DNA of 44,997 bases from a virus. The stretch is taken from positions 1-44,997 of IMG/VR virus record IMGVR_UViG_3300043446_002076; one strand, 5' to 3'. Made by a program: the position numbers and the translations under genes. Below the pieces are notes generated by a model. It was not told the DNA's origin. It did not search any database and saw only the letters and a list, made by a program, of their open reading frames with translations. Positions 1 to 44,997 of the stretch are shown in pieces (position 1 is the first letter of the stretch; each line of letters opens with the position of its first letter).

Positions 1-1
1 T

Positions 2-529
2 TCAGCCATTGGTTCCCTCCAGCTCGGCGGCGATGGCGAGGAGTTTGCGCCGAGTTGCAGCTCGTTGGTCTTGCTCAAACCCATCCGGTGTGATGGAACC
101 AGTGCCGCCGGGTCGCATCCCTCGACGGAGGGAGATTTCCACCGGCACCACCTGATCAGCGACAGCGCGGAGGGCGGCGGCGATCGAGGGCAGGTAGTGC
201 CAGTCGTCGGGCTTCCCGCTGGCGGCTGCATTGAACGCCCAGAACACCTCCAGCGCTGCCGGCGACAGGTTGGCGATCCGTGCTGCTGGTGGCAGCACAG
301 CACGGCGCGCGGTCCTGGAGGGGCACAGCGACAGCCCCAGGTGGGTGAGGGCCTCCATGATCTCGTCGGCGCTACGTGTCCCGACGCTTTTGATCTGGAG
401 GAGGTCGCTGTAGGTGAAGCCGAGGAGGTCGCCAGCCGTTCGGACGGCTACACGGCGGAGCGCATTACTGGCCCTGGTGGAAAGGCCCATGTCCTCCACG
501 TTGGTTCTCAGCACGTCGGGATCAGCCAC
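2..529 (-). CDS. RNA polymerase alpha C-terminal-domain-like protein
   Basis: A 175-residue protein starting at a GTG that overlaps the stop of the upstream gene, with a GGAGGTGG ribosome site just before it. Residues 8-68 read like the alpha-CTD of bacterial RNA polymerase: a helix-hairpin-helix fold ending in HLGLSL. Aligned by eye with E. coli, R19, N22, G50 and S53 fall on R265, N268, G296 and S299, and K298 is replaced by R52, so the UP-element contact residues are mostly kept. Residues 75-175 match nothing I recognise. It has none of the alpha N-terminal assembly domain, so it cannot replace alpha. It may bind promoter DNA or host sigma or activator proteins. The last residues (TNG) come from the non-matching window tip; the copy at the right end ends in QP and overlaps the next gene by ATGA. 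Confidence 0.85.
   Translation of the reverse strand: MADPDVLRTNVEDMGLSTRASNALRRVAVRTAGDLLGFTYSDLLQIKSVGTRSADEIMEALTHLGLSLCPSRTARRAVLPPAARIANLSPAALEVFWAFNAAASGKPDDWHYLPSIAAALRAVADQVVPVEISLRRGMRPGGTGSITPDGFEQDQRAATRRKLLAIAAELEGTNG
15..140. repeat. Left copy of 126-bp terminal overlap
   Basis: Bases 15-140 are identical to 44872-44997. The alpha-CTD-like gene reads across this join in frame into the gene starting at 44865, so the repeat is best explained as the overlap of a circular assembly and not a biological duplication. Bases 1-14 differ from the sequence before 44872. Confidence 0.9.
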
Positions 530-977
530 GCTCCACCTCCTCCCGCAGCCACAACGAGCAGCCGTGCTGGCCTCGGGTGTCCAGCCACTCCGCCACAGCC
601 AGGATCGCGGCGCGGGCTTCGTCCGACCATTCCGCAATGGCTGAGGAGTGGAGTGGTTGACCACTATCCGTGGCGATGGCTTGCGCCACCCGCTCCATCA
701 GCCCACCGGCCGGGGCGGCGACCATTTTCTTGGCGTCAGGAAAATGGTCGGCGGCAGCCTCCAGCTTCACGATCCGAGCCCAGTTGCTCTCGTGCTGGGC
801 CTTGAGTCGATCCAGCTTGTCGTAGATCTCCTGGATGCAGGCTTTCTCCGTCTCGCGCTGGGCTTCCTGTACGGCAAGGCGGTCGCGGAGTTCGAGGATG
901 CAGGTATGAGTCCCCCCTCCGTCGGCGGCCCACCGCTGCTGCGTTGCCCACTGCTCCGGCGTTGCTTTGTGGGTCAT
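522..977 (-). CDS. Coiled-coil cyanophage small protein
   Basis: A 151-residue protein beginning MTHKATPEQW, an opening I associate with a protein family widespread in picocyanobacterial phages. The ATG at 977 is chosen over the longer frame because GGAGGTGGAG lies directly upstream and the start overlaps the stop of the preceding gene. Residues about 25-75 form a charged heptad-like helix that includes an LRDRLAVQE segment. The C-terminal part carries MERVAQAIA and a Trp-rich stretch, WLDTRGQHGCSLWLREE. Its stop overlaps the GTG of the alpha-CTD-like gene in a GTGGCTGA junction, so the two are probably translationally coupled. Function unknown. Confidence 0.8.
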   Translation of the reverse strand: MTHKATPEQWATQQRWAADGGGTHTCILELRDRLAVQEAQRETEKACIQEIYDKLDRLKAQHESNWARIVKLEAAADHFPDAKKMVAAPAGGLMERVAQAIATDSGQPLHSSAIAEWSDEARAAILAVAEWLDTRGQHGCSLWLREEVERG

Positions 978-1135
978 CGCTCCACCTCCCGCTGCTGCTG
1001 GCTCTGCTGCTCCAGCAGCCAGCGGGCCCAGCCCAGATGGGTCATCAGGGCATGGGTGCCTGGTGGTGCGGCATAGCCGGCAGCTGACCACCAGCTACGG
1101 AACAGCACCTCGAGTTCGGTGTCGGTGGGATTCAT
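974..1135 (-). CDS. Small Trp-rich hypothetical protein
   Basis: A 53-residue protein, MNPTDTELEVLFRSWW at its N-terminus, with a GTHALMTHLGWARWLLE core that resembles small proteins of cyanophages. A GGGAGG ribosome site lies 8 nt before the ATG. It overlaps both neighbours: its ATG shares bases with the stop of the upstream gene, and its TGA overlaps the next ATG. Function unknown; the position in a tightly coupled early operon supports it as a real gene. Confidence 0.75.
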   Translation of the reverse strand: MNPTDTELEVLFRSWWSAAGYAAPPGTHALMTHLGWARWLLEQQSQQQREVER

Positions 1136-1362
1136 TGCGGTTTCCTCCCAACAGCGATCGTGCGGGCATTGGGGTGACGATTACGGGCAAACACTTCAGC
1201 CTGCCCGGCACTGACGGCACGGATCAGCGTTGCCATCGGCTTACCACCGGCGCTGAAGCTGACCGTCACAGGCCAGAGCTTCGCCTTCGGGTCTGTCGTG
1301 CGCGTGATGCCTTCGCCAACATTCGTCGGTTCGTCAGCAGGGATCGGATAACGCATTGCCAT
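1132..1362 (-). CDS. Small early hypothetical protein
   Basis: A 76-residue protein (MAMRYPIPADEP start) that ends in an AGQAEVFARNRHPNAR segment. The ATG at 1362 shares its A with the TGA of the upstream frame, and GGGAG lies nearby. Its stop overlaps the ATG of the 53-residue gene. The composition is soluble, mixed alpha/beta, without membrane segments or recognisable motifs. It lies in the early operon and its function is unknown. Confidence 0.7.
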   Translation of the reverse strand: MAMRYPIPADEPTNVGEGITRTTDPKAKLWPVTVSFSAGGKPMATLIRAVSAGQAEVFARNRHPNARTIAVGRKPQ

Positions 1363-1718
1363 CAGCGAATCCGCTCCCATTGCTGCTGGTGGTGGCCTTC
1401 GACCCGCAGCGCATAGGCCGCCATGCCGACGCTCAGCAGCGTGAAAGCCACCAGCACCAGGTTTCCTAGGGCTCGGCCACGGGCTTGGGCCTTGGCAGCA
1501 GCCTGAGTGTGTCGCTGGATCCGATAGCGGGCGTCAAGCTCGCGATGCCGCCGCGTTGTGTGCTGGGCATCAATGCCCAGAGCAGCAGTCCTACGAAAGC
1601 TGCCATGGCCTGAGCTGAACAATGGCAGCCGAGGGGTAGCGTTCCTGGAATGATTGGCGGGCGCGGTCTGCGGTGTAACCGCTGGGGCAGATCCACTCGG
1701 TGACGTGGAGGATGGCAT
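1362..1718 (-). CDS. Putative single-pass membrane protein, start uncertain
   Basis: The C-terminal half looks genuine: a basic helical stretch (RHRELDARYRIQRH, then AAAKAQARGRA) followed by one membrane segment (LVLVAFTLLSVGMAAYAL) and a short polar tail ending at the next gene's start. The N-terminal part of the frame overlaps another credible gene at 1591-1758 and reads as low-complexity Pro/Ser, so the true start is probably inside the frame near 1600. No standard start codon with a ribosome site is visible there. An ATG in the neighbouring frame (MPSTQRGG, near position 1570) raises the possibility of a one-base frameshift or a sequence error. Function unknown. Confidence 0.45.
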   Translation of the reverse strand: MPSSTSPSGSAPAVTPQTAPANHSRNATPRLPLFSSGHGSFRRTAALGIDAQHTTRRHRELDARYRIQRHTQAAAKAQARGRALGNLVLVAFTLLSVGMAAYALRVEGHHQQQWERIR

Positions 1719-1758
1719 GGTTCTGAAGAGCTGAGGTGTAGAGAACGCGAAAGCACAT
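1591..1758 (-). CDS. Small early hypothetical protein
   Basis: A 55-residue protein beginning MCFRVLYTSALQNHA and containing HVTEWICPSGYTADRAR and a conserved-looking QERYP. The mix of Cys, Trp and ordered hydrophobic positions is unlike a chance frame. It begins 4 nt after the stop of the 109-residue gene with no clear Shine-Dalgarno sequence, so it is probably translated by coupling. It resembles small cyanophage proteins from memory only. Function unknown. Confidence 0.65.
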   Translation of the reverse strand: MCFRVLYTSALQNHAILHVTEWICPSGYTADRARQSFQERYPSAAIVQLRPWQLS

Positions 1759-1761
1759 GGC

Positions 1762-2091
1762 TCAGACGGCAGCAGCTGCTGTGATCACGTCCGCGATGCG
1801 GTGCAGGTCTTCCGCCAGGCGCTTGGCACCAGCGGCAGGCACCGGCAGGCAGTCGTCGGTGGCGTTGTCGGCGATGGCAGCGGCCACGGGCTCGATGGCG
1901 CCGATGAGCTGATCCAGCAGGGTCAGGAGAGGTGGGTTCTTGATGCCGCAGCCGGCCCAGGGGCTGGTGCCGGTGTACACCGGGAACGGATGTTGCTCAA
2001 GAACAAGGCGGGCAGCCTGCAGAACCTCGTCGGCCAGGGCGCCTTCGGCCACGGGGATAGCAGCGAGTGATGGGGCGGTGGTGGTGCTCAT
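1762..2091 (-). CDS. Early hypothetical protein
   Basis: A 109-residue, Ala-rich helical protein (MSTTTAPSLAAIPVAEG start). A central FPVYTGTSPWAGCGIKNP segment contains its only Cys. Two amphipathic helices follow, ending in HRIADVITAAAAV. Its ATG overlaps the TGA of the Gp157-like gene by ATGA, so it belongs to the same transcript. Function unknown. Confidence 0.75.
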   Translation of the reverse strand: MSTTTAPSLAAIPVAEGALADEVLQAARLVLEQHPFPVYTGTSPWAGCGIKNPPLLTLLDQLIGAIEPVAAAIADNATDDCLPVPAAGAKRLAEDLHRIADVITAAAAV

Positions 2092-2639
2092 TTGATGGAC
2101 CAGGAACGGCGGGTGTTGAGGGTGCAGCCGGGCACGGTGGCGCCGGCCTTGAGGGCAGCGGCCAGTGCCACGCGATCGGCGCTGGTGGTGGTCTTGGTGC
2201 GGCGGAACTGCTCGGGCAGGTCGTCGGCGGTGACGTCGGCGTCAATCTCGACTGAGGTGGTGGCGCGGCTGGTGAGCTTGTGCGCCGGGAGCTCCCACTT
2301 CGTCGCAGCGGGATCGACGTGAGACAGGGCGCGGATCAGCTGTTCCTGCATCACCTGAGCGCGGTGCTCGGCCTGCTCGGCCAGGGCGGCAAGGCGCTTG
2401 GCATGCTCGCGCTGAGCGTCGGCCTTGGCACGCAACTGATCGATCACCCAGCACCAGGCGTCAGCCTTGGCGGTGAGCGCGGCGCGGTTGCCGGCTTCAG
2501 CGGTGATCAGCTGCTCGAGGGCCTCGGTGGCAGCAGCCACGTCGGCGGGGTCGTCGGAGAACAGCCGCTCGGCGGTGTCGTCGATGCGGGCGGCCAGCAG
2601 CGTGGCTTCGGAGGTGAGGGCGAAGAGTGAGCTGGTCAT
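2088..2639 (-). CDS. Gp157-family (Siphovirus Gp157-like) protein
   Basis: A 183-residue protein with the layout of the Siphovirus Gp157 family: a long N-terminal coiled coil (residues about 1-110, including RAKADAQREHAKRLAAL), then a basic beta region (KLTSRATTSVEID), a DDLPEQFRRTKT stretch, and the C-terminal ALKAGATVPGC signature with a final strand ending RSWSIK. The family is common beside single-strand annealing, SSB and replication genes of temperate phages; its molecular role is not settled. The start overlaps the stop of a small acidic gene, and the stop overlaps the next start. Confidence 0.85.
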   Translation of the reverse strand: MTSSLFALTSEATLLAARIDDTAERLFSDDPADVAAATEALEQLITAEAGNRAALTAKADAWCWVIDQLRAKADAQREHAKRLAALAEQAEHRAQVMQEQLIRALSHVDPAATKWELPAHKLTSRATTSVEIDADVTADDLPEQFRRTKTTTSADRVALAAALKAGATVPGCTLNTRRSWSIK

Positions 2640-2785
2640 GTGCAGTGGAAGCGGGAGTTACGGTCTTCGGCGCTAAGGGATGGGTCGTCGTCTGAGTCGT
2701 CGGGCTCGTCGTAGAGCGGCGGGTCCGGCGGGTCGGCGTCGTCGCGGTGGACAGCCGGCCAGTGGTCGTCGTCGTCGTCGTACAT
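2636..2785 (-). CDS. Small acidic hypothetical protein
   Basis: A 49-residue, extremely acidic protein opening MYDDDDDHWPAV, rich in Asp and Pro and ending RNSRFHCT. It is the first gene after an operator-promoter module (2829-2870), with a leader of about 43 nt, and overlaps the Gp157-like ATG by ATGA. Such a composition could mimic DNA or bind a basic protein, but this is only inference. No ribosome site is evident. Confidence 0.65.
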   Translation of the reverse strand: MYDDDDDHWPAVHRDDADPPDPPLYDEPDDSDDDPSLSAEDRNSRFHCT

Positions 2786-2828
2786 GGCAGGTGGTGGTGT
2801 GGTGGTGGCGGTTCCAGTCGGGACCGAT

Positions 2829-2870
2829 GAGCAGACTATAGCCGGTTCCGTTGCGGATCAGCAACAACAG
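2829..2870 (-). promoter_or_regulatory. Operator-promoter module P1
   Basis: On the minus strand the sequence reads GTTGC-TGATCC-GCAAC (2865-2850), then 9 nt, then TATAGT (2840-2835). TTGCTG in the left half-site lies 18 nt from the -10. Transcription would start near 2828 and serve the acidic gene, the Gp157-like gene and those downstream. Confidence 0.75.
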
Positions 2871-2886
2871 AAGGGAGGCGGCAACC

Positions 2887-3132
2887 TCAGGGGGTGGGTA
2901 TCACCCCTCTGGGCAGCGCTGGAGGGGCTTTTCTGCGTGCAGCTGCCATCCGCTGGCGGTTCTGCTCACGGCCAGCGGGCGAGCGCTTCCAGCACTGAGA
3001 GCACAGCGGTGCCGTGCGAATGGACCGCACCAGCCGGCCGCACTGGGGGCAGGGCTGTGGCGCGTCCGGGTCGGGCAGGCCGGCCAGCCTGAGCCGGTAG
3101 CGGCGTGTGCGCTCGATGCTCCGGTCAGCCAC
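2887..3132 (-). CDS. Small zinc-ribbon protein
   Basis: An 81-residue basic protein. A CPQC...CSQC pair spaced by 15 residues forms a probable four-cysteine zinc ribbon, flanked by an Arg-rich N-terminus (RTRRYRLRLAG) and a basic tail (REQNRQRMAAARRK). The GTG start at 3132 overlaps the upstream TGA in the same GTGGCTGA junction seen before the alpha-CTD-like gene, which favours it over longer frames. The fold suggests nucleic-acid binding. It is the last gene before the P1 promoter. Confidence 0.75.
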   Translation of the reverse strand: MADRSIERTRRYRLRLAGLPDPDAPQPCPQCGRLVRSIRTAPLCSQCWKRSPAGREQNRQRMAAARRKAPPALPRGVIPTP

Positions 3133-3289
3133 GGCACTCCTCCAGCAGGGCGCGTGCATCACGCAGTAGTTGCAGCGCCTGCGTCAATCGCTGGTCGTAC
3201 TGCTCGGGCATCAGGCCCAGCGCAGTCAGGTCCATGTAGATGGCGGTCATCTGATCGCGCATCAGGTCATGCATGTCGTAGTCAGTCAT
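3125..3289 (-). CDS. Small helical hypothetical protein
   Basis: A 54-residue protein (MTDYDMHDLMRDQM start), a single long helix with LTQALQLLRDARALLEE. It overlaps the zinc-ribbon gene at a GTGGCTGA junction. Upstream lies about 120 nt of G+C-rich sequence with no gene I can support. Function unknown. Confidence 0.6.
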   Translation of the reverse strand: MTDYDMHDLMRDQMTAIYMDLTALGLMPEQYDQRLTQALQLLRDARALLEECRG

Positions 3290-3412
3290 GGCGTGGTGGG
3301 GTGGCGTGACGTGGTGGCGCACAGGGGCGCCGGGAAGGGGCCTGCAGGTGGCGTGACGCTGTAGGCACGCAGGGCGGGGCGGAGGCGCCTCGCAGGGGCG
3401 CACAGGCGGCGC

Positions 3413-3655
3413 TCAGTGCGCGTCGATGGCGCGGGCGATCCAGCGCTGGTAGCGCTCCTGCACCGCACTGTCGCGCTCCAGCCGAGCGACGCCCGCCCAG
3501 AGCGCGTCCAGCCGCTCGCGTGTGGTGACGGGGCGTGGCGCCACCGGGCGAGACAGCAGCGCGTCCACCCGCGCGGTGGTGGCGGCGTGCTCCGCCTCGA
3601 TGGCGGCGATCTCCGCCTCCAGGGCGGTGATGTCGGTGGTGGTGGTGTCGGGCAT
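3413..3655 (-). CDS. Small coiled-coil protein
   Basis: An 80-residue protein whose residues 8-35 form an acidic coiled coil (ITALEAEIAAIEAEHAA), followed by a basic second helix ending RWIARAIDAH. The ATG at 3655 is supported by GGAGG five bases upstream, which rules out the longer frame. It lies in the same early transcript as its neighbours. Function unknown. Confidence 0.7.
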   Translation of the reverse strand: MPDTTTTDITALEAEIAAIEAEHAATTARVDALLSRPVAPRPVTTRERLDALWAGVARLERDSAVQERYQRWIARAIDAH

Positions 3656-3684
3656 GGCGGCCTCCGGGGTGGTGGGTCGGGCGG

Positions 3685-3885
3685 TCAGACGACCGTGGCG
3701 AGCGTGTCGGCCAGTGCCGCCAGGTGGGCGTGTGCGGCGCACAGAGCGCGGCGCGTCTCGATTGGCAGCTGGCCCCACAGATCGGTGACCTGCAGCGCCT
3801 CCAGCGCGTCGATGGCGTCGACCGAGTGGTCGTGCGCCTCCTCCAGATCAGTGGCGGTGGCGGGGGAGAACGTGATGTCGTCCAT
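3685..3885 (-). CDS. Small helical hypothetical protein
   Basis: A 66-residue acidic protein (MDDITFSPATATDLEE start) with an LWGQLPIETRRALCAAHAHL helix. An in-frame ATG at 3942 would add 19 residues, but that stretch includes a sequence repeated at 4068-4085, so it is more likely regulatory DNA than coding. Function unknown. Confidence 0.55.
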   Translation of the reverse strand: MDDITFSPATATDLEEAHDHSVDAIDALEALQVTDLWGQLPIETRRALCAAHAHLAALADTLATVV

Positions 3886-4339
3886 GGGTGGTGGTGCGGG
3901 TGGCTCCCTCAGTGTGCGCCAGATCGTCACGCCGTAGCGCATGGCGGCGAGTGGTACAGGCGTATCGGAATCGGCCAGATCGACTGCGGCGCAATGGATC
4001 CGGTTCGTCTGTGCCGGTGACGTAGTGGCACACATAATCGGAAACTGGCACACTCGCCGCACACGCCTGTGCGCCAGATTGTCACAAGGGGCGCCGCATT
4101 GTGTATCCGTTCAGCACAGAAACACGCCGCATGGGTCAAACGTACTAGCGCTGAAATACATTGCGGTGACTGGGGTTTGGCCGATTCAGTACCGTCGTAC
4201 CTGTGAAAAACGTGGTTTCCACAGGTGTCACACTGACTCGCGTTACATCCGGTCACAAACAAGGGTGAGCAGATGTACTACAGGGTCAGATGCGCTGCAG
4301 CACAACGAGTTTGGGTGATAAGTGGTTCAGCCGTACTGC
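3886..4339. other. Gene-free region, candidate replication origin
   Basis: About 450 bp, less G+C-rich than its surroundings, in which I see no convincing gene. It holds an inverted repeat, ACCTGTGAAAA (4199-4209) and TTTCCACAGGT (4216-4226), whose arms contain two facing DnaA-box-like 9-mers (TTTTTCACA and GTTTCCACA). It also has an 18-bp direct repeat with one mismatch (3913-3930 and 4068-4085) and several GTGGCACAC/CTGGCACAC variants between 4026 and 4056. This composition suits a plasmid- or phage-type origin or a control region; neither is proven. Confidence 0.35.
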
Positions 4340-4741
4340 TCAGACGGCCCTGGGTTGTGGGTACAGGCGTACCACCAGCCGCTCTAGCGCCTCGCGGGCG
4401 GCCTGCAGCGTTGCGGTGATAGGTGCAACGGCTGCCAGCGGCTGCTGCGGGAGCACAGCGCAGGAACGGCTACTGATGGCGTCCACGGTGCGACGGGAGG
4501 CGACACCGGCTCGGTAGCACCATGCCGCGGCGGCCATGGTGGCGAGCAGGGCCAGCAGAGCGGCGTCGCGGGCCTGCTGCCGGTGCGCCCAGCACCAGCG
4601 GGCAGCGGCCTCGATGGCCAGCAGCACGCGGGCGATGGTGTCGAGCACCTGGCGGCGGTGGGCGTAGGCGTAGCGAGCGGCAGCAGTGGTGCCGGTGGCA
4701 ATGGCGCGCATGATCTGCATCGCCGTGGTGGTGGTGGTCAT
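4340..4741 (-). CDS. Putative membrane protein
   Basis: A 133-residue protein with Ala-rich helices. The likeliest membrane segment is LLALLATMAAAAWC near residues 63-76, preceded by basic HRRQ and HRRQQAR-type stretches. The start at 4741 overlaps the stop of a small upstream frame by ATGA; an alternative ATG lies at 4720. It is the first sizeable gene after promoter module P2. Function unknown. Confidence 0.6.
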   Translation of the reverse strand: MTTTTTAMQIMRAIATGTTAAARYAYAHRRQVLDTIARVLLAIEAAARWCWAHRQQARDAALLALLATMAAAAWCYRAGVASRRTVDAISSRSCAVLPQQPLAAVAPITATLQAAREALERLVVRLYPQPRAV

Positions 4742-4893
4742 GGTGGTGTGTGGTGGTGCCGGCCGGAGCGCTCAGGCTCGACGGCGGGCGGGAATGGTTT
4801 GCGGGCCTTGCACCCGCTCGGTCTCGTCTCGGTAACCCGGTCGTTTGACTGTTCCCGGGGTGGGCTCCTCGTGGCTTGCGCCGGGGTGCTCAC
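4738..4893 (-). CDS. Small leader-proximal hypothetical protein
   Basis: A 51-residue frame starting at GTG, immediately downstream of promoter module P2 (predicted leader of only about 12 nt) and overlapping the next gene by ATGA. It has a GCKARKPFPPAVEPE core and a His/Pro-rich tail. The overlap and position support translation; the low-complexity tail weakens the case. Confidence 0.45.
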   Translation of the reverse strand: MSTPAQATRSPPREQSNDRVTETRPSGCKARKPFPPAVEPERSGRHHHTPP

Positions 4894-4911
4894 GTCCGCC
4901 CCATGAACAGC

Positions 4912-4946
4912 ATCATAGGCCATCTGTTGCAGGGTTGCAACGGGAC
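4912..4946 (-). promoter_or_regulatory. Operator-promoter module P2
   Basis: The minus strand reads GTTGC-AACCCT-GCAAC (4941-4926), 8 nt, then TATGAT (4917-4912). TTGCAA lies 17 nt before the -10, which is close to ideal sigma-70 spacing. It faces the genes at 4893 and 4741. Confidence 0.75.
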
Positions 4947-5046
4947 CGCCATCGACGCGCCGATCAGGGGCAGTACGCTGCCGGCAGCACAGGGCTGTGG
5001 TGGTCCTGCTGCCGACACCGTGACTTTGTGTCGCCGTGTGGTGGTA

Positions 5047-5064
5047 GGGGCGCTTCGGCGCCCC
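5047..5064. other. GC-rich hairpin
   Basis: GGGGCGCTTCGGCGCCCC is a perfect 7-bp stem (GGGGCGC/GCGCCCC) with a CTTCGG-type stable loop, directly after the stop of the 48-residue gene on the minus strand and before promoter P2. There is no U-tract in either direction, so it may pause transcription or stabilise the 3' end and is not a classical terminator. Confidence 0.4.
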
Positions 5065-5066
5065 AC

Positions 5067-5213
5067 TCACCGCGCCGGTCTTACCAGCAACACCTCGGCA
5101 CCGGGATACAGGGTGCGGTACAGCCAGCCGGCCGCCCACTGGCTACGGGCCTGGATCAGGTCGTCGCGGGTGCGCGTCGGGTCAAGGCGAACGGTGACCC
5201 ACCAGGGGCTCAT
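5067..5213 (-). CDS. Small hypothetical protein
   Basis: A 48-residue protein (MSPWWVTVRLDPTRTRDDL start) containing QWAAGWLYRTLYPGAEVLLV, an ordered hydrophobic pattern. It overlaps the upstream zinc-binding gene by ATGA and ends just before the 5047-5064 hairpin, so it closes that transcript. Function unknown. Confidence 0.7.
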   Translation of the reverse strand: MSPWWVTVRLDPTRTRDDLIQARSQWAAGWLYRTLYPGAEVLLVRPAR

Positions 5214-5446
5214 GGCTCAGGCGCTGCTGGGGCAGGTTGCCGGTCTATGCCCTGCACCAGCGCAATGCCCCTGCGCAGGTAGCCGTAGTTCCTGACGTGG
5301 CTGACGCCAGTGACGGCGCCGCACAGATGGCAGGTGCCCTCCCAGCAGGTGCAGTCGCCCTGCAGCGGCAGGCCCCAGGCGCTGCCGCAGGGGTCGCAGA
5401 CGTGGGCGGCGCTCCAGAGCTGGGGCAGAGTTGGTGGGTCGATCAT
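5210..5446 (-). CDS. Zinc-binding small protein
   Basis: A 78-residue protein with six cysteines in pairs: CDPC near residue 17, CTC near 32 and CHLC near 39. This pattern fits a zinc-binding fold. The N-terminal MIDPPTLPQLW start at 5446 overlaps the upstream stop by ATGA. The C-terminus is Pro/Ala-rich. It is likely a nucleic-acid- or protein-binding early protein; function unknown. Confidence 0.7.
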   Translation of the reverse strand: MIDPPTLPQLWSAAHVCDPCGSAWGLPLQGDCTCWEGTCHLCGAVTGVSHVRNYGYLRRGIALVQGIDRQPAPAAPEP

Positions 5447-5658
5447 GGCTGCGGCTCCCGGCTGCGGATGGCGGCGTGGGAGCAACCAGCCAGAAAGGCT
5501 TCCCTTAACGCCCACCCATGCCATGCGTGGCCAAACGGTGAAGCTGCGTCGGCGGTATGAATGACGCTGTCCACATAGCGATAAGCAGCCTGAACCTCGG
5601 GATGAAGACCAATCTCTTGGTCGCGGATGTCGTGCTCAGGCAATGTGATGGCGATCAT
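5443..5658 (-). CDS. Small early hypothetical protein
   Basis: A 71-residue protein (MIAITLPEHDIRDQEIG) with a HAWHGWALREAFLAGC segment rich in His and Trp. No ribosome site is evident. Its stop overlaps the next gene's ATG. The IRDQEIGLHPE core and ordered hydrophobics support a real protein of unknown function. Confidence 0.65.
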   Translation of the reverse strand: MIAITLPEHDIRDQEIGLHPEVQAAYRYVDSVIHTADAASPFGHAWHGWALREAFLAGCSHAAIRSREPQP

Positions 5659-5680
5659 GGTGTTTCCGTGGTGGTGGGGA

Positions 5681-5896
5681 TCATGCCGGCTCCTCCGTGC
5701 GTGGTCGCAGTGGGATCACCTGCGCGTTCAGCTGGGCCAGCAGGCTGCGGGCTGCATCGTGGTGGCCGGTGACGGTCAGCTCAGCCGCCAGGTGCTCGAT
5801 CACGGCGCGGATGCCCGCAGGGCTGGTGACGTACTCCCAGCCCACGGCCTCGTGGTGGGCTTGCATGCAGCGGCCGGTCAGGGTGTTGTCAGGCAT
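5681..5896 (-). CDS. Small early hypothetical protein
   Basis: A 71-residue protein (MPDNTLTGRCMQAHHEAVG). Its second half is a helix (RAVIEHLAAELTVTGHHDAA) followed by LLAQLNAQVIPLRPR. GGAGG lies six bases before the ATG at 5896, which fixes the start. It overlaps the end of the upstream winged-helix gene. Function unknown. Confidence 0.7.
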   Translation of the reverse strand: MPDNTLTGRCMQAHHEAVGWEYVTSPAGIRAVIEHLAAELTVTGHHDAARSLLAQLNAQVIPLRPRTEEPA

Positions 5897-6143
5897 GGAG
5901 TGCCTCCACGTGATGCACGCGATACGCACCCCAACCGGGCGTGATGTCAACCAGTCCAGTGCGAGCCACGGCATTGATGCGACGGCTGACATGCGGCTGG
6001 CTGCAGCCCCACCGCTCGCGCAGGTCGCTGGTGGTGACCGTGCCGGGCGTCGGCGCCAGAGTCACCAGCTGCAGGTAGTCGAGCAGGGCCTGGTCCCGGT
6101 GCAGGCCGCGCAGGTCCAGCAGCGGGCGGATGCGGATGATCAT
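5889..6143 (-). CDS. Small winged-helix DNA-binding protein
   Basis: An 84-residue protein. Residues about 32-72 form a winged helix-turn-helix: TTSDLRERWGCSQPHVSRRI as the helix-turn-helix, then ARTGLVDITPGWGAYRVHHV as the wing. The start at 6143 overlaps the TGA of the disrupted upstream gene by ATGA. It is probably a transcription regulator or accessory DNA-binding protein of the early region; its target is unknown. Confidence 0.75.
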   Translation of the reverse strand: MIIRIRPLLDLRGLHRDQALLDYLQLVTLAPTPGTVTTSDLRERWGCSQPHVSRRINAVARTGLVDITPGWGAYRVHHVEALHA

Positions 6144-6493
6144 TTGCCTGCCCTGTGGATGTGCTCTCTGGCGTGCTCCTGCCACGCAGCGGCGTAGTCG
6201 CTGGCCTGTTTCAGTTGACGCATTGCCGTTTCGCGTTCAGCGCGTGCTCGCTCCCACGCGCCGTGCTCCTGGGGATAGAAATCGCGCGGGTTACAGGTGG
6301 CAGCGGCAATCGCAACCAACGCAGCCTCAATTGCAACGCGTGCGGCGCTGTACTACCGCAGCAGGGTGTCGGCGCCGGTCCCGTTCAGGTGGATGGTGGG
6401 CAGAGTGGTCATGACAACAAACGGCGGATTCACCAGCAGCTGGCCGGTGCCGGCTGCAGGGTCGTAGGTGGTGGGTGAGTACCAGGTGCTCAT
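6140..6493 (-). pseudogene. Small cyanophage gene interrupted by an amber codon
   Basis: One frame of 118 codons runs from an ATG at 6493 (ATGA overlap with the upstream gene) to TGA at 6140. It is broken by a TAG at 6355-6353, after TIHLNGTGADTLLR. The sequence on both sides reads as one protein: after the stop it continues YSAARVAIEAALVAIA, ATCNPRDFYPQEHGAW and an REREMA-like helix. From memory, family members carry Gln near this point, so CAG to TAG is the likely change. An internal ATG at 6412 (MTTLPTIHLNG) may be the ancestral start. Other genes here end in TAG, so amber recoding is unlikely. Function unknown. Confidence 0.65.
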
Positions 6494-6762
6494 TGCCCCA
6501 CCAGCTCACTGAGCCGACGCAGCACGGTGGCCGTGCCGCTGCGGGGTTCGAGGTACTCCAGCTGCTGCTGGATCAGCCACCGCACCCGCTTGCGGGCTTC
6601 GGCAGCACCGTCGTTAAACGCGGCCTGGATGCGGGGATCCACGCTGAGCAGCTCCATCGCAGCGGCCAGTTCCTGCTCGCGCATGTCCAGCTGCTGGTGG
6701 CGCTCGGCGGTGGTGGCCAGCAGGCGCTCAAGCCCTTGGCGGATGTTGGTGAGGTCGTCCAT
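6490..6762 (-). CDS. Coiled-coil hypothetical protein
   Basis: A 90-residue protein, almost entirely helical (MDDLTNIRQGLERLLATTAE, then HQQLDMREQELAAAMELL), with a C-terminal EARKRVRWLIQQQLEYLEPR. It starts 5 nt after the SSB stop, which favours 6762 over longer frames. It sits between SSB and the disrupted gene. Function unknown; a small partner of the replication proteins is possible. Confidence 0.7.
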   Translation of the reverse strand: MDDLTNIRQGLERLLATTAERHQQLDMREQELAAAMELLSVDPRIQAAFNDGAAEARKRVRWLIQQQLEYLEPRSGTATVLRRLSELVGQ

Positions 6763-6766
6763 CGGC

Positions 6767-7207
6767 TCAGAACGGCACGGAGGCGTCGTCGTCTGCGCTG
6801 CTCTCCCACACCTGCGCTGCTGCAGGCGCTGCAGGCCGTGCCGTGGGCGCCGGCTGGGCTTGGCCACCCACAGGTGCCCAGCTGTCCACCGCTACCACCA
6901 GGCCCGTGCGGGTCTCGCCGGTGGTGCGGTCCTGCCAGCTCTCGCTCTTGACGCGGCCCCAGACGTCGCACAGGTCGCCCTTGCGGTGGGCGTCAACGAA
7001 CGACAGCGCCAGCTCGTTCCAGAGCTCCAGCTTGAAGCCGTCCGGCTCCTGCCCGTCGTCGCGCTTGGCGCCGGGGCGGTTGATCAGGATCCGCACGTTG
7101 CAGACGCTCTTCCCTGACTGGAGGGTGCGCAGCTCGGGGTCACGGGTCAGGCGGCCGACAAAGCGGTGTTGTGAGGCGCGAAGGACGGTGGCGATCAGTT
7201 CAGACAT
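6767..7207 (-). CDS. ssb: Single-stranded DNA-binding protein
   Basis: A 146-residue OB-fold SSB. Residues 1-113 carry the family pattern: VGRLTRDPELRTLQSGKSVCNVRI, FKLELWNELA, then VWGRVKSESWQD and GLVVAVDSW. A Pro/Ala-rich linker (114-133) leads to an acidic tip, SADDDASVPF, which matches the DDDIPF-type tail by which SSB recruits partner proteins. It acts with the annealing protein encoded immediately upstream. It is the second gene of the transcript from module P3. Confidence 0.93.
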   Translation of the reverse strand: MSELIATVLRASQHRFVGRLTRDPELRTLQSGKSVCNVRILINRPGAKRDDGQEPDGFKLELWNELALSFVDAHRKGDLCDVWGRVKSESWQDRTTGETRTGLVVAVDSWAPVGGQAQPAPTARPAAPAAAQVWESSADDDASVPF

Positions 7208-7262
7208 GAGGCGTTGTGTGCAGTGTGAATGTGGCCCCGGTGGGTACCGGGACCGTGGGAAG

Positions 7263-8003
7263 TCAAGCCGTTACCGGCTCGGCTTCAGTCCAGGCGGCCG
7301 GCAGGTCGTCGGGATCCTCCGCCGGCTCGGTCAGAGCCTCACCGGCAGCGTTCCACCGGGCGGCAGATTCCTGGGTGATGCCGGACTTCGCCAGCCGGGC
7401 GAGGTGATTGCGTTGCAGCTGCTCCAGGCTGATGGCCTCACCACCGCTGATCTCTTGGCACATAGCCACCAGCCCAGCGGGCGTCAGACCCCGGGCCTCG
7501 CAGGCACGCAAGGCACCGGCGGTCAGGTCTTCGGTGGTGGTCAGGATGCGAGGCGCCGGCTGTGGTGGGCGGTGAGGATCCTCGATCGGCTCCTTCGCCC
7601 ACAGCTGCCAAGCCAGCCCAAAGGCTGCAGCGGCAGCGGTGCAGAGGCACCGGCGGTGGGTGTCAGTCACATCACGAGCGGTGATGCGATCCATGGCAAC
7701 CGGCGCATTGCGGTTGTCCATAACGGCCTGCGGGAAGTCAGGCGTCTCCTGCCCATCCGGACCAACGAAGTAGCCGACGACGTAGCCGGTGCCGTTGGGT
7801 GCTGTCCAGACGTGGTTGCCGTCTGGAGTGGAGCGGAGATGGAACTGCCAGCCGGGTGCGTGATCACGCAGCAGCTGCCCGACGCGGCACCAGTTGACGT
7901 AGTCAGCGGCATAGCTGCCGTTGCCCTTGCGGCTCACGTCGGCCGCTGTGATGACGTTGCCCAGGTTGGGCGGCCCCGGTGGGGGCAGTGTGGCTGAAGC
8001 CAT
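7263..8003 (-). CDS. Single-strand annealing protein, DUF1071/Sak3-like
   Basis: A 246-residue protein. Residues 22-140 match the DUF1071 (Sak3-like) group of phage annealing proteins: SRKGNGSYAADYVNW near the start, a beta region, VMDNRNAPV at 95-103, and the signature TDTHRRCLCTAAAAAFGLAWQLWA. Such proteins anneal complementary single strands in phage recombination and replication and usually sit beside SSB, as here. The C-terminal 100 residues are less typical, with an Asp/Glu-rich tail. The ATG at 8003 follows a 20-nt leader from module P3. Confidence 0.8.
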   Translation of the reverse strand: MASATLPPPGPPNLGNVITAADVSRKGNGSYAADYVNWCRVGQLLRDHAPGWQFHLRSTPDGNHVWTAPNGTGYVVGYFVGPDGQETPDFPQAVMDNRNAPVAMDRITARDVTDTHRRCLCTAAAAAFGLAWQLWAKEPIEDPHRPPQPAPRILTTTEDLTAGALRACEARGLTPAGLVAMCQEISGGEAISLEQLQRNHLARLAKSGITQESAARWNAAGEALTEPAEDPDDLPAAWTEAEPVTA

Positions 8004-8025
8004 GTGGTGGGTGGTGGCTGACGAG

Positions 8026-8060
8026 ATCCTAGCGGTCCGGTTGCGAACCAGCAACAGTCC
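8026..8060 (-). promoter_or_regulatory. Operator-promoter module P3
   Basis: The minus strand reads GTTGC-TGGTTC-GCAAC (8055-8040), 8 nt, then TAGGAT (8031-8026), with TTGCTG 17 nt from the -10. It drives the annealing protein and SSB. On the plus strand the same symmetric site precedes the divergent gene at 8135 with a poorer -10 (CATGAT). Confidence 0.78.
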
Positions 8061-8134
8061 GGCATGATGGCGGCGCCGGTGAACCGACAGGAGTAGCACT
8101 GGTGTACTAGAACGCCCGCCGCTGAGCCCAGCAA

Positions 8135-8323
8135 ATGCCGATCCGTGTATCCGTCAGTGACCTACAGGAAGCCGATGCCGTCTGGCAGCTGATCAGCCGT
8201 GCTGAGCAGCCCTACGACTGGTCGATTCACCTAGACGGCCACGGCCATCTGTGCAGCGTCAGGCCAGCAGCTCCGCCAGCAGCTGCGCCGGGCCATAGCT
8301 GCCCAACGGCAGACCCCGCATGA
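8135..8323 (+). CDS. Small hypothetical protein opposite the repressor
   Basis: A 62-residue plus-strand frame (MPIRVSVSDLQEADAVW) with QLISRAEQPYDWSIHLDGHG, which has the look of a real small protein. It is divergent from the annealing operon and runs 65 bp into the 3' end of the HTH regulator gene on the opposite strand. Its tail there (PAAPPAAAPGHS) is low-complexity, forced by the overlap. It could be an early function from the other face of module P3. Function unknown. Confidence 0.5.
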   Translation: MPIRVSVSDLQEADAVWQLISRAEQPYDWSIHLDGHGHLCSVRPAAPPAAAPGHSCPTADPA

Positions 8324-8987
8324 CGCGGATGGCCTCGGCAATGGCCAACAGCTCGTCCTGCAGCTCCTCACGGGTCAGCTGCTGCTGCCCGAGGATCACC
8401 GCCTGGAACCGCTCGCGGCGGGCGTCATCCGCTGCCGGATATGCCGCCAGCAGCTGGCGCACACCCACCATGGGGCTCAGGCCGGCAGCCACGATGGTGG
8501 CATCCAGCAGGGGGGACAGCTTCTCGCTCAGGCGGGGCTGCTCACCGGGCAACAGCAGGCGGGCGCCGAGGTACGGCAGTTCCAGCCGGCCGGCCCAGAC
8601 GGCTACCAGGTCCATCAGGTCAAGCGGATGGTGTTCCTCGCCTGGCACCGGTAGCCAGATCGTGCCGTCGATGGCCTCGTCGGTCAGCTTGAACGCGCTC
8701 GGTGGGCCTAGTTCCGCACGGGCGGCCTCGGCGCCCTTGGTGTGCCACAGCCATGCCGCACGGTTCAGGGCTTCAAGGGCGATCAGCGGCGGCAGGCTGA
8801 TGCCCAGCTTCCCGTTGGCAATGCGGCTGATGATGCTGTGGCTGAAGCTGGTGCGTTCACCCAGGCCCCAGTGGGCAATGGATGCCATCTCGCGCAGGCT
8901 GCAGGTGTTGCGGTCCACCCAGTACGCCACGGCCTGGCGGATCCAGTGATCACCCTGCTCCAGGGTCTGCGCTAGCGGCTGCTTCAT
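8259..8987 (-). CDS. HTH regulator, probable phage repressor
   Basis: A 242-residue protein. Residues 29-76 form an XRE-like helix-turn-helix region (CSLREMASIAHWGLGERTS, then SHSIISRIANGKLGISLP). Residues 77-242 are a helical effector or oligomerisation part with LSPMVGVRQLLAAYP and QQLTREELQDELLAIAEAIR. No catalytic Ser/Lys pair of a LexA/CI autoprotease is evident. The ATG at 8987 lies about 7 nt from a -10 (8999-8994) in module P4, so the transcript should be leaderless or nearly so, like lambda cI from PRM. A repressor role binding the GTTGC-N6-GCAAC sites is inference from fold, size and context. Confidence 0.65.
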   Translation of the reverse strand: MKQPLAQTLEQGDHWIRQAVAYWVDRNTCSLREMASIAHWGLGERTSFSHSIISRIANGKLGISLPPLIALEALNRAAWLWHTKGAEAARAELGPPSAFKLTDEAIDGTIWLPVPGEEHHPLDLMDLVAVWAGRLELPYLGARLLLPGEQPRLSEKLSPLLDATIVAAGLSPMVGVRQLLAAYPAADDARRERFQAVILGQQQLTREELQDELLAIAEAIRVMRGLPLGSYGPAQLLAELLA

Positions 8988-9372
8988 GCCTGGATCGTAC
9001 CGGCGTTGTTGCAGTCCTGAAACATGCCGGATGACCGCCCAGCAGGGCCTCGGCCTCCTCCACGCTGCGGGCAATGCCGGCGATGCCACCAGCGGCGCTG
9101 ACGTGCTCGAGGAATGCCGTCTGCTCGCTGGTGGGTCGGCCGGTGGGGGTCTTGATCTCGACGGCAGCGAACACCGCAAGCTGCTGGCCCACCATGTCGG
9201 GCGTGATGGTGACTGACCTGTAGCCGATCAGGTCCGCGCTGCCGGGGCACAGGCCGAAGGTGACCATGCGGCCGTCCTGCCCCACGACCTTGCCCGTGTT
9301 GTTGCGCCACAGCCGGACCGGCCCACGGCTGCAGGCCAGCCGGATGCGCTGCTGGATTGCCTGTTCGCTCAT
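8950..9372 (-). CDS. VRR-NUC domain nuclease
   Basis: A 140-residue stand-alone VRR-NUC protein of the restriction-endonuclease-like superfamily. Residues 33-50 hold GRMVTFGLCPGSADLIG with metal-binding D47. Residues 70-84 hold AVEIKTPTGRPTSEQ with E72, K74 and Q84. These are the expected catalytic residues. Small phage VRR-NUC proteins are thought to cut branched or flapped DNA. The C-terminus overlaps the first 38 bases of the regulator gene, and the regulator's promoter lies inside this gene. A degenerate operator (9382-9397) is close upstream. Confidence 0.85.
   Translation of the reverse strand: MSEQAIQQRIRLACSRGPVRLWRNNTGKVVGQDGRMVTFGLCPGSADLIGYRSVTITPDMVGQQLAVFAAVEIKTPTGRPTSEQTAFLEHVSAAGGIAGIARSVEEAEALLGGHPACFRTATTPVRSRHEAAASADPGAG
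8994..9023 (-). promoter_or_regulatory. Operator-promoter module P4 (repressor promoter)
   Basis: The minus strand reads GTTTC-AGGACT-GCAAC (9023-9008), 8 nt, then TACGAT (8999-8994). TTTCAG lies 17 nt before the -10. The left half-site departs by one base from GTTGC. Predicted transcription starts on or beside the ATG of the HTH gene at 8987. Confidence 0.68.
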
Positions 9373-9440
9373 CCCGGTTCCGTTGCGTACCGGCTACTGT
9401 GGCGGAGTTCCCGCGTGCGAGCGCCGGACCTTGGGCGATG

Positions 9441-9467
9441 GCCCCGCTGTGGAAAGCGGGGCTTTTT
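9441..9467 (+). terminator. Rho-independent terminator, plus strand
   Basis: GCCCCGCT and AGCGGGGC form a perfect 8-bp stem around a 6-base loop, followed by CTTTTTG. The T-tract is on the plus strand, although the flanking genes are all on the minus strand. It therefore ends a plus-strand transcript, perhaps a short RNA from between 9373 and 9440 or read-through from 8135. Confidence 0.8.
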
Positions 9468-9471
9468 GCTG

Positions 9472-10239
9472 TCAGAACACCGGCAGCCAGTCAAAGCTCA
9501 GCTGCAGCGGTAACCCGGTGTCGCTCCGGTGGGCTGTGCCGAGCTGTTTGCTCAGGGCTGCGCGGACCGCATCTTGCACGGCGTCGTGCCAGATGGTCGC
9601 TGCTTCCCGCTTCGAGCGGGCCAGCACCAGGATGCCCGGCTTGTGGACAATGGGCCCGGCAGGCAGGGTCGGACGGGTGGTGGTGGTAGGGGCGAGGGCG
9701 GGACGCTGACCAGACTCCACCACGCTGCGGAACCAACGGTTGACGAACACGCTGAACGCAGGGCTGATCCAGCGGGCAAGCTCGGTGGCCAAATCGGGGT
9801 GGATCCAGGTAGAGCCGCCTGCACCTGTTCCGCCTCGCTGGGAGACCACCAGATCGAAGACGGAAATTCCGGCTTCGCTTGCCAGCGCTTGCATGTAGGC
9901 CTTGCACTGGGCCGATTCGCGGAAATGGATCCACCGCTTCCCGTTGGCCTGGCACATGGCGGTGGCGTTGACATAGCCATCGGGACGCCGCTGGATCGGC
10001 GTGCCCTGCCACTCGCGCACCTCCAGAGCAGCAGGCGCCGCAGGGAAGATCTGCGGCTGCAGCACCTGCGGACGGACGGGCTGGGTCCACTTCCGGGCCT
10101 TCGGCGGGATCGGACGGCCAGAGCGGCGGTAGTAGCCGGCACGGCGGCGGCAGGCGTCAGAGCACCAGGCAGCCAGCACGCTGCGGGCCTGGAACAACTG
10201 GCCGCAGCAGCCGCAGATCGTCGGGATGGTGGCGGTCAT
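9472..10239 (-). CDS. Zinc-finger KilA-N domain protein
   Basis: A 255-residue protein. Residues 9-30 carry CGCC...CSDAC, a small zinc finger followed by a basic RRRAGYYRRSGR stretch. Residues 75-170 are a KilA-N domain: REWQGTPIQRRPDGYVNATAMC, KRWIHFRESAQ, SQRGGTGAGGSTWIHPDLATELARWISPAF, then VFVNRWFR. KilA-N domains bind DNA and are typical of phage antirepressors and related regulators. The C-terminal 85 residues match nothing I know. It is cotranscribed with the 60-residue gene upstream and may antagonise the HTH repressor, which is inference. Confidence 0.85.
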   Translation of the reverse strand: MTATIPTICGCCGQLFQARSVLAAWCSDACRRRAGYYRRSGRPIPPKARKWTQPVRPQVLQPQIFPAAPAALEVREWQGTPIQRRPDGYVNATAMCQANGKRWIHFRESAQCKAYMQALASEAGISVFDLVVSQRGGTGAGGSTWIHPDLATELARWISPAFSVFVNRWFRSVVESGQRPALAPTTTTRPTLPAGPIVHKPGILVLARSKREAATIWHDAVQDAVRAALSKQLGTAHRSDTGLPLQLSFDWLPVF

Positions 10240-10242
10240 CGC

Positions 10243-10425
10243 TCAGGCCTCCACCTCGAAGTGGAACCCGGCGAACTCCGGCATGCGCCGCAGCTCTTCC
10301 ACCGCAGCCTGTGCCTCGGCCACGGTGTCGTAATGGGTCGGATAGCCCGCTTCCCAAAGCATCCGCTCAAGCTCGGAGCCAAAGGGGCTGTCCCCGCCAG
10401 GAGCGGGGGAGACCAACGTCTTCAT
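10243..10425 (-). CDS. Small early hypothetical protein
   Basis: A 60-residue protein (MKTLVSPAPGGDSPFG). Its second half, MLWEAGYPTHYDTVAEAQAAVEELR, looks like a small alpha/beta fold. A GGAG eight bases before the ATG at 10425 fixes the start. It is the first gene after a leader of about 210 nt from module P5. Function unknown. Confidence 0.7.
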   Translation of the reverse strand: MKTLVSPAPGGDSPFGSELERMLWEAGYPTHYDTVAEAQAAVEELRRMPEFAGFHFEVEA

Positions 10426-10638
10426 GGTGAATACTCCTCTGATTGAGTCCGGCACCTCTGCCGAACATCACCAGCATAGCCCAATGAGAAGGGGCCAGCC
10501 ATAGGCCAGCCCCAACCCGAAAGAAACCGGGCCTTCGGTACGGTTTCAGGCCGGGCTCAGAGAAACCCAGCCACCGCGTCCGTCCTTGCGGATGGGACCG
10601 ACCCGGCAGGGGCACGCTACCGGCCCCGCTTGATGACC
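10426..10638 (-). other. Structured 5' leader
   Basis: This 213-nt gene-free stretch lies between module P5 and the 60-residue gene. The minus-strand RNA can form a GAAACCG/CGGTTTC stem, closely followed by a GGGGCTGGCC/GGCTGGCCCC hairpin with two G-U pairs (10490-10513). An attenuator or an RNA control element would fit. I recognise no known riboswitch. Confidence 0.4.
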
Positions 10639-10665
10639 CTACTGGTTCCGTTGCGAACCTGCAAC
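10636..10665 (-). promoter_or_regulatory. Operator-promoter module P5
   Basis: The minus strand reads GTTGC-AGGTTC-GCAAC (10665-10650), 8 nt, then TAGGGT (10641-10636), with TTGCAG 17 nt from the -10. The module is embedded in the last codons of the 83-residue gene, whose TAG stop lies within the -10. It drives the leader, the 60-residue gene and the KilA-N gene. Confidence 0.75.
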
Positions 10666-10890
10666 ACCTTGCCGCTCAGCCAGAGCCTCCCGCGCCTCCA
10701 GCTCCGCGATCCGCTTCGTCGCGGCTCGCAGGATCAGCTCCTGGTGCATCGCCAGCTGCGCCAGCCGCCAGCACATATCTTGCGCATGCGGCAGGTCATA
10801 CCCCTGGATGCTCCGCCGCTGCCGCTCCAGCTCGAGATCATGCTGCGGCTCCCGTACCGGGCACATCCACGATCCCCAGCCCATGAGCAT
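10639..10890 (-). CDS. Small helical early protein
   Basis: An 83-residue protein (MLMGWGSWMCPVREPQ). It contains a basic EQ/R-rich helix (HDLELERQRRSIQGYDL) and a coiled-coil-like LILRAATKRIAELEAREAL. The ATG at 10890 shares its A with the TGA of the upstream gene. Its last nine codons double as operator P5. Function unknown. Confidence 0.65.
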   Translation of the reverse strand: MLMGWGSWMCPVREPQHDLELERQRRSIQGYDLPHAQDMCWRLAQLAMHQELILRAATKRIAELEAREALAERQGVAGSQRNQ

Positions 10891-11525
10891 CACGCGGCGT
10901 TGTAGGCAGGTTGCCGGCACCGCTCAAACGTCAGCCCCAGCACCGTCACCGGCCGGCGTTCCTTGATCGCCAGGCTGATCGTCGTGTAGTCCACGTGCAG
11001 ATGCTCCGCTGCCTCGCGGCAGCTTCCGTAGACCCTACCCGTCTCCACACACCGGATCCGCTTGTCACCCCAGTAGCTCGGGCATTGTCGACACACCTCC
11101 TCCGCCAGCTCGCGGTTCTCCAGCAGCAGGAACAGCGCATCCGCACCGAACCCGCCCAACACCTGCGGCATCCTGCGCGCCAGCCGCCTTAGCGCTGAGC
11201 GCTCGACGTAGTAGAAGCTGCCGACCTTGCGCGGCTGCAGCACGGCGCGGACTGCTGGCCGCTTCAGCCACGCATTCGTTCGGCTCTTGGGGCACCCCAG
11301 GATGTCCGCAATGCCGCCACTGGTCAGGCATTCACCCATCCGTGCTCTGCCGCTCTGCCTGGTACGCCGCAGCCGCTGCAGGATCGCGCTTGCTGACCGC
11401 TCGGGCCAGCCCTGGCGGTGCGCATGCCGCTGGTAGCGGTCCACCAGCTCCGGGAACGGCACATCACCCGCCAGCTGATCGAGATACGTCGCCTCTGGTG
11501 GCGTCCAGTTCGGTGGGCGCTTCAT
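10890..11525 (-). CDS. DNA-binding protein with IENR1/NUMOD-like C-terminus
   Basis: A 211-residue protein. Residues 7-60 are an HTH-like segment (WTPPEATYLDQLAGDVPFPEL, then a basic LQRLRRTRQSGRARMGE). Residues 66-115 hold a second helix-turn-helix-like part (LTSGGIADILGCPKSRTNAW). Residues 157-204 match the IENR1/NUMOD1 repeat of homing endonucleases: IRCVETGRVYGSCREAAEHL, then VDYTTISLAIKERRPV and GLTFE. No nuclease motif (GIY-YIG or HNH) is present, so this is a DNA-binding protein only. It overlaps the helicase gene by ATGA. Confidence 0.75.
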   Translation of the reverse strand: MKRPPNWTPPEATYLDQLAGDVPFPELVDRYQRHAHRQGWPERSASAILQRLRRTRQSGRARMGECLTSGGIADILGCPKSRTNAWLKRPAVRAVLQPRKVGSFYYVERSALRRLARRMPQVLGGFGADALFLLLENRELAEEVCRQCPSYWGDKRIRCVETGRVYGSCREAAEHLHVDYTTISLAIKERRPVTVLGLTFERCRQPAYNAA

Positions 11526-12913
11526 GCCACCACCCGCACCGGACCGGACCGGCTGCGCTTTGCCTCACGGGCCGCCATGACGTGACGGGCCCAGCCGCGT
11601 GGGTTTGCCATTCCCCGGCGGTGGCCGATGCGCACCAGCTCCTCCAGGGACTGGGCACTCGACTGCTCGGCGCGGCGCTGCTGGCGAGCCACCACCTCCT
11701 GCAGCTCACCTTCCACGTGCGTCAGCTCCCGGCGCTCGGGGACGAACTGGTGGCCGCATTCCGGGCACTGCTGCGTGCGACTGGCCATCGCGCAGAAGCA
11801 CGACGGGCAGACCCTGATGCTCACCGGTTGCTCACCGGCGCGGCGCTTCACTCGCCCTTGCAGCGTCCAGTCATGCACCGTCAGCGGATGGCCCAGCCGG
11901 GCGCTGTTACCGACGTGATCAAGGATCAGCAGGTCGGCCTTTCCGGGTGCACAGCGCAGCCCCCGGCCGTTGCCCTGCAGCCATGCCGTCAGGCTCTGGG
12001 TCGGGCGCAGCCAGATCACCGCGTCAATCTCTGGCACGTCCACGCCGGCAATCCACAGCTGAGCGCAGGCCACCAGATCGAGACGGCCAGCCCGCAGGCC
12101 CGCCACGGCCTCCCGGCGCTCGGCGTCGTCGCTGCCGCCATGCACAGCCACAGCGCGAAAACCGGCCCGCTGCCACTGCTCGGCGACCGCCTGCGCATGG
12201 CTGACAGTGGTACAGAACGCCACGCCACGCCGGCCGGTGCACAGCTTCTGCCAATGCTTAAGCGCATCGCCAACCACCTGCGGGCGGTTCATCACCGCGC
12301 CGGCGGCGCCTTGGTCAAAGTCACCACCACGCCGGCCGATGCCGGATAGATCCACACCTGGCGGCGCGAAGATCCTGACTGGCGCCAGCAGCCCCTCATT
12401 TATCAGCTCGGCGGTGCTGCAGGTGTGAACCAGAACGTCGAACACTTCGCCCAGCCCGCGACCATCCAGTCGCTGCGGCGTGCCGGTCAGGCCCAGCAGG
12501 CGGGGATTGCCGGCCGCCTCGATCACCTGCCGGTAAGAATTGGCGACCGCCAGATGGCACTCGTCAACGATGATCAGATCAGGCCGTGGCAGTTCAGCGC
12601 GCCTGACAGCCGTCTGAACCGCGACGACCTGCACCAGCTTGGAGTAATCCGACGATTGGCCGGCGCGGATGCTGCTGTGACTGATGCCTGCAGCGGTCAA
12701 CCTGGCGGCCGTGTCGTCGAGGATCTCGCGCAGGTGGGCCAAGAACCAGACGCTCCGGCCACGGGCGATGGTGAGGCGGACAATCTCGGTGGCGGTGGCC
12801 GTCTTGCCGAAGCCCGTGGGCGCCACCAGGATCGGCGCGCGGTGGCCTTGGCCGTAGGCATGGCGCAGGGCGGCGACGGCCTGGACCTGGCGGGGGCGGA
12901 GGGTGATGCTCAT
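11522..12913 (-). CDS. DEAH-type superfamily 2 helicase
   Basis: A 463-residue SF2 helicase close in layout to XPB/RadD-type enzymes. Walker A APTGFGKT is at 31-38, motif II DECH at 117-120, motif III TGTP at 143-146, and a motif VI-like QGNGRGLR at 313-320. A CPSC...CPEC zinc ribbon follows at 369-386, then a helical basic tail. Enzymes of this type unwind or remodel branched DNA using ATP. Together with SSB, the annealing protein and VRR-NUC it completes a replication/recombination set. It is translated from the ATG at 12913, just after the 90-residue gene. Confidence 0.9.
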   Translation of the reverse strand: MSITLRPRQVQAVAALRHAYGQGHRAPILVAPTGFGKTATATEIVRLTIARGRSVWFLAHLREILDDTAARLTAAGISHSSIRAGQSSDYSKLVQVVAVQTAVRRAELPRPDLIIVDECHLAVANSYRQVIEAAGNPRLLGLTGTPQRLDGRGLGEVFDVLVHTCSTAELINEGLLAPVRIFAPPGVDLSGIGRRGGDFDQGAAGAVMNRPQVVGDALKHWQKLCTGRRGVAFCTTVSHAQAVAEQWQRAGFRAVAVHGGSDDAERREAVAGLRAGRLDLVACAQLWIAGVDVPEIDAVIWLRPTQSLTAWLQGNGRGLRCAPGKADLLILDHVGNSARLGHPLTVHDWTLQGRVKRRAGEQPVSIRVCPSCFCAMASRTQQCPECGHQFVPERRELTHVEGELQEVVARQQRRAEQSSAQSLEELVRIGHRRGMANPRGWARHVMAAREAKRSRSGPVRVVA

Positions 12914-12920
12914 GCGGCTA

Positions 12921-13193
12921 TCACCCCTGCTGCTTGCGCAACCGCTCCCATGTCTCCACCGCCAGCGCCTTGGTTTCTTCCGGTGGCGCCGGCTGGCTGG
13001 GGTGCGTGTTGAGCCAGCGGTACGGGCCCGTGGCTAACGCCTTCGCCCAGTCGCTCACCGTGACCACGGCAATGTGACTGTGTGAGTCGCCACCACCCGA
13101 CGACCTGGGCCCGCCAACGAGCACAGCCCAGCCAAATCGGCGATCGCAAATGCGCTCAATCGTGTCCCTGTAGCCCGGTGGGTCGCATGCCAT
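12921..13193 (-). CDS. Small early hypothetical protein
   Basis: A 90-residue protein (MACDPPGYRDTIERIC). It contains FGWAVLVGGPRSSGGGDSHS and a VSDWAKALATG helix, ending ETWERLRKQQG. The ATG at 13193 fits a minus-strand transcript from the bidirectional promoter at 13223-13261. It is the first gene of the helicase transcript. Function unknown. Confidence 0.65.
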   Translation of the reverse strand: MACDPPGYRDTIERICDRRFGWAVLVGGPRSSGGGDSHSHIAVVTVSDWAKALATGPYRWLNTHPSQPAPPEETKALAVETWERLRKQQG

Positions 13194-13222
13194 TGATCCA
13201 GTGGCGCGGTGGCAGTCCCACC

Positions 13223-13261
13223 AGCATAGCCGTTGCAGGTTCGCACCGGAAACAGTAGGCT
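13223..13261. promoter_or_regulatory. Bidirectional operator-promoter module P6
   Basis: The plus strand reads GTTGC-AGGTTC-GCACC (13232-13247), 8 nt, then TAGGCT (13256-13261), with TTGCAG 17 nt from the -10. This faces the primase operon. On the minus strand TATGCT (13228-13223) with TTTCCG 18 nt upstream can serve the helicase operon. One operator could thus control both directions. Confidence 0.7.
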
Positions 13262-13287
13262 GCACAAGCTCCGCTAGCACCAGCTGC

Positions 13288-13470
13288 ATGACCGCGACAG
13301 CCCAGAGACCCGACCGCTACGCCACGGCCATCTCGCTACCCAGGCACCTTGCCGACCACGTGGCATCCCAGGCCTCGGCCCGTGGCGTTTCCAGCGCTGA
13401 CTACATCCGCCTTCTGATCTTCCGCGACATAGAAGCCGGCAAGCAGGACGCTAGCCCGGCGGCGGCTTGA
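13288..13470 (+). CDS. Ribbon-helix-helix protein
   Basis: A 60-residue protein. RYATAISLPRHLADHV forms the beta strand and first helix, and ARGVSSADYIRLLIFRDIE the second helix of a ribbon-helix-helix (CopG/Arc-like) DNA-binding fold. It is the first gene after module P6, with a leader of about 20 nt. Position and size suggest an early plus-strand regulator acting like Cro, which is inference. Confidence 0.7.
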   Translation: MTATAQRPDRYATAISLPRHLADHVASQASARGVSSADYIRLLIFRDIEAGKQDASPAAA

Positions 13471-13473
13471 TTC

Positions 13474-16149
13474 ATGGCCGATGCCAACGATCCGGCAGCG
13501 GCTGATCACTCATCCTGGCGTCAACAGCTCGGCCGCCTTGAGCCGTTAGGCCTGCCACTGCTGCCCTGTGGCGCCGGCAAGGATGGCAAGTCGCCGCTCA
13601 ACCCACAGACCGGCTATGGCTTAGCCGGTTGGGAAACAGCTGCATTCAGCGTTCCCCAGATCCTTGCCATGAATGGCGTGGTCCGCAGCGTCGGCACCCG
13701 CACCGGCGATGGCAAGATCGCCTTTGACCTCGACGGCCGCACAGCCGTTGAGCACTGCCTTGCGCGCGGCTGTGACCCACAGCAGGCCATCACATGGCAG
13801 GTGCATCGCGACACCGATCCACTGCGCCTCAAGGTGCTTTGGTACCTCACGCCAGAACAGCAGCAGATCCTGGGCCCCCTGGTATCGAAGAAGCTCATCA
13901 CCCGCCCGCCGATCCGCGACGACAACAACCGCGTCGTTGAGAAGGCCGAAGCTGTTGAGCTGTTTCATCACCCCGGCCGACAGGTCATCCTGCTGGGCCA
14001 GCATCCCAGTAGCGGCGGCCACTACTTCTGGCCTGATGGTCTCGGTCCAGAGGCCTTGGCGCCCATCCCGCCTGAGTGGTGGGCACTTGCGCTGGAATGC
14101 CTCGGCACCAACGACCAGCCCCTTCTTGACCACACGCCACCGCCTACCGGTGTCCGTGTGCCGCTGCTCAGCTTCGTAACCCGCGCCACTCGCATCTTCG
14201 TTCAGACCGGCGGTATCCCAGGCCAGTGGAACGACGATCAGCTGAGCCACTCTCTTGAGCTGATCGCCGCTGAAACATGGATCAGGGAGCACGGTCACAT
14301 TGCTGAACCGACCGCACGGCAGGCCTTCGCTGATCACATCTCCGCCGCGCGCTCCCTCGATCGTGCCTTTGACTCCCGCAAAGCCTGGAAGCGCTTCGAT
14401 GGCGGCATCGCTCGCAATCCACAGCCCGGCACACCCGAAGAACTGCTACTCAAGCGGCTCTCCTATTGGCTCAGGCAGGCAGGCCATGGCACACAGCGCC
14501 AGCCTGGTCCCTCGCGTCAGGCTGGCAAGTCGCCATCATCACCTGAACAGCAACCCGAAGACAAGCAGGCCACCTTTGGTGAGCTGCTCTCCGCATGCCT
14601 TGCGGCCATCCGCAGCGGTGACCGTGATGCCGAGATGGAGATCAAGGCTGAACTCAAAGGCCGGTTCCGCGTCACCGATGAACAGATCCAAACTGATCTG
14701 TTCCGCCAGTGGCGGCTTGACAAGGTCGAACGTCGCAAGGCCACTCACGACTCCATCTCATTGTCGGGCGTAGCCCCGCTGCGTTATCGGATGGATGGCT
14801 TCATCCAAGTCGGCGACATCGGCCTCACCTACGGCCCGTACGGAACCGGCAAGACTACATTCTCGCTAGCCAAGATGTACGCCCACGCGACAGGATCCAA
14901 CCTCCTGGACCGTGATACCACCTGCGACCCCGGCCGTTGCCTATTCATCGCCACTGACTCCGGCGCAGCCGCGCTCAAGAAGTCACTCGTTGATCTTGGC
15001 ATTGATCCCGACGACGACCCGATCCTCACCCCTGGTCACCCTGATCAACGCATCTGGATCTGGGCCCATGAACCTGAACAGGGTCACGACGCCTGGATCT
15101 GCGACATTCACGGCGTGATCCGACTGGAGGAGTTCATCAAGGCCAAGGGCATCACCTACGTCGTCATCGACAGTGCTAAGGCCGTCAGCACCCCAGCCGG
15201 CTGGTCCTATTGCTCCAACGAAAGCGTCAAGGCCCTGCTCCAGTGCCTACGAGAGGTGGTCGCGCAGCCCACCGGCGTGTTTATCGAGTTCCTGTCTCAC
15301 GACGGCACCGAGAAGGGATCTCACAGCGGCGCGAAGGCATGGGCGGAAGACCCGTCAATGGTCTGCGCTCTCCAAGTCGCCAAGGACGACGACGGCAGGC
15401 CCAGTGGTGTCACCTGTGAGTTCCGCAAGGACCGCGCAGCAGTCATCGATCCACGCCGCTCCATCACCTTCTTCCTCGCTGATGGCCAGCTCAAGCTCAA
15501 GCCCGGCATCGACGTGGTCGGCACCTGCGAAGACGCCATCCTCACGATCCTCTGGGAAGCCCATCAGCGAGACGTGGCATCCATCTCTGCCAAGTCCCTG
15601 ATCGATGAGGTGTTCACCCGCTTCAGCCGCTCTCGCAAGACCGTCGAGAACACCCTCGCCAGGATCGCCGGCACCGGCAAAGGGCCCAACCCCACACCCG
15701 TCATCCGGCCCAAGCGAGGGCACTACTCCATTTCACCGGCCGAAGCTCAAAGGCGGGCCTCGCGCGCGCACGCGTCACGACCTCTCTCTTCTACGGGGGG
15801 TATTAACACCAGATCCATTGCGGCGCAGTCGGTTTGCATTCCCCCTATTGATCCCCCCTCGGGGGAAGTCGGGGGAAACGCCAACCCCCCGATCCCCCCG
15901 CCGGGGGAAGTCAAAGGGGGAACCGAAATCCCTGTCACTGACTGCGAACTCGTCGAAATACCCCCCGACGGGCGGGTGTTATCGCGCGCGCAAGACACCC
16001 TCAGCTGGGTCAGGTTCGGCCTTGACCAGTGCGGCATGGCCCCTGATCATCCAGACGCGCTGAAACACGTCAGCGACTACCTGGGCCACGCCAACCCAGG
16101 CATCACAGCCGCCGAGATCCAGGCAGCACTCACCGAGCTGTGCCAGTGA
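13474..16149 (+). CDS. Primase/AAA+ helicase replication protein
   Basis: An 891-residue two-part replication protein. Residues 10-220 resemble bifunctional primase/polymerase (Prim-Pol-like) domains, with LPCGAGKDGKSPLNPQTGYG, IAFDLDG and a GGHYFWPDG strand. Residues 435-680 are a RepA-like (AAA_25) ATPase with Walker A GPYGTGKT at 454-461 and Walker B YVVIDSA near 561-567. A proline- and glycine-rich linker (about 790-830) contains runs of G and C at the DNA level, and a short C-terminal domain follows. It is expected to prime and unwind phage DNA. It starts 4 nt after the ribbon-helix-helix gene. Confidence 0.85.
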   Translation: MADANDPAAADHSSWRQQLGRLEPLGLPLLPCGAGKDGKSPLNPQTGYGLAGWETAAFSVPQILAMNGVVRSVGTRTGDGKIAFDLDGRTAVEHCLARGCDPQQAITWQVHRDTDPLRLKVLWYLTPEQQQILGPLVSKKLITRPPIRDDNNRVVEKAEAVELFHHPGRQVILLGQHPSSGGHYFWPDGLGPEALAPIPPEWWALALECLGTNDQPLLDHTPPPTGVRVPLLSFVTRATRIFVQTGGIPGQWNDDQLSHSLELIAAETWIREHGHIAEPTARQAFADHISAARSLDRAFDSRKAWKRFDGGIARNPQPGTPEELLLKRLSYWLRQAGHGTQRQPGPSRQAGKSPSSPEQQPEDKQATFGELLSACLAAIRSGDRDAEMEIKAELKGRFRVTDEQIQTDLFRQWRLDKVERRKATHDSISLSGVAPLRYRMDGFIQVGDIGLTYGPYGTGKTTFSLAKMYAHATGSNLLDRDTTCDPGRCLFIATDSGAAALKKSLVDLGIDPDDDPILTPGHPDQRIWIWAHEPEQGHDAWICDIHGVIRLEEFIKAKGITYVVIDSAKAVSTPAGWSYCSNESVKALLQCLREVVAQPTGVFIEFLSHDGTEKGSHSGAKAWAEDPSMVCALQVAKDDDGRPSGVTCEFRKDRAAVIDPRRSITFFLADGQLKLKPGIDVVGTCEDAILTILWEAHQRDVASISAKSLIDEVFTRFSRSRKTVENTLARIAGTGKGPNPTPVIRPKRGHYSISPAEAQRRASRAHASRPLSSTGGINTRSIAAQSVCIPPIDPPSGEVGGNANPPIPPPGEVKGGTEIPVTDCELVEIPPDGRVLSRAQDTLSWVRFGLDQCGMAPDHPDALKHVSDYLGHANPGITAAEIQAALTELCQ

Positions 16150-16364
16150 GCGACGCCATGCGGTTCAACCGCCGACCCGTACCGATCGAGGTTCAGAATC
16201 AAGCCGGTAACTGGTGCGGCGGGTTCCTGCTGCTTAGCTTTAACGCAGACGGAACCGTCACGGTCCGCAGCTCCAAGACCGGTGCCATCAAGAACCTGCA
16301 ACAGCACCATTGGCGTGATCCGGTGGAGATCGAGATCATGCAGCGCCACGGCTTGACGCCCTGA
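16146..16364 (+). CDS. Small hypothetical protein
   Basis: A 72-residue protein with a beta-rich core: VPIEVQNQAGNWCGGFLLL, then DGTVTVRSSKTGAIKNL. The GTG at 16146 overlaps the primase stop as GTGA; an internal ATG at 16158 is the alternative. It is probably a DNA-associated protein at the end of the replication transcript. Function unknown. Confidence 0.65.
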   Translation: MSDAMRFNRRPVPIEVQNQAGNWCGGFLLLSFNADGTVTVRSSKTGAIKNLQQHHWRDPVEIEIMQRHGLTP

Positions 16365-16374
16365 TCTTGGTCCC

Positions 16375-16405
16375 GTTGCGCAACCGCACCGAAGCCCCCT
16401 AAGCT
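16375..16405 (+). promoter_or_regulatory. Operator-promoter module P7
   Basis: The plus strand reads GTTGC-GCAACC-GCACC (16375-16390), 9 nt, then TAAGCT (16400-16405), with TTGCGC 18 nt from the -10. Transcription would start near 16412, about 18 nt before the small terminase gene. This ties packaging genes to the same control as the early genes. Confidence 0.68.
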
Positions 16406-16429
16406 GGCCGCGTTGCGATCCGTATCCGC

Positions 16430-16882
16430 GTGCCCGTTGGCAGGCCATCGACCCTGACCCCAGAGATGGTGGACATCGCCTTCGATGTCTCCGAGAAGGG
16501 CGGTGCATTGCCAACCGTCGCCAGGGCATGCGGAACACCGCTGCGAACCGTTCAGAACTGGATCGAAAAGGCAAAGGACGGCACTGGTTCTGATCTTCAT
16601 CAGGCCTTTTGGTGTGCCATCCAGGACGGCCGTCACCGTGCCGAAATCCGCGCCATCTGCCTCATCACCGGATCACAGGATCCGCGCGATGCGCAATGGT
16701 GGCTGACCCACAACCCAACCACCCGCGACACCTGGTCCGACGCCGCTGCCACACGCCGCGAAGTACAGGCCACCCTCCAGGCCGTTGTGCAGGCCATCCA
16801 GGCTTCCGACCTGACCCCAGAGCAGCAAGATCACCTCCTCCTGCGCATGCAGGCTGCTGGCCTTGGCACTCCTGCTGGCTGA
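16430..16882 (+). CDS. terS: Terminase small subunit
   Basis: A 150-residue protein with an N-terminal helix-turn-helix (GRPSTLTPEMVDIAFD, then LPTVARACGTPLRTVQNWI, residues 4-46) and a helical C-terminus, as in small terminase subunits that bind the packaging site. The signature AQWWLTHNPTTRDTW appears in this family. The GTG start at 16430 follows module P7. The end overlaps the large subunit gene by 20 bp. Confidence 0.85.
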   Translation: MPVGRPSTLTPEMVDIAFDVSEKGGALPTVARACGTPLRTVQNWIEKAKDGTGSDLHQAFWCAIQDGRHRAEIRAICLITGSQDPRDAQWWLTHNPTTRDTWSDAAATRREVQATLQAVVQAIQASDLTPEQQDHLLLRMQAAGLGTPAG

Positions 16883-18230
16883 TCCGCTCGCAGCCGCCAG
16901 GGCGCAGCTGCAGCTCGCTCGCTTTGGTGGCCCGCAGCTGCAGGACTCCGACCGCCTGCTGCACACCATCACCGCCGACCTGCACCCCGGGCAGGCTGCC
17001 TTTGTTCACGATCAGGCCACCGAGATCATCGGCGTCTCCGCCGGCTATGGCGCCGGCAAGACCCGGGCACTCTGCGCCAAGGCCGTCAGCCTCGCGCTGG
17101 CCAATCAGGGCTTCCTGGGCTGCGTCATGGAGCCCACAGGGCCGCTGATCCGCGACATCTGGCAGAACGACTTCGAGGCCTTCCTGGAGGGCTACGACAT
17201 TCCTTACAGCTTTCGCGCCTCGCCGCTGCCGGAGTACGTGCTGCACCTGCCTGGTGGTGACACAAAGATCCTGTGCCGGTCGTTCGAGAACTGGACACGC
17301 ATCATCGGCCTGAACTTGGCATGGGTGCTGGCTGACGAGATTGACACCGTGACGCCAACGATCGCCAACAAGGCATTCCCGAAGATCCTCGGTCGCCTCC
17401 GCTCCGGCAACGTCCGCCAGTTCGGCGCCGCCAGCACCCCGGAGGGCTTCCGCTGGATGTGGCAGACCTTCGGCTCAGACGATGCGCAGCAGCGCCAGGA
17501 CCGCCGGCTGATCCGCATGCGCACGGCGGACAACCCACACCTCCCGCCGGACTTCATCGAACGCCTTCAGGCCAACTACGACCCCTCCCTGCTGCGGGCC
17601 TACCTGGAGGGTGAGTTCGTCAACCTGACCACCGGCCAGGTCTACGACCGCTTCAACCGCGAGCATCACGTGGTGCCCTGCGACTGGGATGAGCTGGAGG
17701 GCGAGACGATCCTGCTCGGCGTGGACTTCAACGTGGGCAACATGAGCGGCGTCGTGGCCGTCCGCCGTGGCCGGGAGCTGCATGTCTTCGACGAGATCAG
17801 CGGCGCCCACGACACCGACGCCCTGGGCCAGGAACTGCGCCGCCGCTACCCCAAGGCCCGCATCCTCGGCTACCCCGACGCCTCCGGCACCGCCCGCAGC
17901 ACCAACAGCAGCCGCAGTGACGTGGCCATCCTGCAGGCCTACGACATCAGCAACATGGCTCCCAAGGCCAACCCACCGGTGCGCGATCGGGTGGCCGCCG
18001 TGCAGGCCCTGCTGGAGAACGGCACCGGTGAACGCCGGCTGTTCATCGACCCGCGCTGTAAGCGGCTGATCGAGTGCCTGGAGCTGCAGAGCTACGCCGA
18101 GGACGGCACGCCAGCCAAGGACACCGGCTACGACCACATGAACGACGCCCTCGGCTACATCGTGCACCGCACCTTCGAGGTCGGCCGCGCCATCACCGGG
18201 AAAGCAGTGCGTGGGGTGCGCCTCTACTAG
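16863..18230 (+). CDS. terL: Terminase large subunit
   Basis: A 455-residue packaging motor. The ATPase has Walker A GYGAGKT at 61-67 and Walker B WVLADEID near 154-161. The RNase-H-like nuclease has GVDFNVGNM at 286-294, PDASG near 342 and a C-terminal DHMNDALGY. These are the expected catalytic acidic residues. The start is a TTG inside the end of the small subunit gene, which implies translational coupling. The length is normal for phage terminases. Confidence 0.95.
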   Translation: MALLLADPLAAARAQLQLARFGGPQLQDSDRLLHTITADLHPGQAAFVHDQATEIIGVSAGYGAGKTRALCAKAVSLALANQGFLGCVMEPTGPLIRDIWQNDFEAFLEGYDIPYSFRASPLPEYVLHLPGGDTKILCRSFENWTRIIGLNLAWVLADEIDTVTPTIANKAFPKILGRLRSGNVRQFGAASTPEGFRWMWQTFGSDDAQQRQDRRLIRMRTADNPHLPPDFIERLQANYDPSLLRAYLEGEFVNLTTGQVYDRFNREHHVVPCDWDELEGETILLGVDFNVGNMSGVVAVRRGRELHVFDEISGAHDTDALGQELRRRYPKARILGYPDASGTARSTNSSRSDVAILQAYDISNMAPKANPPVRDRVAAVQALLENGTGERRLFIDPRCKRLIECLELQSYAEDGTPAKDTGYDHMNDALGYIVHRTFEVGRAITGKAVRGVRLY

Positions 18231-18259
18231 CGGCAACCTACCGGACAAGTAGGCATGCC

Positions 18260-19801
18260 ATGCAACCCGGCGAAACGCTGATCACAGCCGGCAACGGAGA
18301 CACCCGTTACGCACGCTTCCAGCCGGTAACGATGGGCGGCGCTGGTGGTGGCGCCAACTTCCGCAGCCTCAAGGTCTACGAACCCGGCATCAGCTGGAGT
18401 CAGCAGGAGCCACGCTGGCGGTTGATTGAGCAGCTGTGCCTGGGCACCCTGGGCATGCAGCAGGCCGGCCGCAGTTACCTGCCCCAGGAGCCTGCTGAAA
18501 GCCCGGAGTCCTACGAGGTCCGCCTGCGCCGCAGCATCTGCCCCCCGTACTACCTGCGCCTGGAGCAGATGCTGGCGGGCATGCTCACCCGCAAGCCAAT
18601 CCGGCTCGACAACGTGCCCGATCCCATGGTCGAGCAGCTGTACGACGTGGATCTGACCGGCAGCGGGCTTGATGTGTTCCTGCAGCACCTGGCCCGCCTG
18701 TGCATCCGTTACGGGCACGTGGGCGTGCTGGTGGACTTCCCCAGGGGCGATGAGGGCGACGACAGCCCCGTGACGGACTTCAGCAGGCCCTACTGGCTGC
18801 CGTACAGCCCCCGCGACATCCTGGGCTGGCGTACCGACGTGGTAGGCGGCACGCAGAAGCTCACGATGCTCCGCCTGCGCGAGACTCTGACCGTCCCCTA
18901 TGGCGAGTGGGGTGAGGAGATGGTCGAGCAGGTGCGGGTGCTGGAGCCCGGCCGGTTCCGCCTGTATCGCAAGCAGGCATCACGCAGCCGCGACTGGGAG
19001 CTCATCTCGGAGGGCACCACCACCATGGAGGACATCCCGTTCGCCGTCGCCTATGCCAACCGCTCCGCCACCCTGGAGAGCACCCCGCCGCTCGAGGAGG
19101 TCGCGTGGTTGAACCTGCTCGCCTATCAGTGCGAAAGCGACCAGGGGAACCTGCTGCACGTCGCCGCAGTGCCCCGGTACAACCTGTTCGGAGTGCCGGC
19201 AGAGGTGGAGGAGATCGATGCAGGGCCCAACAGCGCCACGGCATTCCCGTCTGATGCCCGCGCTGAGTTTGCGGAGCCCACCGGCACCAGCTACGAGGCC
19301 CGCTTCAAGCAGCTGGACCGCATCCGCGACCAGATCGCGGAGCTGGGCCTGGCGGCGGTGCTGGGGCAGAACATGACGAACCAAGCGGCGGAGGCGAAGG
19401 CCATCGATCGGTCGCAGGGTGACGCGGCATTGCAAGCCGTCGCCATCGGCCTGCAGGATCTCGTCGATCAATGCCTGACGTTCCACGCTGCCTACATGGG
19501 CCTGCCGGATGGTGGCAGCAGTGCCGTCAACCGGGACTTCGTGTCAGCACGGCTGGAGGCCGGTGACGTGCAGCAACTGATCCAGCTGCGGCTCAACAAT
19601 GAGATCAGCCAGGAGACCCTGCTTACTCGCCTGGCCGAGGGTGAATGGCTCGGGTCTGACTTTGACATCGATGCCGAGCTGGAGCAGACCATGCAGGCGA
19701 AGGCCGAGGGCCTGCAGGCGCAGCAGGATCAGCTACAGGCCGCCATGGGACAGCTGCCAGGGCAATCGCAACCGGATGGGCAACCTACGCCGCAACCCTG
19801 A
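18260..19801 (+). CDS. Portal protein (DUF4055-like)
   Basis: A 513-residue protein. It contains YEVRLRRSICPPYYLRLEQM, LCIRYGHVGVLVDFPRGD and YLLAYQCESDQGNLLH-like segments typical of DUF4055 portal proteins, and a Gln-rich coiled-coil tail. It forms the dodecameric ring at the capsid vertex through which DNA passes. The ATG at 18260 is 28 nt after the start of a GGCAACCTA motif (18232), and no Shine-Dalgarno sequence is visible. The gene directly follows terminase, as usual. Confidence 0.88.
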   Translation: MQPGETLITAGNGDTRYARFQPVTMGGAGGGANFRSLKVYEPGISWSQQEPRWRLIEQLCLGTLGMQQAGRSYLPQEPAESPESYEVRLRRSICPPYYLRLEQMLAGMLTRKPIRLDNVPDPMVEQLYDVDLTGSGLDVFLQHLARLCIRYGHVGVLVDFPRGDEGDDSPVTDFSRPYWLPYSPRDILGWRTDVVGGTQKLTMLRLRETLTVPYGEWGEEMVEQVRVLEPGRFRLYRKQASRSRDWELISEGTTTMEDIPFAVAYANRSATLESTPPLEEVAWLNLLAYQCESDQGNLLHVAAVPRYNLFGVPAEVEEIDAGPNSATAFPSDARAEFAEPTGTSYEARFKQLDRIRDQIAELGLAAVLGQNMTNQAAEAKAIDRSQGDAALQAVAIGLQDLVDQCLTFHAAYMGLPDGGSSAVNRDFVSARLEAGDVQQLIQLRLNNEISQETLLTRLAEGEWLGSDFDIDAELEQTMQAKAEGLQAQQDQLQAAMGQLPGQSQPDGQPTPQP

Positions 19802-19813
19802 CCCTGTGGGTCC

Positions 19814-20506
19814 ATGTCTGATGACCTCGCTCCGGTGGAGCAGGGCGACGCCCCCACCACCGACACCACCGCGCTGACCGCTGAAATCGAAGCGCTCCGG
19901 CGCAAGAACCAGGAACTGCTCAGCGAGAAGAAACGGCTCGCCAAGGCAGAACGCACCTTGGCGGAACTGCCTGAAGGCACCGACGTGCGCGAGCTGCTGT
20001 CGTTCAAGCAGCAGACAGAACAGCAGAAGCTCGAAGCCGAGGGCAATTACCAGCAGGCGCGCCAGCAGCTTGAAGCCCAGTTCCGAGACCGTGAGGCCAC
20101 CCTCCAGGCTCGCGTCGATGCGCTTGAGGCTGAGGTGAAGGAGCTGCGCATCATCGGCCCTGCTGTTGCCGCCCTGGCCGATGCCGTCCATGACCCCGAC
20201 GAGGTGGTCAAGCTCAAGCTCAAGCCTGAGCAGATCGACCGCGAGCCCGATGGCACCGTCGTGGTGATTGACGGCTACCAGCGCACGCCCATCCTGGACT
20301 GGGCACGGCAGGCGCTGCCGCAGTACCGCCTCAAAGCACCCAAGCCCTCCGGCTCTGGTGCTCCCGTTGGCCGTTCCGCTGGTGGTGACATCCCGGCCGG
20401 CATCACCAACCCATTCGCGCCGGAATCGTTCAACCTCACCGAACAGGCTCGGCTATTCCGCACCGATCCAGAGCTGTATCAAAAGCTCAAAGCGGCAGCC
20501 CGCTAA
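19814..20506 (+). CDS. Capsid scaffolding protein
   Basis: A 230-residue protein. Residues 18-115 form a long coiled coil (ALTAEIEALRRKNQELL, then RDREATLQARVDALEAEVKE). The C-terminal part ends with a helix, ARLFRTDPELYQKLKAAAR, of the kind that contacts capsid protein. Position between portal and capsid genes supports scaffolding. A GGCAACCTA motif lies at 19779, inside the end of the portal gene and 35 nt before the ATG. Confidence 0.85.
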   Translation: MSDDLAPVEQGDAPTTDTTALTAEIEALRRKNQELLSEKKRLAKAERTLAELPEGTDVRELLSFKQQTEQQKLEAEGNYQQARQQLEAQFRDREATLQARVDALEAEVKELRIIGPAVAALADAVHDPDEVVKLKLKPEQIDREPDGTVVVIDGYQRTPILDWARQALPQYRLKAPKPSGSGAPVGRSAGGDIPAGITNPFAPESFNLTEQARLFRTDPELYQKLKAAAR

Positions 20507-20589
20507 TCCTGTGGCAAACTGACAGCACAGGGGAAGCTGTGCCGACCCGTTGGCCTGTGGCCGCACCGTCAACCTGACCCCATACGGAA

Positions 20590-21666
20590 ATGTCTTTCCT
20601 GTACCGGGCGGATACCAAGATCTACGACCCGTTCTCGTCTTACATCGACGAGCAGTCGACTCTCCGCTCCAAGTTCCTGGCCACCGGCATCGTGTCGGCC
20701 AATCCGGTGATCGCTCAGAACGTCACCAAGGGTGACAAGTTCAAAATCCCCAACTGGGCACCGAACCTCTCCGGCTCCATTCAGGTGCCGGCCGAGGGTG
20801 TGCCGCTGTCGGTCAACAAGCTCACCTCCGCCGAGCAGGTCGGGGTGATCATGCACCGCGCCAATGTCTGGGGCTCCAGCGAGCTGGCCAAGCTGGCCGT
20901 TGGTGCTGAGAACGATCCGATGGCCGCCATCGGTCGTCGCGTCACCGACTACGTGCTGAACGCTCAGCAGACCGACCTGCTGGCCGTCCTGTCCGGCGTG
21001 TTCGGTGCGCTCGGCTCCAGCAACTCTGGTGCTGCCTTTGAGACCATGTGCGTGGATGCGACCGGTTCGGGTGAAACCGACCTGTCGCCCCGTCACGTGG
21101 TCCTGGCTGACGCCATCCTTGGCGAAGACGCTGACACGTTCGGCGCCATGGTCGTTCACCCTGACATCTACGCCTACCTGCGGGTGCGCGAGATGATTAA
21201 CTACGTGAACGCCAAGGAGCTCCCCGGCATCACTGCCAGCACCATCGCGGCCGGCAGCATCACTGCCAGCAATGCCATCGGTGGGGACTTCTCCAACGCC
21301 TTCGGCAGCACCGGCCAGGTGCCGCTGTTCGGCAGCAAGGCCGTCATCGTCTCCGATGCTGCCCCTCGCACGGGTTCCGCCGGCTCCTACAAGTACGGCG
21401 TGTACATGTTCAAAACCGGCGCACTGGGCCAGGCCTTCCAGGCTCCGGTCCGCACCGAGTCCGACCGCGACATCCTCACCTCCGGTGGCGAAGATGTGCT
21501 CAAGGTGCAGTGGGACATGTGCTACCACCCCCTCGGCGCCAGCTGGGGCGGCAGCACCAACCCGACTGCAGCGGACCTGGCAACCGCCGGCAACTGGAGC
21601 AAGGTGTTCGACAAGAAGAACATCGGCGTTGCCCGCATCACCTGCACCTGTCCTCTCTACGTCTGA
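20590..21666 (+). CDS. Major capsid protein
   Basis: A 358-residue protein of the HK97-like group that resembles the MCP-13-like family: an FDP-type N-terminus (YDPFSSYIDEQSTLRSKF), PVIAQNVTKGDKFKIPNW, an N-proximal helix and a C-terminal TAADLATAGNWSKVFDKKNI segment with Cys-rich ITCTCPLYV at the end. It lies in the normal place after scaffold. No protease gene is seen; scaffold and protease roles may be combined or absent. No motif copy with the standard spacing precedes it. Confidence 0.88.
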   Translation: MSFLYRADTKIYDPFSSYIDEQSTLRSKFLATGIVSANPVIAQNVTKGDKFKIPNWAPNLSGSIQVPAEGVPLSVNKLTSAEQVGVIMHRANVWGSSELAKLAVGAENDPMAAIGRRVTDYVLNAQQTDLLAVLSGVFGALGSSNSGAAFETMCVDATGSGETDLSPRHVVLADAILGEDADTFGAMVVHPDIYAYLRVREMINYVNAKELPGITASTIAAGSITASNAIGGDFSNAFGSTGQVPLFGSKAVIVSDAAPRTGSAGSYKYGVYMFKTGALGQAFQAPVRTESDRDILTSGGEDVLKVQWDMCYHPLGASWGGSTNPTAADLATAGNWSKVFDKKNIGVARITCTCPLYV

Positions 21667-21675
21667 GGTTGAGCG

Positions 21676-22077
21676 ATGAAGTTCCATCTGGACGCGCCCA
21701 ACTTCGGGCGCATGAGTGAGCAGCGGACGGTCACCGCTGCCTCTGACGCTGCAACCACCCTCACCGCCGCTCAGACGGTGGGTGGTGTGGTCACGATGAC
21801 CCCTGGCGCCGGTCGCGCCCTGACCACTGCCACGGCCTCGGCCATCGTCTCCCTCCTCGGCGACGGTGTGCAGGTCGGCAGCTCGTTTGAGCTGACGGTG
21901 GTCAATGTGGCAGCCGCCACCCACGCCATCACCCTCACCGCTCCCTCGAGCGGCGGCATCACCCTCACCGGTGCATCGGGTATGGCCACGGTCGCTGCTG
22001 CCAGCAGCGCCACCTACGTCGGCGTCGTGACGGCGGTCGGCACCCCTGCGGTCACCTTCTACCGGAAGGCCGGCTGA
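21676..22077 (+). CDS. Putative head decoration protein
   Basis: A 133-residue, Thr/Ala/Val-rich all-beta protein (RTVTAASDAATTLTAAQT, VVTMTPGAGRALTT, then FELTVVNVAAATHAITLT) directly after the capsid gene. This composition is common in head-fibre or capsid decoration proteins. The start is supported by TGAGG a few bases upstream. The role is inferred from position and composition only. Confidence 0.6.
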   Translation: MKFHLDAPNFGRMSEQRTVTAASDAATTLTAAQTVGGVVTMTPGAGRALTTATASAIVSLLGDGVQVGSSFELTVVNVAAATHAITLTAPSSGGITLTGASGMATVAAASSATYVGVVTAVGTPAVTFYRKAG

Positions 22078-22079
22078 TC

Positions 22080-22244
22080 ATGGGTCTGTTCGCCAATCGC
22101 TGGCGAGCACTGCGGGAGGCTGCCTCTACGGAGGTGGCCTCTTTGCATGTGCAGCCACAGCAGGCGCCAGCGCCTGAGCCGACCCGTCGCGGCGGCAAGC
22201 TACGAGCACAGATCGTGATGCAGCAGGATGAGCTACGCGCCTGA
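22080..22244 (+). CDS. Small basic protein in the head cluster
   Basis: A 54-residue protein (MGLFANRWRALREAASTE), Gln/Pro-rich in the middle (HVQPQQAPAPEPTRRGG), ending in a basic helix (KLRAQIVMQQDELRA). It begins 2 nt after the upstream stop and overlaps the next gene. Function unknown. Confidence 0.6.
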   Translation: MGLFANRWRALREAASTEVASLHVQPQQAPAPEPTRRGGKLRAQIVMQQDELRA

Positions 22245-22461
22245 GTTCAGCAACTTCCGCTACATCGCGGACACCACCACGGTGACGGGGCGATTCGTTG
22301 CCCTGCTGGCGCTGGAAGACACCGTGCTGAACACCGCGACGGTCTGCGCCAGTTGCCCCGACAGCCTGGCGAGCATGCCGATCCCGAAGGGTGCGATGGT
22401 GACGGGCTACTTCACCACCGTCAAGCTCACGTCCGGCAAGGTGCTGGCATACAGCAGCTGA
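22228..22461 (+). CDS. Small head-cluster protein
   Basis: A 77-residue protein (MSYAPEFSNFRYIADTTTV) that is beta-rich with hydrophobic strands (GRFVALLALEDTVLNTATV). It contains a CASCPDSLASMPIPKGAMV stretch with two Cys. It overlaps the preceding gene by 17 bp. It may be a minor capsid or connector component; the function is not recognised. Confidence 0.65.
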   Translation: MSYAPEFSNFRYIADTTTVTGRFVALLALEDTVLNTATVCASCPDSLASMPIPKGAMVTGYFTTVKLTSGKVLAYSS

Positions 22462-22468
22462 GGTGACT

Positions 22469-22753
22469 ATGCTCGCGGCCACTGATCCGGCCTTTGGCCA
22501 GCTCTACCCCTTCGGCGCCATTGTCCACGACGCCACCGGTCGCGAGCTACGGCAAGTGTTTGCCTGCAACCCGCTCACCGGCGAGGTCGTGATGTGGGAC
22601 GGACGCCCCTCGCCATGGAACTGGCTGATTCACGGCACGCGCAAATTTCGGCGCTGGGAGTATTGGCGCTGGCTCATGCATGGCGGCATTGCCAGGCGCC
22701 ACGGCTTTTGGCCGGCACCGCTGACGATCACGGCAATCCCTTCCGAGCGCTGA
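22469..22753 (+). CDS. Small head-cluster protein
   Basis: A 94-residue protein with a Trp-rich core: NPLTGEVVMWDGRPSPWNWL, RKFRRWEYWRWLMHGG, and RRHGFWPAPL. GAGG lies five bases before the ATG at 22469, which is preferred over the GTG at 22463. The FACNPLTGEVVMWDG turn resembles small beta proteins of phage head clusters. Function unknown. Confidence 0.65.
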   Translation: MLAATDPAFGQLYPFGAIVHDATGRELRQVFACNPLTGEVVMWDGRPSPWNWLIHGTRKFRRWEYWRWLMHGGIARRHGFWPAPLTITAIPSER

Positions 22754-22754
22754 G

Positions 22755-23771
22755 GTGGAGCCGGATCTCTCGTTGCAGGTCGAGCAGTTCCTCAGGAATG
22801 CCCTGCGGCAGCGGAAGCTGGAGGACCGGCTGGTGCGGCAGGCGCTGCGGGATCTGCGGCTGACGCTGGCCGGCATCGAGCGGGTGGTGGGCGGCTCTGG
22901 TGTGCTGGTGGTGGGCCCTGCGCGGGAGGAGAACATCCGCCGGCTGGTGGAGGCCATCAAGGAGAGCGTCAAGGAGAGCTTCAGCGGCCCGCAGCTGACG
23001 GCGCTGCAGGAGGCGCTGACGCCGTTTGTGGAGCAGCAGCTGGACTTCGCCCGGCAGATGGTGCAGCGAGCTGGTGGCAGCCTCACGGCCGAGGGTGCGG
23101 TGCAGCTGACGCCCTTGCAGGCCTCACGGCTGGTGAATCAGCAGGTGGTGGCGGGCAAGACCCTCGAGGCGCAGCTCACCGCGACCCTGCCGGCTGCGGT
23201 GGCGGATCGGGTGGAACGCTTTATCCGGCTGGGCCTGAGCGACGTGGGCGGCGAGACGTTCGCCACCTATCAGGACGCCGTGGTCAGGGTGACGGAGAAC
23301 AACGTCGAGGCGATCATCCGCACCGCGACGCATGAAGCCGGCAGCGCTGCACAGCAGCTGATCTACCAGTTTGAGACGGATCCGGATTGGATAGGGCCTG
23401 AGGGTTTGGTCTGGACTGCAATCTTTGATAGTCGGACCTGCCCAGTCTGTCTGAAGCTGGACGGCAAGCGGTTCCCGACTGATTACCAGAAGGTCTCGCC
23501 CCACGCACAGTGCAGATGCATGCTCCTCCCGTGGAAGTGGCGCAATGAGGATATGGCCACGCCACAGGGAGTGGTTCCGCGCACGAGGCCTGCTAAGGGT
23601 GACGATGGCCGCGAGGAGCTGAGCGTAAAGACAGCAGCCAAGACCTGGGTCAAGGACAACCCAGAAACGGCACAGGCCATTTTCGGCAAGAAGCTGGGGC
23701 AGGATCTGATCGACGGCAAGGTGAGCTTCGATCAGGCCGTTAAGCGGTGGCAGGCACCCAAGGCAACCTGA
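22755..23771 (+). CDS. Minor head protein, Mu gpF-like
   Basis: A 338-residue protein. Residues 170-260 carry the gpF-like/SPP1 gp7-like signature: TATHEAGSAAQQLIYQFE, then VWTAIFDSRTCPVCLKLDG and SPHAQCRCMLLPW, with paired Cys that probably bind zinc. The N-terminus is a long helix. Such proteins are minor capsid components near the portal, some taking part in DNA ejection. The GTG start lies within a TGAGGTGGAG that also includes the upstream stop. Confidence 0.85.
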   Translation: MEPDLSLQVEQFLRNALRQRKLEDRLVRQALRDLRLTLAGIERVVGGSGVLVVGPAREENIRRLVEAIKESVKESFSGPQLTALQEALTPFVEQQLDFARQMVQRAGGSLTAEGAVQLTPLQASRLVNQQVVAGKTLEAQLTATLPAAVADRVERFIRLGLSDVGGETFATYQDAVVRVTENNVEAIIRTATHEAGSAAQQLIYQFETDPDWIGPEGLVWTAIFDSRTCPVCLKLDGKRFPTDYQKVSPHAQCRCMLLPWKWRNEDMATPQGVVPRTRPAKGDDGREELSVKTAAKTWVKDNPETAQAIFGKKLGQDLIDGKVSFDQAVKRWQAPKAT

Positions 23772-23774
23772 GGC

Positions 23775-24329
23775 ATGACCGTCACCATCACCGCTACCGC
23801 CGGCTCCAGCAGCGCCAACAGCTACCTGACGGTGGCGGCAGCTGATGCGCTGGCCAACGACTACCTCGGCACACTGGCCTGGTCATCGGCCACCACCGAC
23901 AACAAAGGCCGGGCGCTGATCATGTCAACCCGCTATCTGGATCAGCTCAGCTGGGTCGGCACCCGGGCGTCAACGACGCAGGCGCTGGCCTGGCCCCGCA
24001 CCGATGCCGAATGCGGTGAGTGGAGCTTTACCGCTGCTGAGATCCCGGATCCGATCAAGGCGGCCACCTTTGATCTGGCCGAGGCCCTGCTCACGACACC
24101 GACGCTGCTGAGCACCACAGGCCCGGGCAATGCGGAGCTCATCCCCGGGATCCCCAATGCCTCGCTCAAGAGCGCGCGGGTGGATGTGATCGCGGTGGAC
24201 TTCAAGGATGGCGCGGTGCCCAGCAGTCGCAATGCGCTGAACGTGGTCCCGAGCCTGCGGCAGACGCTCGGCTGCTTATGCACGTCGGTTCCGGTGGGGA
24301 CCGGTAACGTAAGGGTCGTCCGCAGCTGA
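23775..24329 (+). CDS. Head-tail connector (DnaT-like family)
   Basis: A 184-residue protein with the pattern of structural proteins often labelled DnaT-like: SSANSYLTVAAADALANDYL, ALIMSTRYLDQLSWVG, LAWPRTD and PIKAATFDLAEALL. In phage gene order this family sits where adaptor proteins of the neck are expected, so a connector role is more likely than DNA replication. A GGCAACCTG motif starts exactly 13 nt before the ATG and spans the upstream stop. Confidence 0.7.
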   Translation: MTVTITATAGSSSANSYLTVAAADALANDYLGTLAWSSATTDNKGRALIMSTRYLDQLSWVGTRASTTQALAWPRTDAECGEWSFTAAEIPDPIKAATFDLAEALLTTPTLLSTTGPGNAELIPGIPNASLKSARVDVIAVDFKDGAVPSSRNALNVVPSLRQTLGCLCTSVPVGTGNVRVVRS

Positions 24330-24333
24330 TGCC

Positions 24334-24882
24334 GTGCCTGCTCTCCAGCTGCTGCTGTTTGGAGAGCCTGAGGCCGCCAAGCCAAAGCCGCACCTGGCGG
24401 ACCCGCTGAGCCGGGAAGAACGGCGCAGGTTTGGGAAGATGTATGCGGCCAACATCGGCCTGGTGCGTAAGTTCGCCCACCGGCTGAGCCAGCAATACGG
24501 GCACTGCCTGGCGCGGGAAGACATCAACAGCTGCTGCGACTTCGCGTTCCTGAAGGCGTGCCGGGCCTGGGATCCCGAGCGCGGGAAGCTCAGCACCATC
24601 TACTGGCGGTTCGCGCAGGGCGAGGTGCTCCACTACCTGCGGTCGCACAACTGGGCCATTGGTGCCACGCACCGCGCACGGGAGCTGGGCCTGCGGGCGC
24701 GCAAGCTGCTGGACGTGGGCTGGGCAGCGGAAGCGGTCTGCCAGGAGCTGTCGATCAGCGCCGATGACCTGCGGGACTGCCTGGTGGCCACCAGCGGCAT
24801 GGCACACGACACCATGGGCTTCGACCTGCATGTGTGCCCACGGATGACGCCGATGGAGGTGCTGGAGGCCTCGGAAACCTAG
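24334..24882 (+). CDS. Sigma-70-like RNA polymerase sigma factor
   Basis: A 182-residue protein. Residues 38-107 follow sigma region 2: NIGLVRKFAHRL, then REDINSCCDFAFLKACRAWD, PERGKLSTIYWRFAQGEVL and HYLRSHNW, in the order of core-binding and -10-recognition helices. Residues 122-152 could form a sigma-4-like helix-turn-helix (LLDVGWAAEAVCQELSI). It is shorter than primary sigma factors and lies unusually inside the structural operon, between the connector and tail-tube genes. A GTG start at 24334 is used. It could direct host polymerase to phage late promoters. Confidence 0.8.
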   Translation: MPALQLLLFGEPEAAKPKPHLADPLSREERRRFGKMYAANIGLVRKFAHRLSQQYGHCLAREDINSCCDFAFLKACRAWDPERGKLSTIYWRFAQGEVLHYLRSHNWAIGATHRARELGLRARKLLDVGWAAEAVCQELSISADDLRDCLVATSGMAHDTMGFDLHVCPRMTPMEVLEASET

Positions 24883-24902
24883 GGCACAACATCAGCCCTC
24901 TC

Positions 24903-25649
24903 ATGGCCGGAACCTATTTCGCGGCGCTTGATCTCAGGTTCTGGGTCAAGCTCGGCACCACTGCTTCCAGCGCTCCTACATCGTCCAGCACGATGACCGA
25001 AGTGCTGAGCCTGACGAATGCGTCGATCTCGGTCAGCTCCGACACGCAGGACGTGCTGGACTACTCGACCGACTTCGGTTTCAAGTCCAGCATCGTCACC
25101 GGCAACAGCTACACCATGAGCTGTGCGCTGAACCTGGATCCGACGAGCGACGGCTACAAGATCCTCAAGCGTGCGGCGCAGACCAGCGCCAACAACGTGG
25201 CGGTGCAGTGGTATCGCGAGCTGCCGCTGGTGGGTAGCACCAACACCGACCCGCAGGTGGATGCCGGTGTGGCGTTCGTGTCGAACTGGAGCGAGAGCCT
25301 GGAAGCCGGCAACATCGCGACCTGCACGTTTGACCTGGCCGGCTACGGCGCACCGAAGAACTACCAGCAGGGCGACGGCCTGGCCACGCTGACCCTGACC
25401 AATGCCGGCAATGGCCTCACGGCTGGCACTGGCGTGGCGTTGGTGAGCACCAGCCCGGCGCAGGGCAACGGCAGCGGCAAGAACGGCACCGCCACCATCA
25501 CCGTCAATGGCAGCGGCGTGATTCAGACCATCACCGTGGTTGCCTCTGGCGAGAGCTACAAGGTCGGCGACGTGCTGACCATGACCGACCCGGCAGTGGT
25601 CGGTGCTGGCGACACCGCGCCGGTGCTGACGGTGGCGACGGTCAGCTGA
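24903..25649 (+). CDS. Major tail (tube) protein
   Basis: A 248-residue beta-rich protein. The N-terminal domain (1-165) has MAGTYFAALDLRFWVKLG, SLTNASISVSSDTQDVLDY and a central YTMSCALNLDPTSDG, as in tail-tube proteins. The C-terminal domain (170-248) is a Gly/Thr-rich repeat-like beta module (LTLTNAGNGLTAGTGVAL, then ITVVASGESYKVGDVLTM) that may decorate the tail surface. A GGAAACCTA motif begins 30 nt before the ATG, and its CCTAG contains the sigma gene's stop. Confidence 0.8.
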   Translation: MAGTYFAALDLRFWVKLGTTASSAPTSSSTMTEVLSLTNASISVSSDTQDVLDYSTDFGFKSSIVTGNSYTMSCALNLDPTSDGYKILKRAAQTSANNVAVQWYRELPLVGSTNTDPQVDAGVAFVSNWSESLEAGNIATCTFDLAGYGAPKNYQQGDGLATLTLTNAGNGLTAGTGVALVSTSPAQGNGSGKNGTATITVNGSGVIQTITVVASGESYKVGDVLTMTDPAVVGAGDTAPVLTVATVS

Positions 25650-25651
25650 GG

Positions 25652-26146
25652 CTAGAGGGCATTCCTGGACAGCTTCCGCCACTCGGCGATGAAGAAGCTG
25701 TCCAGCGGGTGCTTGTCGAGGGCTGGTTTGATCCAGTTCCTCGGCGGCACCACTGTGCCTCTGGGGCCGACGACGTAGCCGGTCAGGATCAGGCCGGCAT
25801 ACATGAATCCCTTGTCGCTTTTGGCGTCCCAGGTGAAGGTGAGCTGATACTTACCATTATCAGCTGCGTATTCCTTGCGCTGCGACTTGAGCAGGCCACC
25901 AAGATCCACGATGTTTCGTGGGGTTCTCACCTTTTGACCATTGCGGCGATACGTGATTCTCGGCTTTCCTTCTCTTGGGTGGCCTGCTGGCCAAGTAGCA
26001 GGCCACTGGTAGTTGACGGCCTGAATCTCCTCTTTCAGCTGCTTGTCCATCACGGTGCCGTATTCCTCAAGGATGAAGCCGGCACGTTCCGCGAGCAGCT
26101 TGCTGTTCCAGCCCTTGAGTTCCAGCGTCGCCTTGATCTCAGCCAC
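25652..26146 (-). CDS. Tail completion/neck protein candidate, reverse strand
   Basis: A 164-residue protein (AEIKATLELKGWNSKLL) containing PREGKPRITYRRNGQKVRT, VDLGGLLKSQRKEY, LILTGYVVGPRGTVVPPRNW and WRKLSRNAL. The helix-plus-sheet layout with VVPPRNWIKPAL fits HK97 gp10-type neck or tail-completion proteins. The GTG start overlaps the upstream stop in a GTGGCTGA junction. It is on the minus strand, opposite all its structural neighbours. Confidence 0.6.
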   Translation of the reverse strand: MAEIKATLELKGWNSKLLAERAGFILEEYGTVMDKQLKEEIQAVNYQWPATWPAGHPREGKPRITYRRNGQKVRTPRNIVDLGGLLKSQRKEYAADNGKYQLTFTWDAKSDKGFMYAGLILTGYVVGPRGTVVPPRNWIKPALDKHPLDSFFIAEWRKLSRNAL

Positions 26147-26543
26147 GCTGCACGTACCTCGCCAGGCGGATCTGATCGCCTAGGACGTCCTGCAGCGTTT
26201 TGCCAATCAAGCCAGCGCTTCCGTAGTCAAAGCGAGCCACCAACACCTCACACGGCAGCGGATCTTCATCGCCGAAGGTGAGCATCCCTGTGATACCTGG
26301 CTTGATGCGTGCATCTAGCGCCTGCGGCTCGACGGCATAGCCCTGGTACGTCTCGTCGCCAACCACCACGCCGGGCAGCTGGCGGACGTTCTCAAGGAAG
26401 CCGAAACGCCGCAGGTACAAGGTGACGCTGACCTCCTCAGTGACCGGCAACACGTTCCCGGTGTCGGCATCGGTGGTGACGCCAACGGTCGGCAGGGTGA
26501 ACACTGCAGTGGCGTTGGCCAGTGCGGCAAGGGCTGATGTCAT
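26139..26543 (-). CDS. Head-closure/connector candidate, reverse strand
   Basis: A 134-residue beta-rich protein (VFTLPTVGVTTDADTGNVL, then VSVTLYLRRFGFLENVRQL and PGITGMLTFGDED) that looks like a head-closure (stopper) or neck component. It is transcribed on the minus strand with the gene at 25652-26146. Its ATG lies exactly 13 nt after the start of a GGAAACCTA motif, which forms an inverted pair with the motif before the tape-measure gene. Function by position only. Confidence 0.55.
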   Translation of the reverse strand: MTSALAALANATAVFTLPTVGVTTDADTGNVLPVTEEVSVTLYLRRFGFLENVRQLPGVVVGDETYQGYAVEPQALDARIKPGITGMLTFGDEDPLPCEVLVARFDYGSAGLIGKTLQDVLGDQIRLARYVQRG

Positions 26544-26585
26544 GCCCTAGGTTTCCCGGCAACCTAGGCCACTGAGGATGTAGCA

Positions 26586-29066
26586 GTGGCAGAACAGCTG
26601 GGCGAAGCCAGACTCAAGCTGTCGGTGGATGACACGGCGCTGAATGCTGGGCTGCAGCGGGCGCAGCAGCAGGCCGGCCGTACTGGCCAGACGATCAATC
26701 AAGCCTTCACCGGCAGCACCCGGAGCATCGCCGGCCTGGAGGCCAGGCTCGAAAGCCTTAGAGGTAAGTTCAAAGCTGCCGAGATTGGCAGCAAAGAGTT
26801 TCGCAAGCTGCAGGCTGAAATCCGCAAGACTGAACAAGAACTGAGCAAAGTTGATCAAACACTAGGCAGCACGTTTAAGCAGCGGGCTGGTGGGTTTGGC
26901 GGCGGACTGCTCGGCGCTCTTGGCGTAGGCGCTGGCATTGGCGCCGGCGCTGCTGTCGGTGGCTTTATCAAGAGCAGCATTGATCAGGCCGTCGAACTGG
27001 AGAACATCACCCGCAAGCTCAGCAACACGCTGGGCCAGCAGGGTGCCGGCGCTGCGCTCAACTTCACCAGCGGCCTGGCCAAGGATCTGGGCCTGAACTT
27101 CAAGGAGTTATCCAATGCGTTTGCCAGTTTCACCGCAGCAGCAACAGCAGCCAACGTCCCACTCGAAACACAGAAGGACCTGTTTGCGGCAGTGTCCAAG
27201 GCCGGGCAAGCCCTGGGCCTGAGCAACGACGAGATCAACGGGTCGCTCTTGGCACTGCAGCAGGTGGCATCCAAGGGCACCGTCTCAATGGAAGAACTGC
27301 GCGGCCAGCTGGGAGAGCGATTGCCGATCGCGCTGTCAGCAGCCGCCAAGGGACTGGGGTTAAATCAGCAACAACTAATCAAGCTGGTTGAATCTGGCAA
27401 GCTGACCGCTGATCAGTTTTTCCCAGCACTTACCAAAGGCCTTAATGATCTGACGGCTGGGGCTGAAGGGCTAGAAACAACAGCTCAAAAGTTCCAGAAG
27501 TTTCAGAACGCATGGCAGGATCTGCAGACCAGCTTTGGCACCAACCTACTGCCTGGCATCACTGCTACCGTCGGTGAACTGACCAAGGCAATTGAAGGAC
27601 TTGGAGTTGCGTCAGAAGCCAAGCGACTCGGCTTCTCTACTGGATTCTTGAATGGAGTATCCACTCAAGGCGCTCAGGCCGTTGGTGCATTGCGAGCAGC
27701 GCAAAGGCAGTTTAACTTAAACGATGCACAAGCTAAGACTGTATTTGATCAAGCACTAGAGGCATCTGGTGCCGGTCGTGGCGCGCTTACCTTTGGCTTT
27801 AATGATAAGGAATACCTGGTATTGCTTGATCAGATTCTGGTCAAGGCCAAGGAACTCAGGGCGGCAAATCCTGACAAGCAGGCAGCATTGCAGGCCGCTG
27901 CAGCGGCAGATCAAAAGCTAAAGCAGGCTCAAGCGGCCGCCGAACAAGTTCGGGCTAAGCAGCTCGATTCCGACTTGACGCAAGGCAAATCAAACCTTGA
28001 ACTGCAGAACATCCTTGATCGGATTGCAGCCACCAAGGAACTGCTGCAGTTGGATGATGCCGGTAGAGCCAAGATAGAAAATCGCTTGGCATTGACCGAA
28101 AAGCTTAGGGCAACCGAAGCTCTGCGGCTGGATTTGGCCCGTGAGCAGGACAAGCCCAAAGGCACCGGTGATGGGCAGAACGGCACGCAAAGTCTTGCGA
28201 AAGTAGCCGAACTGCAAAACCAGATCAAGCGCAGCGAAGCCGAAACCGCACTGCTCAGGGTGCAGCAGGAACAGGCAGAAGCTCAGTCACTTCGCACCCA
28301 GCAAGAGAAAGTCCGTCAATCTCGACTAGATGCAGTTAATGCAGCGGATAAGCTGAAGGTCACTCAGCAGCTCACTGCCCTAGAGCTTCGGACGCCAGCA
28401 AATCAGCAGGTTTCGGCTACGGCCAAGCTGCAGCTCCAGCAGCAGCTGGAGATCACTCAGAAGCTCAGGCAAGAGGAGGCCGCACGTGCAGCGCTGGCGA
28501 CTGAGCTGGCCAGGCCCAAGGGCCAGCAGGATCGAGTGGTGGTCGGTGAACTGCAGGACCGGGTCCGCAAGGCCAACCAGGACGTGGTACAGGCCTATGC
28601 CGATGCCGGGCTGTCCCTGGTGCAGAACGCCAAGACTGCTGCCGAAGCCCTCAAAGATGCAAACAAATCGCTGGATAGCTTCAAGCGTTCCAACTTTGAG
28701 GTTCTGACTTTTGAGGAGCAGCAACAGCAACTCGAACAAGCACGGCAAGAACTGCAGATTGGTGTTGATAAGGGCTACATCCGTGAGGGACTGCCTATCG
28801 GCACGCCTGAGCAGATCTTCCGACTGGCTGGTATTGCCAATCAACGGGAAGAGCTTGAAGTCAGAAAGCAACAAGCGACAATAGAAAAAACGCTGGCAGA
28901 TAATGCCCTAGAGCTTGGCGTGAAGGTTGATCAGTTCATAGGAGAACTTCAGCCCTTGCGAGATGTGATCTCCGCTAACGCTTCAGCAACTCAGGCGCTG
29001 GCCGAAAAGGACTGGCTTGTCAATGTTTCCGTCAACGGCGCCCCTGCACCCGCACCCGTCCTATGA
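26586..29066 (+). CDS. Tape measure protein
   Basis: An 826-residue protein that sets tail length. Residues 1-100 are coiled coil (LEARLESLRGKFKAAEIGSK), followed by a Gly/Ala-rich membrane-like stretch (GGGLLGALGVGAGIGAGAA, residues 100-120), the tape-measure core (MEELRGQLGERLPIALSAA, LKLVESGKLTADQFFPAL-like at 255-280), and long Gln/Lys-rich helices to residue 800. The GTG start is 28 nt after a GGCAACCTAGG motif. The length implies a tail of roughly 120 nm by the usual 0.15 nm per residue rule. Confidence 0.9.
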   Translation: MAEQLGEARLKLSVDDTALNAGLQRAQQQAGRTGQTINQAFTGSTRSIAGLEARLESLRGKFKAAEIGSKEFRKLQAEIRKTEQELSKVDQTLGSTFKQRAGGFGGGLLGALGVGAGIGAGAAVGGFIKSSIDQAVELENITRKLSNTLGQQGAGAALNFTSGLAKDLGLNFKELSNAFASFTAAATAANVPLETQKDLFAAVSKAGQALGLSNDEINGSLLALQQVASKGTVSMEELRGQLGERLPIALSAAAKGLGLNQQQLIKLVESGKLTADQFFPALTKGLNDLTAGAEGLETTAQKFQKFQNAWQDLQTSFGTNLLPGITATVGELTKAIEGLGVASEAKRLGFSTGFLNGVSTQGAQAVGALRAAQRQFNLNDAQAKTVFDQALEASGAGRGALTFGFNDKEYLVLLDQILVKAKELRAANPDKQAALQAAAAADQKLKQAQAAAEQVRAKQLDSDLTQGKSNLELQNILDRIAATKELLQLDDAGRAKIENRLALTEKLRATEALRLDLAREQDKPKGTGDGQNGTQSLAKVAELQNQIKRSEAETALLRVQQEQAEAQSLRTQQEKVRQSRLDAVNAADKLKVTQQLTALELRTPANQQVSATAKLQLQQQLEITQKLRQEEAARAALATELARPKGQQDRVVVGELQDRVRKANQDVVQAYADAGLSLVQNAKTAAEALKDANKSLDSFKRSNFEVLTFEEQQQQLEQARQELQIGVDKGYIREGLPIGTPEQIFRLAGIANQREELEVRKQQATIEKTLADNALELGVKVDQFIGELQPLRDVISANASATQALAEKDWLVNVSVNGAPAPAPVL

Positions 29067-31318
29067 CTGCCACCATCACCCTCGGTAGCTTCAGCTGCAG
29101 CAGCCTCACCGCTCAGCCCTATGCCTACGACGGCGATGCACGCTTCGGCCTGACCGCACGTGCCTTCAGGATCAGTGGTCTGCTCACTCCTGCCCAGTGG
29201 TCGGCGTTGCTCGGGGAATACAACACCTGGCGGGGCAATCGGCTCAACGATGAGGACACACTCGCATCCGAAGCGGTCGGCACCACCATCAGCCTGTCGA
29301 TCAACAGTGCCAACGGCATCAGCGTCACTGGCCTTGCCTGTTGGTTCTCAGAAGCGCCCAGCGGTGATCAGGTCGGTGCCTACATCTCCGCAACGGCCAC
29401 ACTGATCGACGCTGCTCAGGCCGTCGCTGCAATCGTTCGGGAACGGACCCGCAAGGATGAGCAGGCCGTCGCTGATGCCGGTCGTGTCAGCTGCGAAGTC
29501 ATTGCCGCCAACCTGCAGCGGCAGAAGGATGAGGCCGATTGCGAGATCGCGGCACTACAGGACGGCCTGGCTGATGACCTTGCCGCGCAGGCCGTCACCC
29601 GAGAGCTGATCGACAAGACTGCCGACCTTGCCGCACGCACCGGCAATCAGAGCGACATCGCTGCGCTGGATGTTGACCTGCAGCTGCTCCAGCAACAGGC
29701 TGAGCTTGATGCGCTCAGTGGCGGGAACGCTGACTCGCTGGCCGAGATCGCGGTGGCCAAAGAGAAGCTCGAGGCCCAAGCGGCACTGGATGCACGGGCT
29801 CCTGAGGCCGAAAACCTGGCCACTATTGAGGTGGCTAGAGAGAAGCAGGGCAAGACTGCTCAGCTCGCCGCACGTGCCACTGAGGCTGACGACATTGCCA
29901 CGCTGGATCTTGATCTGCAGGTTCAGTCGCAGCAGGCGGAACTCAACGCCCTCATCGCTGGTGGTGCCGATGACCTCGCTGCTATCGAGGTCTCCAAAGA
30001 GAAGATCACCAAGACCGCGCAGCTGGCCGCGCGTGCCCCTGAAGCCGAAGACATCGCAGCTCTCGACCAGAGCCTGCAGATCCAGCAGCAACAAGCTGAA
30101 CTGGCGGGGCTCACTGCCGGCAGCGCCGACACCTTGGCCGAGCTGGCAGTGTCACGCGAAAAGCTCGAGGCACAGGCCCGGCTGGATGCTCGCGCACCTG
30201 AAGCCGAGAACCTGGCCACGATTGACGTGGCAGCTGAGATTCAGTCGAAGACAGCAGATCTTGCCGCCAGAGCAACCACTCAGGCAGACATCGCCGCGCT
30301 GGACGCTGACCTGCAGATCCTCCAGCAGCAGAGCGAGCTGGATGCTCTCACGGCCGGTGCTGCCGACACCTTGGCTGAAATCGCCGTCGCGCGCGAGAAG
30401 CTGGATGCACAGGCCAGCCTCGACGCCCGCGCACCAGAGGCGGAGAACCTGGCGGCAATCACTGTCGCCCGGGAGCTGCAAGACAAGACGGCGCAGCTTG
30501 CGGCACGTGCCCCTGAAGCTGAGAGCATTGCCGCACTTGACCTGGATCTGCAGATCCAGTCGCAGCAGGCCGAGCTGGATGCGCTGAGCGCTGGACCGGC
30601 CGACACGCTGGCGGAGATTGCGATTGCCAGGGAAAAGCTGGATGCACAGGCCAGTCTGGATGCCAGGACGCCTGAAGCCGAGAACCTCGCCGCTATTCAG
30701 GTGGCGCTGGAGAAGCTGAACAAGCAGGCCAACCTGGACGCCAGAGCCGCTGAAGCCGAAGACCTGGCGCTGCTCGACCTCCAGCAGCAGCTGCAGGACA
30801 CCGAGGCCCAGCTGGCGGCCTATGGCGGCACGGAAGCGGAAGATCTGGCCGGCGCCACGCTGGACCTGGAGATGGCCAGGACTGCCGCTGATCTGGCAGC
30901 CAAGGCAACCAGGCTCGACGACCTGCGGGAATCCCGGTCGCTGCAATCGCTCTACGACCGGTACATCTCCGAAGATCTGCCGGACCTCGGCACCATCACC
31001 CTGGGCAGCTGCACCATCAAGCTGACAAAGCCGGCTGATACCAGAGTCGATGGCCCGAATGTGCAGTTGACGGCTGGTGGGGCAAGTTACATCACGGGTG
31101 CCAAGGCATCGCACACGTCGCGGCAGATCGAAGGGATCATCTCATCAGGCACCTATGCGAGTCTGCTGACCTGGTTTGATAACACTGTTTCCAGCAGCCC
31201 AGCAGCAGGGACGTGGTTCCCAATCAGCTCGCCATCAGCTACTGCTGAACCGTTCCTGATCAGTGGTGTCAAGGCAACCCGCTACAGCGTGTCCCTGCAG
31301 GTGGTGCAAATCAGATGA
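29063..31318 (+). CDS. Tail protein with large repeat insertion between two beta domains
   Basis: A 751-residue protein. Residues 1-120 (ITLGSFSCSSLTAQPYAYDG, then AFRISGLLTPAQWSALLGEY) and residues 640-751 (TITLGSCTIKLTKPADTRV, then IEGIISSGTYASLLTWFDNT) look like two copies of one beta domain, possibly a Dit-like distal-tail module. Between them lies a helical region (about 120-620) containing some 16 tandem 26-27-residue repeats. The gene overlaps the tape measure by ATGA and the next gene likewise, where Dit proteins normally lie. It may form an extended tail-tip structure. Confidence 0.7.
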   Translation: MTATITLGSFSCSSLTAQPYAYDGDARFGLTARAFRISGLLTPAQWSALLGEYNTWRGNRLNDEDTLASEAVGTTISLSINSANGISVTGLACWFSEAPSGDQVGAYISATATLIDAAQAVAAIVRERTRKDEQAVADAGRVSCEVIAANLQRQKDEADCEIAALQDGLADDLAAQAVTRELIDKTADLAARTGNQSDIAALDVDLQLLQQQAELDALSGGNADSLAEIAVAKEKLEAQAALDARAPEAENLATIEVAREKQGKTAQLAARATEADDIATLDLDLQVQSQQAELNALIAGGADDLAAIEVSKEKITKTAQLAARAPEAEDIAALDQSLQIQQQQAELAGLTAGSADTLAELAVSREKLEAQARLDARAPEAENLATIDVAAEIQSKTADLAARATTQADIAALDADLQILQQQSELDALTAGAADTLAEIAVAREKLDAQASLDARAPEAENLAAITVARELQDKTAQLAARAPEAESIAALDLDLQIQSQQAELDALSAGPADTLAEIAIAREKLDAQASLDARTPEAENLAAIQVALEKLNKQANLDARAAEAEDLALLDLQQQLQDTEAQLAAYGGTEAEDLAGATLDLEMARTAADLAAKATRLDDLRESRSLQSLYDRYISEDLPDLGTITLGSCTIKLTKPADTRVDGPNVQLTAGGASYITGAKASHTSRQIEGIISSGTYASLLTWFDNTVSSSPAAGTWFPISSPSATAEPFLISGVKATRYSVSLQVVQIR
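29590..30925 (+). repeat. Tandem coding repeats (26-27 codons, 79-codon super-repeat)
   Basis: The DNA encodes three unit types in order: A (ADTLAEIAVAREKLDAQASL...), B (AENLAAITVARELQDKTAQL...) and C (AESIAALDLDLQIQSQQAEL...), of 26, 26 and 27 residues. The order is roughly C, ABC, BC, ABC, ABC, AB, giving a 79-residue (237-bp) higher-order repeat. Hydrophobic spacing indicates a continuous helix or coiled coil. Confidence 0.85.
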
Positions 31319-33177
31319 TCGACATTCGCGCCAGCGTCACCTGTTCACTCGGCACGGTGCTCAGTGCCACGATCAGCGACGAGTATCTGCAGGGCACTGG
31401 GCTGGTGAAATGCCGTGGCAGCTGCGAAATCATCGCGACCATCACGCCAAGCATCGGCGCCAGCGTTACATTCTTCTACGCCAAGGATGGCATCACCCGG
31501 AAGCTACCGCGCAAGCTACGGGTGCTTTCCAGCTTTGCTGATCCGTTGCGTGGCATCACCAGAGTGGAGCTTGGCTGCAAGCTGACGTACCTGCAGGACA
31601 AGCGTGAGCCGCTGAAGTGGAAAGGCACTGATGACCCTGAGAACGCAGGCTATACCGCTGAGGATCAGAAGATCATCACGCTGCCGATCAGCGCCAAGTC
31701 GGTGATGGACAAGTGCTTGGACGAGCTGGGCATTGAAGCATCAAATGATCCGTTGACCAATAAGTTCAGCGTTGCTGAGTTTGACCTCAGCCCCGGCTAC
31801 GTCAATGTGCTGAGCGATCTGCTGGTGTCTGAATGCTTTTGTGGCTACCTGGATCAGGACGAGAAGCTGCAGATCTTCTCGTTGGCCACGACTGCCGGCG
31901 GCGGTCCGGTGCTGAGCAAGGGCAACATCATTGACGTCGGCAGCATCGGTGCCGGCCAGCTGCCGGGTGAAGCGGTGGTCGTCAGCTACAGCACGCTCAA
32001 GCTCAAGCCTCCAGAGGAGAGCACTGAGGAAGACAACGCAGATCCGGTCTGGGAGCGGACGGAAAGCAGCGTGGCATATTCGATTGATGTGCCATATAGC
32101 TACATCTACTATGGCGGGCGAGTCAATAGCACTCAGACTTACAACATCCTTGAAACATCCGTTGTACGCACTTACTACCAGGACTTGGTAACACCAGATG
32201 GCGCCATCAAGCGTGTTAAGGAACGGCAGACCACCGAGGAAACCACGTCACTTGTGACAGCAGCTGGCGGACTGGTCACGGAATACCTGAACAACGGCCT
32301 TGAGTTCAGCAATCAGCCGATCACCAAGACAACGCTAGAACAGTATTACTATAACCGTGCCGGCTATGAGGTGAAATACATCAAGGAAGTCACCGGATCT
32401 GCCGGCTTCCTGGTGGGTGGTCTTGGCTTGCCGTTTGTGTTCAGCAACTCAGATTATGTGACCATTGCGTGGGGTAATACGGTGCCGCTGGAGAAAGAGG
32501 AGCGCTTCACGGACATCATCGGCAGCCGCCAGAAGACCAAGATCCTGAGCTACGGACCATGGAGTGAATCCATCTCTGGACAGCAGACGATCGCCGCCAA
32601 TCGGCTTAACTTTGCCACTGCCCTGGAAGTTGCCGACTACATCAACCGGTTCTATGCGTCGCGCGGACTGGCGCTGCTTGATAGCAAGGTCATGATTGAG
32701 CCCTTATCAGAGCCCGAGCAGGCCCCGACCCAGGCCGAGATCAACAACGCCAGGAACGCCGATGGTGGCGACCCCAACAACGGCTGGCGCACGGAATCCA
32801 GCGAGGAGCTGGAGCTGGCGCTCGGCAGCGATACGGCGCAGCTGCGGATTGAGCTGAACATGCCCTATGCCCCTGATGACATCTTCAGCGGTCCCAGTGG
32901 TGGGCCGTTCACGGCAGTGGCCAGCGATGCAGCGGCGAAGGCCCGCAACTACGGGCGTGTGCAGAACCGGCTATTGCTCGGCAACCGCAAGGGTATGAGC
33001 ATCCAGGCCGCACCGGAAAAGCTGCCCTCCAGGCCGTTCGCCGGCTTCGTGGTCAACATTGACGGCTTCGCGGCTTCCTACAAGGCCAATGCCACCACCT
33101 GGACCATGAACTCCGAAGGCGTGGTTGCCAGCTGCGATGCCCTGTTCTGGGGCGGTGTCGGCACTACTGGAGATTGA
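31315..33177 (+). CDS. Tail hub/tail-associated protein
   Basis: A 620-residue protein at the place of the tail-tip hub. Residues 1-90 contain beta segments (VTCSLGTVLSATISDEYLQG). Residues 100-230 resemble hub-type domains with SAKSVMDKCLDELGIEAS, EFDLSPGYVNVLSDLLVSEC and LQIFSLATTAGGGPV, a motif order I associate with phage tail proteins. The C-terminal part has NYGRVQNRLLLGNRKGMSI. No lysozyme or peptidase motif is visible. It overlaps the preceding gene by ATGA. Confidence 0.65.
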   Translation: MIDIRASVTCSLGTVLSATISDEYLQGTGLVKCRGSCEIIATITPSIGASVTFFYAKDGITRKLPRKLRVLSSFADPLRGITRVELGCKLTYLQDKREPLKWKGTDDPENAGYTAEDQKIITLPISAKSVMDKCLDELGIEASNDPLTNKFSVAEFDLSPGYVNVLSDLLVSECFCGYLDQDEKLQIFSLATTAGGGPVLSKGNIIDVGSIGAGQLPGEAVVVSYSTLKLKPPEESTEEDNADPVWERTESSVAYSIDVPYSYIYYGGRVNSTQTYNILETSVVRTYYQDLVTPDGAIKRVKERQTTEETTSLVTAAGGLVTEYLNNGLEFSNQPITKTTLEQYYYNRAGYEVKYIKEVTGSAGFLVGGLGLPFVFSNSDYVTIAWGNTVPLEKEERFTDIIGSRQKTKILSYGPWSESISGQQTIAANRLNFATALEVADYINRFYASRGLALLDSKVMIEPLSEPEQAPTQAEINNARNADGGDPNNGWRTESSEELELALGSDTAQLRIELNMPYAPDDIFSGPSGGPFTAVASDAAAKARNYGRVQNRLLLGNRKGMSIQAAPEKLPSRPFAGFVVNIDGFAASYKANATTWTMNSEGVVASCDALFWGGVGTTGD

Positions 33178-33179
33178 TC

Positions 33180-34187
33180 ATGCCCCGTTGGTTTCCCGTT
33201 GCTCCAGGTATCACGACCCTGCCGGCTGCTCCGGCGATCATTGACACGGCACCCACCACAATCATCGGCACGATTGCCACGGTCGGTGCCACACCCCAGA
33301 CGGCATTGAATGCGGCGTTCCCTGCTGCCGTGAGCGGCAACGGCGTGCAGGATCTGACCGACGACCACTTCTGGAAATACAACGGCACGACCTGGGTGGA
33401 CGTGGGACCGAACCCTGGCCCCACGATGACGGTGCCAGCGGTGCTGCCGGTGTGGCAGGAAACGGTGCTGCTTGATGCCCGCGTCAGGATCGGCCTGGAG
33501 GCGCAGAGCTTCGGGTTTGCCCTGCAGGCGCTGACGACGGTGCCGGCGTTTGGCGTCAAGATCGGCATTGCGATCGGCGGCGCCTTTGCGCGAGTCTCCG
33601 GCATCGCTGCCCCAGTCCTTGGAGATGGCCAGGTCACGCCTACGACAGCCGCCACCGACGACGACTGGACGCTTCTATATGACGACACCGACGACGAGGG
33701 CTCAACCGCATCCGGTTCGTTCGGGTTTGACTTCACGCTGGATGGCGTGGCCTACACCAGCTGTTTCATCACCTCGAACCAGTATCTGACGTTCGGCACC
33801 GAGAGCGTTGAATATCAGAACCTCGACGCTGATATGCCGGCTGTGCCCAAGCTGCACATGGGCTCAGGGGACTTCAGCTATCAGCGCATCTACACGAAGG
33901 CGGAGGCTGGGCTGTTCCGAATCCGATGGGAAGGCAACAGCAGCTTCAGCGCAGATGCAGGTGACAGCAACCGGTTCCTTGAGGTGACGTTCTATGCACC
34001 GAGTGGCGGCCAGCTCCTGGAGGTGCGCACTGGCGACATCAGCGGCAGCACTGCCGGCCCGTTCATGCTGGCGACTGACGACACATCCTTGGCTGATGGC
34101 ACCTTGGCAGCAAACAGCTCCTGGGTGTACGAAGGCAACAGCGACGGCACTACCTGGACGTTGTATGAGGAGTCCCATGTGGAGTGA
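33180..34187 (+). CDS. Tail-tip/minor tail protein
   Basis: A 335-residue protein. The N-terminus has TIIGTIATVGATPQTALNAA and DDHFWKYNGTTWVDVGPNPG, a short beta module seen in phage tail and fibre proteins. The remainder (SGSFGFDFTLDGVAYTSCF, YLTFGTESVEYQNLDADMP) is beta-sandwich-like. ATG at 33180 is preferred over an in-frame TTG six bases earlier. Exact role unknown. Confidence 0.6.
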   Translation: MPRWFPVAPGITTLPAAPAIIDTAPTTIIGTIATVGATPQTALNAAFPAAVSGNGVQDLTDDHFWKYNGTTWVDVGPNPGPTMTVPAVLPVWQETVLLDARVRIGLEAQSFGFALQALTTVPAFGVKIGIAIGGAFARVSGIAAPVLGDGQVTPTTAATDDDWTLLYDDTDDEGSTASGSFGFDFTLDGVAYTSCFITSNQYLTFGTESVEYQNLDADMPAVPKLHMGSGDFSYQRIYTKAEAGLFRIRWEGNSSFSADAGDSNRFLEVTFYAPSGGQLLEVRTGDISGSTAGPFMLATDDTSLADGTLAANSSWVYEGNSDGTTWTLYEESHVE

Positions 34188-34218
34188 CGGAAACCTAGGT
34201 CACTGATCCGCGTGCCCT

Positions 34219-34626
34219 GTGGCCCTGACTGTTTCGTTGAGCGTCAAGGAGCTGGAGCGGGTGGCCGCCCTGGCGTATGAAGGCGAGACGCTGAAGGTGA
34301 TGCTGTGCGTGGTGGGCAGCAGCGGCTACACCAGCTCCAGCACGGTCGCGAACTGGCAGTCCGTTGAGCTGGCATCCTCCAACGGCTACGCCAGGGCTTC
34401 CACCGTCATCGGGACCGGCAGTTACAACGCCACCACGGCACGCTATGAGCTGCCGGCCTATGACGCGGAGTTCACTGCTTCCGGTGCTGGCTTTACCTAT
34501 GACCGCATCGTGGTCTACATCGACGGTGCAACGTACCCAGTGTCGGTGTTGACGGAGGATCCGAACATCGTGCTGCTGGCTGATCAGACGCAGACGTATC
34601 GCATCAGCCTGACGACTGACGACTGA
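34219..34626 (+). CDS. Small tail-associated protein
   Basis: A 135-residue protein (ALTVSLSVKELERVAALAYE) with VMLCVVGSSGYTSSST, NGYARASTVIGTGSYNATT and AEFTASGAGFTYDRIVVYID, a beta pattern seen beside phage tail-fibre genes. The GTG start lies 30 nt after a GGAAACCTAGG motif. It overlaps the next start. Function unknown. Confidence 0.65.
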   Translation: MALTVSLSVKELERVAALAYEGETLKVMLCVVGSSGYTSSSTVANWQSVELASSNGYARASTVIGTGSYNATTARYELPAYDAEFTASGAGFTYDRIVVYIDGATYPVSVLTEDPNIVLLADQTQTYRISLTTDD

Positions 34627-35918
34627 TGACGACGCAGATCAACGTCAAGGTCACGGGTGGTGGCGTCCTTGGCCAGAACAAGCGTGATGCAGAAGCGAAT
34701 CGGCAGTCGCTGGTGAACCGCGAAGAGCAGGCTGTCACGATCAGTGGCGCACAGCGCGGGATCATCCAGGTCAATGGCCAGACGGTCTCTACTCCTCCCA
34801 GCAAGGCCAGGCGGAGCCAGTACGTCAAGGAAAAGCCGGCGGCAAATCGGTTTGATGACATTCCGCTCGGCCATGTGTGGCACGACTACTGGAGAGCGTA
34901 TGGCACCACCGCAACCATTGATGATGGCAGCTTTGCCAATGGCGTCACGGATGTCGGCAACTACTGGGCAATGCTTGAATATGCTGTAACCGTTGAGAGT
35001 GTTGACGAAGGCTTTATCAAGGATATTGTCACTTCAAGGTCAAACGCCGTGACCAGTGTTCGCAGTTCATCGCTTGATCGAGCGGTAAGCGCGCCGATCC
35101 GGCCTCGCTTCCTGGCCCTGCCAGTAACCAGCACCAGCCTTATCCTGATCTGCATGGGCTACAGGCTGGGTTACAATGAAGAATCATCTTTGATCGTATA
35201 TCAACAAAGGATCCCGGATTACGGTCCATGGACGGAAGCGCAGTTTCGTGAATACGTTGAAGATGGTGGCAACGTGCAAACGCGCTACTCTGCCTTTACC
35301 AATACCAGCTTCAAGGAGCGCTACTTCAATGCTTACATCTGCACAAACACTAGCGTTCGTGAGATTGCCGTACCGGATGCTATACAGCCAATCCTGGATC
35401 TGCTCAACCCTGAGCCGCTAGCTGATGAACTATCCGTGGTGGTGCATCCAAATCCGCCATATAACAATCCAAACTTTACTGTCTCCTATACGCGATATTA
35501 TGCACCGATCGGAGATGGAATCGTCCCGAGGCTGGGCGGGGAAGACTGCGACCCTGGTATTTTCATCAGTCTCTACAACTTTGCGATTGACAACGATCTG
35601 ACACCTCCCTATTCGTTGCCATCTATTGACCGCAGGCGATTCTTTTTTAACGACGAAGCCCGTTCGGTCTATGACACTTCAGACCCCGAATGGCTTTTTG
35701 CGTACTTGACAGGGCCGACCATTGACGAAGAGCAGGCCCAGTCGACTCCACGATATGACTACCGCTACGCGCCTTCAATCACTGAACCGCCAGACTTTGA
35801 GGAGAGCACTCCAGTTCGCAGGCAGCACACCTATTTCACAACAGGTGGCGCGCCGCCTGATGCCTGCATCAATCTCTGCCTTGCCCTTGGCTTCGCACCC
35901 TCCGACCTAACGCCATGA
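34626..35918 (+). CDS. Tail-region protein of unknown function
   Basis: A 430-residue protein. The N-terminus (MTTQINVKVTGGGVLGQNKR) precedes a basic linker. The rest is rich in Tyr, Asp, Asn and Pro (NPPYNNPNFTVSYTRYYAP, PRYDYRYAPSITEPPDF) and ends CINLCLALGFAPSD. It is less G+C-rich than its neighbours, which suggests recent exchange of a tail-tip or host-range module. No recognised domain. Confidence 0.6.
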   Translation: MTTQINVKVTGGGVLGQNKRDAEANRQSLVNREEQAVTISGAQRGIIQVNGQTVSTPPSKARRSQYVKEKPAANRFDDIPLGHVWHDYWRAYGTTATIDDGSFANGVTDVGNYWAMLEYAVTVESVDEGFIKDIVTSRSNAVTSVRSSSLDRAVSAPIRPRFLALPVTSTSLILICMGYRLGYNEESSLIVYQQRIPDYGPWTEAQFREYVEDGGNVQTRYSAFTNTSFKERYFNAYICTNTSVREIAVPDAIQPILDLLNPEPLADELSVVVHPNPPYNNPNFTVSYTRYYAPIGDGIVPRLGGEDCDPGIFISLYNFAIDNDLTPPYSLPSIDRRRFFFNDEARSVYDTSDPEWLFAYLTGPTIDEEQAQSTPRYDYRYAPSITEPPDFEESTPVRRQHTYFTTGGAPPDACINLCLALGFAPSDLTP

Positions 35919-36031
35919 CTGCCACCCTCCTCCAGCTGGCGCAAGCTGCGCAGCTTGCCAATCGCTACAGCCTGATCCGCCGCGAAAACCAGGCCAAGAC
36001 CATCCGTAAGGCAACAGCAGCGGCAACTTAG
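35915..36031 (+). CDS. Very small helical protein
   Basis: A 38-residue protein (MTATLLQLAQAAQLANRYSL then RRENQAKTIRKAT), a single amphipathic basic helix. It overlaps the preceding stop by ATGA. Its TAG stop lies within a GGCAACTTA variant of the junction motif that precedes the gene at 36052. Function unknown. Confidence 0.5.
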   Translation: MTATLLQLAQAAQLANRYSLIRRENQAKTIRKATAAAT

Positions 36032-36051
36032 CCCGCCAGGTCTTCCCCACC

Positions 36052-36687
36052 ATGTCTGCTCTCCCTTGGGTTGCTGCACCACGGCAGCACCTGCCGCGTC
36101 GTGTCGGCACGCTTGATTCCGGCATCCTTGAAATCCCGGTGCTCGGCGGCCTGACGGTGGACGAGTCGGACACCATCAGCGAGCTGCTGGCGGCTGATCA
36201 GTCGGCCTTCGTCAAGGGTGCGCAACTGGCGGATGCAATCGCGGCCGAAGAAGGCATCAGCATCGCAGAAGCGTTTGCGATCATCGAGCAGGCGATCACC
36301 GGCACCAAGCTGGAGGAAGCGGCTGAAGCGATCCGCCTGAAGCATGCAGAACGGATCGAGGCCGTCGTGCGCTGCTACTCAGCAGCCGGCAGCCGGACGA
36401 TGAATGCCTCGGTGACGGCCATCATCCGCCACCGGCTGGACCGGCCAACCTGGAGCCTGGAGGACACGCGCAAGCTGGCGCAGGTGCTGCGGCAAGACAT
36501 CTGGCAACTGGTGCAGGACGAGCAGGCCGCCGAGGGGCTGCCGGAAAACCGACCGAGTGAGGAGGAGCTGGGAAAGCAGCAGCCGGGCAATGGAAGAGGC
36601 AGACGACGGACTGGGCCGGCATCTTCTGGCGACTGTGCCATGCCTATCCCGGTCAGTTCCACCGCAGCACCTTTGGTCAAGAGCTGA
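36052..36687 (+). CDS. Tail assembly chaperone, G-like product
   Basis: A 211-residue protein. The first 174 residues (VPVLGG-type N-terminus, then KLEEAAEAIRLKHAERIEAV and SLEDTRKLAQVLRQDIWQLV) are shared with a longer product made by frameshifting at GGGAAAG (36570-36576). The last 37 residues of the zero frame are a low-complexity basic tail, as in chaperone short forms. The gene starts 30 nt after a GGCAACTTA motif. Chaperones of this kind normally lie between tail-tube and tape-measure genes, but here the pair is far downstream. The assignment rests on the slippery site and the two-frame layout. Confidence 0.6.
   Translation: MSALPWVAAPRQHLPRRVGTLDSGILEIPVLGGLTVDESDTISELLAADQSAFVKGAQLADAIAAEEGISIAEAFAIIEQAITGTKLEEAAEAIRLKHAERIEAVVRCYSAAGSRTMNASVTAIIRHRLDRPTWSLEDTRKLAQVLRQDIWQLVQDEQAAEGLPENRPSEEELGKQQPGNGRGRRRTGPASSGDCAMPIPVSSTAAPLVKS
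36570..36576 (+). promoter_or_regulatory. Programmed -1 frameshift site
   Basis: G-GGA-AAG in the zero frame of the gene at 36052 is the same heptamer used for the lambda G/GT shift. Slippage joins residue 175 to a frame that runs from 36576 to a stop at 37226, with no intervening stop, giving a 391-residue product. Confidence 0.7.
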
Positions 36688-37226
36688 GGGCGGTGGTGCT
36701 GGCAGCGTATGAGGAGCTGCAGCAGATCCAGCGGCAGCAGGCCAGCATTGCGGAGCTGCCGGTGGCGCAGCTGACGGCGTTGATGGCGAACGTGAACCGC
36801 GACCCGGCCAAGTCGCAGGCCTTCGCCACCGAACAGTTCTGCTTCTTTCGCGAGCAAGACCAAACCGCCGAGGGTCTCAGCCCTGAGGTCGCTGCCGTAG
36901 CACTGGCCCTGCGGCACGAGGACCGGTGCCCACCGCTGCTGCTGACGATCTGGCCCGACATCCTCAAGGCTGCCAAGACCACGGCCCAGCCACCAGCGGT
37001 GCGGGCGCTGCGCAGCGACGACGATGCCGTCTGGGTGCTGGCGCCGCAGTGGGAAGGCCGAAACGTGCGCGGCGGCTTGGTGGCAGTGCGCGGCCAGCTG
37101 AGCGGGCGGATCGTACTGCGCGAGCTCGATCGGCCGCTGATACGGCACGCGGTACGGCTGCCGCAGCGGAAGGGGTTTGGATGGCTGGAGGCCGACCTGT
37201 TGCTGGCCGGGGAACCTACGCCATGA
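36576..37226 (+). CDS. GT-like extension reached by -1 frameshift
   Basis: The -1 frame runs from the slippery site: QWKRQTTDWAGIFWRLCHAY, then PGQFHRSTFGQELRAVVLAAYEEL and LPVAQLTALMANVNRDP, i.e. T-domain-like helices, continuing to LLLAGEPTP. Expressed as a fusion with the first 175 codons of the gene at 36052 it gives 391 residues. A GTG at 36693 could also start a separate 177-residue protein, so the region beyond about 36850 may be an independent gene. In lambda the T part recruits the tape measure and tail-tube protein. Confidence 0.6.
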   Translation, partial: AAAGQWKRQTTDWAGIFWRLCHAYPGQFHRSTFGQELRAVVLAAYEELQQIQRQQASIAELPVAQLTALMANVNRDPAKSQAFATEQFCFFREQDQTAEGLSPEVAAVALALRHEDRCPPLLLTIWPDILKAAKTTAQPPAVRALRSDDDAVWVLAPQWEGRNVRGGLVAVRGQLSGRIVLRELDRPLIRHAVRLPQRKGFGWLEADLLLAGEPTP

Positions 37227-37702
37227 ACATCCGCGACCTGCGCATCCAGCTGGAGACGACCCTCACGGACGTGCTGGGCACGTACCGGCTGGCGAATGGT
37301 GCCACCACACCGGCGATTGCGGTGCGAGCCGAGGGCGACAGCCTGCCACCGGGCACGGTCGTGGAGGGGCTGGAGGTGGTGATCCTGCGGGATCCTGAGC
37401 TGGAGCCGGTGCGGCAATACCGACAGGAAACCGCCCGCCTCCGCTGGACCCTGTACCTGGTGGACTGGTCCGGTGGTGTGCCGCTGCAGACGATCGCGGG
37501 ACGGCTGATCTGGGCGTATCCGGGCACCAATGCGGTGCGGATCAATGTGCCTCGCGGCGTGGGGCCTGGTGCGCAGATGCGGGTGGATCTGCTGTCAAGT
37601 GCGGCAACCTTTGAGGACATCACGATTGCCCGCTTGGCTCTGGAGGATGGAGCATTGCTGCTACTTGAGTCCGGCGACGCAATCGCCCTGGAGGTGGGCT
37701 GA
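37223..37702 (+). CDS. Tail-region hypothetical protein
   Basis: A 159-residue protein (MNIRDLRIQLETTLTDVLG) with LANGATTPAIAVRAEGDSLP, EGLEVVILRDPELEPV and a TLYLVDWSGG strand. This has the look of a short neck or baseplate-associated protein. The ATG is 13 nt after a GGGAACCTA motif and overlaps the preceding TGA. Role unknown. Confidence 0.65.
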   Translation: MNIRDLRIQLETTLTDVLGTYRLANGATTPAIAVRAEGDSLPPGTVVEGLEVVILRDPELEPVRQYRQETARLRWTLYLVDWSGGVPLQTIAGRLIWAYPGTNAVRINVPRGVGPGAQMRVDLLSSAATFEDITIARLALEDGALLLLESGDAIALEVG

Positions 37703-38826
37703 TGGCTGACCAGAAGATCTCACAGCTGCCAGCCGCAACGACGCCCACCGGCGCCGAAGTGGTGCCGGTTCTGCAGGGTGGGGCGAACAAGCGAGCGACG
37801 GCCAACGAGCTGGCGGCGCCGGCGGTGGCGGCGCATGAAGCCGCCAACGACCCGCACCCCCAGTACCAGACCCAGGCCGAGAGCGACGCCCGCTATGCCA
37901 CGGCAGCGCAGGGGACCGACTCCCGCGAGTGGTCCGCTGCAACCATCGGCCAGGCCGAAGCTGAAGCCGGCACCGCAACGACCCGGCGAGCATTCACTGC
38001 GGAGCGAGTGTTTCAGGCAATCGCTGCCTGGTGGGCTGCCAGCAGCGCAAAGACCAAGCTCGACGGCATTGCGGCCGGTGCTGAGGTCAACGTCAATGCC
38101 GACTGGAACGCCAGCAGCGGCGATGCGCAGATCCTGAACAAGCCAACGCTGGGAGGCGCCGCCGCCCTGAACGTCGGCACCAGTGCCGGCACGATTGCCG
38201 CTGGGGACGACAGCCGAATCACCGGTGCCCTGTCATCTGCCACGGCTGCGAGCACCTATCAGCCGCTTGACAGCGACCTGACAGCAATCGCGGCGCTGAG
38301 CACCACCAGCTTTGGTCGATCGCTGCTGACCCAGGCAGACGCAGCGGCCACGCGAACAACGATCGGCGCCGGCACCAGCAGCGTGGCGGTAAGCAACGCA
38401 ACGCCGCAGGCGCTTGGTTCCGCTTCAGCAGGCACCAGCGCAGACGCAGCAAGAGCCGATCACGTCCATGCGCCGTCGTCGGTCGTCACCACCAGCGCCG
38501 CCGGCTTGGCGCCAGCCACGTCGTTCTCGACGATCACTTATGCGGCAGACGTTGAGCTGGACCTGGCAACACTGGATGGCCAGTATCGAACCATCAGCCT
38601 CACCGGCAACCTGTCGCTTACAAGCACCAACCGAGCTGCCGGTCGGCGCATCGTGTTGCGGTTGATCTGCGACAGCACGCAACGGACACTGACGTTTCCG
38701 AGCGGGTGGGTGTTCGTTGGCACCAAGCCGGCAAACATCGCCGCGAGCAAGACGGCGATTCTCAGCGTCACCTGGTTCGGCACCGCGACCACCGATGCCG
38801 TCGCCGCCTACGCCGTGCAGTCATGA
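37702..38826 (+). CDS. Tail fibre protein
   Basis: A 374-residue protein opening with KISQLPAATTPTGAEVVPVL, a short motif common at the N-terminus of tail fibres. HPQYQTQAESDARYATAAQ repeats, DWNASSGDAQILNKPTLG and an all-beta C-terminus (LDGQYRTISLTGNLSLTS) follow. It probably forms a trimeric fibre that contacts the host surface. It overlaps both neighbours by ATGA-type junctions. Confidence 0.8.
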   Translation: MADQKISQLPAATTPTGAEVVPVLQGGANKRATANELAAPAVAAHEAANDPHPQYQTQAESDARYATAAQGTDSREWSAATIGQAEAEAGTATTRRAFTAERVFQAIAAWWAASSAKTKLDGIAAGAEVNVNADWNASSGDAQILNKPTLGGAAALNVGTSAGTIAAGDDSRITGALSSATAASTYQPLDSDLTAIAALSTTSFGRSLLTQADAAATRTTIGAGTSSVAVSNATPQALGSASAGTSADAARADHVHAPSSVVTTSAAGLAPATSFSTITYAADVELDLATLDGQYRTISLTGNLSLTSTNRAAGRRIVLRLICDSTQRTLTFPSGWVFVGTKPANIAASKTAILSVTWFGTATTDAVAAYAVQS

Positions 38827-39557
38827 GCAACTTGATCCGCCTTGATCCAATCCGCTGGCCCTACAGCCTGCAGCAGCTTCGGCAAGATGAGCCGGCCCGG
38901 TCGTTCTCGTCGTCGCCCGGTGATGCTGAACTGGCGGAGTACGGAGTGTTCCGGGTGGCGCCGCTGGAGCAGCCCGAGTTTGACCCGGCTACGCACAAGG
39001 TCGTCGAGGTGCAGCCGCTGGAGCAGGACGGCCAGTGGGTTCAGCAGTGGGAGATCGTGCCGCTGACCGAGGCTGAGGCTGAGGCGTACTACCGCCAGAC
39101 GCACCCGCCCCGGTGGTTGGAGTTCGGCCAGGCGGTGCAGGCTGATCCAGCGATCAACGCCCTGCTGGCCACGGCCCTGGATCAGGCCCCGGCGCTGGCG
39201 ATGGCGCTCAGTGTCGGACTCGGGAAGGCTGCTGATGGTGACTCGCGGGTGTTCCTGAGCGCCTGGCAGACGGCACGCGGCGCCGGGCTGGTGACCGCTG
39301 AGCTGGTGGCCGCCACACAGGCAGCAGCCGAGGCCCACGACCTGCCGCCGGAGTTCATCGCTGGCCTGGCCGGACCGCAGCAGGAGTGGGACTGGCCGGA
39401 GAACCCAGAGCGGTTCGATGAGTGGACCGGACCGGATGGGTCGCAGTGGGTGTGGGATCAGCCCAGGGCCAGTGACGGCACCTACCTGGCGGACGACTCG
39501 GCGACGCCAGAGCAAGAGTCGGCGCTGCAGTGGCTGCCGGTGGAGGTGACGCCGTGA
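38823..39557 (+). CDS. Tail fibre-associated/assembly protein
   Basis: A 244-residue protein. Residues 1-100 hold PIRWPYSLQQLRQDEP, VEVQPLEQDGQWVQQWEIVP and TEAEAEAYYRQ, typical of short proteins encoded after fibres and often annotated as fibre assembly factors. The C-terminal part has DWPENPERFDEWTGPDGSQW and WDQPRASDGTYL. It overlaps the fibre stop by ATGA and the next gene by GTGA. Confidence 0.6.
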   Translation: MSNLIRLDPIRWPYSLQQLRQDEPARSFSSSPGDAELAEYGVFRVAPLEQPEFDPATHKVVEVQPLEQDGQWVQQWEIVPLTEAEAEAYYRQTHPPRWLEFGQAVQADPAINALLATALDQAPALAMALSVGLGKAADGDSRVFLSAWQTARGAGLVTAELVAATQAAAEAHDLPPEFIAGLAGPQQEWDWPENPERFDEWTGPDGSQWVWDQPRASDGTYLADDSATPEQESALQWLPVEVTP

Positions 39558-40378
39558 CGCTGGGGCTGGGGGATTTGGCGTTTGTGGGGGCGCTGGGGCC
39601 TGGCTACGATCCCGACGCGCAGGCATACATCACCGCTGTCGAGGTTGCTGATGGGCAGGCACTCGAGACGGGCGTGCGTGACGCGATCAACGCCTTCGTT
39701 GTCGGCTGCAAGGCTGATGGCATCTGGACCGCCATCAAGGCCAGCTGCATCCTGGCCGGTGCTCGCACACTGAGCGGGGCGCTGGTGCCGTTGGTGGGGG
39801 CGGCGCCGACGCGATTTGGAACGGAAGGTGGATGGAATTACAACAGAGAGACTGGGCTGGCAGGTAATGGGACAAACAACTATCTGAATAGCAACCGCGT
39901 CGGTTCAGACCAGCCGCAAAACAATGCACATATTAGCATTTGGGTTTCTGCTGTTGCTACGAGTACCGGGTCGTCTTTTCCTGTTTATATTGGATCATAT
40001 GGAAACACTTCCGACTCTTTGACTGGTTCCTTGCATCTTGGCAGAAACAACAATAATGGAACACTTTTTGGCAGGGGCGTATCCGCAACATACGAAGCGA
40101 ACCTAGGAAGTGGAAGTGCAACCGGCTTTAAGGGTATCTCCAGAAGCTCGTCGGCTAGTTTTGCATACAGAAATAATCTAAGTAGCACAACGGTGTCAAG
40201 AACTTCCGAAACACCCGGAAATGCACCAGTTTTGATTTTTGCAGTTGGTGGCAGTATTGCGAGTGAGCGATCAAACGGTTGTCTTGCCTTCTACAGCATC
40301 GGCGAAGCCTTAGGCCTCGCCCTGCTCGACGCCCGCGTCACCACGCTGATCAACGCCATCGCGGCGGCGATCCCGTAG
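39554..40378 (+). CDS. Receptor-binding candidate with LamG-like domain
   Basis: A 274-residue protein. Residues 1-90 (VTLGLGDLAFVGALGPGYDP, then INAFVVGCKADGIWTAIKAS) are G+C-rich. Residues 95-255 (GGWNYNRETGLAGNGTNNYL, SFPVYIGSYGNTSDSLTG, CLAFYSIGEALG) form a lectin/concanavalin-like jelly roll seen in phage tail proteins. The DNA of this part (about 39,830-40,280) is clearly richer in A+T, which suggests the receptor-binding domain was acquired separately. The GTG overlaps the preceding TGA. Confidence 0.65.
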   Translation: MTLGLGDLAFVGALGPGYDPDAQAYITAVEVADGQALETGVRDAINAFVVGCKADGIWTAIKASCILAGARTLSGALVPLVGAAPTRFGTEGGWNYNRETGLAGNGTNNYLNSNRVGSDQPQNNAHISIWVSAVATSTGSSFPVYIGSYGNTSDSLTGSLHLGRNNNNGTLFGRGVSATYEANLGSGSATGFKGISRSSSASFAYRNNLSSTTVSRTSETPGNAPVLIFAVGGSIASERSNGCLAFYSIGEALGLALLDARVTTLINAIAAAIP

Positions 40379-40414
40379 GGCGGAAACCTAGGGCAGCAGC
40401 ATCGCCCCGGCTCC

Positions 40415-40648
40415 ATGGCTCCATCGCCCGCACCGTTCTGGCGAGAAGTCAGAGCCCAGGCCATCGCAGGCACTCTCGTTGTCGTCGCCGCCAGCACCCT
40501 GGGCGGCATCGCCTACCTGATCCACCGAGTGCCGTCGCAGCTGGATCGGGTCATTGAAAACCAGACCATGTTTAAGGGCCGGCTGGACACGTTGGAGCGC
40601 GAAGTGGATCAGCACGGCGAACGCATCATCCGCCTGGAAACACGATGA
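40415..40648 (+). CDS. Holin-type membrane protein with coiled coil
   Basis: A 77-residue protein: one N-terminal membrane segment (IAGTLVVVAASTLGGIAYLI, residues 17-36), then a coiled coil (LDRVIENQTMFKGRLDTLER) ending in RIIRLETR. This is the layout of XhlA-type haemolysins and holin-like lysis proteins. The ATG lies 33 nt after a GGAAACCTAGG motif. Position before the lysin supports a role in lysis. Confidence 0.65.
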   Translation: MAPSPAPFWREVRAQAIAGTLVVVAASTLGGIAYLIHRVPSQLDRVIENQTMFKGRLDTLEREVDQHGERIIRLETR

Positions 40649-40941
40649 AGCTCACCAGCATCCTTGGCACCATTGGCAGCGCGGCCACGGTGTTCAAGGC
40701 CGCCAGCAACGTGGCCCTCATTGCCGGGGCGCTGTATCTGGTGGACTGCCGGCTGAGTAACCGTGGCCCCGAAGGGATGGATCGCTGCTGGATGACGGCT
40801 CTGCCCATTGCTGGCCTAGGGGCAGCGGGGCGCAGCGGCTACAGCCTCGGGTATGGCACCTACAACCCCGCACTCCGACCTGAGGATCAACCCGGCACCG
40901 AACGGGACGAAGCCGGCCGCTTCAAGCGGCGTCAGTCCTGA
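40645..40941 (+). CDS. Second putative holin/lysis membrane protein
   Basis: A 98-residue protein with an N-terminal hydrophobic region (ILGTIGSAATVFKAASNVALI then AGALYLVDC), a short loop with MDRCWMTALPIAGLGAAGRSG as a probable second membrane segment, and a charged C-terminus (RDEAGRFKRRQS). It overlaps the preceding gene by ATGA. It is likely the partner of the single-span protein in lysis. Confidence 0.6.
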   Translation: MKLTSILGTIGSAATVFKAASNVALIAGALYLVDCRLSNRGPEGMDRCWMTALPIAGLGAAGRSGYSLGYGTYNPALRPEDQPGTERDEAGRFKRRQS

Positions 40942-41234
40942 GCGGCTTGCAGCTGCTTGATCCTGAAGCCCTCCACCACTTCCTCGCCATAGATGCCCAG
41001 CTCATCGCTGGAGGTGTCGCGGATGGCATAGACCTCCGGCGGTGCATCAGCCTGCACCCGGGCCACGTTGTCGGTGCCGACGCTGGCAGCCACGCCGCAG
41101 ATGCCGTGGAGGATGGCACCAGCGGCCATCATCGTCCCGGCCGGCAGCAGCTCAAACTCCCTGCCGTAGAGGTGCTGACCATCCGGCAGCTCGAATAGGT
41201 GCGCTTCACCCCAGGCCAGCGTCGGTGCAGCCAT
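40932..41234 (-). CDS. Small reverse-strand protein in the lysis cluster
   Basis: A 100-residue protein (MAAPTLAWGEAHLFELPDG) with GREFELLPAGTMMAAGAILHG and SSDELGIYGEEVVEGF. It is transcribed on the minus strand between the holin candidates and the lysin. Its ATG lies 28 nt after the start of a GGCAACCTC motif that is paired in inverse orientation with the motif before the lysin gene. The 10-bp overlap with the opposite 3' end is convergent. Function unknown. Confidence 0.6.
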   Translation of the reverse strand: MAAPTLAWGEAHLFELPDGQHLYGREFELLPAGTMMAAGAILHGICGVAASVGTDNVARVQADAPPEVYAIRDTSSDELGIYGEEVVEGFRIKQLQAAQD

Positions 41235-41291
41235 GGCAAGCGTGCCGCTGCTGGAGGTTGCCGGGGAACCTACCGGACATGCGCTGACGTA

Positions 41292-42362
41292 GTGGCGGAC
41301 ATCCGGCTGGTGGACGTGGCCAAGAGCTTCCGCAGCCTCAGCCATCAGATCGCGGCATTGAACTGGCTGAACGAGCAGCTGGCCAAGCAGCCGGACACCC
41401 TGCGTGAGTTTGCGGAGCTCTGGCGGGCAGATCCGCCGATCAAGCCCGAGGCCAGCCCCACACCCGGCGTGGACTGGCTCACGCCATGCCTGGCCATCGT
41501 CAAGGAGTTCGAGGGCTGCAAGCTCAAGGCATACCCAGACCCCGGCACCGGCGGCGAGCCGTGGACAATCGGATGGGGCAGCACTGGCCCCGGCATCGGT
41601 CCCACCACCATCTGGACGCAGCAGCAGGCCGATGAGCGGCTGCTGGTGGACCTGCAGCAGTTCCACCGCAGCATGCTGGTGGTGCTGCCAATGGCCTGGG
41701 AGTGGAGCGGCAACCGCCAGGCAGCACTGACGAGCTTCGCCTACAACGTCGGCATCGGCGCCCTGCAGGAATCCACGCTGCGGCAACGGCTGATCCGTGG
41801 CGAGGATCCAGCGCTGGTGGTGCGGGAAGAGTTGCCGCGCTGGAACAAGGGTGGCGGCGGCGTGCTGCCGGGACTGGTGCGGCGGCGTGCTGCGGAGGTG
41901 GCGCTGTTCGTCGGCAAGCAGCAGCAGGAACAGCAGCCCGGCAGGGTGCGGCCGGGTGATCCGTTCAGCACCAGGCTCAGTGCCCACTTCACGCTCGGTG
42001 AGTTCGCCCTGGGCCAGGAAGCGCGGCGGTTCATCGCGCAGCATCAAGTCGACACGGCAGCCGAGCTGGCGGCATTCCTTGAGCGGGTGCGGGTGGCGTT
42101 CGGCAACAAGCCGATCGTGATCACGTCCGGGTATAGACCGCCGGCCATCAACCGCAGCGTTGGTGGTGCCAGCCAGTCAGAGCACCTCTACGACGCGCCA
42201 AATGTTGGCGCGGTGGACTTCTACGTGCAGGGCGCGGACATCAAGGCCGTCCAGGACTGGTGCGACCGCGAGTGGCTCTACAGCATCGGCTACGGGGCGC
42301 CGAAGGGGTTTGTGCACCTGGGCATCAGGCAGGACCGGCCGCGTGTCCGGTGGGTGTATTGA
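41292..42362 (+). CDS. Two-domain lysin: GH24 lysozyme plus M15 peptidase
   Basis: A 356-residue lysin. Residues 1-58 are an uncharacterised helical head. Residues 66-215 are a T4-type lysozyme with catalytic E74 in KEFEGCKLKAYPDPG (D83) and WTIGWGSTG. Residues 230-356 are an M15_3-type peptidase: HFTLGEFALG, VITSGYRPPAINRSVGG, then SEHLYDAPNVGAVDFYV and FVHLGI, giving His, Asp and His zinc ligands. The enzyme should cut both glycan and peptide bonds of peptidoglycan. No signal peptide is seen, so holin release is expected. The GTG start at 41292 is 28 nt after a GGGAACCTA motif. Confidence 0.85.
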   Translation: MADIRLVDVAKSFRSLSHQIAALNWLNEQLAKQPDTLREFAELWRADPPIKPEASPTPGVDWLTPCLAIVKEFEGCKLKAYPDPGTGGEPWTIGWGSTGPGIGPTTIWTQQQADERLLVDLQQFHRSMLVVLPMAWEWSGNRQAALTSFAYNVGIGALQESTLRQRLIRGEDPALVVREELPRWNKGGGGVLPGLVRRRAAEVALFVGKQQQEQQPGRVRPGDPFSTRLSAHFTLGEFALGQEARRFIAQHQVDTAAELAAFLERVRVAFGNKPIVITSGYRPPAINRSVGGASQSEHLYDAPNVGAVDFYVQGADIKAVQDWCDREWLYSIGYGAPKGFVHLGIRQDRPRVRWVY

Positions 42363-42875
42363 TCAGCCCTTGCTGGCCTGCACGGTGGTGTCGCCGCAGT
42401 ACCGGCCGGTCTCGCGGTAGTCGCGCTCCGGCGTGGAAGCCATCCGATGCAGCACCATCTGCCCGATGCGCATGCCCGGCCACAGGGCGATCGGGTGCAG
42501 CTGGCGGGAGTTGTGGAGCTCCAGCGTCAGCACCGAACCGGACCAGCCTGGATCGCAGTAGCCAGCCATCAGGTGCTCGAGGCCCTCGCGGGCGCGGCTG
42601 GACTTCAGCATGAACTGCGCCGCAACCGTTGGCGGCAAGTGGAACATCTCCACCGTCTGAGCCAGGCAGAACTGCCCCGGCGCCAGCCAGTACGGGTTTT
42701 CCTGCGTGTGGCCCTCCAGCGGGTACGGCAGCAGCTCACGCGACTGAGCCGACTCGATTAGCAGGGTGGACCCCAGTCGCACGTCAAGGCTGGCCGGGTT
42801 CACCATGTCGGGGTCATACGGGTTCACCATGCCCTGCTGACAGAGGGCATGGATCTGGTGGTCGGGAAGGATCAC
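42363..42875 (-). CDS. dcd: dCTP deaminase
   Basis: A 170-residue trimeric dCTP deaminase/dUTPase-fold enzyme. SLDVRLG is at residues 29-35. LKSSRAREGLEHLMAGYCDPGWSG contains the Ser and Arg of the active site, and LTLELHN supplies the catalytic Glu. The C-terminal YCGDTTVQASKG closes over the nucleotide. It makes dUMP/dUTP precursors for thymidine synthesis or limits dCTP. It is slightly shorter than E. coli Dcd (193). It is convergent with the lysin gene, with no space between the stop codons. Confidence 0.9.
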   Translation of the reverse strand: MILPDHQIHALCQQGMVNPYDPDMVNPASLDVRLGSTLLIESAQSRELLPYPLEGHTQENPYWLAPGQFCLAQTVEMFHLPPTVAAQFMLKSSRAREGLEHLMAGYCDPGWSGSVLTLELHNSRQLHPIALWPGMRIGQMVLHRMASTPERDYRETGRYCGDTTVQASKG

Positions 42876-42880
42876 AGGGT

Positions 42881-43093
42881 TCAGACGCCGGGTTCGTCCA
42901 CCTCGGACGGACCGCGCTCAGGCACCAGCGGTCCGCCACGAGGCAGCTCGATCCCATGGGCGCGGCACAGGGCCTCAAACGCAGCCTTGGCACGCTTGCC
43001 AGAGCACTCTTCCACGCACAAGCCACCACCACAGACGCGCCACCGCAGCTGGTCACCACGGACCACCACTTCCCAGGTCGGTAGGTCGATCAT
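42881..43093 (-). CDS. Small hypothetical protein
   Basis: A 70-residue protein (MIDLPTWEVVVRGDQLRW) with VCGGGLCVEECSGKRAKAAF (three Cys) and ALCRAHGIELPRGGP. The ATG at 43093 lies 13 nt after a GGAAACCTA motif, and the dcd gene follows on the same strand. It may be a zinc-binding regulator or a nucleotide-metabolism partner. Function unknown. Confidence 0.6.
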   Translation of the reverse strand: MIDLPTWEVVVRGDQLRWRVCGGGLCVEECSGKRAKAAFEALCRAHGIELPRGGPLVPERGPSEVDEPGV

Positions 43094-43386
43094 GAGATAG
43101 GTTTCCGGCAACAGCTGGCCCTGCTGGTGGACCGTAGATGGAACGGCGCCGAGAGTGCCTGCGGTGACTGGGCTCCAAATACGACATCCGGGAAATCGAC
43201 GAGGACTTGTATTTGGCGGTCCTGGCCAGTCGTAGAGCCGAGGATGGCTGCGGCGCAGTGGGTCTGAGCAAAGGCGCGGAACAGGGCCAACCGACAGGAA
43301 CCGACCGGAAGCGGCTGGAAATGGGCTAGTTATGGACCGGCCGTCCATCGGCCACCACCACACCGCCCGTAAAAGTCGTATTCCGA
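43094..43386. other. Candidate attP/integrase control region
   Basis: About 290 bp without a supported gene, directly before integrase. It holds the inverted repeat CCAAATAC (43175-43182)/GTATTTGG (43209-43216). AATACGAC overlaps the first arm (43178-43185), and its inverse GTCGTATT lies at 43375-43382. ATGGAC-CGGCC-GTCCAT lies at 43332-43348. Such repeats suit integrase arm or core sites or a regulator. No tRNA 3' end is recognisable, so the att core cannot be placed. Confidence 0.4.
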
Positions 43387-44412
43387 ATGGCGTCCGTCAA
43401 CGTCCACAGGGGCAGGCTGTACCTGCTCGCAAAGGTGCCATGCCGTGACGGCACACCAGGCCTCAAGCAGCAACGGATCGCCCTGCGGATGGACGACACA
43501 CCGGTCAACCGCCGGGCGGCAGCAAAGCAGCTGCAGACACTCGAGCGGCAGCTGGCGGATGGGGCGTTCAGCTGGGCCTACTGGCTGGATGAGGAGCAGG
43601 GCCTCACGTGGCGGGAAGCCATCAGCCGGCTGCATCGGGCCCGGGTGACGCTCGGTCGCACGTCAGAGACGACATGGGAGATCAACTACATGGGCCGGCT
43701 ACGGCAGATCCCGCCGACCAGCCGCTGCACACCCGAGAGCATGGCTGCTGCCCTGCAGCGCTACGACCGGGGCAGCTGCAGCTACAAAGAGCTGTACTAC
43801 CTGCTCAAGCACCTGGCCAAGCTGGTAGCGGTGCCGTTCCCGGAGGTGCCGCTGCCGACGTACCGCGAGGCTGCGGCAGTGGCGGTGCCGACCGATGACG
43901 AGATCATCGCGTGGGTCGAGGGCGCTGGGGCTGCCAGCTGGTACTTCGGAATGATGGCCACCTACGGACTGCGGCCCCATGAGATCGAGGGTGCCGTGCT
44001 GGTGGACCGCGATTACTGCCAGGTGGCGGATGCCACGAAGACAGGATTCCGCACGGTGGTGCCGGTGCCGCGTGAGTGGGTTGAGCGGTTCCAGCTGCGG
44101 GACCGCCGACTGCGGCAGGTGATGCCGGGGCGTGGTGGGCAGGACCGGCCAGATGCGGTGGCGAAGTGGCTGAGCTGGCAATGCAAGGGGCTTCCGTGGC
44201 GGCCCTATGCACTGCGGCATGCCTATGCAGGGCGGCTGTGGCGCACGGGCGGCAGCCGACTGGACATCTACACCGCTGCGCGACTCATGGGACACACGGC
44301 AGCGCAACATGCGCGGACGTACCGGGCGCACATTCAGCCGCACCTGGTGGCGGAAGCTGCGGAGCGGGCGCTGCTGGGAGACCCGGCACCACCGCTGCCA
44401 GATTCACCCTGA
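43387..44412 (+). CDS. int: Tyrosine integrase
   Basis: A 341-residue phage integrase. The catalytic domain (about 165-325) has R196 in TYGLRPHEI, K218 in the beta hairpin, R277 in PYALRHAYAGRL (with Tyr in place of the usual first His), H303 in MGHTAAQHA and nucleophile Y312 in RTYRAH. The N-terminal part (1-160) provides arm and core binding. It integrates and excises the phage DNA by site-specific recombination. The 3' end overlaps the excisionase-like gene on the other strand by 128 bp. Confidence 0.9.
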   Translation: MASVNVHRGRLYLLAKVPCRDGTPGLKQQRIALRMDDTPVNRRAAAKQLQTLERQLADGAFSWAYWLDEEQGLTWREAISRLHRARVTLGRTSETTWEINYMGRLRQIPPTSRCTPESMAAALQRYDRGSCSYKELYYLLKHLAKLVAVPFPEVPLPTYREAAAVAVPTDDEIIAWVEGAGAASWYFGMMATYGLRPHEIEGAVLVDRDYCQVADATKTGFRTVVPVPREWVERFQLRDRRLRQVMPGRGGQDRPDAVAKWLSWQCKGLPWRPYALRHAYAGRLWRTGGSRLDIYTAARLMGHTAAQHARTYRAHIQPHLVAEAAERALLGDPAPPLPDSP

Positions 44413-44578
44413 CGGTCCGGCGACTGGAGCCTAGCGGTGCCAGGTCGATCAGCTCACGACCCCAGCGCCAGCGGCTCTTGCGGCTGGCGTCAGCTTCGGC
44501 CACCAGCCGCTCGACGTGCCGCTTCGACACGCCGAGGGCGTCGGCGGCTTCGGCAACGGTGAGGAGGATGCGTGCCAT
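44285..44578 (-). CDS. Excisionase-like HTH protein
   Basis: A 97-residue protein. Residues 4-45 are a MerR/excisionase-type HTH (LLTVAEAADALGVSKRHVER, then LVAEADASRKSRWRWG), followed by LIDLAPLGSSRRTVRVNL. The last 43 residues are antisense to integrase and Pro/Ala-rich, so the natural C-terminus may be poorly conserved. The ATG at 44578 shares its A with the upstream stop. Overlap with int on the opposite strand suggests antisense control. The excisionase role is inference. Confidence 0.7.
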   Translation of the reverse strand: MARILLTVAEAADALGVSKRHVERLVAEADASRKSRWRWGRELIDLAPLGSSRRTVRVNLAAVVPGLPAAPAPQLPPPGAAECAPGTSAHVALPCVP

Positions 44579-44865
44579 CACCGCTGCACGAACGACGCAC
44601 AGTCACGGGCAAAGGCCAAGCCTTCCACCAGCGGATCCGGGAATCCCAGGCTGCAGTGCCCGGGACCGGACCAGTGAATGCACCGCTCACAGCTGACCGT
44701 CCACCGGGGCAGCTCCGGCAGCCGGTCGGCATGGGTCTTGCCCTGACGGATGTAGCCGACTGCTGAGCGGTGGACGCCATGCCGCTGCGCCAGCACGCCA
44801 TGGGGTGCGGGGCTAGTGAGGATGTCCCGGATGGCATCGTCGCTGAGCTTGGTGGGACGCTTCAT
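44578..44865 (-). CDS. HTH/zinc-binding small protein
   Basis: A 95-residue protein. Residues 5-45 carry an HTH (KLSDDAIRDILTSPAPHGVL, then AQRHGVHRSAVGYIRQGKTH). Residues 59-90 carry four cysteines (CERCIHWSGPGHCSLG and CASF), a probable zinc site. The ATG overlaps the TGA of the alpha-CTD-like gene (ATGA at the circular junction), so the two are coupled. It is perhaps a regulator of the integration module; the target is unknown. Confidence 0.75.
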   Translation of the reverse strand: MKRPTKLSDDAIRDILTSPAPHGVLAQRHGVHRSAVGYIRQGKTHADRLPELPRWTVSCERCIHWSGPGHCSLGFPDPLVEGLAFARDCASFVQR

Positions 44866-44997
44866 GGCTGCCCCTCCAGCTCGGCGGCGATGGCGAGGAG
44901 TTTGCGCCGAGTTGCAGCTCGTTGGTCTTGCTCAAACCCATCCGGTGTGATGGAACCAGTGCCGCCGGGTCGCATCCCTCGACGGAGGGAGATTTCC
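44862..44997 (-). CDS. 3' end of the alpha-CTD-like gene (circular join)
   Basis: The C-terminal part of the gene at 2-529, repeated because the contig ends overlap. Here it finishes EGQP and its TGA overlaps the ATG at 44865, which looks like the natural ending. The copy at the left tip finishes EGTNG. Confidence 0.8.
   Translation of the reverse strand, partial: EISLRRGMRPGGTGSITPDGFEQDQRAATRRKLLAIAAELEGQP
44872..44997. repeat. Right copy of 126-bp terminal overlap
   Basis: Identical to bases 15-140. It supports a circular or circularly permuted genome of about 44,871 bp. Confidence 0.9.

Follow-up and report, generated by a model that had tools for sequence, protein, structure and literature searches.

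An RNA polymerase alpha-CTD without its N-terminal domain, joined to a helical phage module in a cyanosiphophage

The locus and the phage that carries it

The window, i.e. the whole 44,997-nucleotide stretch of IMG/VR record IMGVR_UViG_3300043446_002076, carries at its left edge a complete minus-strand ORF (529..2), which starts with GTG, stops with TGA at 4..2 and encodes a protein of 175 aa. This fusion gene comprises an RNA polymerase alpha-CTD (residues 5-68; 326..517), a linker delimited by DNA alignment (residues 69-87; 269..325) and a C-terminal phage module (residues 88-175; 5..268), all on the minus strand. Over the alpha-CTD part the GC content by codon position (0.64/0.51/0.83) has the same coding pattern as in the other genes, which the antisense frame does not share. 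The upstream gene (522..1091, minus strand) ends in CGTGGCTGA and overlaps the fusion gene by 8 bp, including its GTG start.

The window also contains genes for an integrase, a Gp157/Gam-like protein, an SSB, a ssDNA-annealing protein, a KilA-N protein, a terminase, a portal, a tape measure protein and an endolysin. The portal shares 54% identity with that of cyanophage KBS-S-2A and 53% with that of S-H1, the helicase is 43% identical to that of S-LBS1, and there is block synteny with S-LBS1; judged by its genes, the phage is a cyanosiphophage. The fusion gene stands at the distal end of the replication/recombination block, downstream of the Gp157 gene.

Sigma factors have been reported for S-LBS1 and S-CBS1/3 (PMC6157547). 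Of 27 searched, six related phages (S-LBS1, KBS-S-2A and four metagenomic records) have one, its gene lying either in the Gp157 region, as in S-LBS1, or elsewhere in the genome. In S-LBS1 it is an RpoD-like sigma factor that adjoins the Gp157 gene (L070:11690-12643). The first-pass annotation of the window had assumed a sigma-like protein in the same phage, which might then remodel the host polymerase twice. A sigma factor in this genome was rejected, as no PF04542 match was found in the window at E 1, tblastn with the S-LBS1 sigma factor gave no match there and PF04545 gave a single match of 13.7 bits, below threshold; the idea of a double remodelling is therefore unsupported here.

Identity and predicted fold of the alpha-CTD

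Residues 5-62 match the Pfam profile PF03118 (E 3.1e-14, 52.9 bits against a cut-off of 23.8 bits), and the fusion ORF is the only one in the 45-kb record to do so. The top PDB sequence match is the Synechococcus RNA polymerase alpha subunit (PDB code: 8syi; E 6.7e-14, residues 7-72). The domain shares 47% and 43% identity with two cyanobacterial alpha-CTDs (the former from S. elongatus), 44% with that of Mycobacterium and 33% with that of E. coli; the top cyanobacterial match (47%, 55 bits) leads that of Mycobacterium (44%, 39 bits) by a modest margin. Throughout the alignment, the E. coli residue numbers are higher by 246 than those of this domain. R19, N22, G50, S53 and E56 are identical to E. 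coli R265, N268, G296, S299 and E302, respectively, the first four exactly as the first-pass annotation had paired them; the R19-N22 stretch (464..475, minus strand), a DNA contact, and the G50-S53 stretch (371..382, minus strand) are thus placed by the alignment. Five of the seven main positions of the 265 determinant (R265, N268, C269, G296, K298, S299, E302) are identical and K298 is replaced by Arg (R52), which makes six of seven identical or conservatively replaced, while C269 is Ala. D259 of the sigma-facing surface is retained as D13; E261 is changed to Gly (Gln in the cyanobacterial sequences) and K291 to Gln.

The full-length AlphaFold model was poor over the alpha-CTD, its alignment having contained no alpha-CTD relatives, and yielded no match in a PDB fold search; only a separate AlphaFold2 model of the domain alone, aligned with six relatives, was therefore used for this part. 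This model (pLDDT 88.6) has the canonical alpha-CTD helices. Each of the 50 matches listed in its PDB fold search is either an alpha-CTD or an alpha subunit that aligns through this domain, and none is a repair HhH protein; the refuting outcome named in the first-pass annotation, a better superposition on a DNA-repair HhH protein, thus did not occur. The matches include 1z3e_B (TM-score 0.85/0.95, rmsd 0.9), the S. elongatus RpaA/alpha-CTD/DNA complexes 9dvt and 9dvu (9dvt_A, the alpha-CTD: TM 0.77/0.93, 48% identity) and 9zum, a Caulobacter alpha-CTD on AT-rich DNA. Identity as a DNA-repair HhH protein was rejected also by sequence, with Pfam yielding no HhH match at E 0.05 and LigA scoring 10.3 bits against 54 for rpoA, and an HHH_5 or ligase-type identity is excluded by the alpha-CTD sequence profile together with the listed fold matches. 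We regard it as near certain that residues 5-68 are an RNA polymerase alpha-CTD, which bears out the earlier assignment of residues 8-68 with a slightly longer extent.

The alpha N-terminal (dimerisation) domain is absent from the 175-aa ORF, the alpha-CTD having already been described as detached from the alpha N-terminus, and the NCBIfam rpoA models match through the CTD part only, far under their cut-off; the protein is not an RpoA. It resembles cyanobacterial RpoA in its profile, its fold and its 265 DNA-contact residues, and differs from it in being a fusion protein joined to a phage module and in the changes of E261, C269 and K291.

The C-terminal module and its junction with the alpha-CTD

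The C-terminal module, predicted to be helical (AlphaFold, pLDDT about 65-92), reads LSPAAxxVFWxFNxAASGKPDDWHYLPxIAAALRAxADQ ... LLAIAAELE. It matches about 60 viral loci, with 46-88% identity in the best-matching segment. Most of these are standalone genes, about 60-100 codons long, that begin with MxxLSPAA; the relatives have an ATG or GTG start of their own and lack an alpha-CTD. The GKPDDWHYLPxIAAALRA core is almost invariant across this family, and the window protein has both the FNxAASGKPDDWHYLPxIAAALRA core and the AELE end. Throughout the family (window 5-268, minus strand; L002-L061) the second half is variable next to the nearly invariant core, and the module is sometimes present in several copies per genome (three in L020). 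No Pfam or PHROG family covers residues 88-175, the PDB fold search found no solved structural relative of the module, the isolate phage records searched gave no member of the family, and a scan of bacterial genomes that depends on exact peptides found no copy. The first-pass annotation was right that the alpha-CTD is joined to a further part; this part, which it took to be unknown, is a helical module specific to phages.

None of the 42 module-bearing records has a PF03118 match above cut-off, the same alpha-CTD fusion is absent from the four named cyanophages, and scans of the collections, which use short peptides that distant cases could escape, found it nowhere else. Since the module usually has a gene to itself, the best view of the protein is that a domain was inserted into a member of a phage gene family. 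In contig 3300043446_002040 a homologue of the upstream gene ends with the same CGTGGCTGA stop/start overlap and is followed by the module without an alpha-CTD (MAEPLSPAAQ...), so that MADP-[alpha-CTD]-IANLSPAAL in the window stands against MAEPLSPAAQ at the same boundary. The linker R-I-A-N-LSP occupies the place of M-x-x-LSP in the standalone relatives, whose ATG is ATC here. In this relative only the module follows the shared gene boundary, and the simplest reading of the sequences is thus that a module gene received the alpha-CTD as an in-frame insertion close to its start. In another record (L006:105-540) an LSPAA start is fused to a protein homologous to that encoded at window 522-1091; modules are thus shuffled among the genes of this region.

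A 126-bp exact direct repeat is found at the end of the fusion gene (15..140) and at the right contig end (44872..44997), which suggests that the record closes on itself. The left copy is near-identical in contig 3300043446_002040, which shares 97% identity with window 1-181 and has an end-to-end self-overlap of 171 bp at 98.8%. Adjoining the right copy is a small gene (44578..44865, minus strand), the homologue of S-LBS1 A39, which in S-LBS1 shares a block with Gp157, A35 and A36; if the genome is closed through the repeat, this gene would come next after the fusion gene, the two overlapping in ATGA. Because of the terminal repeat, the self-overlap and the adjoining A39 homologue, both contigs seem to represent genomes, circular or permuted, that were opened at the repeat, and the C-terminal residues of the fusion protein would be either -GTNG or -GQP. 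The repeat common to the two contigs suggests exchange between two cyanophages.

Detached alpha-CTDs in phages and a possible role in trans

BFVD has nine viral proteins that match the alpha-CTD fold (E <= 0.001), the majority being small and bearing the name 'RNA polymerase, alpha subunit, C-terminal', and among isolates PF03118 is found in Bacillus phage vB_BmeM-Goe8 gp005 (210 aa, 4e-22) and Microbacterium phage Mazun gp26 (141 aa, 2e-13). The fusion protein, with PF03118 in a phage protein that has no alpha-NTD, belongs with these and with the detached alpha-CTDs of uncultured Caudovirales, which are likewise small and without alpha-NTD. In the Goe8 and Mazun proteins, however, the alpha-CTD is C-terminal behind unrelated N-terminal parts, whereas in the window it is N-terminal and the LSPAA module follows. 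The window protein is a new architecture within this class, which, as far as we found, is annotated but uncharacterised; a full-text literature search, with most subscription papers outside its coverage, found no paper on the function of a phage-encoded alpha-CTD. The 'phage' records retrieved by tblastn with the window protein were discarded because they are short or are contaminants: two carry the annotation bacterial RpoA, and another three have the sequence of RpoA chains. A Gordonia 'immunity repressor' (weak match, E 0.3) is not an alpha-CTD by Pfam.

Two viral contigs of 98 and 200 kb from metagenome 3300033463 encode proteins (L075:2296-3258 and L076:2296-3252) in which a single chain unites an alpha-CTD with an XRE-type HTH and sigma-70 region 4, each above its Pfam cut-off, and so combines two polymerase-recruiting parts. 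Like the window protein they have a phage alpha-CTD outside RpoA, and unlike it they share their chain with HTH_3 and Sigma70_r4. In a filamentous-phage-like contig (L077:1078-1371) a 98-aa alpha-CTD gene comes right after a G2P-type replication initiator, with a Zot-like gene downstream, and sits where the gene of an ssDNA-binding protein might be expected.

The host alpha subunit is acted upon by Rac of phiKMV-like phages (PMC7552054) and is ADP-ribosylated by T4 (review PMC2988021), both papers dealing with how the host subunit is cleaved or modified. The window protein would hit the same polymerase function, but as a mimic, whereas those systems are enzymes or their products.

We propose, at what we judge to be slightly better than even chances, that the fusion gene encodes a trans-acting alpha-CTD which competes at upstream DNA or for alpha-CTD partners. 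The observations behind this proposal are the domain identity, the predicted fold, the contact residues, the missing NTD, the module family and the gene order. The alpha-CTD was probably captured from the rpoA of a bacterium, likely a cyanobacterium, and inserted in frame near the start of the helical module gene. It would fold as it does in polymerase, the kept 265 determinant would contact A/T-rich DNA upstream of promoters in its minor groove and, in addition or instead, the domain may bind host proteins that dock on the alpha-CTD, such as sigma region 4 and activators. Having no alpha-NTD, the protein cannot join the polymerase core, and the free domain would thus be a competitor or decoy of the host alpha-CTD. 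The module is perhaps a tether or oligomeriser; if it binds another phage or host protein, the fusion protein could, instead of competing, be a tether that brings this partner to promoters. The regulatory effect may be repression or activation, two directions that the sequence does not tell apart.

We count in favour of a role in trans the PF03118 and PDB sequence matches, the listed fold matches, the 265 face, D13, the cyanosiphophage setting, the detached alpha-CTDs in phages of other hosts, the position of the gene by Gp157, where S-LBS1 keeps its sigma factor, and the attack of other phages on the alpha subunit. Against it we count that a single alpha-CTD binds DNA weakly, that the whole window has 64% GC and no promoter is tied to the protein, that E261 is Gly and K291 is Gln, that no homologue of the same architecture was found and that the gene sits at the contig edge.

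The fold could also serve as a generic DNA clamp in replication, recombination or DNA packing, without contact to the transcription machinery. The 265 determinant, which is the part retained, is the DNA-binding face, the fusion gene lies in a block with the SSB, the ssDNA-annealing protein, Gp157 and the helicase, and the alpha-CTD gene of the filamentous-phage-like contig is directly behind a replication initiator; nevertheless, sequence and fold are clearly those of an alpha-CTD and not of an HHH_5 or ligase-type domain, and D259 of the sigma-facing surface is likewise kept, so we consider a clamp unlikely, if worth keeping in mind. That the domain titrates alpha-CTD-binding regulators such as host RpaA, with no action on DNA, would agree with the match of the model to solved cyanobacterial alpha-CTD/RpaA/DNA complexes (9dvt, 48% identity), but such a sponge has no need for full retention of the DNA face and appears improbable. 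Quite improbable, too, is a neutral capture, i.e. a functionless in-frame insertion in one phage: the fusion is known from one genome only (0/42 module records, 0/4 named cyanophages) and the surrounding gene family is mosaic and often duplicated, yet a domain with no more than 47% identity to the compared alpha-CTDs has an open frame and nearly all DNA-contact residues intact, from which we infer purifying selection. An assembly chimera is very improbable, for although the contig end is a 126-bp repeat also present in another contig, the shared repeat reaches only window 1-181 (the last ~60 residues) and leaves the junction (269-325) outside, the junction and the module core are unique to this contig and in one open frame, the core has 74-84% DNA identity to its relatives and is identical to none, and the upstream gene boundary is the same as in the relative.

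A bolder extension, which we regard as improbable as it stands, is that a family of phage modules provides adaptors for grafted polymerase parts. An alpha-CTD on a phage tether would then target promoters as a free-standing factor and redirect the host polymerase, in the place of the sigma factor of the relatives.

If the fusion protein does act as a trans-acting alpha-CTD, host transcription may be disturbed or redirected by the free alpha-CTD of this virus of picocyanobacteria. A phage with its own free alpha-CTD would be a case of polymerase mimicry, unlike the known modification or cleavage of host alpha, and would add to the scant knowledge of host-transcription takeover by cyanosiphophages. 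The alpha-CTD class spans phages of several hosts, so that one biochemical study would provide a function for many unnamed genes.

Follow-up and report, generated by a model that had tools for sequence, protein, structure and literature searches.

The gene at positions 24334-24882 of IMG/VR virus record IMGVR_UViG_3300043446_002076 encodes a group-3 (SigF/FliA-like) sigma factor with a domain 2, a domain-3-like part and no region 4. Based on the placement and distribution of a short sequence element, we consider it probable (about 0.77) that this protein is a late sigma factor reading single-element promoters of the form GGnAACCTA followed by NGSC and a purine. Throughout, the window denotes the whole stretch of 44,997 nucleotides analysed here, and related loci and genomes carry our L and G numbers (G000 is the window). 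The gene and its parts are as follows.

24334..24882 (+), sigma gene: GTG start, 182 aa, group-3-like, without region 4 (Pfam, PHROG and NCBIfam profiles, AlphaFold, PDB comparison)
24346..24360 (+), QLLLF, putative beta-clamp-binding motif: residues 5-9; core relatives all keep Q, L and F
24439..24654 (+), sigma domain 2: residues 36-107 (Sigma70_r2 match, 8b3z_D superposition)
24670..24792 (+), domain-3-like helices: residues 113-153 (AlphaFold helices 113-127, 132-139 and 143-153)

The first-pass annotation had proposed a sigma-like gene here on the basis of two peptides, and the proposal holds: the open reading frame and both peptides are present, and the protein matches the Pfam model Sigma70_r2 (E=1.4e-5; 25.3 bits, above the gathering cut-off of 24) and two PHROG sigma families (E=3e-10 and 1e-9). 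The region 2 pattern seen in the peptides is real, with the correction that the first belongs to region 2.1/2.2 and the second to region 2.3/2.4. The SigF, FliA/WhiG and SigB-type models of NCBIfam gave E-values of 2e-8 to 1e-6, the best being the SigF model PRK07408 (E=2e-8), and since all of these scores lie far under the curated cut-offs, the protein is a divergent group-3-like sigma outside those subfamilies. When the Sigma70_r2 model (PF04542) was run against whole contigs in six frames it gave no match, although the protein alone passes the cut-off. Sigma70_r2 was matched by 46 of the 47 family members, and Sigma70_r4 by none of the 47 in the profile search (E 0.1).

An AlphaFold model built from 47 aligned relatives has a mean pLDDT of 77.9 and is reliable only at residues ~21-155; the first 15 residues are disordered. 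Structure prediction against sigma domains had been named as a check, and comparison of the model with the PDB found the match to region 2: domain 2 of 8b3z_D superposes on residues 27-106 with a Z of 9.6 (2.0 A, 77 residues), a value not rare for helical proteins that here agrees with the independent profile evidence. Sigma28 in an open promoter complex (9wsm_F) aligns to residues 30-156 (Z 8.8, 126 residues), where the rmsd of 8.8 A means that domain order is matched and domain orientation is not. For region 3, the predicted helices occupy the expected domain-3 place and the FliA profile alignment extends to residue 155; there is no Sigma70_r3 match, and two-domain superpositions have an rmsd near 9 A. 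The protein ends ~29 residues past the last of these helices. Region 2 of a group 3 sigma-70 factor is present by profile and by fold, and region 4 is absent. Non-sigma chains also matched the fold, among them ParB (1zx4, residues 114-155, Z 7.2) and ArsC (3t38); they were discounted as helical arrangements of a common kind, and the best E-value of a PDB sequence search, a repeat protein found via short helix likeness, was disregarded. T4 gp55 is absent among the fold matches listed, which excludes nothing.

The nearest annotated relatives are the sigma genes of the cyano-siphoviruses S-CRES3, S-CBS2 and P-SS2 (26-34% identity). IMG/VR holds close relatives at 65-96% identity and many at 25-35%, and a search with the major capsid protein added family members at 42-64%. 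We distinguish clade a (the window and relatives at 42-96%), clade b (L025, L032, L037, L050 and L052), clade c (L019-L024), clade d (L041, L044, L055, L073 and L075) and clade e (the S-CBS2, S-CRES3 and P-SS2 type). The view that sigma genes are rare in siphoviruses fails for cyano-siphoviruses: they are annotated in S-CRES3, S-CBS2, P-SS2 and KBS-S-2A, and relatives of the window sigma are encoded on 101 IMG/VR stretches. Its reported position between connector and tail tube was borne out, with Ad1 upstream (phrog_477, E=7e-31) and the major tail protein downstream (phrog_3884, E=2.5e-6), and this arrangement recurs in 12 of the 12 relatives spanning the site (loci from the capsid-protein search that reach Ad1). 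In S-CBS2 (NC_015463.1, ~57431-57560) the annotated rpoS ends early, and an LQGSLF tail of the S-CRES3 type continues in another frame; the early end is a frameshift either in the phage or in the record.

The N-terminus of the window sigma (MPALQLLLFGEP) carries the putative clamp-binding motif QLLLF within a segment of pLDDT <50, recognised by motif match; the bacterial clamp-binding consensus is QL(S/D)LF (PMC9690074). Core members of clade a keep Q5, L8 and F9 without exception, with varying neighbours (QLLLF, QMDLF, QLSLF, QLALF), and more distant members have QLNLF, QLTLL and QLSFL. The longer clade e proteins end in Q[GAP][SVN]LF as their last five residues (QGSLF, QPSLF, QASLF), and in clades b and c there are members with Q[LM][GA]L[LI] placed two to four residues before the C-terminus. 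In the family comparison the motif is absent from P-SS2, clade d and the shorter clade e proteins, so any clamp coupling would belong to some clades only and not to the family as a whole. A phage-encoded beta clamp (PF02767) was found only in S-H1 among 13 records, and none was found in the window. The terminal QLxLF suggests, by analogy, a gp55-like coupling of late transcription to replication, and we give docking of the sigma on the clamp through this motif a roughly even chance. The motif might instead be an RNA polymerase core contact or an unrelated hydrophobic patch with no replication coupling, a reading that concerns the clamp step only and to which we assign a substantial chance, though below even. 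It would suit the family members that have no motif, the lack of a clamp gene in the window and the unstructured N-terminal 15 residues; it accounts less well for invariant Q, L and F among varying neighbours and for an equivalent motif at the very C-terminus of another clade, and the clamp motif of T4 gp55 also sits on a disordered tail (PMC7892883).

The annotation had cited a recurring element, GGNAACCTA, at 18232, 26558 and 41264; it is present at all three, and there are seven further copies in the window. The total of 10 compares with 0.30 expected, and none of 100 shuffles reached 10. In the window scan there were 0 copies in the left arm, that is, before position 18232, and every copy precedes a right-arm gene by a short distance, on the coding strand of that gene; relatives carry the element at the same places. 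A logo of 43 non-orthologous sites from eight genomes has a C before the 9-mer and nGsC plus a purine after it, then a pyrimidine, and in these 43 sites there is no conservation upstream of the 9-mer, including the -35 region. A scoring matrix trained without the window sites found 11 window sites above 12 bits, against a mean of 1.0 in random sequence, and all 11 lie on the coding strand directly before a gene. A single conserved element without a -35 box stands before the late genes. The predicted sites are listed below.

18232..18245 (+), predicted late promoter before the portal gene (ATG 18260): GGCAACCTACCGGA, 17.9 bits
19779..19792 (+), predicted late promoter before the scaffold gene 19814 (scaffold by phrog_206): GGCAACCTACGCCG, 18.8 bits
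22194..22207 (+), weak predicted promoter before gene 22228: GGCAAGCTACGAGC, 10.6 bits, near noise level, leader 21 nt
23762..23775 (+), predicted leaderless promoter before Ad1 (23775), with the sigma gene further downstream: GGCAACCTGAGGCA, 14.3 bits
24873..24886 (+), predicted late promoter before the tail tube gene 24903, overlapping the sigma gene end: GGAAACCTAGGGCA, 22.6 bits
26543..26556 (-), predicted leaderless promoter of the minus-strand island 25652-26543: GGAAACCTAGGGCA, +1 at the A of ATG, conserved
26558..26571 (+), predicted late promoter before the tape measure gene 26586: GGCAACCTAGGCCA, 22.2 bits
34189..34202 (+), predicted late promoter before gene 34219: GGAAACCTAGGTCA, 18.0 bits
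36022..36035 (+), weak predicted promoter before gene 36052: GGCAACTTAGCCCG, 11.9 bits, near noise level
37210..37223 (+), predicted leaderless promoter of gene 37223: GGGAACCTACGCCA, 18.7 bits, conserved in G003 and G005
40382..40395 (+), predicted late promoter before gene 40415: GGAAACCTAGGGCA, 20.5 bits
41264..41277 (+), predicted late promoter before the lysozyme gene (probable start GTG 41292): GGGAACCTACCGGA, 13.3 bits
43093..43106 (-), predicted leaderless promoter of the minus-strand island 42363-43093: GGAAACCTATCTCA, 17.0 bits, orthologous in G003, G005 and G009

The Ad1 site reads GGCAACCTG in the window and GGCAACCTA in relatives L003-L006, and the tail tube site is conserved in L002-L007 and appears in L008 as GGCAACCTA. 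The GTG start of the lysozyme gene fits the relatives and leaves a leader of 15 nt; the gene (41292-42362) encodes a phage lysozyme domain fused with a peptidase M15 domain in one protein. The island at 42363-43093 consists of a small gene and a dCTP deaminase.

The predicted +1 was placed at the conserved purine that lies 13 nt past the first G of the element. Across the sigma-bearing phages, the distance from this position to the start codon is bimodal, being either 0 nt or ~14-24 nt (mode 15-18), and predicted leaders of 1-13 nt are rare, also with each gene start counted once. CA is the commonest -1/+1 dinucleotide at the predicted starts (37 of 91), and words resembling a Shine-Dalgarno sequence are uncommon in the longer leaders (26 of 93). 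Such a gap in leader lengths points to leaderless and short-leader mRNAs and is not expected of an operator or a ribosome-binding signal; it is indirect evidence for promoter nature and for the position of +1.

Transcription of the right arm runs rightward save for two groups, 25652-26543 and 42363-43093; the element has just two minus-strand copies, one at the head of each of these groups. Within 26548-26566 there is one copy on each strand, with 1 bp between them, in the 42-bp gap between head-to-head genes; the back-to-back pair (26543-26571) is kept in relatives, and in L167 the copies abut directly. Occupancy of both predicted promoters by polymerase at once should hardly be possible, and any -35 element of the pair would have to fall inside the opposite gene. 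The genes on either side are a minus-strand connector pair and the tape measure gene, and the two promoters may represent a choice between them.

The distribution of the element across phages links it to the sigma family. Word counting was restricted to sequence before genes, with no motif supplied, as raw whole-locus 8-mer counts were swamped by coding words. GG.AACCT and its parts ranked first or near first in the window and in G022, whose sigma is ~27% identical to that of the window. Among the most enriched words were GGnATACTA in S-CRES3, GGnATACT and GGnATCCTA in S-CBS2 and GGAAAGCTA in P-SS2, and the layout GGnAnnCTA upstream of genes is shared by sigma relatives down to ~27% identity. 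Other words outranked the motif in clade d and G030, and G033 had no clear motif. GGMAWNCTA falls inside genes in 14 of 58 cases in clade a (expected 84%) and in 6 of 57 in clade e (expected 82%), whereas in three sigma-lacking terL relatives 14 of 15 copies lie inside genes, with no avoidance; these statistics use simple-script gene calls, and orthologous sites shared by close relatives enter them repeatedly. Clade b shows a weaker enrichment, and in clade c it is not significant. Of 42 records, 13 contain the 14-nt form GGMAACCTANGSCR, and all 13 belong to clades a-c. The element is absent from the three terL relatives that had no match in the protein search with the window sigma; these three are the only sigma-lacking controls, with differing host and G+C, and a different sigma is annotated in KBS-S-2A.

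A concerted change adds to this. In L159, whose sigma is 54% identical, the orthologous sites have all changed in place to GGCAAACTA or GGCAAGCTA, as against GGCAACCTA, before the portal, scaffold/capsid and tube genes and at the divergent pair (4433, 6928, 11009, 12700(-) and 12707), as is expected if one trans-acting protein reads all of these scattered sites. The link between sigma and element is comparative, resting on co-occurrence and concerted change, and we regard it as well supported. The suggestion that the sigma may recognise late promoters, possibly those marked by GGNAACCTA, therefore gained support from enrichment, placement, strand and co-occurrence.

Other readings of the element have to be weighed. 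The stoperators of mycobacteriophages are short, one-sided sites near gene starts, and GGNAACCTA might likewise be an operator- or stoperator-like repressor site of a probably temperate phage, with the sigma-like protein doing something else. The phage does have an integrase-like gene and a KilA-N protein, but a repressor site would not explain the empty left arm, a conserved flank on the downstream side that ends in a purine, the bimodal start-codon distances, or a motif that tracks the sigma family across other cyano-siphoviruses and is missing in three sigma-lacking relatives; we hold this to be very improbable.

Alternatively, the protein could be a true sigma and the elements be read by another factor, be it a host sigma of group 2/3 or a further phage regulator; shared phage ancestry would then account for the association. 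A second sigma gene, of group-2 type, is present in P-SS2 and S-CBS2 (PMC2784084), and the elements resemble the -12 box of host SigF. However, no second sigma gene was noticed among the window ORFs scanned (part of all ORFs), sigma-lacking relatives with a 66-74% identical terminase do not have the motif, the missing -35 suits a factor without region 4, and the element changes with the sigma clade, so that we give little credence to this reading. A translation-start signal, like the start-associated sequences that some mycobacteriophages have, is the most improbable of the three: the 9-mer does end four bases before the start codon at four window sites, but most copies end ~19-28 nt before it, beyond the ribosome-binding position, predicted leaders of 1-13 nt are rare, and the element sequence varies between sigma clades.

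Returning to a late sigma reading its own promoters, we infer promoter activity, start sites, core binding, clamp docking and late timing from sequence comparison, and the following course of events can be proposed. The late sigma would replace the host sigma on the host core RNA polymerase and direct the holoenzyme to the single -10-like element GGnAACCTA with its conserved NGSC and purine (R) downstream. GGnAAC would be read by domain 2, perhaps also by the domain-3-like part, the strands would open over CTAnGsC, and transcription would start at the purine. Early transcription by host sigma may read through into the structural region and yield the first sigma molecules, after which the predicted promoter before Ad1 would drive the sigma gene downstream in positive feedback. 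Late genes of both strands would come on, and part of their mRNAs would be leaderless: about a third of the strong sites in the window would start at the start codon, and the rest ~15-22 nt before it. Through the terminal QLxLF the sigma may attach to the host beta sliding clamp and so prefer replicating DNA. With neither region 4 nor a -35 box, such a promoter would need only ~14 bp, which fits in the end of an upstream gene and allows back-to-back pairs.

Phage late sigmas that lack region 4 and use single-element promoters are known already from phiEco32 gp36 and T4 gp55. T4 gp55 has a domain 2 homologue, no region 4, a clamp-binding motif on a loose tail and a single-element late promoter (PMC2988020, PMC7892883). 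Like the window sigma, it is a minimal sigma that retains a domain 2 homologue and lacks region 4, and its late promoters, as those predicted here, have no -35 box. The two differ in that the window sigma is SigF-like by profile, carries its clamp-like motif at the N-terminus and has GGnAACCTA in place of the late TATA box; gp55 docks on the gp45 clamp, whereas the candidate clamp here is the host beta clamp, and neither a gp33 nor a clamp of its own, as in T4, was found in the window (annotation of the main ORFs; PF02767). The window sigma would work like gp55 and is placed beside it by likeness of working, not as a member of the gp55 family. In phiEco32, gp36 is a late sigma without region 4 that uses the single element tAATGTAtA and starts transcription 6-8 bp beyond it (PMC8948821); likened by description, both lack region 4 and use a single-element promoter, and the promoter sequences differ. 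SigF has domains r2-r3-r4 (PMC11119718), and in Synechocystis it reads GGTAA at -12 in a core promoter that also has a -32 box, TAGGC (PMC2758279). The -12 box resembles GGnAA of the window element, whereas SigF has region 4 and a -32 box, and the window sigma has no region 4 and its sites no -35 conservation.

The group 3 sigmas of P-SS2 (ORF003), S-CBS2 and S-CRES3 belong to the same family as the window sigma, with identity extending over most of the protein, and have the same domain content and the same promoter layout, GGnAnnCTA. Their gene follows terL, whereas that of the window follows Ad1; positions 5-6 of the element differ; and their C-terminus is longer than that of the window sigma, with a QGSLF end in S-CRES3 and no such motif in P-SS2. 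The P-SS2 paper predicted only sigma-70 promoters and noted the group 3 sigma, supposing a specific regulon and naming no promoter (PMC2784084). Within the open-access literature, with subscription papers outside our scope, we found no description of GGnAnnCTA promoters or of a clamp motif for the P-SS2-type sigma family.

The analysis supplies a predicted target for a phage sigma family known since P-SS2, across many uncultured cyanophages. It may also provide a second late sigma, apparently separate from that of T4, that docks on a clamp, probably the host's own beta clamp; if docking is true, the T4 principle would become testable in a simpler setting. Tentatively, at odds just short of even, we propose that cyano-siphoviruses evolved, independently of T4, replication-coupled late transcription based on a SigF-like sigma without region 4, with a clamp tag on either terminus depending on the clade and 14-bp promoters, some leaderless and some back to back with one firing at a time. 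The sigma/promoter variants GGnAACCTA, GGnATACTA, GGnATCCTA, GGAAAGCTA and GGCAAACTA form a natural series on how domain 2 reads a -10 element, and could serve as orthogonal promoters in cyanobacterial laboratory strains.

The window terminase is 66-74% identical to those of S-H1, KBS-S-2A and MED4-184, phages of Synechococcus and Prochlorococcus, and this likeness makes a picocyanobacterial host likely. Genome contigs scanned with the core sigma alignment yielded no relative and no host or prophage link, and Megablast of the first 25 kb against phage records gave no match. S-H1 (MK105819.1, locus L091) encodes its own beta sliding clamp at 18187-19236 and has neither a window-type sigma nor its promoters. 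An integrase-like gene lies at 43387-44412 (phrog_1, E=2e-11, no Pfam match), and the phage is probably temperate. Downstream (3') of the tape measure gene, a 751-aa protein (29063-31318) has many imperfect repeats of ~40 residues of the AELDAL...ARAPEAENLA type. In the left arm, minus-strand genes have CA-rich leaders of the type CCACCACACC directly before them (2786-2805 and 4742-4760), and words similar to CCACCACACC are enriched before genes in G009 and G022.
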